DNA from: Methanoregulaceae archaeon
GTDB lineage: Archaea > Halobacteriota > Methanomicrobia > Methanomicrobiales > Methanospirillaceae
Reading direction: 5' to 3'
NCBI GenBank assembly: GCA_021371995.1
Contig: JAJFVA010000002.1
Span: 1 to 32,678 of the forward strand
DNA: 32,678 bases
The notes under the pieces are model-generated. The model did no database searches and was not told the origin of the DNA. It was given only the letters and a program-made list of their open reading frames with translations. The stretch's first letter is position 1, and each line of letters starts with the position of its first letter. Both the position numbers and the translations under genes were made by a program. This document shows, in pieces, positions 1 through 32,678 of this stretch.

Positions 1-46
1 GAATTGACAACCGTCAGGCGAGGAGATACCGGATTCAATTTGATAC

Positions 47-991
47 TTAACATCTAAATCGCCATAGTGTCTGCGGATCCTCCGGATTCTCTATTCTTTG
101 ACAGACCCTGTAAGAAAGATAATACGTTGCATCCCCCACGATGGTATCGTCAGCATGAAACCGGATAGGATCCGGATCATGGTCAAAATCGTAATCCTCG
201 GTGAGATGGAGCCAGAATGATCCAAAGTGATCGCTCCTTGTTCCCTCATTATCTTCTTCCCATAATGAGATTTCTGTGTCCGCACGGATCTGGATAGGAT
301 TGATATTTATCGTTCTCCTGGATCTATTTCCGCTATCCCTCATCCAGTATGGCCCCCACACGGTAATGCCATTCACTTTGAGGAACGCATGATCTTTCCA
401 TTCCTGGGCATTCCTGCATTCCAGTTCGCGAAGTTGAAGGCAGTACGGGGTTAAGGGCAACTGGTCATCCGGATGTACATAGATATCAAAATACAGCCTG
501 TAATGCTTATCATACCGGCCATACCCGCTTCCATCTGCATGGTTGGGTAAATCAACCATGCGTGAATCTGCAACTCCCGGTGCCCTTGTCATCCTCCGAT
601 CATCTGCCGTAGTTAAACCACGATCGTATGTCCCGATAACCCGGCCAATTGTGCCTCCGGAACTTGCTCTTGCAACTCTCTCCACCACTGAGGATATGGG
701 CGGAGAACCATCTGATGATCCGGTTGCAGTCACAAGATTGATGTCGACTCCCCCGGTACAGTCGTCATACTTGTCTCCAGGATCATCTTCTCCAACACGA
801 ATTTCAATTTTCCTGGTTGCCACGACTTCCCGGTCTATCCTTACAGTTTCACCACTTCGTATCGGTTGATCCGGGCACCAGCAACCAACCTGATCGTCAT
901 CTTCGTCAATCCTCCATGTGACAAATGCCTCTTCCTTCTGTTCTCCGGTTCGTGTCCTGATACATTCAAGTAGATTTAATCGTATTAACAT
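47..991 (-). CDS. Unrecognised protein with a duplicated beta-rich module
   Basis: I do not recognise this 314-residue protein. There is no signal peptide or membrane segment, so it is probably cytoplasmic. It has two similar modules, at about residues 3-88 and 184-262. Each opens with an L-x-L-x3-EC pattern (LNLLEC near 5-10, LRELEC near 187-192), continues with a charged stretch and an AF(V/L)-type strand, and ends in an acidic run (GEDDPGDKYDD near 67-77; EEDNEGTRSDHFG near 245-257). Such acidic loops between predicted strands resemble C2-like calcium-binding sandwiches, but that is inference. A linker of about 95 residues separates the modules. The start overlaps the last bases of the upstream gene by 7 bases, so the two are probably co-translated. 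Base composition is more AT-rich than neighbouring argG. Confidence 0.7.
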   Translation of the reverse strand: MLIRLNLLECIRTRTGEQKEEAFVTWRIDEDDDQVGCWCPDQPIRSGETVRIDREVVATRKIEIRVGEDDPGDKYDDCTGGVDINLVTATGSSDGSPPISSVVERVARASSGGTIGRVIGTYDRGLTTADDRRMTRAPGVADSRMVDLPNHADGSGYGRYDKHYRLYFDIYVHPDDQLPLTPYCLQLRELECRNAQEWKDHAFLKVNGITVWGPYWMRDSGNRSRRTININPIQIRADTEISLWEEDNEGTRSDHFGSFWLHLTEDYDFDHDPDPIRFHADDTIVGDATYYLSYRVCQRIENPEDPQTLWRFRC

Positions 992-1299
992 TTCTTTTCC
1001 GCCTCTCTGAACTCTGGGAATGCCAGAATTCCCCGGTATTCAACATTCATCTGATAAGGAACCTCTAATCCCGTTATGGTTGATAAGTGTTTGCCAGAAA
1101 AGAGCGCGACTGTATCCCCTTTTGCCCAGCAAATGACGCTGTTTCCATTGACAGGAGCATAATCAGGGGCAAAGGATCTGAATTTCTCCTGGAGTGTACT
1201 ACCGTTGTTGTCATCATCTTTGCAGCAGGAACCGGGAGAAAACCTGAACCTTATTTCTTCACTTTCGTTATCCTCGATTATTCGATCAGGTTCCTGCAT
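985..1299 (-). CDS. Hypothetical protein, possibly N-terminally truncated
   Basis: The 104-residue frame is unrecognised. It is rich in acidic residues at the N terminus (IIEDNESEE), has a CC pair near residue 25, and ends EKKC. It overlaps the start of the next gene downstream by 7 bases. The ATG at 1299 has no convincing ribosome binding site. The same frame is open for a further 45 codons upstream but is interrupted by a single TGA at 1324-1326, so the present start may mark a broken gene rather than a true N terminus. No function can be assigned. Confidence 0.5.
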   Translation of the reverse strand: MQEPDRIIEDNESEEIRFRFSPGSCCKDDDNNGSTLQEKFRSFAPDYAPVNGNSVICWAKGDTVALFSGKHLSTITGLEVPYQMNVEYRGILAFPEFREAEKKC

Positions 1300-1461
1300 C
1301 GCTCGCAGTACAATCCAAACGCATCAGCATTCCGCAATGAACGCCGGCTCTACTTCTTCTCCCGGTTTTTCACCAACCTCTCGACCGAACAGTTGTTCGG
1401 TCCCGGCGTTACCCCGGATAACCTGAACGACAATGTGATTTAAAAGATTATTTGTACCTGT
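1278..1461 (-). pseudogene. Possible decayed 5' end of the 985-1299 gene, with a zinc-knuckle-like piece
   Basis: Directly upstream of the ATG at 1299, the same frame is open from 1461 to a TGA at 1324-1326 and encodes a plausible acidic peptide (for example EVGEKPGEEVEPAFIAEC). Another minus-strand frame across 1278-1320 reads FGLYCERCRNLIE then stop, a CxxC zinc-ribbon-like sequence. Joining the two would take a frameshift near 1318-1326 and a second near 1280. This looks like one gene carrying two compensating frame errors, but it could be chance. A TATA-like element lies upstream at 1438-1445. Confidence 0.25.
1438..1445 (-). promoter_or_regulatory. TATA-like box (TTTTAAAT)
   Basis: The minus strand reads TCTTTTAAATC here, a good archaeal TATA match in an otherwise non-coding AT-rich gap between argG and the two unknown genes. 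Transcription would begin about 25 bases downstream, near 1415, consistent with separate transcription of the pair rather than readthrough from argG. Confidence 0.35.
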
Positions 1462-1570
1462 TCAGCCTGACCTGTGAGCAACCAAAGGGATGAAGAGATC
1501 CCCCTCGAACACGTTCAGAAGATGGAGAAGTTAATACAATCTCTTTGAAACACGGTTTTATTCACAATTG

Positions 1571-1603
1571 AAAGAAAAAGAAGGGATTATTTTAAAGAAT
1601 CCC
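1571..1603 (-). terminator. Hairpin plus U-tract downstream of argG
   Basis: On the minus strand, starting two bases after the argG stop codon, GGGATT and AATCCC (1583-1588 and 1598-1603 on the plus strand) can pair around a 9-base loop. A U-rich tract (TTCTTTTTCTTT) follows. This has the layout of an intrinsic terminator. Confidence 0.6.
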
Positions 1604-1605
1604 GC

Positions 1606-2793
1606 TTACTTCTTCCTCCGTTCCTCGACCAGCCGGGCCTGGATCCCGTAATATGCCGACACCCCGATCGCGTGGCACTGGTCGATCGTGGTGCTGTCAA
1701 ACGAGACCAGTTCGTCCGAGTAGATCCCCTCAGGGGAAGAACGGCCGAGCACCCGGCAGGACCCCTTGTAAAGCTGGACATCCACCTTCCCGGTCACCTT
1801 CTGCTGGGACTGGCTGATGAAGGCGTTCAGGTCATGGAAGAGCGGTTCATGGACAAGGCCCATGTAGGCGAGCTCCGACCACTTGTCGTCTACCATCCGC
1901 TTGAAGGCGAGTTCCTGGCGGGTGAGGGTGAGATGCTCGAGGTCGGCATGGGCAGCGAGGATAACCGTTGCCGCCGGGTGCTCGTAGATCTCGCGGGCCT
2001 TCAGCCCGAGGATACGGTCCTCGATCATGTTTGACCGGCCGATTCCATGCTCCCCGGCAACGATGTTCAGCTTCGTGATCAGGTCACGGCCGCTCATCGC
2101 CTCCCCGTTCATGCCGACCGGCACCCCCTTCAGGAAGTCAAGCGTGATCAGTTCAGGCTTGTTCGGGGCCTTTTCAAGCGGGATCGTCCAGCCGTAAATC
2201 TCCTCGGGCGGGTGATATGACGGGTCCTCGAGCCGCCCTCCCTCGACACTCCTGCTCCAGAGGTTCTCATCGATGCTCCACGGCTTCTCCTTTATGACCG
2301 GGACCGGGATCTTGTGCTCCCTGGCGTACTCGATCTCCCACTCCCGGGTGAGGTTGAGCTCGCGGATCGGGGCGATCACCTCAAGGCCCGCGATCCGGAA
2401 GATGAAGTCGAACCGGAGCTGGTCGTTTCCCTTCCCCGTGCACCCGTGGGCAACCGTTTTTGCCTTCTCGCGGAGGGCAACGCGGACCACCTCATCGGCA
2501 ATCAGGGGCCGGGCGAGTGCCGTTCCCATCGGGTACCCCTCGTAGGACCCGTTCGCCCTGATGGCGGGAAACAGGTACTCGTTGACAAACCTGTCCCGTG
2601 CATCGATCGTATAATGGGCATCGGCAAACTTCTCACCCTTTTTCGTCGCTATCGCTATCTCTTCGTCCCTCTGGCCGACATTGACTGCCACTGTCACTAC
2701 CCGGTCATAGTCGTACCGCTCTTTTAAAAGCGGGATGCATATCGAGGTGTCGAGTCCCCCGGAATATGCCATGACAACGGTTCCTTCTCCCAT
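1606..2793 (-). CDS. argG: Argininosuccinate synthase
   Basis: The 395-residue protein catalyses ATP-dependent condensation of citrulline and aspartate to argininosuccinate, the penultimate step of arginine synthesis, in the cytoplasm. The N-terminal pyrophosphatase-type P-loop AYSGGLDTS (residues 9-17) and the [10 protein letters not shown] motif (116-125) are diagnostic, and the length is normal for the family. The ATG at 2793 is supported by a GGAG at 2801-2804, seven bases upstream. It is transcribed alone, away from the divergent operon at 3218, and ends at a hairpin/U-tract. carAB and pdaD, which act earlier and later in arginine metabolism, lie about 10 kb away in this window. Confidence 0.97.
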
Positions 2794-3217
2794 GATAACG
2801 CTCCGTGCTGGCGGGCACGTTGTACCTATTCAGTTCCATGTCGCGGATAATAATACTACCAGAAAGCGTCCGGAAATACGGGAGCCTGCTTCTACAACGG
2901 GAGTCCAGAGAAATGAAGGATATCACATTCTCTATGAGATTTCTACTGGTATGTCCAGTCATCCTGTCCCCTCTTCTTACAGCCATCAGGGTGGAAAATG
3001 GGATCTCATCGGAGCTTTCCGGTCCTCATTGAATGGCGGATATAGAAAAAAGTATTTACATAATGTAATGTATACTATACATTATCTACAGTAGGTTTGA
3101 CATTCAGTTCCAGTCTGATCTCTCCACCAGGGGAATTCAGGAAGAAGGTTCTTCCAGAACACGTCCTCCCGGATTGACCTGAAACATGAGAGAAACAACT
3201 GAAGGAGACTACCAGCA
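2794..3217. other. Divergent intergenic region between argG and the beta-helix/VTC operon
   Basis: This 424-base gap contains no convincing gene. It must hold the argG promoter, whose likely TATA element lies in the AT-rich stretch near 2849-2860 on the minus strand. It also holds the promoter of the operon starting at 3218. The AT-rich segment 3049-3095 carries TATA-like sequence and a perfect palindrome. About 120 bases of leader would remain before the plus-strand start codon. Confidence 0.6.
3066..3084. promoter_or_regulatory. Perfect 9+1+9 palindrome, operator candidate
   Basis: TAATGTATA-C-TATACATTA is a perfect inverted repeat with a single central base. It lies beside TATA-like sequence (TATTTACATAATG, 3052-3065), about 135 bases before the start codon at 3218. 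The geometry fits a dimeric winged-helix repressor site overlapping the promoter or start site of the beta-helix/VTC/DUF4956 operon. The symmetry is seen directly; the role is inferred. Confidence 0.5.
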
Positions 3218-5677
3218 ATGAAAAAAATGACTGCACTGATCCTGGCATTCATCGTAGCCTTCTCCTTTACCGGCTATGTGAGTGGTGCGACATCCGGAAC
3301 CAGTTCCGGAATGTCCTCGATTACTCTGAAAGGCAGTTCGATCACCTTTGAGGGAAGCGGAGCGACTGTCGATGGCACAACCATAACCATCACATCGGCA
3401 GGCACGTACACCATTACCGGCACGCTCCGGGACGGGCAGATACGGGTGGACACAGAGGATGAGGAAACGGTAAAACTCGTCCTGAACGGAGCAACCATTG
3501 CCTGTTCCACAAGTGCTCCTATCTATGTCGTCAACGCAGAGAAAACGGTGATCACCCTTGCAGAAGGAACGAAAAATTATGTCACTGACGGAGCTTCGTA
3601 CATCGCTGAAGATGCCGAATCAGATGAACCTGATGCAGCAATTTTCAGTAATGACGATCTCACGATCAACGGCGATGGTTCACTTACCGTCACGGCAAAC
3701 TATAATCACGGTATTGCAGGCAAGGACGATCTCAAGATCAACGGCGGACAAATTACCGTAACTTCGGTAAATGATGGTATCAGGGGAAGAGACTCTGTCA
3801 CCGTCAAGGACGGGACTATCACCGTGAAAGCAGGCGGGGACGGAATCCAGTCCAACAACGATGAGGATGCTGAAAAAGGATATGTCTCCATCGAGGGCGG
3901 CACGATCATCATTACCGCCGGAGAAGATGGTATCCAGGCGGAAACCAGCATGAGTGTCAGCGCTGGCGAAATCACGGTCACATCAGGGGGAGGCAGCAGC
4001 ACGGGCAGCACCTCGTACACCTGGGGCCCGCAGGGCATGGAACATTCCGCCACCGACAGTGATACCGATAGCGCCAAGGGGCTGAAAGCCGGGGTAGCCC
4101 TTATTATCTCAGGGGGGACCATCACCATCGATTCAGCTGACGATTCGATCCACTCGAATGACAGTATGACCATTAATGGCGGAACCATTACGGCCTCCTC
4201 AGGGGATGACGGCATGCATTCAGATTCCACCTTGGAGATGAACGGGGGAGACATACGCATTACGAAATCCTACGAGGGGATGGAGAGTGCCGCAATTACC
4301 CTGAATGCCGGAACGATTCATATCGCTGCCAGCGATGACGGGATAAACGCTGTCAGCAGCGATGACGCTTCAGCGGTAAATGGCCGGCCGGACCAGAATG
4401 CCTTCACTGCCACCGGTACCAATTACCTGCATGTCAACGGCGGGTATATCGTGATCGATGCTAACGGAGACGGGATCGATGTCAACGGGCCGATCGAGAT
4501 GACCGGAGGCACGGTAATCGTCAACGGGCCGACAAACAACGGCAATGGTGCTCTGGATTACCTCGGCACCTTCAAAATGACCGGGGGGTATCTCATTGCA
4601 GCAGGCAGTTCCGGCATGGCGCAGGCACCCGGCACCTCATCGACACAGTATTCGGTGATGCTGACATTTTCATCAGCCCAGCCGGCAGGCACGATGGTCC
4701 ACATCGAATCAGAAGATGGCGCAGACATTCTCACCTTCGTGCCGACAAAGACCTACCAATCTGTCGTGTTTAGTTCGCAAGACCTGGAAAAGAGCGGGAC
4801 CTACGTTGTATACACTGGAGGCACGTCGACAGGCACAGTGGTCGACGGCCTCTACTCCGGTGGAACCTATACCGCCGGCACTAAAGTAACCAGCTTCACC
4901 ATATCAGGTATCGTAACGAATGCCGGTTCGTCAAACAACCAGAATATGGGCACCAATCCGGGTACGAACCCGGGCACCAATCCCCGGGAAAGAGCGGGGA
5001 TTACAGGGGTCCCTACCACTTCACCGACAAAGGCTACTTCCGGGACGGGGACACTCTACGTGACTTCTACCCCGAGGGGGGCCAGTGTCTACCTTGACAG
5101 CGTGTATAAAGGGGTTACGCCGGTCATCATCACCGGGGTCTTGAGCGGCACACACCAGATTAAAGTAACCAGCACCGGATACCAGGATTATTCCACCGGT
5201 ATATCGGTGACGGCCGGAACGATGGCACGGGTGGCTGCATCACTGCAGGCTCAGTCAGGGTCGACCTCCGCTCCCACGACAAATCCAACCACTGCACCGA
5301 CAAATGCACCGTCCGGCACGCAGACGGGGACACTCTCGATCACCTCCACCCCAAAAGGGGCAAGCGTCTACCTTGACGGTTCATTCAGGGGACTCTCCCC
5401 CCTCACCCTGACGGGTGTGTCTGACGGCTCACACGAGCTCAGGCTGACCAGGTCAGGGTATCAGGACTACCTCACCAGCGTGACAGTGACTGGGGGGAAG
5501 ACCACCACGGTCGCAGCACCACTCACTATTATTGAAGGAGGCTCATCGCAGTTTACCAGCCTGCTCCGGACAAATCTCCCCGCCGGTTCCCTGATTTCCC
5601 GGATTACCTCAGCGTCATCGGTACTGACTGAAGAACGCAGCGCCTTGCTATGGTCACTGTATCACGGGTTCGGATGA
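3218..5677 (+). CDS. Secreted beta-helix carbohydrate-binding-domain protein (Cthe_2159-like) with two PEGA domains
   Basis: This 819-residue exported protein starts with a signal peptide (residues 1-24, ending VSGA). Residues of about 40-570 are short repeated strands of the pattern GGTITI..GDDGI typical of right-handed beta-helices. The family signature is like Cthe_2159, known in Clostridium thermocellum for binding polysaccharide. A Gly/Asn/Pro/Thr linker leads to two PEGA domains, about 608-677 and 701-769, each with an STP(R/K)GASVYLD core. The last 45 residues are unlike either domain and there is no C-terminal anchor. The ATG is supported by AAGGAG at 3202-3207. The stop codon overlaps the start of the VTC gene as ATGA, so it heads a translationally coupled operon. 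A cell-surface binding or matrix role is inferred; the true ligand is unknown. Confidence 0.85.
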   Translation: MKKMTALILAFIVAFSFTGYVSGATSGTSSGMSSITLKGSSITFEGSGATVDGTTITITSAGTYTITGTLRDGQIRVDTEDEETVKLVLNGATIACSTSAPIYVVNAEKTVITLAEGTKNYVTDGASYIAEDAESDEPDAAIFSNDDLTINGDGSLTVTANYNHGIAGKDDLKINGGQITVTSVNDGIRGRDSVTVKDGTITVKAGGDGIQSNNDEDAEKGYVSIEGGTIIITAGEDGIQAETSMSVSAGEITVTSGGGSSTGSTSYTWGPQGMEHSATDSDTDSAKGLKAGVALIISGGTITIDSADDSIHSNDSMTINGGTITASSGDDGMHSDSTLEMNGGDIRITKSYEGMESAAITLNAGTIHIAASDDGINAVSSDDASAVNGRPDQNAFTATGTNYLHVNGGYIVIDANGDGIDVNGPIEMTGGTVIVNGPTNNGNGALDYLGTFKMTGGYLIAAGSSGMAQAPGTSSTQYSVMLTFSSAQPAGTMVHIESEDGADILTFVPTKTYQSVVFSSQDLEKSGTYVVYTGGTSTGTVVDGLYSGGTYTAGTKVTSFTISGIVTNAGSSNNQNMGTNPGTNPGTNPRERAGITGVPTTSPTKATSGTGTLYVTSTPRGASVYLDSVYKGVTPVIITGVLSGTHQIKVTSTGYQDYSTGISVTAGTMARVAASLQAQSGSTSAPTTNPTTAPTNAPSGTQTGTLSITSTPKGASVYLDGSFRGLSPLTLTGVSDGSHELRLTRSGYQDYLTSVTVTGGKTTTVAAPLTIIEGGSSQFTSLLRTNLPAGSLISRITSASSVLTEERSALLWSLYHGFG

Positions 5678-6501
5678 ATATGGAGATCGGAACGCTGGAG
5701 ACTGCCATACGGGATAATCCGGATGACACTTCCGCGCTGTCATCGGTAATCAGGGAATTTGAGAGTATCTCCCTTCCAGAGCTGGATGAAACAAAAGCCC
5801 GGCTCCTGACCCGGGTGGAGAGCAAGCACCTGATGACACTCGGGCAGTGCAGGGAACTCGTGCGGACACTTGCCGGCTCCTACAGGGTGCTCGAGATACA
5901 GGATGCCAGAATCGGGAGATATGAGACCATGTACTATGATACACCGTCGTTTCTTTCCTACCTCCAGCATCATAACAGGAAAGGCAACCGGTACAAACTG
6001 AGGCTCCGGCATTACGATACGTCGGATGAGACCTACCTCGAAGTAAAAAAGAAGAACAACAAGGGCTCCACGGAAAAAAGCCGTATCAGGACCTCGTGGT
6101 CTTCGTCCGGATTCTTACCAGACCAGGTGGAGTTCCTCAGGTCAGCATTTCCGTATGACTGCCGGTCATTCCATCCCGTTCTCTGGACCGTATACAACAG
6201 GTTCACCCTGGTATCCAAAACATCCCCCGAACGCATCACCCTGGACACCGGCATAACGTTTGGCGACGGGCAGAATGTGATCTCATATCCCGACCTCGTG
6301 ATCGGTGAGATCAAGTACGAAAAGGGGGTGAAGAACTCCCCGGCACTCCAGGCGCTTCATGGGATGAGCATCAGGAAGAGGGCTTTTTCCAAGTACTGTA
6401 TCGGGGTATCGCTCCTGTATTCCTGGCTGAAGCATAACCGGTTCAAGGAAAACCTGCTCTATGTCGCCAGACTGACGAAGGGAGGCGGGGTTCCATGCTG
6501 A
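5674..6501 (+). CDS. VTC-domain protein, polyphosphate-polymerase-like
   Basis: This 275-residue protein belongs to the VTC branch of the triphosphate tunnel (CYTH/TTM) superfamily, whose yeast member Vtc4 makes polyphosphate from ATP. Tunnel motifs are visible: RVESK (47-51), YYDT (87-90), the basic strand NRYKLRLR (105-112), LEVKKKNNKG (122-131) and GEIKYEKG near 211. There is no SPX domain or membrane segment, so it is a compact cytoplasmic enzyme. I chose the ATG at 5674 over the in-frame ATG at 5650 because it forms an ATGA overlap with the upstream stop. It overlaps the downstream membrane gene by 7 bases. The family and neighbours suggest a membrane-associated polymerase; polyphosphate as the product is not proven by sequence. 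Confidence 0.88.
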   Translation: MNMEIGTLETAIRDNPDDTSALSSVIREFESISLPELDETKARLLTRVESKHLMTLGQCRELVRTLAGSYRVLEIQDARIGRYETMYYDTPSFLSYLQHHNRKGNRYKLRLRHYDTSDETYLEVKKKNNKGSTEKSRIRTSWSSSGFLPDQVEFLRSAFPYDCRSFHPVLWTVYNRFTLVSKTSPERITLDTGITFGDGQNVISYPDLVIGEIKYEKGVKNSPALQALHGMSIRKRAFSKYCIGVSLLYSWLKHNRFKENLLYVARLTKGGGVPC

Positions 6502-7079
6502 ACTTGTCGCTTGGCCTCTTCTTTGCAGGATTCATCATAAACTTCCTGTCAGCGTTTGTCATCGTGCGGCTGGTATATTACCCGAGAGGAAAGTGCAACA
6601 ACTTTGCCTTCACGTTCCTTGCCTTCAACACGGTGATTTATTTCATCATGGGGCTGTTTACCAGCATCGAGTTGTCGATCGGGACAGGGTTTGGCCTGTT
6701 TGCGTTGTTCTCGATCCTCCGGTACAGGACCGAGACGGTCCCCATCCGCGAGATGACTTATCTCTTCGTGATGGCGGCGCTGCCCATCCTGAATTCGGTG
6801 CTCTGGGGATTGTCCGAGTACGGCAAGTTGCTGATCGTGGATCTCATGGTTATCATCACCCTCTGGATCCTTGACAGGGAGTGGGGATTTCACCGGTCAC
6901 AGTCCCAGATGGATGTGGTATACGAGAAGATAGAACTGATAAAAAAAGAGAAGAAGGAAGAGATGCTTGCGGATCTCAGGGAGAGGACCGGGCTTCTCGT
7001 CCAGGATTTTGAAGTGCTGGACATCAACTTCCTCCGGGACTGTGCCGACATCAGGATCACCTATTCAAGGAAGGGGTAG
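6495..7079 (+). CDS. DUF4956 membrane protein
   Basis: This 194-residue protein has four or five hydrophobic segments (about 4-29, 39-60, 64-78, 88-106 and 111-127) followed by a charged cytoplasmic tail with a lysine/glutamate-rich helix (about 140-165) and a small alpha/beta end. The conserved loop RYRTETVPIREMTYLF (76-91) is characteristic of DUF4956. In many bacteria DUF4956 genes sit next to VTC-domain genes and CotH or beta-helix surface proteins, the arrangement seen here. The 7-base overlap with the VTC gene implies coupled translation and perhaps a complex in which this protein anchors the polymerase at the membrane. Its biochemical role is unknown. Confidence 0.88.
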   Translation: MLNLSLGLFFAGFIINFLSAFVIVRLVYYPRGKCNNFAFTFLAFNTVIYFIMGLFTSIELSIGTGFGLFALFSILRYRTETVPIREMTYLFVMAALPILNSVLWGLSEYGKLLIVDLMVIITLWILDREWGFHRSQSQMDVVYEKIELIKKEKKEEMLADLRERTGLLVQDFEVLDINFLRDCADIRITYSRKG

Positions 7080-7384
7080 GAGATCTCATTTTTTTTGGAG
7101 GACATTCTCTCTCCCAGGGACTCCCGGATTTTCACGTAAGGTATATAGATCAGGTCTGGAAGATTGGATTTACATTCAAGATAACGAATACATTTTGGGG
7201 ATTCCCCTATCGAATATCGATTTTCTCGTGATAATTTCAATCGATTGCCGAAAAAGTCAGGGAGACAAGGATTGTAACAGGTTTCATTAAAGCAAACAGT
7301 ACCATCCTGCAATAGCCATTTTACGCATAAATCAGTTCTTTCAGGATTGTATTGGCATGATGCAGGATCTTCTGTTCCATCATC
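7061..7384 (-). other. In-frame cysteine-rich extension beyond the TAG stop of the caspase-like gene
   Basis: Immediately after the TAG at 7385-7387 the same frame stays open for 107 codons to a second TAG at 7061-7063. The first part looks protein-like: it holds seven cysteines in about 70 residues (for example SCQYNPERTDLC and VCFNETCYNPC), suggesting a disulfide-rich extracellular module. There is no ATG start near its beginning, only a TTG at 7312. It may be a C-terminal domain cut off by a nonsense mutation, a readthrough extension, or chance. The last 6 codons overlap the end of the DUF4956 gene on the opposite strand. Confidence 0.35.
7089..7096 (+). terminator. T8 tract after the VTC/DUF4956 operon
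   Basis: Eight consecutive T residues begin ten bases after the DUF4956 stop codon, typical of archaeal U-tract termination. No strong hairpin precedes it. Confidence 0.5.
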
Positions 7385-9184
7385 CTACAGAGTTCCCTGC
7401 CCGGTCATATATACCCAGTATCCCTTTGTTGGACACATGGTTTGAGTATCGCTGTGAATCCCTGTTCCTCCATTGATGATTGCCGCTTCGTATTTTTGAG
7501 ATGAAGCATCATATCCCCAGACGGTAGACCATTGATTCCTGACATTGGTTAATGCCTCTTTTACAGGGAGAGGAGTCTCTCCTGATATCCCGATTGCATT
7601 CCAGCCCGGATATACCTGTTTCAGTCCGTTTTCAGGATTATCCTCCAGTTTTAATTGAATTGTATTGGAATTAACGGAATAAATCCAGATCCCATCAGAT
7701 GGTCCAAGAATGTCAGTTGGCTGGATACGAACCCAGGCACTGCTCAGAGCAGTATATCGGAATTGAGAATGTTGATCTGATTCAATTCCGGAAAAGACGT
7801 AACCCGCCGTGTTATAACCTTCCTCTAATGTACCAGGTATGGAGATAAAATTCCACCCGGGATACAATTGGATTTTGGTCGCTTCTGGATCAGTAACATG
7901 AATCAGGTTGATTTTCTCGACAGAATTCATTTCCTGGCCGTTCCTGACAACCAAACGAATCGAATAATCCCCCGGTTTATCATACACATGTTCAATTGTT
8001 GATCCGGAGTAATCCTGGAATGCATCATTATTTATGTCCCAATACCATTCTGAAGGGTTCCCCTGAGAAGTATCTTTGAACTGCACTCGTAACGGGGCAC
8101 TGCCTGATACGGGGGAAGCAACGAATTCCGCTTTTAAATTTGACGACGTCGGAGTTGGTGTCGGTGATATGGTTCTTGTTGTCGGGATCGTAGAAGGGAC
8201 GGTTGTCGGTATAGTGGTAGGAACTGTTGTGGGTATGGTGGTAGGAACTGTTGTCGGTATAGTGGTAGGAACTGTTGTGGGTATGGTGGTTGGATATCCT
8301 AAAAATCTTATTCCAACATCATTTGATGTATCCCCATCGAAAATTTGAGGATTTGATGCGGATGATGTGAATTCTGTTGTTTTAAAACCTGCATAAGAAA
8401 ATACTTCTTCAGCAGAAATCCAATAATCATGATTTATATCTAAAGTTGGTGATTTAAAGCCTTCGACGATATAATAAGTAAACGCGCTGTTTTGTATACT
8501 ATCATAAGAAAATGATTCTTCATAATCGTTAGATGCCATTAAGACAACGAAATTTCTATTTTTAATATCTTTTTCATAATCAGAACCTATAAACTCATCA
8601 TTATTATTCGATGATGCGGACTTTACCATTCCCCCCGCATAACAAATATCGAAGATACAAACGATATTTTTTACATTGAGTTGTTCGAGCCAAATCTGAA
8701 TTTCATCATCACGAATATCATTTGAATATGAAGTTGGAAGAGAATCCTGAGGGCATAAATATTCATCCAGGTCATCATATTCATCATAAGGTGGGATATC
8801 TTCCGCTTGATCCCCATGACCTGTGAAATAAAAGATCACTGTGTCAGAAGGACCAACTCTTGATCTTAATGTTGATATTGCAGTTTGAATGCCGGATTTC
8901 GTTGCCTGACCATCGTAAAGAAAAACAAGGTGATCTGGCTCAATCTTACAATCGTTAATTAACATATTTTTCATATCAAAAGTGTCATCCCAGGAATATT
9001 TCAAGTTGTTATTTTGAAGAAATACATAGTGATCAACACCAGCAAGAATGGCCCAGTATTTCCCGCTTTCCTTTTCAATTTTAAAATTTTCATCCGAACC
9101 AATATCCGCAACTGAACCTGGTATTAAAAAAATTATGAATAGTATTATGAAAAGGAAAAATAATTTCCGCCCTATCATACACAT
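7385..9184 (-). CDS. Secreted caspase-fold (C14) peptidase with EF-hand-like loop and PKD domain
   Basis: This 599-residue exported protein has an N-terminal hydrophobic signal (residues 7-26). The caspase-like domain covers about 40-270, with the catalytic dyad visible as H123 in FYFTGHGDQ and C181 in FDICYAGGM. Inside its end is a DxNxDxx(I)xxxE loop (D249, N251, D253, E260), a good calcium-binding EF-hand/dockerin-type pattern. A TTIPTTVP linker follows (about 299-340), then a PKD domain (about 350-435) with the WDINNDAFQDYSG turn. A C-terminal region with two YPGWN motifs is typical of methanogen surface proteins. The gene is clearly more AT-rich than its neighbours, suggesting transfer or recent domain shuffling. 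The start could be the ATG at 9184 or 9178. Substrate is unknown. Confidence 0.88.
   Translation of the reverse strand: MCMIGRKLFFLFIILFIIFLIPGSVADIGSDENFKIEKESGKYWAILAGVDHYVFLQNNNLKYSWDDTFDMKNMLINDCKIEPDHLVFLYDGQATKSGIQTAISTLRSRVGPSDTVIFYFTGHGDQAEDIPPYDEYDDLDEYLCPQDSLPTSYSNDIRDDEIQIWLEQLNVKNIVCIFDICYAGGMVKSASSNNNDEFIGSDYEKDIKNRNFVVLMASNDYEESFSYDSIQNSAFTYYIVEGFKSPTLDINHDYWISAEEVFSYAGFKTTEFTSSASNPQIFDGDTSNDVGIRFLGYPTTIPTTVPTTIPTTVPTTIPTTVPTTIPTTVPSTIPTTRTISPTPTPTSSNLKAEFVASPVSGSAPLRVQFKDTSQGNPSEWYWDINNDAFQDYSGSTIEHVYDKPGDYSIRLVVRNGQEMNSVEKINLIHVTDPEATKIQLYPGWNFISIPGTLEEGYNTAGYVFSGIESDQHSQFRYTALSSAWVRIQPTDILGPSDGIWIYSVNSNTIQLKLEDNPENGLKQVYPGWNAIGISGETPLPVKEALTNVRNQWSTVWGYDASSQKYEAAIINGGTGIHSDTQTMCPTKGYWVYMTGQGTL
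8177..8293. repeat. 24-bp tandem repeat inside the caspase-like gene
   Basis: About five copies of a 24-base unit (plus strand GTTGTCGGTATAGTGGTAGG..) begin at 8177, 8201, 8225, 8249 and 8273. They encode TTIPTTVP. The units at 8201 and 8249 are identical, and those at 8225 and 8273 match apart from the tail. The array therefore has a 48-base second-order period, as expected from recent slippage or unequal recombination. Confidence 0.9.
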
Positions 9185-9200
9185 GCATTTCTATAAAACA

Positions 9201-9210
9201 CTATAAATAT
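9201..9210 (-). promoter_or_regulatory. TATA-like box for the caspase-like gene
   Basis: The minus strand reads TAATATTTATAGTG about 17-26 bases upstream of the ATG at 9184. With the usual 25-base spacing transcription would start at or beside the start codon, so this gene may be leaderless. Confidence 0.4.
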
Positions 9211-9587
9211 TACTAAATTATTTTGGAATTTTTTTTACGTCATGCAACCAGGAACCACGGGAAATAAGGTCAATAATGGGGCAGGGAGGAGTGGGGGTGT
9301 TTGACAGGAGCGGATTTGTGAGCGATGATTTGTTGATTCTACGATGGGCATTGAGCACAACGTCATACCCCCGATCATCATTCTCCTGTTATCATCAGCC
9401 GGGAAATTGTCTGATGGGTATAATCCAAAATAAAACGATACGCCGCATGGTTCAATGATTCAGATATCCGGAATGAACCGGACCGTATCATCTTTTTATA
9501 AAAGGCTCTTTTAAAAGTTCGGGATACCATGGAAGGCCTTCCGTTCTGACACTTTTTTTTGCGGGGGGGTTCAACAGAGCCCATATC
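9211..9587. other. Gene-free AT-rich spacer
   Basis: The full spacer 9185-9702 between the divergent caspase-like and small secreted-protein genes has no convincing coding sequence. It contains T-rich runs at 9227-9237 and 9551-9558. A symmetric pair of TATA-like palindromes (TTTTTATAAAAGG and CTTTTAAAAG, 9492-9515) could be a promoter or structured element on either strand. Confidence 0.5.
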
Positions 9588-9595
9588 TTTATATA
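9588..9595 (+). promoter_or_regulatory. TATA box (TTTATATA)
   Basis: A near-consensus archaeal TATA box lies about 110 bases before the ATG at 9703. The predicted start near 9618 would give a leader of roughly 85 bases ending in a strong GGAGG. Confidence 0.55.
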
Positions 9596-9702
9596 GTGAT
9601 ATCAGGAAAGGTTCATCTGCCTTAATCCTGGGACTTGTTGGATACGACAGATAGTGCGACGATAAGCTACATTCTATCATCGGTGTCCGGAGGCAAATAA
9701 CG

Positions 9703-10089
9703 ATGAGAAAAAAAATATTCACCCTGGTCCTCATTGTAATTGTATGGGGTATGATGGGGATTATTCCCCCGGTGTCTGCACTACCGCCAGAAGAAGATTT
9801 GTTACCGTTATATGAGGGTATTTCGGATAACCGTATCGGAACTATTGTGATTGACCCGGCGAATGCTCATTACGCCATCCTGGCGAACGTTGGTGAACAA
9901 AAGGGAGCATTGTATTATGAGCTGAAGGCTCACAACCCATCCGGAGTCCCCGTGACCATAACATGGGGAATGATAAAAGCAAACAAGAATGGATATCTCC
10001 GTTGCCAGGAAACCTTCGACTCCATTACGTTAACCTGGATTAAAAATTACGGCCTTAACGGAGCGATCTATAGCGTCAGACCTTTATAA
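9703..10089 (+). CDS. Small secreted protein of unknown function
   Basis: The 128-residue product has a clear signal peptide (residues 1-26, MRKKIF then a hydrophobic core ending VSALP). The mature part of about 100 residues is mostly predicted beta strand (IGTIVID, HYAILANVG, GALYYELKAHN, PVTITWG, SITLTW) with a single cysteine, consistent with a small extracellular beta sandwich. I do not recognise the family. The ATG is well supported by GGAGG at 9689-9693, and a TATA box lies at 9588-9595. It is a single-gene unit converging on carB, with a shared palindromic terminator. Confidence 0.75.
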   Translation: MRKKIFTLVLIVIVWGMMGIIPPVSALPPEEDLLPLYEGISDNRIGTIVIDPANAHYAILANVGEQKGALYYELKAHNPSGVPVTITWGMIKANKNGYLRCQETFDSITLTWIKNYGLNGAIYSVRPL

Positions 10090-10096
10090 CCCGTCT

Positions 10097-10114
10097 GATT
10101 TTTTTAAAAAAATC
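10097..10114. terminator. Bidirectional palindromic T-tract terminator
   Basis: GATTTTTTT directly followed by AAAAAAATC forms a perfect 18-base palindrome with a T7 run on each strand. It lies between the convergent small secreted-protein gene and carB and could stop transcription from both sides. Confidence 0.55.
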
Positions 10115-10187
10115 TGTTTCCAGAAAATGCCTGCCATACTCAGAGAATCTTCATGGTACACCAGGGGTTCACCAGAGTCCAGGAGAA

Positions 10188-13100
10188 TTATTTTGCCGCA
10201 TGGTAATGCGCAAGCGGTTCGATCGTAATCCGCTCCTTCTTGATCGCCTCAATGGCGAGCGCTGCAGCCCGGGCAGCCTGGACCGTCGTGATGTATGGGA
10301 CGCCGTAATCGACGGCAGCCCGCATGATCTGGTAGTGGTCCTGCCGTGACTGCTTATCGGAGGGGGTGTTGATGATCAGCCGGATCTCGCCCTTCCGTAA
10401 GAGGTCGATCACGTTCGGGGACCCCTCCTGCACCTTCCGGATGAGGTTTGCATCGACCCCGGCCTGCGACAGGTAATCCACCGTCCCCGATGTCCCGTAG
10501 AGAGCGAGGCCGAGAGACCGGAGCTTCCGGGCAATCGGGATGACCTCGTCCTTCTGCTCGGAGATGACCGAGATGAAGATGTTCCCGCGGACCGGGAGCT
10601 CGTTGTCGGCCGAGATGCAGGCCTTGTAGTAGGCACGGCCGAAATCGTAATCGATCCCCATCACCTCGCCAGTACTCTTCATCTCGGGCCCAAGCACCGT
10701 GTCGACGCCCGGGAGCTTGTTGAACGGGAGGAGCACCTCTTTTACCGCCGTATGGCAGATCCGGGGCTCCTCGATCCCGAGATCCTTCAGTTTCTTCCCG
10801 ATCATCACCTTCGCAGCAATCTTTGCAAGCGGGATCCCGGTTGCTTTCGAGACGAACGGCACCGTCCGGCTTGCCCGGGGGTTTGCCTCAAGAATGAAGA
10901 CCGTTTCGCCCTTGACCGCCATCTGGAGATTGACAAGCCCGACCACCCCGAGCCCGAGCGCGATCCGGGTCGTGTAGTCCTTCACCTTTTCGATCACTGC
11001 AGGGGAGAGCGACTGGGTGGGGATCACGCAGGCCGAGTCCCCGGAATGGACCCCCGCCTCCTCGATGTGCTCCATGATCCCGCCGATCAGGACCTCCTCC
11101 CCGTCGCAGACCGCATCGATATCGAGCTCGATCGCGTTCTGGAGAAATGAATCGATCAGGACCGGGTGGTTCCTGCTCACCCGCACGGCCTCTTTCATGT
11201 ATGACTCGAGCTCGATCTCATCATGGACGATCTCCATCGCCCTCCCGCCAAGCACGTAGGAGGGGCGGACGAGGACCGGGTACCCGATCGCGGCTGCCCT
11301 GGTGCGTGCCTCCTCGAGGGAATAGGCAGAACTGTTGGGAGGGCTTGGGATATCGAGGTCCTGGAGGAGATCCGAGAACCGGTCCCGGTCCTCGGCAACA
11401 TCCATCGAGTCCGGGGAAGTCCCGAGGATCCGGGTACTCATCCCCCGCCTGAGTAACTCCTCATGGATGGGCACTGCAAGGTTCACGGCGTTCTGTCCGC
11501 CGAACTGGACCATCACGCCAGAATAATAATCCTTTTCAAGGATGTTCATGATGTCTTCGAGCGCCATCGGCTCGAAGAAGAGCCGGTCGGAGGTGTCAAA
11601 ATCGGTCGAGACCGTCTCGGGGTTGTTGTTGACGATATGCACCTCGACGTGCTCTTCACGGAGCGCTTTTACCGCATGCACCGTGCAGTAATCAAACTCG
11701 ATTCCCTGCCCGATCCGGATCGGGCCTGAACCGAGGATCAGCACCTTGTTCCGGTCACTGGGAGGGATCTCGCAGGCCTCGTCACGGGTTGAGTAGAAAT
11801 AGGGTGTCGTGGCCGGGAACTCTGCAGCACACGTATCGACCATCTTGTAACTGGGATCCCCGGCAAGATTCCGGATCTCGCCTGCACCGATCCCTGTCAG
11901 TCCTGCAAGTTCAGGTTCGGTAAACCCGTAGGTCCTTGCAAGGAGGATATCATCCCGTGTCGGGGTATCGCAGAGCCTTTTCTCGAGATCGACAATATTC
12001 CTGATCTTTTCAAGGAAGAAGGGAGCAATATCCGTGAGATCCTGTATCTCGGTGAGAGGGAACCCTGCCCTGAATGCATCAAACAGGGTGGGGAACCGTT
12101 CATCGGTCGGCCGGGAGAGGATCATCCGGATCTCGTTTGGGTTGGTATGGAGATACACATCGGTGTCAAGCGACCGGAGCGCCTTTTTGAACGCCTCTTC
12201 CACGCACCGCCCGATCGCCATCACCTCCCCCGTGCTCTTCATCGCCGTGGTGAGACTCCGGTCGGCATTCTTGAACTTGTCAAAGGGCCAGCGCGGGACC
12301 TTGACGACGATATAATCAATGGCGGGCTCGAAGGACGCCGGGGTGCACCCCGTCACCGAGTTCGTGATCTCATCCAGCCGGAGCCCGATAGCGATCTTTG
12401 CGGCGACCCGTGCAATCGGGTAGCCGGTGGCCTTGGATGCGAGGGCACTGGACCGGGATACCCGCGGGTTCACCTCGATCACGCGGTAATCTCCGTCCTT
12501 ATAGGCGAACTGGATGTTGCACCCGCCCTGGACATCGAGCGCCCTGATAATCTTGATCGATGCGCTCCGGAGGAGCTGGAACTCATCGTCCCGCAGCGTC
12601 AGGATCGGGGCGACCACCACGCTCTCACCCGTATGGATCCCCATGGCATCCACGTTCTCCATCCCGCAGACAATGATGCAGGTATCGGAGGCATCCCGCA
12701 TCACCTCAAACTCGATCTCCTTCCAGCCGACAACGCTCTCTTCGACGAGTACCTGGTGGATCCGGGAACGGGTGAGCCCGATCTCGATGATCCGGATGAG
12801 CTCGTCCCTGGTATGGGCAATGCCTCCCCCCGAACCCCCAAGGGTGTACGCAGGGCGGATGATGGCCGGGAGCCCGACGGTAGCAAGAGCCTCATCGGCC
12901 TGGTCGGGCGAGTTTAAGATCATGCTCTTAGGCACCGGCTCGCCGATCTCCCCCATCAGGGACCGGAACTTCTCCCGGTCCTCACCCTGGTAGATCGCTT
13001 CAAGCGGGGTGCCGAGGATCTGGACGTTTTTGAGTGCCCCCCGTTCGGCGAGTTCCGCGGTCATGTTCAGGCCGGTCTGCCCCCCCATCCCGGAGAGGAT

Positions 13101-13355
13101 GCCATCGGGTCTCTCCTTTTCGATGATCTTCTCGATGATATCGGCCTTGATGGGCTCGACATAAATCACATCGGCGGTCTCGGGGTCGGTCTGGATGGTT
13201 GCCGGATTGGAGTTGACAAGGACCACCCTGACCCCCTCCTCGCGGAGCGCCCGGCATGCCTGCGTTCCCGAGAAGTCAAACTCAGCTGCCTGCCCGATCT
13301 GGATGGGACCAGACCCGATCAGGAGGACCGACTTTATCTCCGGTTTCTTCGGCAT
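10188..13355 (-). CDS. carB: Carbamoyl-phosphate synthase large subunit
   Basis: This 1055-residue subunit makes carbamoyl phosphate from bicarbonate, ATP and ammonia delivered from CarA, feeding arginine and pyrimidine synthesis. The two homologous ATP-grasp halves are visible: each starts with a LI(L)GSGPI(Q/R)IGQ motif (near residues 12-22 and about 556-566) and contains ATP-grasp strands with EVNPRVSRSS and EANPRASRT. The C-terminal MGS-like domain (YGTSGTVDYL) would be the allosteric site. I start at the ATG at 13355 (MPKKPEIK), because the open frame upstream is only the antisense of carA. That ATG lies one base after the carA stop (TGAGATG), showing tight coupling. Confidence 0.97.
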   Translation of the reverse strand: MPKKPEIKSVLLIGSGPIQIGQAAEFDFSGTQACRALREEGVRVVLVNSNPATIQTDPETADVIYVEPIKADIIEKIIEKERPDGILSGMGGQTGLNMTAELAERGALKNVQILGTPLEAIYQGEDREKFRSLMGEIGEPVPKSMILNSPDQADEALATVGLPAIIRPAYTLGGSGGGIAHTRDELIRIIEIGLTRSRIHQVLVEESVVGWKEIEFEVMRDASDTCIIVCGMENVDAMGIHTGESVVVAPILTLRDDEFQLLRSASIKIIRALDVQGGCNIQFAYKDGDYRVIEVNPRVSRSSALASKATGYPIARVAAKIAIGLRLDEITNSVTGCTPASFEPAIDYIVVKVPRWPFDKFKNADRSLTTAMKSTGEVMAIGRCVEEAFKKALRSLDTDVYLHTNPNEIRMILSRPTDERFPTLFDAFRAGFPLTEIQDLTDIAPFFLEKIRNIVDLEKRLCDTPTRDDILLARTYGFTEPELAGLTGIGAGEIRNLAGDPSYKMVDTCAAEFPATTPYFYSTRDEACEIPPSDRNKVLILGSGPIRIGQGIEFDYCTVHAVKALREEHVEVHIVNNNPETVSTDFDTSDRLFFEPMALEDIMNILEKDYYSGVMVQFGGQNAVNLAVPIHEELLRRGMSTRILGTSPDSMDVAEDRDRFSDLLQDLDIPSPPNSSAYSLEEARTRAAAIGYPVLVRPSYVLGGRAMEIVHDEIELESYMKEAVRVSRNHPVLIDSFLQNAIELDIDAVCDGEEVLIGGIMEHIEEAGVHSGDSACVIPTQSLSPAVIEKVKDYTTRIALGLGVVGLVNLQMAVKGETVFILEANPRASRTVPFVSKATGIPLAKIAAKVMIGKKLKDLGIEEPRICHTAVKEVLLPFNKLPGVDTVLGPEMKSTGEVMGIDYDFGRAYYKACISADNELPVRGNIFISVISEQKDEVIPIARKLRSLGLALYGTSGTVDYLSQAGVDANLIRKVQEGSPNVIDLLRKGEIRLIINTPSDKQSRQDHYQIMRAAVDYGVPYITTVQAARAAALAIEAIKKERITIEPLAHYHAAK

Positions 13356-13356
13356 C

Positions 13357-14412
13357 TCAGTCGAGCCTCCGGAACATCGTGTCAAAGAAAGGAATCTCGG
13401 TATCCCGCGGCCCTCCGTGAGCTTCGGGATGGAACTGGACACACGTGATATCGAGATACTCGTTCTCGAACCCTTCAAGGGATCCATCGTTCACGTTCGA
13501 GTACAGGATCCGGCACCCTTCAGGCAGGGAATCGGCAGAGACGGCAAATCCATGGTTCTGGGTCGTGATATAGATGCTCCCGTCCTTATACCGCACCGGC
13601 TGGTTGCTCCCCCGGTGACCAAACTTCATCTTGTACGTGCTTCCGCCAAGAGCAAGCCCGCACACCTGTATTCCCATACAGATCCCGTAAATCGGCAGCG
13701 TGCCGGCAAGGTCGCTGATGCAGCGGATGGCTCCCGTGGCATGGACCGGGTCGCCCGGACCATTGCTGATAAACAGGGCATCGGGCCGGCAGGCCATGAC
13801 CTGGTCGGAACCACTGTCATGGGGGAAGACATGGATATCGGCGTTCCTGGCTTTGAGGGAGAGGACCATATTTTTCTTGATGCCGAGATCGATCACGGCT
13901 ATCCTTTTTCCTGAACCCTTGAGGTGATAGGGCTCCCTGCAGGAGACAGCGGGGATCAGGTCACGGTCCGATATCTGGGGGATATTCCTGGCACAGCCGA
14001 CAGCATACTCACCGTTGTCATCACCAACGACAAGGGCAGCACGCAGCGTTCCCTTCTCCCGAGTTTTTATCGTGAGCATCCTGGTATCGACCCCCTGGAT
14101 GCCTAAAAGGCCGTTTTCTGCAAAATAGTCAGCAACGGAAGGGCCATGTTCCGGAGCATCACAGATCTCCCGTGCGACGCACCCCATTGCCCAGACCCGC
14201 GGGTGCTGGAAATTCTTCCTGTCCACACCATAATTACCGAGCGTCGGGAAGGTGAACATCAGGATCTGCCCATGATAGCTCGGGTCGGTCAGTGCCTCCA
14301 TATACCCGGACATCTGGGTGGAAAAGACGAGCTCCCCCGCACATTCACCTTCTGTTCCGAAACCTTCCCCCGGCACACAGGTGCCATCTTCGAGACCCAG
14401 AACCGCCTTCAT
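13357..14412 (-). CDS. carA: Carbamoyl-phosphate synthase small subunit (glutaminase)
   Basis: The 351-residue glutamine amidotransferase subunit hydrolyses glutamine and passes ammonia to CarB. The N-terminal CPSase small domain begins MKAVLGLEDGTCVPGEGFG. The class I glutaminase domain follows, with nucleophile C245 in YGICMG and the HPE motif in FHPEAHGG near the C terminus. Length is normal. I use the ATG at 14412 instead of the longer open frame because the family N terminus begins there and a TATA element (CTATTAAA) lies just upstream at 14441-14448. It is the first gene of the carAB operon. Confidence 0.97.
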   Translation of the reverse strand: MKAVLGLEDGTCVPGEGFGTEGECAGELVFSTQMSGYMEALTDPSYHGQILMFTFPTLGNYGVDRKNFQHPRVWAMGCVAREICDAPEHGPSVADYFAENGLLGIQGVDTRMLTIKTREKGTLRAALVVGDDNGEYAVGCARNIPQISDRDLIPAVSCREPYHLKGSGKRIAVIDLGIKKNMVLSLKARNADIHVFPHDSGSDQVMACRPDALFISNGPGDPVHATGAIRCISDLAGTLPIYGICMGIQVCGLALGGSTYKMKFGHRGSNQPVRYKDGSIYITTQNHGFAVSADSLPEGCRILYSNVNDGSLEGFENEYLDITCVQFHPEAHGGPRDTEIPFFDTMFRRLD

Positions 14413-14440
14413 CGTTCCATACCTATTGCGCCGGAATACA

Positions 14441-14448
14441 TTTAATAG
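14441..14448 (-). promoter_or_regulatory. TATA box for carAB (CTATTAAA)
   Basis: This AT-rich element lies 29-36 bases upstream of the carA start codon and predicts a leader of about 8 bases. It also lies in the coding-free gap (14413-14668) shared with the divergent pdaD gene. Confidence 0.5.
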
Positions 14449-14637
14449 GTAGCGGAATGAGGAGAAAGACGGTAAGGCGGCAGATTGGCGGTTGATAACC
14501 AAACCGCATCATCCCTGCTATGAACCAGTATTTCTGCGATTATCCTGTATTTACCAGTTATTTCTTCATTTATACGAATATTACAGCACCAATTAACAAA
14601 TAAAGACGATAACCTCAATCAATTGCGGAATAAAAAA

Positions 14638-14646
14638 TTTTAAATT
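14638..14646 (+). promoter_or_regulatory. TATA box for pdaD (TTTTAAATT)
   Basis: The sequence AAAAAATTTTAAATT is centred about 26 bases upstream of the ATG at 14669, so transcription would start almost exactly at the start codon. No good Shine-Dalgarno site is present, consistent with a leaderless mRNA. Confidence 0.5.
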
Positions 14647-14668
14647 GGAATACCTCACATTTGTGAAC

Positions 14669-15217
14669 ATGATTGTACCCTCCAAGATCTTTTTCACAAA
14701 AGGTGTGGGAGTTCACAGGGATCGTCTTGCATCATTTGAGCTCGCATTGCGGAGGGCGGGAATCGAGAAGTACAATCTTGTCTATGTCTCAAGCATCTTT
14801 CCTCCTTTCTGCAAGATCGTCACAGTTGACGAAGCATCCCGGATCCTTGAACCCGGCAGCATCACCTACTGTGTCATGGCAAAAAATGAGACCAATGAGC
14901 CCACACGGCTGATCTCTGCAGCAATCGGGCTTGCCCTTCCAAAGGACTCACAGGAATACGGATATCTTTCCGAACACCATGCCTATGGAGAGACCGCAGA
15001 GAAGACCGGGGACTATGCCGAAGACCTTGCTGCAACGATGCTTGCAACGACACTCGGGATCGAGTTTGATATCAACCAGGCATGGCAGGAGCGTGAGCAG
15101 ATCTACAAGGCGAGCGGGAAGATCATCAAGACCACCAATATCTGCCAGTCTGCACAGGGCGACAAGACAGGACTCTGGACAACCGTGATTGCTGCCGCAG
15201 TGTTCATCACGGACTGA
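14669..15217 (+). CDS. pdaD: Pyruvoyl-dependent arginine decarboxylase proenzyme
   Basis: The 182-residue proenzyme self-cleaves into two chains and decarboxylates arginine to agmatine, which archaea use for polyamines and for agmatidine in tRNA-Ile2. The cleavage region [12 protein letters not shown] is clear: by comparison with the Methanocaldococcus jannaschii enzyme, cleavage should fall between S41 and S42, leaving pyruvate on S42, with N36 in the active site. I start at the ATG at 14669 ([16 protein letters not shown]) rather than a TTG 24 bases upstream, because the family N terminus and TATA spacing fit. It is divergent from carAB, placing arginine use beside carbamoyl phosphate supply. 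Confidence 0.95.
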
Positions 15218-15226
15218 TAGCAGTTC

Positions 15227-15233
15227 TTTTTTT
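15227..15233 (+). terminator. T7 tract after pdaD
   Basis: A run of seven T residues starts ten bases after the pdaD stop codon, consistent with U-tract termination. Confidence 0.45.
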
Positions 15234-15305
15234 ATCATTCTCAAAAAGTGTGCCGGATTTTTGCGAATTGGTGCATCCGGCCCACTCCCTCTCCACCTCC
15301 ATAAC

Positions 15306-15315
15306 CAATAAATAG
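15306..15315 (+). promoter_or_regulatory. TATA box for the lipoprotein gene (AATAAATAGA)
   Basis: The element is centred about 27 bases before the ATG at 15338. No Shine-Dalgarno site is visible between them, suggesting a leaderless transcript. Confidence 0.45.
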
Positions 15316-15337
15316 AGGCGGGCACCATCCTCCCTTA

Positions 15338-16087
15338 ATGACGGGAAAAAGGATAATTATCGCCGGTGTACTCATCCTTGTGGCCATGATTTGCCTTTCC
15401 GGATGTATTTCACCGCCAAAAGATACCCCGGACTCTGCTACAGGATCAGGGAACGGGGGCACAACAGGCAGCAAGCCAGGGACTGTCAGGACCACTTCGA
15501 CACCGACCCAGGGGAGCAGTGGGAGCGGACCGACAGCCACGGCCAGTCCGGCACCGGGAGAAGTCGGGTATCTCACTCCCGCTACTCCGTTCCCGGTCGT
15601 GACGACCCCGACATCAGGTCTGTCGGGCACCCGGCTTCCCGATGAAAATGTCACCCCAGCGGAATACATGGCCATTTATTATGCAAATCTTGCATTCAAA
15701 AACAACAAGACAGCCTACACGTACGAGCTTGTGCGACCTCCCCTTGTGATCGAGATGTGTTTTTCGCCGAATATGACTTCAAGGACGATCTGGTATGAGA
15801 GCCAGTATGGGAGCCATGAGGAAAAAACGCAGACGGTCACCTCCATCAGCCCGTATGCCTGGTTCAAAGTGGTCGTGCGTGATCCGGTTTCCGGCCAGGT
15901 GATCGCAGAGGATGGGTACGCAAAAGGGTTCAGTGTGGAGCCGGGAAAAGACCTGACCATCAGGTCACCCGGGAACTACCTGATCGAGTTCTCCGGAAAC
16001 GAGCTGTCGGCACAGATCCAGGTGAGGGTGCCAAAGGAAGGCAACCCGGCAGGTTCCCCGCTGAACAATATGTCTTGCACATTCTGA
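15338..16087 (+). CDS. Predicted lipoprotein of unknown function
   Basis: This 249-residue exported protein has a hydrophobic leader and lipobox CLSGC, with C23 as the probable lipid attachment site. A Gly/Ser/Thr/Pro-rich tether follows (about 27-100), then a folded part (about 110-249) with predicted beta strands (PLVIEMCFSPN, WFKVVVRDP, GNYLIEFSGN, IQVRVPKEG). The sandwich-like pattern suggests a surface-anchored beta domain, but I do not recognise a family. It is a single-gene unit converging on the mobA-like gene, and a T8 tract follows. Confidence 0.75.
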   Translation: MTGKRIIIAGVLILVAMICLSGCISPPKDTPDSATGSGNGGTTGSKPGTVRTTSTPTQGSSGSGPTATASPAPGEVGYLTPATPFPVVTTPTSGLSGTRLPDENVTPAEYMAIYYANLAFKNNKTAYTYELVRPPLVIEMCFSPNMTSRTIWYESQYGSHEEKTQTVTSISPYAWFKVVVRDPVSGQVIAEDGYAKGFSVEPGKDLTIRSPGNYLIEFSGNELSAQIQVRVPKEGNPAGSPLNNMSCTF

Positions 16088-16114
16088 TTATTGAAGATAA
16101 TACAACCCCTGCCC

Positions 16115-16122
16115 TTTTTTTT
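16115..16122 (+). terminator. T8 tract after the lipoprotein gene
   Basis: Eight T residues lie about 28 bases after the stop codon in the gap between convergent genes, a typical archaeal terminator. Confidence 0.45.
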
Positions 16123-16190
16123 ATCACCGCAAAAACAGACACATCAATAACCGGAATTTTTATCCCGGGGATACGGTTCCCACGTACCGG

Positions 16191-16784
16191 TCAGGGAGGA
16201 TTGGGAGGGAGATATTCCAGGTCTTCCAGTTTGTTGATATTGGTAAACGTGGAGAGGTCCGGATCAAGGGTCCGGAGCCGGTTTACCGGTACGTACACCA
16301 CGCTGAGGCTTTGTACCATGGAACGGAGCGAGAGGGAGGCCGGGTTATCAAGGTAGCGCTGGAGGGGTGCCTTCCGGTATACCGCATGGAGCGGCTCGAG
16401 CATCTCGGTATCCCATGAAGGGATCGCGGCATCAAACTCTCCCAGTGCGTCAAACAGGGCCGCGACGACCCGGGTATCGATGCAGGGCATGTCACAGGCA
16501 CAGACAAACAGCGTATCGCCCCTGCTTGCACCGACTCCGGCATGAAGCCCCCCGATCGGCCCTATTCCCTTCCTTAGGTCATGGACACACCGTACTCCTG
16601 CAAGATGGGAAAACCGCTCGCAGTGTTCCTCACTTTTTGCGACGAGGACGATCTCGTCTACTGCCGGCTGGAGTGAATCGATGAGCCGTTCTATAAACGT
16701 CTTTCCCAGGTAGGTGAAGAAATACTTCTCCATCCCGTTCACCCTGCGCCCTTCTCCCCCGACAAGAACGATCGCCGATCTCAC
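16191..16784 (-). CDS. mobA: MobA-like molybdenum cofactor guanylyltransferase
   Basis: The 197-residue nucleotidyltransferase has the GT-A-type nucleotide loop VLVGGEGRRVNGMEKYF (residues 6-22), a variant of the MobA LAGGxSxRMGxxK motif, and the metal-binding CDMP near residue 97. MobA transfers GMP to molybdopterin, giving the cofactor needed by formylmethanofuran and formate dehydrogenases in methanogens. The loop departs from consensus (EGRR for SxRM), so another NTP-sugar or cofactor substrate is possible. The open frame extends to a GTG at 16841, but I prefer the GTG at 16784, which has AGGGAGA seven bases upstream and gives a normal family N terminus. Confidence 0.75.
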   Translation of the reverse strand: MRSAIVLVGGEGRRVNGMEKYFFTYLGKTFIERLIDSLQPAVDEIVLVAKSEEHCERFSHLAGVRCVHDLRKGIGPIGGLHAGVGASRGDTLFVCACDMPCIDTRVVAALFDALGEFDAAIPSWDTEMLEPLHAVYRKAPLQRYLDNPASLSLRSMVQSLSVVYVPVNRLRTLDPDLSTFTNINKLEDLEYLPPNPP

Positions 16785-16929
16785 GCGTATTCTCCCTGAT
16801 ATCTCCCTGATCTCAAAAGGATCTCCATCCCGCTGTCTCACAATATTCCGTGTCTTGGAGGAGCCTGGTATGATGCTGTCGCCATAGCCATCCTGGTGGC
16901 TTCACGGTCCCGCCAGCATGTGACGTGAT

Positions 16930-17403
16930 TCAGGATTCATCACCATTCTCTGTCTTTCTCCTACTTCGTCTTTTTCCCCTGCCCTCCATTTTCAGGAGCT
17001 CCTCTTTTATCGCGGGATCCGGGGTGAATCCCCCGATACCGGAACGGGATACCACCCGGTGGCAGGGGATGATGAGCGGGAGCAGGTTTCTCGAGAGAGC
17101 CTGCCCGACCACCCTGGGATGGGTCCCGGCCCGTTCTGCAACCTCGCTGTAGGTCGCGGTCTCCCCGTAAGGGATCTGTTGTACTTCCCGGTAGATGCGG
17201 GCATAGTGTTCCCCAGGGGGGACTGCCCCGCAGATAAACGTCGAGAGGTCGACTTCTCTTCCCGAAAGGTATTGTACCAGGGATACAGGGACCGGACCAT
17301 CGACCGGGATCCGTGAGAACCTGACATGGTAGATGGTGGTCCCTTTCCAGCGGACATGGACATACCAGAGCCCGAACCGGGTCGAGCCCTCGATCACTTC
17401 CAT
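16930..17403 (-). CDS. ogt: Methylated-DNA-protein cysteine methyltransferase
   Basis: This 157-residue suicide enzyme removes alkyl groups from O6 of guanine, transferring them to C114 in the IPCHRVV motif (residues 112-118). The conserved helix-turn-helix stretch IPYGETATYSEVAERAG (77-93) precedes the active site, and the GGF after it is present. The N-terminal region (1-70) is short and divergent, as in many archaeal members, and the C-terminal tail is basic (GKRRSRRK). Its start codon overlaps the last bases of the upstream helicase gene by 10 bases, so both are expressed from one mRNA, linking direct alkylation repair to an iron-sulfur helicase. Confidence 0.93.
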   Translation of the reverse strand: MEVIEGSTRFGLWYVHVRWKGTTIYHVRFSRIPVDGPVPVSLVQYLSGREVDLSTFICGAVPPGEHYARIYREVQQIPYGETATYSEVAERAGTHPRVVGQALSRNLLPLIIPCHRVVSRSGIGGFTPDPAIKEELLKMEGRGKRRSRRKTENGDES

Positions 17404-19400
17404 CGCTTCATCGCCTCACCGAATGATTCTGCCGTGCATTCCACGAGTTCCTCCCGGATCCAGGAAGGAAGGCCGGTCTTTACCCGGGATTCAAGAAACC
17501 GCTTCTCACCAAAGACAAGGATACCCCGGTCTTCAGGGGTGCGAAGCACCCTCCCGATCGCCTGCTGCGCACGGTTCAGGGCAGGAAGGGTGTAGCTGAT
17601 AAATTCCCCTTCGGCCCCGAACTTATGGCGGAAATAATCGATCGTCATCTTCCGCACCTGGTTGAACGGAGCAAGGGGGAGACCGATCACCATCGCCCCG
17701 GAGAGAAGTTCTCCCCGGTAGTCAAGCCCCTCGCTCCATTTTCCGCCGGCGACAGCAAAGAGGATCCCGGATTTTCCCCTGGACGGGAGGGAGAGGAAGG
17801 TCCTGAGCGCCTCCCCGGCATCCCGGGCGTCTTTGGGTTCGATGATCAGGTTCCGGGAGGCAAGGGTTGCCGAAAGCATCTGTGCGTAGGTATCGAGGAT
17901 CTGGTAGGAGGGGAAATAGACCGCGATATTTCCCTTCAGCCGGGCAAAATTTCTTATGTAGAGGGCGATCCGGGCAGAATTCTCGCGGTTCTCCCGCATG
18001 GAAAAAGCGGTCGTGATGTCCCCTGCACAGAGGAGCATGCGGTTCTTTTTCGGGAACACGTTCGGGAGCGAGCAGGTGACCACCGGCAGATCCCCAAAAT
18101 AATACTTCTGGAAGGATTCGACCGGGGAGAGGGTGCCCGAGATGAGGATCGAGCAGTGATGGGACTGTACGAGGTCCCTGAGCCGTTCGGAAGGATCGAT
18201 GCTCCGCACTTCAAGGAAAATATCTGCATCCTCCTTCCGGTACACCGTCAGGTACCCGGGATCGGTGGACGAGCAGGAGATACGAAAGAGGAAAGCCGTG
18301 AGGGTCTCGGTGGCGCTCGTGGAGTACTCCCCTGCCATCATGTTCTTCTCTTTGATGTATTCGCTAATCTTCATCAGGTCTTCGACAACCGCTGACATGT
18401 CCTTATAAAGGGAGCCCCGGACGACCATCCGGTCAAAGATGGCCGGGTCGAACCAGTCCTCGGTCTCGTGAGAATTTTTCAGGCCCTGCATGAACGTGGC
18501 GACATTTGTGATGATCTGCCCGATGCCGGCGGCACTCTTCAGGTGGCGGCGGATCCCTGCAATCTCCCGGTCGGCCTGCGCGAGGACCTGCTCACCGATA
18601 ACGACATTCATGATCCCGGTCATCACGTCGCCGCAGTTGTGCGCTTCATCGATTAGCAGCATCACGTCTGCCGGCTCGATCCCGAGCGATCCATAGAGCT
18701 GGTTTCGTATCTCCTCGTCGAAGAGGTGGTGGTAGTTCACGACGACAACATCAGAACGCTGGGCAGCAAGAAGGAGCATCTCGTACGGGCAGACGCCGGC
18801 ACCGATATCCCTGAGCTCGTCAGGCCGTGCGAGTTCGCGTGCGACCCGTTCAGCCTTGGCTTTCAGTGGCGTGGAGGGGACCATGCGAAGACCGCTCCCC
18901 TCTCCGGACAGAAATATCCTGCTCCTGATAAAGAAGGGACAGATGACCGGGTGCTCCTCATCGAGTTTTCGTATCTGCTGGGTGATCATTGCATCCTTTG
19001 CCGGGACAAGCGACCCCTGCTCTGCCCGTTCCCGCATCAGGTTCGTGGATACGGCCTTGACCCCCTCGCAACGCCGGTACACATCTCCCTCTCCGGACAG
19101 CATGCAGAGGCTCCGCTTGCCGATCAGGTAGGAGTAGGAGATCGGGCGTTTCTTTTTCCTGATCAGCTCGAGTTCCCTGATGAATGTGTTCAGCTGGCTG
19201 ATGGTCCGGACCGCGACAAAGATCTTTCTCCCGGAACGCTCGGAAAGGAGGGCTGCGACAACGCTCGATTTCCCGCTGCCAGTCGGCGCATCGATCATGG
19301 CGATCCCGCCCTCCCGTGCACACTGCGCCACCCGCTCCAGCATCTCTTTCTGGTATGGGCGGTAGGACTCGTACGGGAAATAGGCGTCCAGCTTGTCCAT
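17394..19400 (-). CDS. XPD/Rad3-family iron-sulfur DNA helicase
   Basis: The 668-residue superfamily 2 helicase probably unwinds DNA 5' to 3' in repair. Walker A is DAPTGSGKSS (37-46) and the DEAH box is LLIDEAHNC (248-256). Between them four cysteines, C99, C111, C154 and C204 (KRSLCM, RRCEG, VICPFF, GVCPYE), match the 4Fe-4S domain of XPD, although the spacing is longer than in crenarchaeal XPD. C-terminal motifs include SGTLSP (about 425), GKWSEGLDY and QAIGRVLR. The ogt start overlaps its end. Upstream, 58 bases separate it from divergent purB. Confidence 0.93.
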   Translation of the reverse strand: MDKLDAYFPYESYRPYQKEMLERVAQCAREGGIAMIDAPTGSGKSSVVAALLSERSGRKIFVAVRTISQLNTFIRELELIRKKKRPISYSYLIGKRSLCMLSGEGDVYRRCEGVKAVSTNLMRERAEQGSLVPAKDAMITQQIRKLDEEHPVICPFFIRSRIFLSGEGSGLRMVPSTPLKAKAERVARELARPDELRDIGAGVCPYEMLLLAAQRSDVVVVNYHHLFDEEIRNQLYGSLGIEPADVMLLIDEAHNCGDVMTGIMNVVIGEQVLAQADREIAGIRRHLKSAAGIGQIITNVATFMQGLKNSHETEDWFDPAIFDRMVVRGSLYKDMSAVVEDLMKISEYIKEKNMMAGEYSTSATETLTAFLFRISCSSTDPGYLTVYRKEDADIFLEVRSIDPSERLRDLVQSHHCSILISGTLSPVESFQKYYFGDLPVVTCSLPNVFPKKNRMLLCAGDITTAFSMRENRENSARIALYIRNFARLKGNIAVYFPSYQILDTYAQMLSATLASRNLIIEPKDARDAGEALRTFLSLPSRGKSGILFAVAGGKWSEGLDYRGELLSGAMVIGLPLAPFNQVRKMTIDYFRHKFGAEGEFISYTLPALNRAQQAIGRVLRTPEDRGILVFGEKRFLESRVKTGLPSWIREELVECTAESFGEAMKRWK

Positions 19401-19458
19401 TACCCTACTATATGTTCCGGACTGTTTTTTATTCTTCCAAAGGAGAGATCACTACCAT

Positions 19459-20805
19459 ATGGCGATCCATCCCATCGACTATCGCTATGGAACCCCCGAG
19501 ATGCGTGCGGTCTGGAGCGAGGAGAACCGGTTCTCCTGCGTCGTCCGGGCAGAAGTTGCACTTGCAGGGGCAGGCGCGGAGTTCGGCCTCATTCCGCCCG
19601 TGGCAGCCGATCTCATCGGCAACAACGCGAACCAGGCGTCCCTCTCCCGGGCCAAAGAGATCGAGGAAGAGATTAACCATGACATGATGGCCATCGTAAA
19701 AGCCATTGCTGAGGTGTGCGGAGAGGCAGGCGGATGGGTGCACTATGGTGCAACCTCAAACGACATCCTCGACACGGCCACCGGGCTCCAGCTGAAGGAG
19801 TCGCTCGCGATCCTCGATGCGAAACTCCGGAGCCTCCTTGCCGTCCTGCTGAAACGGAGTTACGAGACCCGGCACCTTGTCTGTGCTGCCCGCACGCACG
19901 GCCAGATCGGGGTCCCGACCACTTACGGGCTCCGGTTCGGGATATGGGCGGCCGAGACAGCGCGGCATATCGACCGGCTCTCCGAACTGTTGCCGCGGGT
20001 AGCCGTCGGCCAGCTGACCGGCGCGGTGGGCACCCAGGCAGCCCTCGGGGAGAAGGGGATGGAGATCCAGGACCGCATGATGGAACTGCTCGGGCTTATG
20101 CCGGTCGAGGTATCAAACCAGGTGATCGCACGCGACCGGTATGCCGAGTATTTCATGTTCCTCGCCAACGTGGCCACGACGCTTGACAAGATCGGGATCG
20201 GGATCCGGACCCTGCAGCGGAGCGAAATCGCCGAGGTCGAGGAGGCATTCGGGAAAAAGCAGGTCGGGTCGAGCACGATGCCCCACAAGAGGAACCCGAT
20301 CAGGAGCGAGCAGGTCTGCGGCCTTGCCCGGGTGATCCGATCGGCGGTCGAGCCCGCCCTCCAGAACAACACCCTCTGGGACGAACGGGACCTGACGAAC
20401 TCCTCCTGCGAGCGGGTGATCTTCCCCGAAGCAACCATCCTCACCGACCATTGTATCAGGCTGCTTACCGGTGTTCTTGAAGGACTGGTCATCCGGGAGG
20501 AGAATATTCGGAAGAACCTCGACCTCCTCCACGGCGTCAACATGGCAGAGTCGGTGATGATCGCCCTTGCCGGGAAAGGGATGGACCGGCAGGAAGCGCA
20601 CGAGGTCGTCCGGGTCGCGAGCATGAAGGCGCTTGCGGAGGGAAAGCCGCTCGATGAAGTATTGGCAGATGACCGGAAGGTGACCGCGTGTATCCCGAAA
20701 CAGGAGATCAGGGAACTGCTCAATCCTGACCAGTATATCGGAACAGCGGTGAAACAGGTGGAACGGCTTCACGGGAAGCTGAGCCGGATATACCTGAAAG
20801 GGTGA
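19459..20805 (+). CDS. purB: Adenylosuccinate lyase
   Basis: This 448-residue fumarase-superfamily enzyme acts twice in purine synthesis, cleaving SAICAR to AICAR and adenylosuccinate to AMP, with fumarate released each time. The superfamily signature GSSTMPHKRNP lies near residue 272, with its catalytic serine on the flexible loop. The catalytic histidine in ARTHGQ is near 145, and HYGATSNDI near 95 is also conserved. I start at the ATG at 19459 (MAIHPIDYRYGTPEM) with AGGAGAG at 19441-19447, rather than an upstream in-frame ATG that lies in the divergent helicase gene's promoter. It is transcribed alone. Confidence 0.97.
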   Translation: MAIHPIDYRYGTPEMRAVWSEENRFSCVVRAEVALAGAGAEFGLIPPVAADLIGNNANQASLSRAKEIEEEINHDMMAIVKAIAEVCGEAGGWVHYGATSNDILDTATGLQLKESLAILDAKLRSLLAVLLKRSYETRHLVCAARTHGQIGVPTTYGLRFGIWAAETARHIDRLSELLPRVAVGQLTGAVGTQAALGEKGMEIQDRMMELLGLMPVEVSNQVIARDRYAEYFMFLANVATTLDKIGIGIRTLQRSEIAEVEEAFGKKQVGSSTMPHKRNPIRSEQVCGLARVIRSAVEPALQNNTLWDERDLTNSSCERVIFPEATILTDHCIRLLTGVLEGLVIREENIRKNLDLLHGVNMAESVMIALAGKGMDRQEAHEVVRVASMKALAEGKPLDEVLADDRKVTACIPKQEIRELLNPDQYIGTAVKQVERLHGKLSRIYLKG

Positions 20806-20830
20806 AGGGATCGGCAGGTCTCTGATCCCT
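20806..20830 (+). terminator. Hairpin after purB
   Basis: AGGGATC and GATCCCT can form a 7-bp stem with an 11-base loop overlapping and following the purB stop codon. No T-tract follows directly, so it may be a weak terminator or an mRNA-stabilising hairpin. Confidence 0.3.
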
Positions 20831-21025
20831 GAATGTAAAAAGATGCTATGGAAATGAGGGTATTCCCCTCCGATTATTCCTTCGTTAAGATCTGGGATGA
20901 TGGGGATCCACTGGGAGAATTCAGAAGTTTTCCGGTCTACTAATCTTATCTTCCCCAAAACGTAGACCCCAGGGGGCTCTCGGGGAACCGTCCTGATGTG
21001 GCGGGAAGGCTCCTGTCTTCGTCAG

Positions 21026-21032
21026 AAAAAAA
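21026..21032 (-). terminator. U7 tract after the methyltransferase gene
   Basis: On the minus strand a run of seven T residues starts eight bases after the stop codon at 21041, a typical archaeal terminator. The remaining gap to purB (20831-21025) also holds the nested inverted repeat TTCCCC/GGGGAA (20951-20987), whose role is unclear. Confidence 0.45.
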
Positions 21033-21040
21033 TTGATGTA

Positions 21041-21667
21041 TCAGGAGACCTTCCGCAGTACCGCAGCGCGGTTCACGAAGAAACACCGCTGTTCTACAAG
21101 CGTGAGCCCTGCTTTCTCCGCTTCTGCAAGGCTGGCCCGGAATTCTTTCCCCGGAACAATGAACGGCGGTTCCGAATAGAAGAACAGGCCCCCCGGCACG
21201 AGAAGCGATGAAATCTCCCGGAACAGCTTCTGCGGATTGGGAACCTCGTGGACGACAAAGATGGCAAAGGCAACGTCAACAGTGTTGTTAAGCTCCGGGG
21301 AGAGGCCTATGGCGTCAGGGGAGCACTGGTGCGTTCTGATACGGGGCATGAGCCCCTCCCGCTCCATCTTCTCACTAAGGATGTGGAGCATCTCCTCCTG
21401 TAAATCCACCGCAATCACAGTACCGGTGTCGCCAACTCTCCTGGCAAACTCCCGGGTGAAAAAACCCGGCCCGCAGCCGAAGTCAAGGACGCGGTTGCCG
21501 GTTTTTACGTACCGTTTCGCAAGTCGATCGGGCCGGTATAGAATCCTCCTGAGGCGGGTGTCGAGGTGCCCGGCCCGGGAGGCAGAGAAGATTTCGTGGT
21601 GGTGATGGGGGAGCTGAGCTTCCCCGGGACTGGCGGTTGATTCGCCGGTATTTATCTTATCGACCAT
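21041..21667 (-). CDS. Class I SAM-dependent methyltransferase
   Basis: The 208-residue cytoplasmic protein has the Rossmann-type methyltransferase core, with SAM motif I VLDFGCGPGFF (60-70), the acidic ribose-binding end of the second strand in VIAVDLQEEML, and the post-motif strand VDVAFAIFVVHEVPNP. LLVPGGLFFYSEPP resembles the UbiE/Methyltransf_11 group. The N terminus has an unusual HHHHE run (21-25), which might bind metal or be chance. The substrate cannot be told from sequence. TATA-like sequence (TTATTTATGCATG) about 25-35 bases upstream suggests a short or absent leader. Confidence 0.85.
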   Translation of the reverse strand: MVDKINTGESTASPGEAQLPHHHHEIFSASRAGHLDTRLRRILYRPDRLAKRYVKTGNRVLDFGCGPGFFTREFARRVGDTGTVIAVDLQEEMLHILSEKMEREGLMPRIRTHQCSPDAIGLSPELNNTVDVAFAIFVVHEVPNPQKLFREISSLLVPGGLFFYSEPPFIVPGKEFRASLAEAEKAGLTLVEQRCFFVNRAAVLRKVS

Positions 21668-21859
21668 GAAGAAGCGTTTGTCGTATCATGCATAAATAAG
21701 AAACAGCGAGAACTCCGTCTTTTACAAACACCGCGATGAACAGGAGATGATCGTTGATTCCTGGGAGTGTCTGTAATCGGAGCCCATCTTTTGCATCCGG
21801 ACACGAAGTTCGAATTCTCCGGTTATTTTATTGCATATTCCTGGTATTTTTTCAGGGGA

Positions 21860-22074
21860 TTCAACCGGATGGCACAGCGGGCCGGTAAGAGAGCCGCCGC
21901 AGCCCGGACCGGCAATTCAGGTGCAACGAATATGCCTGACTGAGACCGGCAGAGCCTTCGTCACCCCGGCGAAAAGGGGAGGCCGAGGTGACCCGGGCAT
22001 TCAAGATGGCGCGAGCTGCAATACTCGCACGGAGGGTTGTCCTGCACGGATTCCATCTACACGGGGTTCTTTTT
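21860..22074 (+). ncRNA. Candidate structured RNA (GC-rich hairpin cluster)
   Basis: This non-coding segment is markedly richer in G and C than the flanking spacer and contains successive inverted repeats. These are GCCGGT/ACCGGC (21881-21886, 21908-21913), TCAGG/CCTGA (21917-21921, 21935-21939), and a strong hairpin at 21960-21992 whose arms pair for 10 of 11 positions around an 11-base loop. TATA-like sequence (TTATTTTATT, about 21823-21832) precedes it and a T5 run ends it. It matches no RNA family I can name. A decayed gene is the alternative. Confidence 0.25.
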
Positions 22075-22143
22075 ATGAGGATCCCATGGTGCACAAGATG
22101 GTTTTCAATGGCCTTTGCAGAACAGACATGGATTGTGTAACTC

Positions 22144-22362
22144 TCATAAAAGAGATTTCGATTTGTTCGTACCCTGATCGGCAAGGTACGGTGGATCGGT
22201 TTCAGCGACCAATGGCATCTGATGCATTTCCCTGCGAGCGTATGCCGGGAAGAGAGCACGACAGAGATGATAGTGACAGTCCCACATACCGGAATCATCC
22301 CGGGGCGACGTCAGTAATGAACCGCAGCCGGGACACCGGATGAGAGGAGGATCCTTACGCAT
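22144..22362 (-). CDS. Zinc-ribbon miniprotein
   Basis: The 72-residue protein has a zinc-ribbon layout: RCPGCGSLL (C10, C13) and, sixteen residues on, WDCHYHLCRALFPAYA (C29, C34, with H30 and H32 as possible extra ligands). The first knuckle is canonical CxxC. The second is a stretched CxxxxC, or C/H ligands are used. The C-terminal third is hydrophilic and ends NKSKSLL. The ATG at 22362 lacks a clear ribosome site, but TATA-like CTCTTAATAAACC lies about 80 bases upstream (22438-22450). Frames on the opposite strand across this stretch lack protein character. Function is unknown; such proteins often bind nucleic acid. Confidence 0.5.
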   Translation of the reverse strand: MRKDPPLIRCPGCGSLLTSPRDDSGMWDCHYHLCRALFPAYARREMHQMPLVAETDPPYLADQGTNKSKSLL

Positions 22363-22575
22363 ACTTGTAGCATCGTATCAGGAGAATTAACTGGCTCAGC
22401 GCCACAGGGAGAGCGAAAGTGAACTGACTGACGTTTTCGGTTTATTAAGAGAGCGGCCGAAGCGGAATTTTTTCGGGCTCCGGTTACGCCATGCATCAGC
22501 GGGGCATCGTGTAATCGAGTGGTACGGGATATCTGCGGCATGAGAAAAACGATGGCCAGGCATATGGTTCATACT

Positions 22576-23277
22576 TCACTGGTACCCGCTTTTCCGTATC
22601 CATGAAATATCATAAGGGGCTGCAGACAAAAACCGGTCTGTAATAATTCTGCATATTTTTCTGCTTTCCGGAAGATACTGCCTGCTTTGTGCAAGAATGA
22701 ATGACTGTTCCCGATCGGGCCTTGTGATAACCCATTCCTGGATCATTCCGATAGTAAGTTCAATATGGAATTGCAGACCTGCTGCACTTCCAATGCAGAT
22801 CCCCTGGTTGCATACCTTCTCTCCGTGAAAGATCAATTCTGCTTCGTGAGGGATTTCGAAGGTTTCGCCGTGCATCTGAAACACCCTGAATTGTCCTGGC
22901 AGATCTGGAAAAAAATCATCTCTGACAGTAATAACCGACGACCATCCCAGCTCTTCTTCACAGGGACGGACTGCTGCTCCGAAGGAAGAGGCGATCAGTT
23001 GTGCACCGAGACAAATCCCGAGAACAGGCCGTCCCTTCGCCACCCATTCCCTGATAACCTGTTTTTCTTCTTTCAACCAGGGGAACTCTTCCTCGTTATT
23101 GACACTCATCGGGCCGCCAAGGATAAGGAGATGCGTCGAATTGATGGGTGGAATCTCGTTCGTTTCATCGATCGGGACACGGTATAACCCAATCCCGCGC
23201 TCAAGGATGTATTCCTCGAACAGGCCGCCGTGTTCGTTCCTTACATGCTGGAGAATAGTGACTTCCCGTTGCTGCAT
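22576..23277 (-). CDS. Class I glutamine amidotransferase (GMP-synthase-like)
   Basis: This 233-residue stand-alone amidotransferase domain has nucleophile C89 in GICLGAQ, the oxyanion-strand motif LILGGPMSVN (51-60), and H171/E173 in LQFHIELT, completing the catalytic triad. Stand-alone proteins of this type hydrolyse glutamine, or act on glutamyl compounds such as gamma-glutamyl amines; the partner or substrate is not shown. It lies downstream of amt-glnK on the same strand, so a role in nitrogen metabolism is plausible. A 110-base gap with a strong inverted repeat separates them, so it may have its own promoter. Confidence 0.85.
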   Translation of the reverse strand: MQQREVTILQHVRNEHGGLFEEYILERGIGLYRVPIDETNEIPPINSTHLLILGGPMSVNNEEEFPWLKEEKQVIREWVAKGRPVLGICLGAQLIASSFGAAVRPCEEELGWSSVITVRDDFFPDLPGQFRVFQMHGETFEIPHEAELIFHGEKVCNQGICIGSAAGLQFHIELTIGMIQEWVITRPDREQSFILAQSRQYLPESRKICRIITDRFLSAAPYDISWIRKSGYQ

Positions 23278-23334
23278 AGCACTACCGATCAGATGAGTTT
23301 CCTGTTCTGATACATACTCTTTTTTTTGGGCAGG

Positions 23335-23360
23335 AGGAGGGGTTTTTAAAAATCCCTCCT
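23335..23360. repeat. Inverted repeat between glnK and the amidotransferase gene
   Basis: AGGAGGGGTTTTT is followed directly by AAAAATCCCTCCT: 12 of 13 positions are symmetric. On the minus strand it starts 27 bases after the glnK stop. It could be a terminator (a stem with an A/T core), an operator, or a TATA box (TTTTTAAA) for the amidotransferase gene. Confidence 0.5.
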
Positions 23361-23387
23361 GGTGAGAGGTGTGGCTTTCATGATCCG

Positions 23388-25171
<1,784 letters not shown>

Positions 25172-25485
25172 CAATTAGTATTTAATAATTATTTTTTATG
25201 CTTGCAGGGGACAGAGAACATGGCTGCAAGAATTAACCGCTATTATCTTTTTATTTCAGGAATTCTTCTCAATTATCGATATTTTTGATAAGGATGAAAT
25301 GGAATAATTATAAAAATCATCACGCGAACCTGGGAAGGAGCGCCCCTGATGTATGTTCACAGAATTAAATCTCAAAAAAAATGAATATTTCATGAAATAA
25401 GAACTAATTATGCGTAGAAAATCCCAATAAATAAAGAAATGGAATTGTATTGGATAGCATAGTTTATATATTACTTTATAGAAGT
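25172..25485. other. AT-rich divergent promoter region
   Basis: These 314 bases between amt and the small membrane protein contain no convincing gene. TATA-like sequences are present for amt (25181-25199, minus strand) and for the plus-strand gene (25463-25470). I looked for the GGAA-N6-TTCC palindrome bound by NrpR in other methanogens and did not see one. Confidence 0.5.
25463..25470 (+). promoter_or_regulatory. TATA box (TTTATATA)
   Basis: A consensus-like TATA box is centred about 20 bases before the ATG at 25486, implying a leaderless or near-leaderless transcript and ruling out the upstream in-frame TTG at 25450 as the start. Confidence 0.5.
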
Positions 25486-25701
25486 ATGCTTCCTGTAAAT
25501 ACCTTATCGCTGGCAGGACTCCAGGTACCGTTGACAACAGCGACAATGACCCCGGACGAAGCCGGGCTCTCCACGACCGTTGGGCCTCCTGAAAATATGG
25601 GAAGTATTCCCTGGTTATGGATCCTTGGAGGTGTCATCGTCATCGGGTCCATAATTGTTGGTGCATTCATTGCATGGCGGAAAGAACAGGACCAGGGTTA
25701 A
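25486..25701 (+). CDS. Short single-pass membrane protein
   Basis: The 71-residue protein has an N-terminal Thr/Pro-rich part (about 1-38), a strong membrane helix (WLWILGGVIVIGSIIVGAFIA, within about 42-62) and a short basic tail (WRKEQDQG). The topology suggests the N-terminal part is outside and the tail inside. I do not recognise a family. It is divergent from amt, with a TATA box just upstream and a T7 tract at 25706-25712. It could be a small membrane subunit or the remaining anchor of a larger surface protein. Confidence 0.6.
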   Translation: MLPVNTLSLAGLQVPLTTATMTPDEAGLSTTVGPPENMGSIPWLWILGGVIVIGSIIVGAFIAWRKEQDQG

Positions 25702-25705
25702 AATC

Positions 25706-25712
25706 TTTTTTT
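25706..25712 (+). terminator. T7 tract after the short membrane protein gene
   Basis: Seven T residues begin four bases after the stop codon, consistent with archaeal U-tract termination. Confidence 0.45.
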
Positions 25713-25863
25713 AATGTATTGGATTTATCTTGGGACTTGAAGGTACCTTAAGGATACCACAGGAAGGAAGGGGACAAATCATCGGGATTACGCAGCATCA
25801 CATGAAAGAACAATATCTGAATACAGAGACGCCGGAAAAGAGAAAAATGAATTCAACAGGTAA

Positions 25864-25995
25864 TTACTGCTTCTTTCGTTCAGAACCGACAATAACAGGA
25901 TTCTCTTTTACGGGTGTACCGTTCATCCGGTTCCACCACTTGTTGTAATCCTCCTGCCAGTTTTTCTGTGGATTCTTTGGTTCGTTTGGCTGCAT
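25864..25995 (-). CDS. 43-residue hydrophilic miniprotein
   Basis: This short minus-strand frame runs from ATG at 25995 to TAA at 25864. It encodes a strongly protein-like sequence rich in Asn, Lys, Pro and Trp, with the motif NWQEDYNKWWNRMNG (residues 12-26) and a basic end, SERKKQ. There are three tryptophans and no cysteine or membrane segment. I do not recognise a family. The opposite-strand reading across the same bases looks like a shadow. No strong ribosome site is visible, and the nearest minus-strand neighbours are more than 270 bases away, so it is probably a single-gene unit. Confidence 0.5.
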   Translation of the reverse strand: MQPNEPKNPQKNWQEDYNKWWNRMNGTPVKENPVIVGSERKKQ

Positions 25996-26207
25996 ACGAT
26001 TACCATAGTACTATTGTCCCGCGACATGATAGCATAGCTGATGGATAAGATATCACAAAAGGGGGACCGTTACCAGTCCGAAAAGAGAAAAACAGCCCTT
26101 GATTCACCGTTTATTGCATGAATACCATTCAAACGGTTTTTCAACAGGTAAATTCTATCATCCCGGTTTCTCATGCTAACAATTCCATGATTACCGATAA
26201 TCAAGTC

Positions 26208-26221
26208 ATTCTCATGAGAAT
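26208..26221. promoter_or_regulatory. 14-bp perfect palindrome
   Basis: ATTCTCATGAGAAT is a perfect palindrome in the non-coding gap 25996-26271, close to a second short inverted repeat, GATTA/TAATC (26190-26203). It is downstream of the cysteine-rich surface-protein gene and upstream of the 43-residue gene on the minus strand, so it could be a protein-binding site for the latter or part of a terminator. Confidence 0.3.
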
Positions 26222-26271
26222 CCGGAACAAACACGCCGGAACGAAATCAAGACTAAAAATTGATGGATATA

Positions 26272-27162
26272 TCAGTATTTCTTTTTCGATGAAAGCCCGG
26301 ACAGGAGAATGACTGCTCCGACTGCTCCAAGAATAGTGAATGCACCAAGCGGTATTCCTGCTGCTGAAGATTTTTCATCTTCCTGACCTGTCGATGATCC
26401 TCCCGCCCGGTTGTAGCAGTACATGGGGTTTTTGTTCGCATCATAGTTGCAGAGGACAGGGGTTCCCCCGCAGAGCGTTAATCCGACCTGGCTCGCGGTT
26501 GCCGCATCAAGGCAGGTGCAGTCACCAGAGCATGATGTCAGGGCAGACGCACTCCCCGATGTTCCCGATGTGGCAGGAAGTGCGGTCCGCTGTGCCAGTG
26601 CATAGCAGTACATACCTCTTCCAGATGCATCGTAATTGCAGAGGACAGGAGATCCACTGCAGAGCGGGAGTCCGAGACTGTCAGCGGCGTCAGGCAGGAT
26701 ACAGCGGCAGTCAGGACCACAGCCGGAGAGGACAATGGCACTTCCGGTAGCGGGAGTTGTTGTCTGGGACGTTGTGGTGAGTGAAGGGGTCGGTGTCAGA
26801 GTCCTCCCAGAGGCTGTAGGCAGGGTGGTTGTTATCGGGATGGTATCAGAGTAACAGTACATGTTCTCGCCAAGCTGGTTTATACCGCAGATTACTCCAC
26901 TCATATTTGAATAACGGTAGCATGGGACTCTCCCCTGGTTATTGGCATTTTTCTCGCCCATGCACGTGCATCCCGAAGAGCAAGGGGGATACGTCGTATT
27001 GAAAGCATATCCCTGAATTGTATCCGTTGTCGTGTCGCTTGAATAATATCCAATGCCGATCACTCCGATTGTCCCATTGTCAGCAACTACGGATACGGGA
27101 AATGCACCGAAGAAAAGTACCGCCATGAGGGTAATAACCACACCATGTTTTACTCTCGTCAC
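26272..27162 (-). CDS. Surface protein with three six-cysteine repeats and a C-terminal anchor
   Basis: The 296-residue exported protein has a signal peptide (about 1-27, ending VVADN) and a C-terminal membrane helix followed by SSKKKY, so it is anchored outside the cell. Between them are three cysteine modules, near residues 61-104, 147-185 and 211-249. The second and third share the exact spacing CX3CXCX13CX6CX10C and end in MYCY. The first has 10 residues instead of 6 between cysteines four and five. Thr/Ser/Pro linkers separate them. I do not recognise the module; it probably forms three disulfides. The GTG start at 27162 has GGAGG eight bases upstream, and TTTAAATA lies at 27204-27211. 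Confidence 0.8.
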   Translation of the reverse strand: MTRVKHGVVITLMAVLFFGAFPVSVVADNGTIGVIGIGYYSSDTTTDTIQGYAFNTTYPPCSSGCTCMGEKNANNQGRVPCYRYSNMSGVICGINQLGENMYCYSDTIPITTTLPTASGRTLTPTPSLTTTSQTTTPATGSAIVLSGCGPDCRCILPDAADSLGLPLCSGSPVLCNYDASGRGMYCYALAQRTALPATSGTSGSASALTSCSGDCTCLDAATASQVGLTLCGGTPVLCNYDANKNPMYCYNRAGGSSTGQEDEKSSAAGIPLGAFTILGAVGAVILLSGLSSKKKY

Positions 27163-27203
27163 TCTCTATTCCTCCTCACTGTTGCATGATCATCACCTGA
27201 TCG

Positions 27204-27211
27204 ATATTTAA
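27204..27211 (-). promoter_or_regulatory. TATA box for the cysteine-repeat gene (TTTAAATA)
   Basis: The minus strand reads ATCTTTAAATATCG, about 45 bases upstream of the GTG start. A leader of about 20 bases would hold the GGAGG ribosome site. Confidence 0.5.
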
Positions 27212-27397
27212 AGATACTCTCGTATTATCAGGTTGGAGAAATAAAATCCGGGATTGTTGGTATCATACTGGCTTTGAGAATTGACTTCTTCACCCGGTTT
27301 ATCGGCGGAAATATGGGCAGTAACGGTTATCCGGCAGTGTTTTTCCAAAATGAGGAGAATGCTTTCATAAACAACGGACATAACAAAAACGATTCTG

Positions 27398-27428
27398 AAA
27401 AGATCAAAACAGGGATAAATTACCCTGT
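27398..27428 (-). terminator. Terminator overlapping the FKBP stop codon
   Basis: ACAGGG and CCCTGT (27423-27428 and 27409-27414 on the plus strand) pair around an 8-base A/T loop that contains the stop codon. They are followed on the minus strand by TTTGATCTTTT, an intrinsic-terminator layout. Confidence 0.55.
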
Positions 27429-28094
27429 CTCTTCTTTTCTCCTGAACGTCTCAACGAGCGTGATCTCGTTGATCTCAGGGATGTGTTCGAGCGACTCTCC
27501 GATAACCCTGCTTCTCCAGAGCACCCAGCGGCGGTCGTAGTTGATGCCCGGTGGGAGGGTGATCGTGAGGACTCCGTCAGCAAACGCGATCTCCATATCG
27601 CGGCCGGCATAGAGCCGGATGAGCCCGTTGACCTTTTCTTCGATCGCGGTCACTTCGCTCTCGATCCTGTACTGGTAATGGAGTTCCTTTCCGGCAAACG
27701 GGTGGTTGAAGTCGAGGAGAACCCTGTTTCCTATCACATCCACAACGACTCCCTCCCCCTTTTCATCCACCTTCAGGTGCATGCCCAGTTTTGGCTTGTC
27801 CTTGAACGCGTTCTTGTTGAATGCCTCGACCTTCTGCGGGTCGTGAGGGCCGAATGCCTTGTCAGGGCCGATATCGACCTCACCCTCAAAGCCCACTTCT
27901 TTTCCGACAAGCTCCTCATCGAGGCCCAGGATGACATGGTGGCTTCCCACGCGGATGGTCACAGGCCCGTAGAGTGCCTCCGGGTTATGGATCCCTGCAT
28001 CTTTTGCTACCTCTTCATCGGTGGTATCGAAGATGGTCCCTGCAATGCTGCCCGTATAGCTGAGCGTGATAAAGTCTCCTTCCTGTAGTGGCAT
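27420..28094 (-). CDS. FKBP-type peptidyl-prolyl isomerase, long archaeal form
   Basis: The 224-residue protein is a cytoplasmic folding factor that isomerises prolyl bonds. The FKBP domain opens with GDFITLSYTGSIAGTIFDTT (residues 6-25), and its other half ends with the DFNHPFAGKELHYQYRI region (about 128-144). An inserted chaperone flap of about 45 residues lies between. A third domain of about 75 residues at the C terminus (VNGLIRLYAGRD to VETFRRKEE) matches the extra domain of the longer archaeal FKBPs, such as the about 26-kDa type of methanogens. It is transcribed alone and divergent from the CYTH gene. Confident family call. Confidence 0.93.
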   Translation of the reverse strand: MPLQEGDFITLSYTGSIAGTIFDTTDEEVAKDAGIHNPEALYGPVTIRVGSHHVILGLDEELVGKEVGFEGEVDIGPDKAFGPHDPQKVEAFNKNAFKDKPKLGMHLKVDEKGEGVVVDVIGNRVLLDFNHPFAGKELHYQYRIESEVTAIEEKVNGLIRLYAGRDMEIAFADGVLTITLPPGINYDRRWVLWRSRVIGESLEHIPEINEITLVETFRRKEETG

Positions 28095-28153
28095 GGCTGT
28101 TCACCTCTGACTATATAACGTAGGGACGATGATACATAAACCTGTGGAACGGC

Positions 28154-28684
28154 ATGCTTGAAGTCGAAATAAAAGCCCGGGTCCCTGACCTCGTCGCGAT
28201 ACGGGAGCGGATTCTTCTCAGCCACGCAGGAACTCCCGCCAGGGTCCATGAGCGGGACATCTATTACAACGCCCCTCACCGGGATTTCGGCATTACCGAT
28301 GAGGCGCTCCGGCTGCGGTATGCGGGCGGCACCTGCACCTTGACCTACAAAGGGAAAAAGATGAAGGAGTACCTGCTCAAGGCCCGTGAAGAGCTGAACT
28401 GCGGGGTCGAGTCAGGTGAGATGATGGAGCTGATCCTCTCGCGGCTCGGGTTTTTGCGGGTTGCGGAGGTTGAAAAATGGAGGGAGTATTACTCCTACCG
28501 GGGAGCAACCGTCTCGCTCGACGAAGTGAAAGGTCTCGGATCATTTATCGAGATAGAAGCCCCCGGAAGTCATGAGCAGAAAAATCCCGAGGAGTTCGTG
28601 CGGGAAATCGCAAAAGAATTGGGAGTTGAGGGAGAGCCAATCCTCTCCTCGTATCTTGAACTGTTGCTGGATGCCAAGAAATAA
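28154..28684 (+). CDS. CYTH-domain protein (CyaB/thiamine-triphosphatase-like)
   Basis: The 176-residue protein belongs to the triphosphate tunnel superfamily. The defining ExExK motif is EVEIK (E3, E5, K7), and tunnel strands carry LRLRYAGG, LTYKGKK, VSLDEVKGLGSFIEIEAP and a final SSYLELLL. It is close to the archaeal class IV adenylate cyclase-like group (CyaB), most of whose archaeal members are thought to hydrolyse or bind triphosphate compounds rather than make cAMP. It is distinct from the VTC enzyme at 5674, a remote member of the same fold. Only 59 bases separate it from the divergent FKBP gene. The true substrate is unknown. Confidence 0.88.
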   Translation: MLEVEIKARVPDLVAIRERILLSHAGTPARVHERDIYYNAPHRDFGITDEALRLRYAGGTCTLTYKGKKMKEYLLKAREELNCGVESGEMMELILSRLGFLRVAEVEKWREYYSYRGATVSLDEVKGLGSFIEIEAPGSHEQKNPEEFVREIAKELGVEGEPILSSYLELLLDAKK

Positions 28685-28703
28685 CCAGTCCTCTTCTGGA
28701 AAC

Positions 28704-28716
28704 CCGGACAGTCCGG
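28704..28716 (+). terminator. CCGGAC/GTCCGG hairpin after the CYTH gene
   Basis: CCGGAC-A-GTCCGG is a perfect 6-bp inverted repeat with a single central base, 20 bases past the stop and followed by TATTTT. It may end transcription or act in mRNA processing. Confidence 0.35.
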
Positions 28717-28823
28717 TATTTTGCGAAGATCCGGGATGATTGGCAGGCATTTCCACATATTACCTTCTCCTGCCCGTCAGTTACCCCCTGGAATTCATGA
28801 ACTCCTCCCCGGGATCTGAAATA

Positions 28824-29954
28824 TCAGAGGGCATTTCGTATTCCCAGGTACATCTCTTCCGGCACAGGATTGAGTGGGATCATCGTCCATGCGTAGATAA
28901 GCGCAAGGACGGCAACAAGGACAATGATTCCTATAAACAGGATTTTATTCTTTGGAAAAACCCTCTCAAATCCAATCAGGGCAAAAGGAGCCATCGGTAG
29001 CATGTATCTGCTAACATCGCCATGGGTTACGAGCGATATGAGCGCGAGGGAGACTCCGGTAAAAAGGGCCATCTCCTTCTCTCCTCTCTCCCAGAGCGAG
29101 ATAGCGGCGATAGCGTATATCACGATAAGAATCCCATAGAGTTCCCTGAAGTAGGAATCCGAAAAGATAACCATGATGCGGAACGGTTCGTGGATATTAC
29201 CCCCGTTCACCGCGAAATAGGCAAAAAAATCTCCGAACGATATGAAATAATACGTGAAAAGCAGCAGTACACTGGCTGGGATCAACAATGACAGAAGGAA
29301 ATTTTTCGGATTCAGTTGCTTCTTCCAAATAAGGGATGCAAGCAGCACAGGGAAGAGGAGAATACCGAATATCCTGGTGAACGTGGCAAGGATGGCTGCA
29401 ATCACGAAATAGGGAATCTGGTCCTTCTTGAGAAAATAGATCGCAGCTAAACAAAGAAATATGAATGCCGGTTCGCTTGCCCCTACATTTCGGTAGAGGA
29501 ACCATCGCAGGGGGAAGAAGGCGAAGAAGAGTGTTAACAGGAGAGGATGTGTCGCCAGCTCAAACTCTTTTACGATTTGGTAAAACATTACCGCAGCGGC
29601 AGCCGCAAAAAGGATTGTTGCGATTATCATCGCTTCAAATACACCGAAGGGCGAGAGGAGCAGAATTGCGAAAGGATAGAGGGGAAAATGCGCGGCATAA
29701 TAACTGGCCCACAGGCCTGATGCAGCATAGAGGGGGCTCTCGGGAGTATACATTGTTTGTGAGACCACTACATACAAAGGGCCGTCCCAGAAACGATATA
29801 CTGCCTGCATCCCGGTCTGCACGAAGTATATCGAGAATACATTCTCAATATTGAGGAGAAATGGCATGAGCGCCAGAAGTGATGAGAGCCCCACCACAGA
29901 GATGATGACAAGATAGGGGAGTAGTGCAGAGGACTTCAGGGTCTCATCTGTCAT
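28824..29954 (-). CDS. Polytopic GT-C-type glycosyltransferase (PIG-V-like)
   Basis: The protein of about 376 residues is a multipass membrane protein with roughly ten hydrophobic segments. The first extracytoplasmic loop carries the FWDGPLY motif, and a later loop carries RNVGASEPAFIF. These resemble the WDG and SES-type motifs of PIG-V-like mannosyltransferases in the GT-C class, which use polyprenyl-phosphate sugars on the outer face. A role in lipid or glycan assembly is inferred. I prefer the ATG at 29954 (MTDETLK) because GCTTATTTATC at about 29983-29990 would place transcription start between it and the in-frame ATG at 29975. It is transcribed alone. Confidence 0.72.
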   Translation of the reverse strand: MTDETLKSSALLPYLVIISVVGLSSLLALMPFLLNIENVFSIYFVQTGMQAVYRFWDGPLYVVVSQTMYTPESPLYAASGLWASYYAAHFPLYPFAILLLSPFGVFEAMIIATILFAAAAAVMFYQIVKEFELATHPLLLTLFFAFFPLRWFLYRNVGASEPAFIFLCLAAIYFLKKDQIPYFVIAAILATFTRIFGILLFPVLLASLIWKKQLNPKNFLLSLLIPASVLLLFTYYFISFGDFFAYFAVNGGNIHEPFRIMVIFSDSYFRELYGILIVIYAIAAISLWERGEKEMALFTGVSLALISLVTHGDVSRYMLPMAPFALIGFERVFPKNKILFIGIIVLVAVLALIYAWTMIPLNPVPEEMYLGIRNAL

Positions 29955-30147
29955 TGTTTCCCTGTTCAATTTCATTAAAGATAAATAAGCCTCAATCTCA
30001 AAGGATTTCGGAATTTTTGAGTGGCCAGGCAGTAGTTATGGACATGGTAACGGAATGCAGAACTAAACGGATGAACCGCAGTGGAAAAGCAGTCCGCACC
30101 CTTTCCCAGAATGTCGAAATCGTCCTGAAAACTACAGCGGATAATGA

Positions 30148-30166
30148 AGAAATAAAGAAAAAGAAA
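30148..30166 (-). terminator. U-rich tract after the metallophosphoesterase gene
   Basis: On the minus strand TTTCTTTTTCTTTATTTCTTC follows the stop codon at 30184 by about 20 bases, a poly-U-type archaeal terminator. Confidence 0.45.
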
Positions 30167-30183
30167 CGGGATTAGACTCTTTT

Positions 30184-30825
30184 CTACACACTGATCAGTT
30201 CGATCTCGATCTCTTTTGGTTCATTGCCGAAATGGATCATGGCACAGTCGCCTGCTGCGGCCATGCCAGGGTTGACCACTTTTACCCCTTCTTCCATTGC
30301 AATTCCCCTCTCCTCATGGATATGGGCACAGCAGACCAGGTCAAACGCTGAGAGATGCCGGCGCACACTCTGGCTTCCCACATGGTTTCCATTCGCCCGG
30401 TCGAGGACACCAAAAGGTGGTGCATGGCTGATCAGGACATTATGAACTGCCCGCTCGCGTTTTGCCAGGATCTTGTGAAGGAGGTCATCAATCTGCTTGT
30501 CGGTCAGTTCAAAGAGGGTATGAAAAGGGGTCGGATTCGACCCGCCTACCCCGCAGATCGAGATCTTACCAAGGTTAATCTGTGCCCCGTGGAGGCAGAC
30601 ACAATCTGAGTGCTCGAGGACATCGATCGTATCCCTTGGATCGCAGTTCCCCGGCACGGCAAAGCAGGGGACATCGATCCTGTCAAGAACGTCGGTCACC
30701 GATTCGGCAGGGCCCATGTTGGTGAGATCACCGGCAATAAAGATCGCATCAGGGTTCAGATCCAGGAATGGATCGAGTTTTCCGTATTCACCATGAAGGT
30801 CTGCCAGAAGCAGGACATCAATCAT
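30184..30825 (-). CDS. Calcineurin-like metallophosphoesterase
   Basis: The 213-residue cytoplasmic phosphoesterase shows all the two-metal motifs in order: DLHG (D9, H11), GDLT (D33), GNCD (N60), SHAPP (about 135-139) and the AHIHE group (about 167-171) near the C terminus. This places it with the YfcE/MJ0936-like phosphodiesterases, which hydrolyse phosphodiesters; the natural substrate is not shown. Its ATG overlaps the TGA of the upstream radical SAM gene as ATGA, so both proteins are made from one mRNA with coupled translation, and a functional link between them is likely. Confidence 0.93.
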   Translation of the reverse strand: MIDVLLLADLHGEYGKLDPFLDLNPDAIFIAGDLTNMGPAESVTDVLDRIDVPCFAVPGNCDPRDTIDVLEHSDCVCLHGAQINLGKISICGVGGSNPTPFHTLFELTDKQIDDLLHKILAKRERAVHNVLISHAPPFGVLDRANGNHVGSQSVRRHLSAFDLVCCAHIHEERGIAMEEGVKVVNPGMAAAGDCAMIHFGNEPKEIEIELISV

Positions 30826-31940
30826 GCTCTATCATTCGAACATGAACCACAAAATGCTATCCTTGGATCACTCCAGGAACCGGTCACTTTTCCCTTCAGT
30901 GCAAGGGACCCGAGCAGGTGGGAGAGCGCAGGGATGAGCGGTGCAGGGCATGTTCCTGCGAGGGGGGTTCCCGGGAGCGGCATGAAGAGGTGTGCATGGA
31001 TAGTTCCCCGGGAGCTGATCCAGTGGATGAGGTCAGCCGTTGCGCGCTGATCCTCCTCCGTCTCGAAAGGAAACCCAACAATCACATCAACCACCGGAAG
31101 GAGGCCTGCGTCAAGACATAACTCCACCGCACGGATGACGTCTTCCACCGTGTGACCCCGTTTCAGCCGTTCAAGCACGTCATTACTGCCAGACTGTGCG
31201 CCAAACTGGAGATTCGTGTTTGCACAATACGTGGTGATCAGCGAAAGAGCCTCTTTTGAGACAAACTCTGGTCTGACCTCGCTTGGAAATGTCCCGAAAT
31301 AGATATTGTTCCGGAGACGTTTCAGGAGGGCGCGGACCTTTTCAAGACGGGGGCTTCTCCCGTCAGACCCGTACGCAAGCGCGTTTGGCGTGACAAACCG
31401 TGCATCACGATATCGCGAGGCGTGCAGGACAATCTGGTCAATGCTGCGGTGCCGCATGCAATGACCGAAGATACGGGGAGTCTGGCAATAGGCACAGGAG
31501 AAAGGACATCCCCGTGATATCTCCACGTACCCTTTCATATATGAGAACGGGGGCCAGGCATCAAGGCGGACCATCGAATCAGCAGGCTGGTACCCCCTCC
31601 TGGTAGCAATGCCGGGGACCGAATCTGCCGTTCCTCTTTCAATTGCAGAGAGCAGGGAAGGAAGGCGGTACTCCCCCTCCCCGACAATAACAAAATCAGC
31701 CTTTTTTGCCACCTCCCTGTAGCATGCCGTGGCGTAGGGACCTCCTGCGATGGTGATACACTCCGCCTGTTCAATTTCAGGTAAAAGATTCCGTGCATTC
31801 AGCGAATTGAGACTGTAACAGGTGATATCACGGGTCGGGGCACTGACGGGTGCAAGCAAAAATCCTTCACGATCGCATGCAGCATAGAGTGCGGCATACG
31901 TGTTCCTGGTTCCGTGGGTATAGCGCCAGTGCACCTTCAT
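30822..31940 (-). CDS. B12-binding-domain/radical SAM protein (MJ_1487-like)
   Basis: The 372-residue protein has an N-terminal cobalamin-binding-like region (about 1-125; AGGPYATACYRE and IVGEGEY are seen) without a canonical DxHxxG motif. A radical SAM TIM-barrel core (about 135-330) follows, with the cluster motif RGCPFSCAYC (C145, C149, C152). A closing CxxC pair (FCGSC) at the C terminus may bind metal. The arrangement matches uncharacterised B12/radical SAM proteins found widely in methanogens (MJ_1487-type); the reaction is unknown, though methyl or sulfur transfer is typical of relatives. A U-rich/TATA region 25-40 bases upstream suggests a leaderless start. It is coupled to the metallophosphoesterase gene. 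Confidence 0.88.
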   Translation of the reverse strand: MKVHWRYTHGTRNTYAALYAACDREGFLLAPVSAPTRDITCYSLNSLNARNLLPEIEQAECITIAGGPYATACYREVAKKADFVIVGEGEYRLPSLLSAIERGTADSVPGIATRRGYQPADSMVRLDAWPPFSYMKGYVEISRGCPFSCAYCQTPRIFGHCMRHRSIDQIVLHASRYRDARFVTPNALAYGSDGRSPRLEKVRALLKRLRNNIYFGTFPSEVRPEFVSKEALSLITTYCANTNLQFGAQSGSNDVLERLKRGHTVEDVIRAVELCLDAGLLPVVDVIVGFPFETEEDQRATADLIHWISSRGTIHAHLFMPLPGTPLAGTCPAPLIPALSHLLGSLALKGKVTGSWSDPRIAFCGSCSNDRA

Positions 31941-31964
31941 TACTACTGTACTGTCCCGTCACGG

Positions 31965-31979
31965 ATAAAAAAGAAAAGG
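31965..31979 (-). terminator. U-rich tract after the right-hand lipoprotein gene
   Basis: On the minus strand CCTTTTCTTTTTTAT follows the stop codon at 31986 within about 20 bases. The T-rich end may double as the TATA element of the downstream radical SAM gene, whose ATG is 25 bases further on. Confidence 0.45.
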
Positions 31980-31985
31980 AGGGGA

Positions 31986-32411
31986 TCAGCCCCGTGTCCG
32001 GTAAGGGAGAAGCTGGTCAATGATCTTATAGGTGACTCCGGTATTCAGGGTCGCATACACCTCGATCCGATCGGTGTCCTTCGTACCCTGGATGATCAGC
32101 TCGGCCCCTTTTTCAGGGGGGAGGTGCTCGATGATCACCTCTCCATCGGCACGCGTGACGCGGACAAGGATATCCTTCGTGGCCATCTGCCCTTCACCTC
32201 CGGAAAAGATGACAGAGATGGTCGCGTAACTGGTATCTTTCTCGTTCACCTGGACCGTAACCGACTGCCCGGAGGGCATGGTCACGGTCGGGCCGGGAGA
32301 CGGGACGGAGGAGGAGCCGCCCGGCGTGACAGTGGGATTATTCCCTGTGCAGCCGGCAGTGAAGAGGAATGCTACCGCCACAGCGATAATAATCAGAACC
32401 TTGTTCCGCAT
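31986..32411 (-). CDS. Small lipoprotein of unknown function
   Basis: The 141-residue exported protein has a hydrophobic leader and lipobox FTAGC, so C21 is the probable lipidated cysteine. A Ser/Pro/Gly/Thr tether (about 22-48) follows, then a beta-rich domain of about 90 residues (VTVQVNEKD, YATISVIFSGGEG, DILVRVTRADG, DRIEVYATL) with no cysteine. No family is recognised. The ATG at 32411 is chosen over an in-frame GTG nine bases upstream because it lies about 27 bases from the TATA-like TTTTTTAAA at 32438-32446 and fits a normal signal peptide. It resembles the lipoprotein at 15338 in layout only. Confidence 0.75.
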   Translation of the reverse strand: MRNKVLIIIAVAVAFLFTAGCTGNNPTVTPGGSSSVPSPGPTVTMPSGQSVTVQVNEKDTSYATISVIFSGGEGQMATKDILVRVTRADGEVIIEHLPPEKGAELIIQGTKDTDRIEVYATLNTGVTYKIIDQLLPYRTRG

Positions 32412-32437
32412 AGCACACACTGTTTGTTCCGGCCCGG

Positions 32438-32446
32438 TTTAAAAAA
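32438..32446 (-). promoter_or_regulatory. TATA box for the lipoprotein gene (TTTTTTAAA)
   Basis: This element is just downstream of the neighbouring stop codon (32451) and about 27-35 bases upstream of the lipoprotein ATG. It suggests separate transcription with little or no leader. Confidence 0.45.
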
Positions 32447-32450
32447 TTGT

Positions 32451-32678
32451 TTATCCTCCCGGTTCAGGGAGAACCTCCCCTTCATATTCAATCTCCCCTG
32501 AATTGCCGTCAACGGTCGCACAGGTTCCGTTCCGGAAGCGCATGATATCGATTCCCGGCTCGTCCACCATGGGAATCTTTCCCATTATCGCTCCCACGGC
32601 AATGATGGGATCGGCCCTGCTGTTTATGATTGCAGCAGGAGCCTTTCCATTCCTTGCCAGTGCATACATAACGTACGA
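32451..32678 (-). CDS. Phosphomevalonate dehydratase small subunit (DUF126/aconitase X), partial
   Basis: The C-terminal 75 codons of a gene run off the right edge of the window, with no upstream stop. The sequence contains KAPAAIINSRADPIIAVGAI, then IPMVDEPG and a final FRNGTCATVDG. This is characteristic of the swivelling DUF126 small subunit of aconitase-X-type enzymes. In archaea, this subunit with its large partner dehydrates 5-phosphomevalonate to trans-anhydromevalonate 5-phosphate in the modified mevalonate pathway for membrane isoprenoids. The large-subunit gene would be expected just upstream, beyond the window. An internal ATG at 32669 exists but is not the true start. Confidence 0.88.
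   Translation of the reverse strand, partial: SYVMYALARNGKAPAAIINSRADPIIAVGAIMGKIPMVDEPGIDIMRFRNGTCATVDGNSGEIEYEGEVLPEPGG

Follow-up and report, generated by a model that had tools for sequence, protein, structure and literature searches.

The yeast VTC complex (Vtc4/Vtc3/Vtc1; PDB 3g3q, 7ytj, 8i6v) makes polyphosphate with a polymerase domain of the tunnel fold. Residues K200 and K458 of Vtc4 matter for catalysis. Changes to R264, R266 and E426 inactivate the yeast enzyme (PMC9911596). Prokaryotic proteins with a VTC domain are also annotated as polyphosphate polymerases; no demonstration of their activity was found in the literature searched. In Gram-positive bacteria, CotH, PPP, DUF4956 and DUF4832 genes are accessory members of Pel exopolysaccharide clusters (PMC7112168). 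For example, deleting the DUF4956-like and CotH genes of Streptococcus intermedius cut aggregation and changed the amount of Pel, and an aggregation defect was not reported for deletion of the polymerase-domain gene (PMC12345266). The same study reported an ACT tail on SIR_1592 and stated that the SIR_1592-1594 trio was not found outside Pel loci. The NELoc-2 locus of Clostridium perfringens carries VTC, membrane genes named 'tubulin/FtsZ', CotH and GT2 (PMC2879425).

An archaeal locus with members of these families lies in the window analysed here, a stretch of 32,678 nucleotides from a Methanoregulaceae archaeon. The closest named relatives are Methanomicrobiales, the nearest among the matches listed being Euryarchaeota archaeon ADurb.BinA087. 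Most of the remaining window is ordinary core genome, with argG, carAB, an XPD-like helicase, a lyase of the adenylosuccinate lyase family and an ammonium transporter. The original prediction described three genes overlapping by 4 and 7 bases, with an exported first product, an intact triphosphate-tunnel active site in the second and a DUF4956 membrane protein as the third. Open reading frames and Pfam bear out the operon (Table 1). A Sec-like signal peptide is present on gene 1, all catalytic residues checked in gene 2 are kept on a predicted fold nearest to the yeast polyphosphate polymerases, and gene 3 has the PF16316 match and five hydrophobic helices. From its first ATG, the gene 2 reading frame spans 5650-6501; with the in-frame ATG at 5674 as its start, it overlaps gene 1 by 4 bases. 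A Methanolinea locus has identical -4/-7 overlaps, with CotH as its first gene. CotH was not detected in the source genome, which is 98.6% complete and has Cthe_2159 in its place.

Table 1. Features of the operon, in window coordinates
Feature	Position	Strand	Remarks
Gene 1: Cthe_2159 beta-helix and two PEGA domains, secreted	3218-5677	+	819 aa; ORF, Pfam, PDB 4peu match
Cthe_2159 (PF14262) beta-helix domain	3371-4213	+	aa 52-332
Second, weaker Cthe_2159 stretch of gene 1	4208-4531	+	Pfam
Best PEGA domain	5327-5527	+	aa 704-770; other PEGA stretch immediately before
Gene 1/gene 2 stop/start overlap, ATGA	5674-5677	+	4 bases
Gene 2: VTC-type triphosphate-tunnel enzyme, putative polyphosphate polymerase, cytosolic	5674-6501	+	275 aa
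VTC domain (PF09359)	5812-6420	+	Pfam
Gene 2/gene 3 overlap	6495-6501	+	7 bases; kept in most archaeal relatives
Gene 3: DUF4956 membrane protein	6495-7079	+	194 aa; five hydrophobic helices and predicted cytosolic ACT-like tail

The VTC domain of gene 2 (E 9.2e-27, above the curated cut-off) is its sole Pfam domain, and the protein has no hydrophobic helix and neither an SPX nor a TM domain. An AlphaFold2 model, with 69 sequences as input, has a mean pLDDT of 91.9 and eight tunnel strands. In the PDB, yeast Vtc tunnel domains account for all of the 13 best fold matches of this predicted structure (3g3r, E 5.4e-13); YgiF and archaeal and plant tunnel enzymes rank after them. Because the folds matched include the Vtc2 and Vtc3 tunnel domains, which belong to noncatalytic subunits, fold alone would be insufficient. 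By sequence, a family profile detects yeast Vtc4 (E 9.4e-5) and Vtc2. Its alignment to Vtc4 pairs R110 with R264, R112 with R266, E212 with E426 and K240 with K458 (Vtc4 numbers are chain positions plus an offset of 185, consistent for all aligned catalytic residues), and K51 aligns with K200 by profile alignment and family conservation. Across the 69 family sequences, the catalytic R110, R112 and E212 are either invariant or conserved in at least 90%. There is strong evidence, drawn from sequence and model, that gene 2 encodes a working tunnel enzyme of the polymerase type; fold, residues and knowledge of the family suggest polyphosphate as its probable product. The source genome also encodes PPK1 and PPK2, so the cell is independent of the VTC enzyme for polyphosphate as such. 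A role for VTC as a substitute for PPK1 was rejected, since PPK1 also occurs in 11 of the 14 relatives with the VTC-DUF4956 pair.

Gene 3 matches DUF4956 over its full length (PF16316, E 4.5e-51, 173.4 bits against a cut-off of 30.6). The model consists of five helices and a beta-alpha-beta-beta tail, with a mean pLDDT of 87. Positive charges on alternate loops predict an N-out/C-in topology with the tail in the cytosol, and the conserved arginines R76 and R78 would lie where helix 3 meets the cytosol. Weak, non-significant Foldseek matches included the ACT proteins TyrA, aspartate kinase and AcuB. No significant match to solved structures, the yeast VTC membrane domain included, was obtained (best E 0.024). 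Homology to that yeast domain was rejected, as neither fold nor sequence supports it. The MgtC-like character claimed for SIR_1592 in a 2025 paper was likewise rejected: DUF4956 had no Pfam MgtC match at E 10, and hhalign gave a probability of 0.4% against MgtC/SapB (a small MgtC alignment of 5 sequences). A channel role would therefore not be homology-based; a role as channel or anchor is suggested by near-obligate pairing with the polymerase and by analogy with yeast.

That pairing was followed through 197 Halobacteriota genomes drawn evenly from the phylum. VTC occurs in 17 and DUF4956 in the same 17, with one extra genome carrying a truncated DUF4956 without VTC. Among 61 relatives, intact VTC and DUF4956 adjoin in 14/14 genomes having both; the leftovers are one VTC fragment on its own, at a contig end, and two genomes with DUF4956 fragments. 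In 14 named control genomes, hits to VTC and to DUF4956 fall in the same three genomes, every one of which has one partner; among these controls, Methanosarcina acetivorans and Corynebacterium glutamicum match VTC, DUF4956 and CotH. VTC and DUF4956 are a near-obligate module.

The module has secreted company. All 12 of the 197 genomes with Cthe_2159 have VTC, as do 8 of the 11 with CotH (p 7e-8), and one or the other partner is found in 17/17 VTC genomes (hypergeometric p 8e-22), both p values being computed by genome with kinship ignored. The Cthe_2159 genera are VTC genera in 6/6 cases (p 1e-6, kinship again ignored). The rule holds even for genomes in which the partner gene is unlinked to the pair (e.g., G024, G044, G037). 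Three of the 197 genomes have CotH and lack the pair. Archaeal CotH is secreted in pair genomes, and at least one pair-less CotH also bears a signal peptide, which led to rejection of the idea that pair-less CotH is intracellular. CotH and Cthe_2159 strictly exclude each other in the first 61 genomes; as a general rule this was rejected, being broken by 3/17 in the wider set and by Methanogenium marinum.

Outside the Halobacteriota, a DUF4956 scan of 84,980 species genomes gave at least 513 relatives, of which the best 80 loci were analysed. VTC adjoins DUF4956, directly upstream, in 75 of these best 80 loci, which include Chloroflexota, Bacteroidota, Acidobacteriota and archaea, and CotH or Cthe_2159 is nearby in 52. 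The families do lie side by side in bacteria, including with CotH, in line with the original prediction, and they are found together in archaea too; the lack of co-occurrence that would have spoken against the prediction was not seen. In the same 80 loci, DUF2490 is present at 30/41 of the Bacteroidota group and 0/39 of the others; signal peptides and aromatic C-termini make it a likely outer-membrane barrel. Two-component regulators adjoin the pair at 8 loci. Several plasmids carry the pair. On the alphaproteobacterial ones, DUF4956-VTC is accompanied by a phytase-like esterase and in one case also by a phosphate (Pi) transporter. In Deinococcus, an acid phosphatase and a phn transporter lie beside the pair on one plasmid, and another plasmid has CotH-VTC-DUF4956. 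Contrary to the statement in PMC12345266, the trio families occur together in archaea, Chloroflexota and Deinococcus with no Pel genes in view. A single-sequence query found no viral relatives.

On a tree built from joined VTC and DUF4956 sequences, the Cthe_2159/CotH label must change at least six times among 48 labelled loci, a count that is only a guide because the tree was built quickly and many of its forks are poorly supported. The window locus and its sister are placed among CotH-bearing Methanomicrobiales, and Cthe_2159 occupies the position that CotH holds in relatives. Partner swaps point to the polymerase and membrane protein as the core, with the secreted protein seemingly its exchangeable client.

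The client in the source archaeon matches Cthe_2159 (PF14262, E 1.3e-103) and, in two stretches, PEGA (PF08308, E 6.8e-34), both above the curated cut-offs, and PDB 4peu (E 1.1e-51). It lacks a C-terminal membrane anchor. The mature protein is rich in Asp, with a pI of about 4.05, and its beta-helix has a net charge of -41, so binding of polyphosphate would require cations. Pfam names Cthe_2159 a carbohydrate-binding family, and the original description of gene 1 as polysaccharide-binding-like would derive from membership of that family.

These observations are consistent with a VTC-DUF4956 polyphosphate polymerase coupled to the membrane, which would hand its product over to a secreted client outside the cell, a reading favoured tentatively and held to be quite possible, if short of probable. 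A cytosolic VTC enzyme of the yeast Vtc4 kind would dock on DUF4956 and use ATP to lengthen a polyphosphate chain within its own tunnel. DUF4956 would anchor the enzyme and either pass the chain outside or gate its passage, with the arginines at the cytosolic end of helix 3. The secreted partner would then bind or use the exported polyanion. In the source archaeon this would be the acidic Cthe_2159/PEGA protein, perhaps with Ca2+ bridging in a surface matrix; in close relatives it would be the secreted kinase CotH. Export through DUF4956 and polyphosphate binding by gene 1 are offered as hypotheses. The phosphate genes beside the pair in some bacteria and the likely outer-membrane barrel at Bacteroidota loci also favour this reading, and the original suggestion of a membrane machine with polyphosphate as leading candidate product is partly supported. 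The main doubts come from the absence of a reported aggregation defect for the polymerase mutant in Streptococcus and from the coexisting PPK1 and PPK2; the three genomes with CotH and no pair also count against it.

The polyphosphate might instead be made on the membrane and stay inside, the pair providing a regulated cytosolic store or acting as a phosphate sensor, with the ACT-like domain of DUF4956 sensing a ligand and the secreted gene merely co-regulated (e.g., under phosphate or calcium stress). The predicted cytosolic position of that domain, the two-component regulators and the phosphate uptake genes near the pair in some bacteria would all suit such a store. However, it leaves unexplained why a secreted companion is found in every archaeal VTC genome, even unlinked, and why Bacteroidota loci have a likely outer-membrane barrel; it is judged unlikely.

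The product may also be something other than polyphosphate. VTC could polymerise or transfer phosphate onto a surface glycan, protein or lipid, or hydrolyse triphosphates, during assembly of a surface polymer. Other tunnel enzymes are triphosphatases or cyclases, Cthe_2159 is carbohydrate-binding by name, and both the Gram-positive Pel clusters (PMC7112168) and the altered Pel amount and aggregation of the deletion strains (PMC12345266) fit a polysaccharide setting. On the other hand, the top fold matches are polymerases and not triphosphatases, neither the window operon nor the annotated Deinococcus locus had Pel genes beside it, and the commonest neighbour families of the pair in the best 80 of at least 513 loci do not include polysaccharide synthases. 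A product of this other kind is considered fairly improbable. That exported polyphosphate serves as phosphate donor for the secreted CotH kinase, with the Cthe_2159 version another use of the same polymer, is very unlikely: ATP should be scarce outside the cell, to which CotH is secreted, and the CotH gene tracks the pair as given above, but three genomes have CotH without the pair (one CotH clearly with a signal peptide), no CotH is known here to use polyphosphate, and genomes with Cthe_2159 only are left unexplained.

Export of polyphosphate to a secreted client would have implications beyond this archaeon. Near-obligate pairing, conserved catalytic residues and interchangeable partners pose a testable question, whether bacteria and archaea make and export polyphosphate by a dedicated route apart from PPK1. 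If so, DUF4956, a family without known function, would gain one, and there would be a genetic handle on extracellular polyphosphate in matrices and biofilms. At its broadest, VTC and DUF4956 might form a widespread prokaryotic polyphosphate secretion machine, its membrane part convergent with the yeast VTC channel and its clients interchangeable (a Ca2+-bridged matrix polymer for Cthe_2159, possibly a phosphate donor for secreted CotH kinases), although this general form is distinctly unlikely.

Compared with known systems, gene 2 shares the tunnel polymerase fold and catalytic residues of the yeast VTC complex, and in both a polymerase is tied to a membrane part. In contrast to yeast, the window enzyme has no SPX and no fused C-terminal membrane domain; its membrane part comes as a protein on its own, the 5-helix DUF4956, which looks unrelated. 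Cthe_2159 of Clostridium thermocellum (PDB 4peu/4phb) has the beta-helix domain in common with gene 1, whereas the archaeal protein also carries two PEGA domains plus a short tail and is encoded by the first gene of a VTC-DUF4956 operon. Clostridium perfringens NELoc-2 resembles the pair loci in its repeated VTC and membrane-protein gene with CotH, but it is a bacterial genomic island with a glycosyltransferase, and its membrane genes have the tubulin/FtsZ name. The CotH-PPP-DUF4956 genes of Pel clusters (SIR_1592-1594) place the polymerase and membrane families beside a secreted partner, as the window does, which differs in having Cthe_2159/PEGA for CotH and Pel genes absent nearby. The CotH-VTC-DUF4956 arrangement in Gram-positive Pel loci is already published; the Pel-free distribution in archaea, the partner swap and the strict VTC-DUF4956 linkage are new.

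The decay of one gene of the operon is seen in a second CotH/VTC/DUF4956 cluster of an archaeal genome (G170), where the polymerase gene (VTC) is a remnant with three stop codons and the frames for the membrane protein (DUF4956) and its partner, CotH, are still open. In another archaeon (G039), the DUF4956 gene of locus L038 is likely what remains of a lost operon, since it is truncated and the genome has no VTC, CotH or Cthe_2159. The L130 contig, labeled Candidatus Heimdallarchaeota B3_Heim, is probably mis-binned rather than a source of Asgard genes, because on the tree hardly anything separates its VTC-DUF4956 pair from that of L129, a Bacteroidota contig.

Two small families (about 135-190 aa; 12 and 19 loci), with no clear Pfam family, lie directly upstream of VTC in Bacteroidota. 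In six Chloroflexota loci (L083, L091, L093, L099, L100 and L117), Cthe_2159-VTC-DUF4956 is followed by two further genes, for which a pooled scan gave matches to the response regulator and histidine kinase families; this suggests that expression there is under signal control.

Remnants, bacterial examples and window genes (five ORFs with no Pfam match at E 0.001)
Feature	Location	Strand	Detail
Second CotH/VTC/DUF4956 cluster	G170:C1:1667692-1670237		VTC decayed
Truncated DUF4956	L038 (G039) 6989-7393		
Small gene upstream of VTC	L107:5180-5584		Bacteroidota
Small gene upstream of VTC	L107:5584-6162		Bacteroidota
ORF, no Pfam match	window 47-991	-	
ORF, no Pfam match	window 985-1299	-	
ORF, no Pfam match	window 9378-9734	-	
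ORF, no Pfam match	window 26272-27162	-	
ORF, no Pfam match	window 28824-29975	-	
Caspase-like secreted protein gene	window 7385-9184	-	Peptidase_C14 domain, TTVP-repeat linker, PKD domain

The first two window ORFs overlap by 7 bases. The caspase-like gene is convergent with the VTC-DUF4956 operon, and its product is an extracellular, metacaspase-like archaeal protein.
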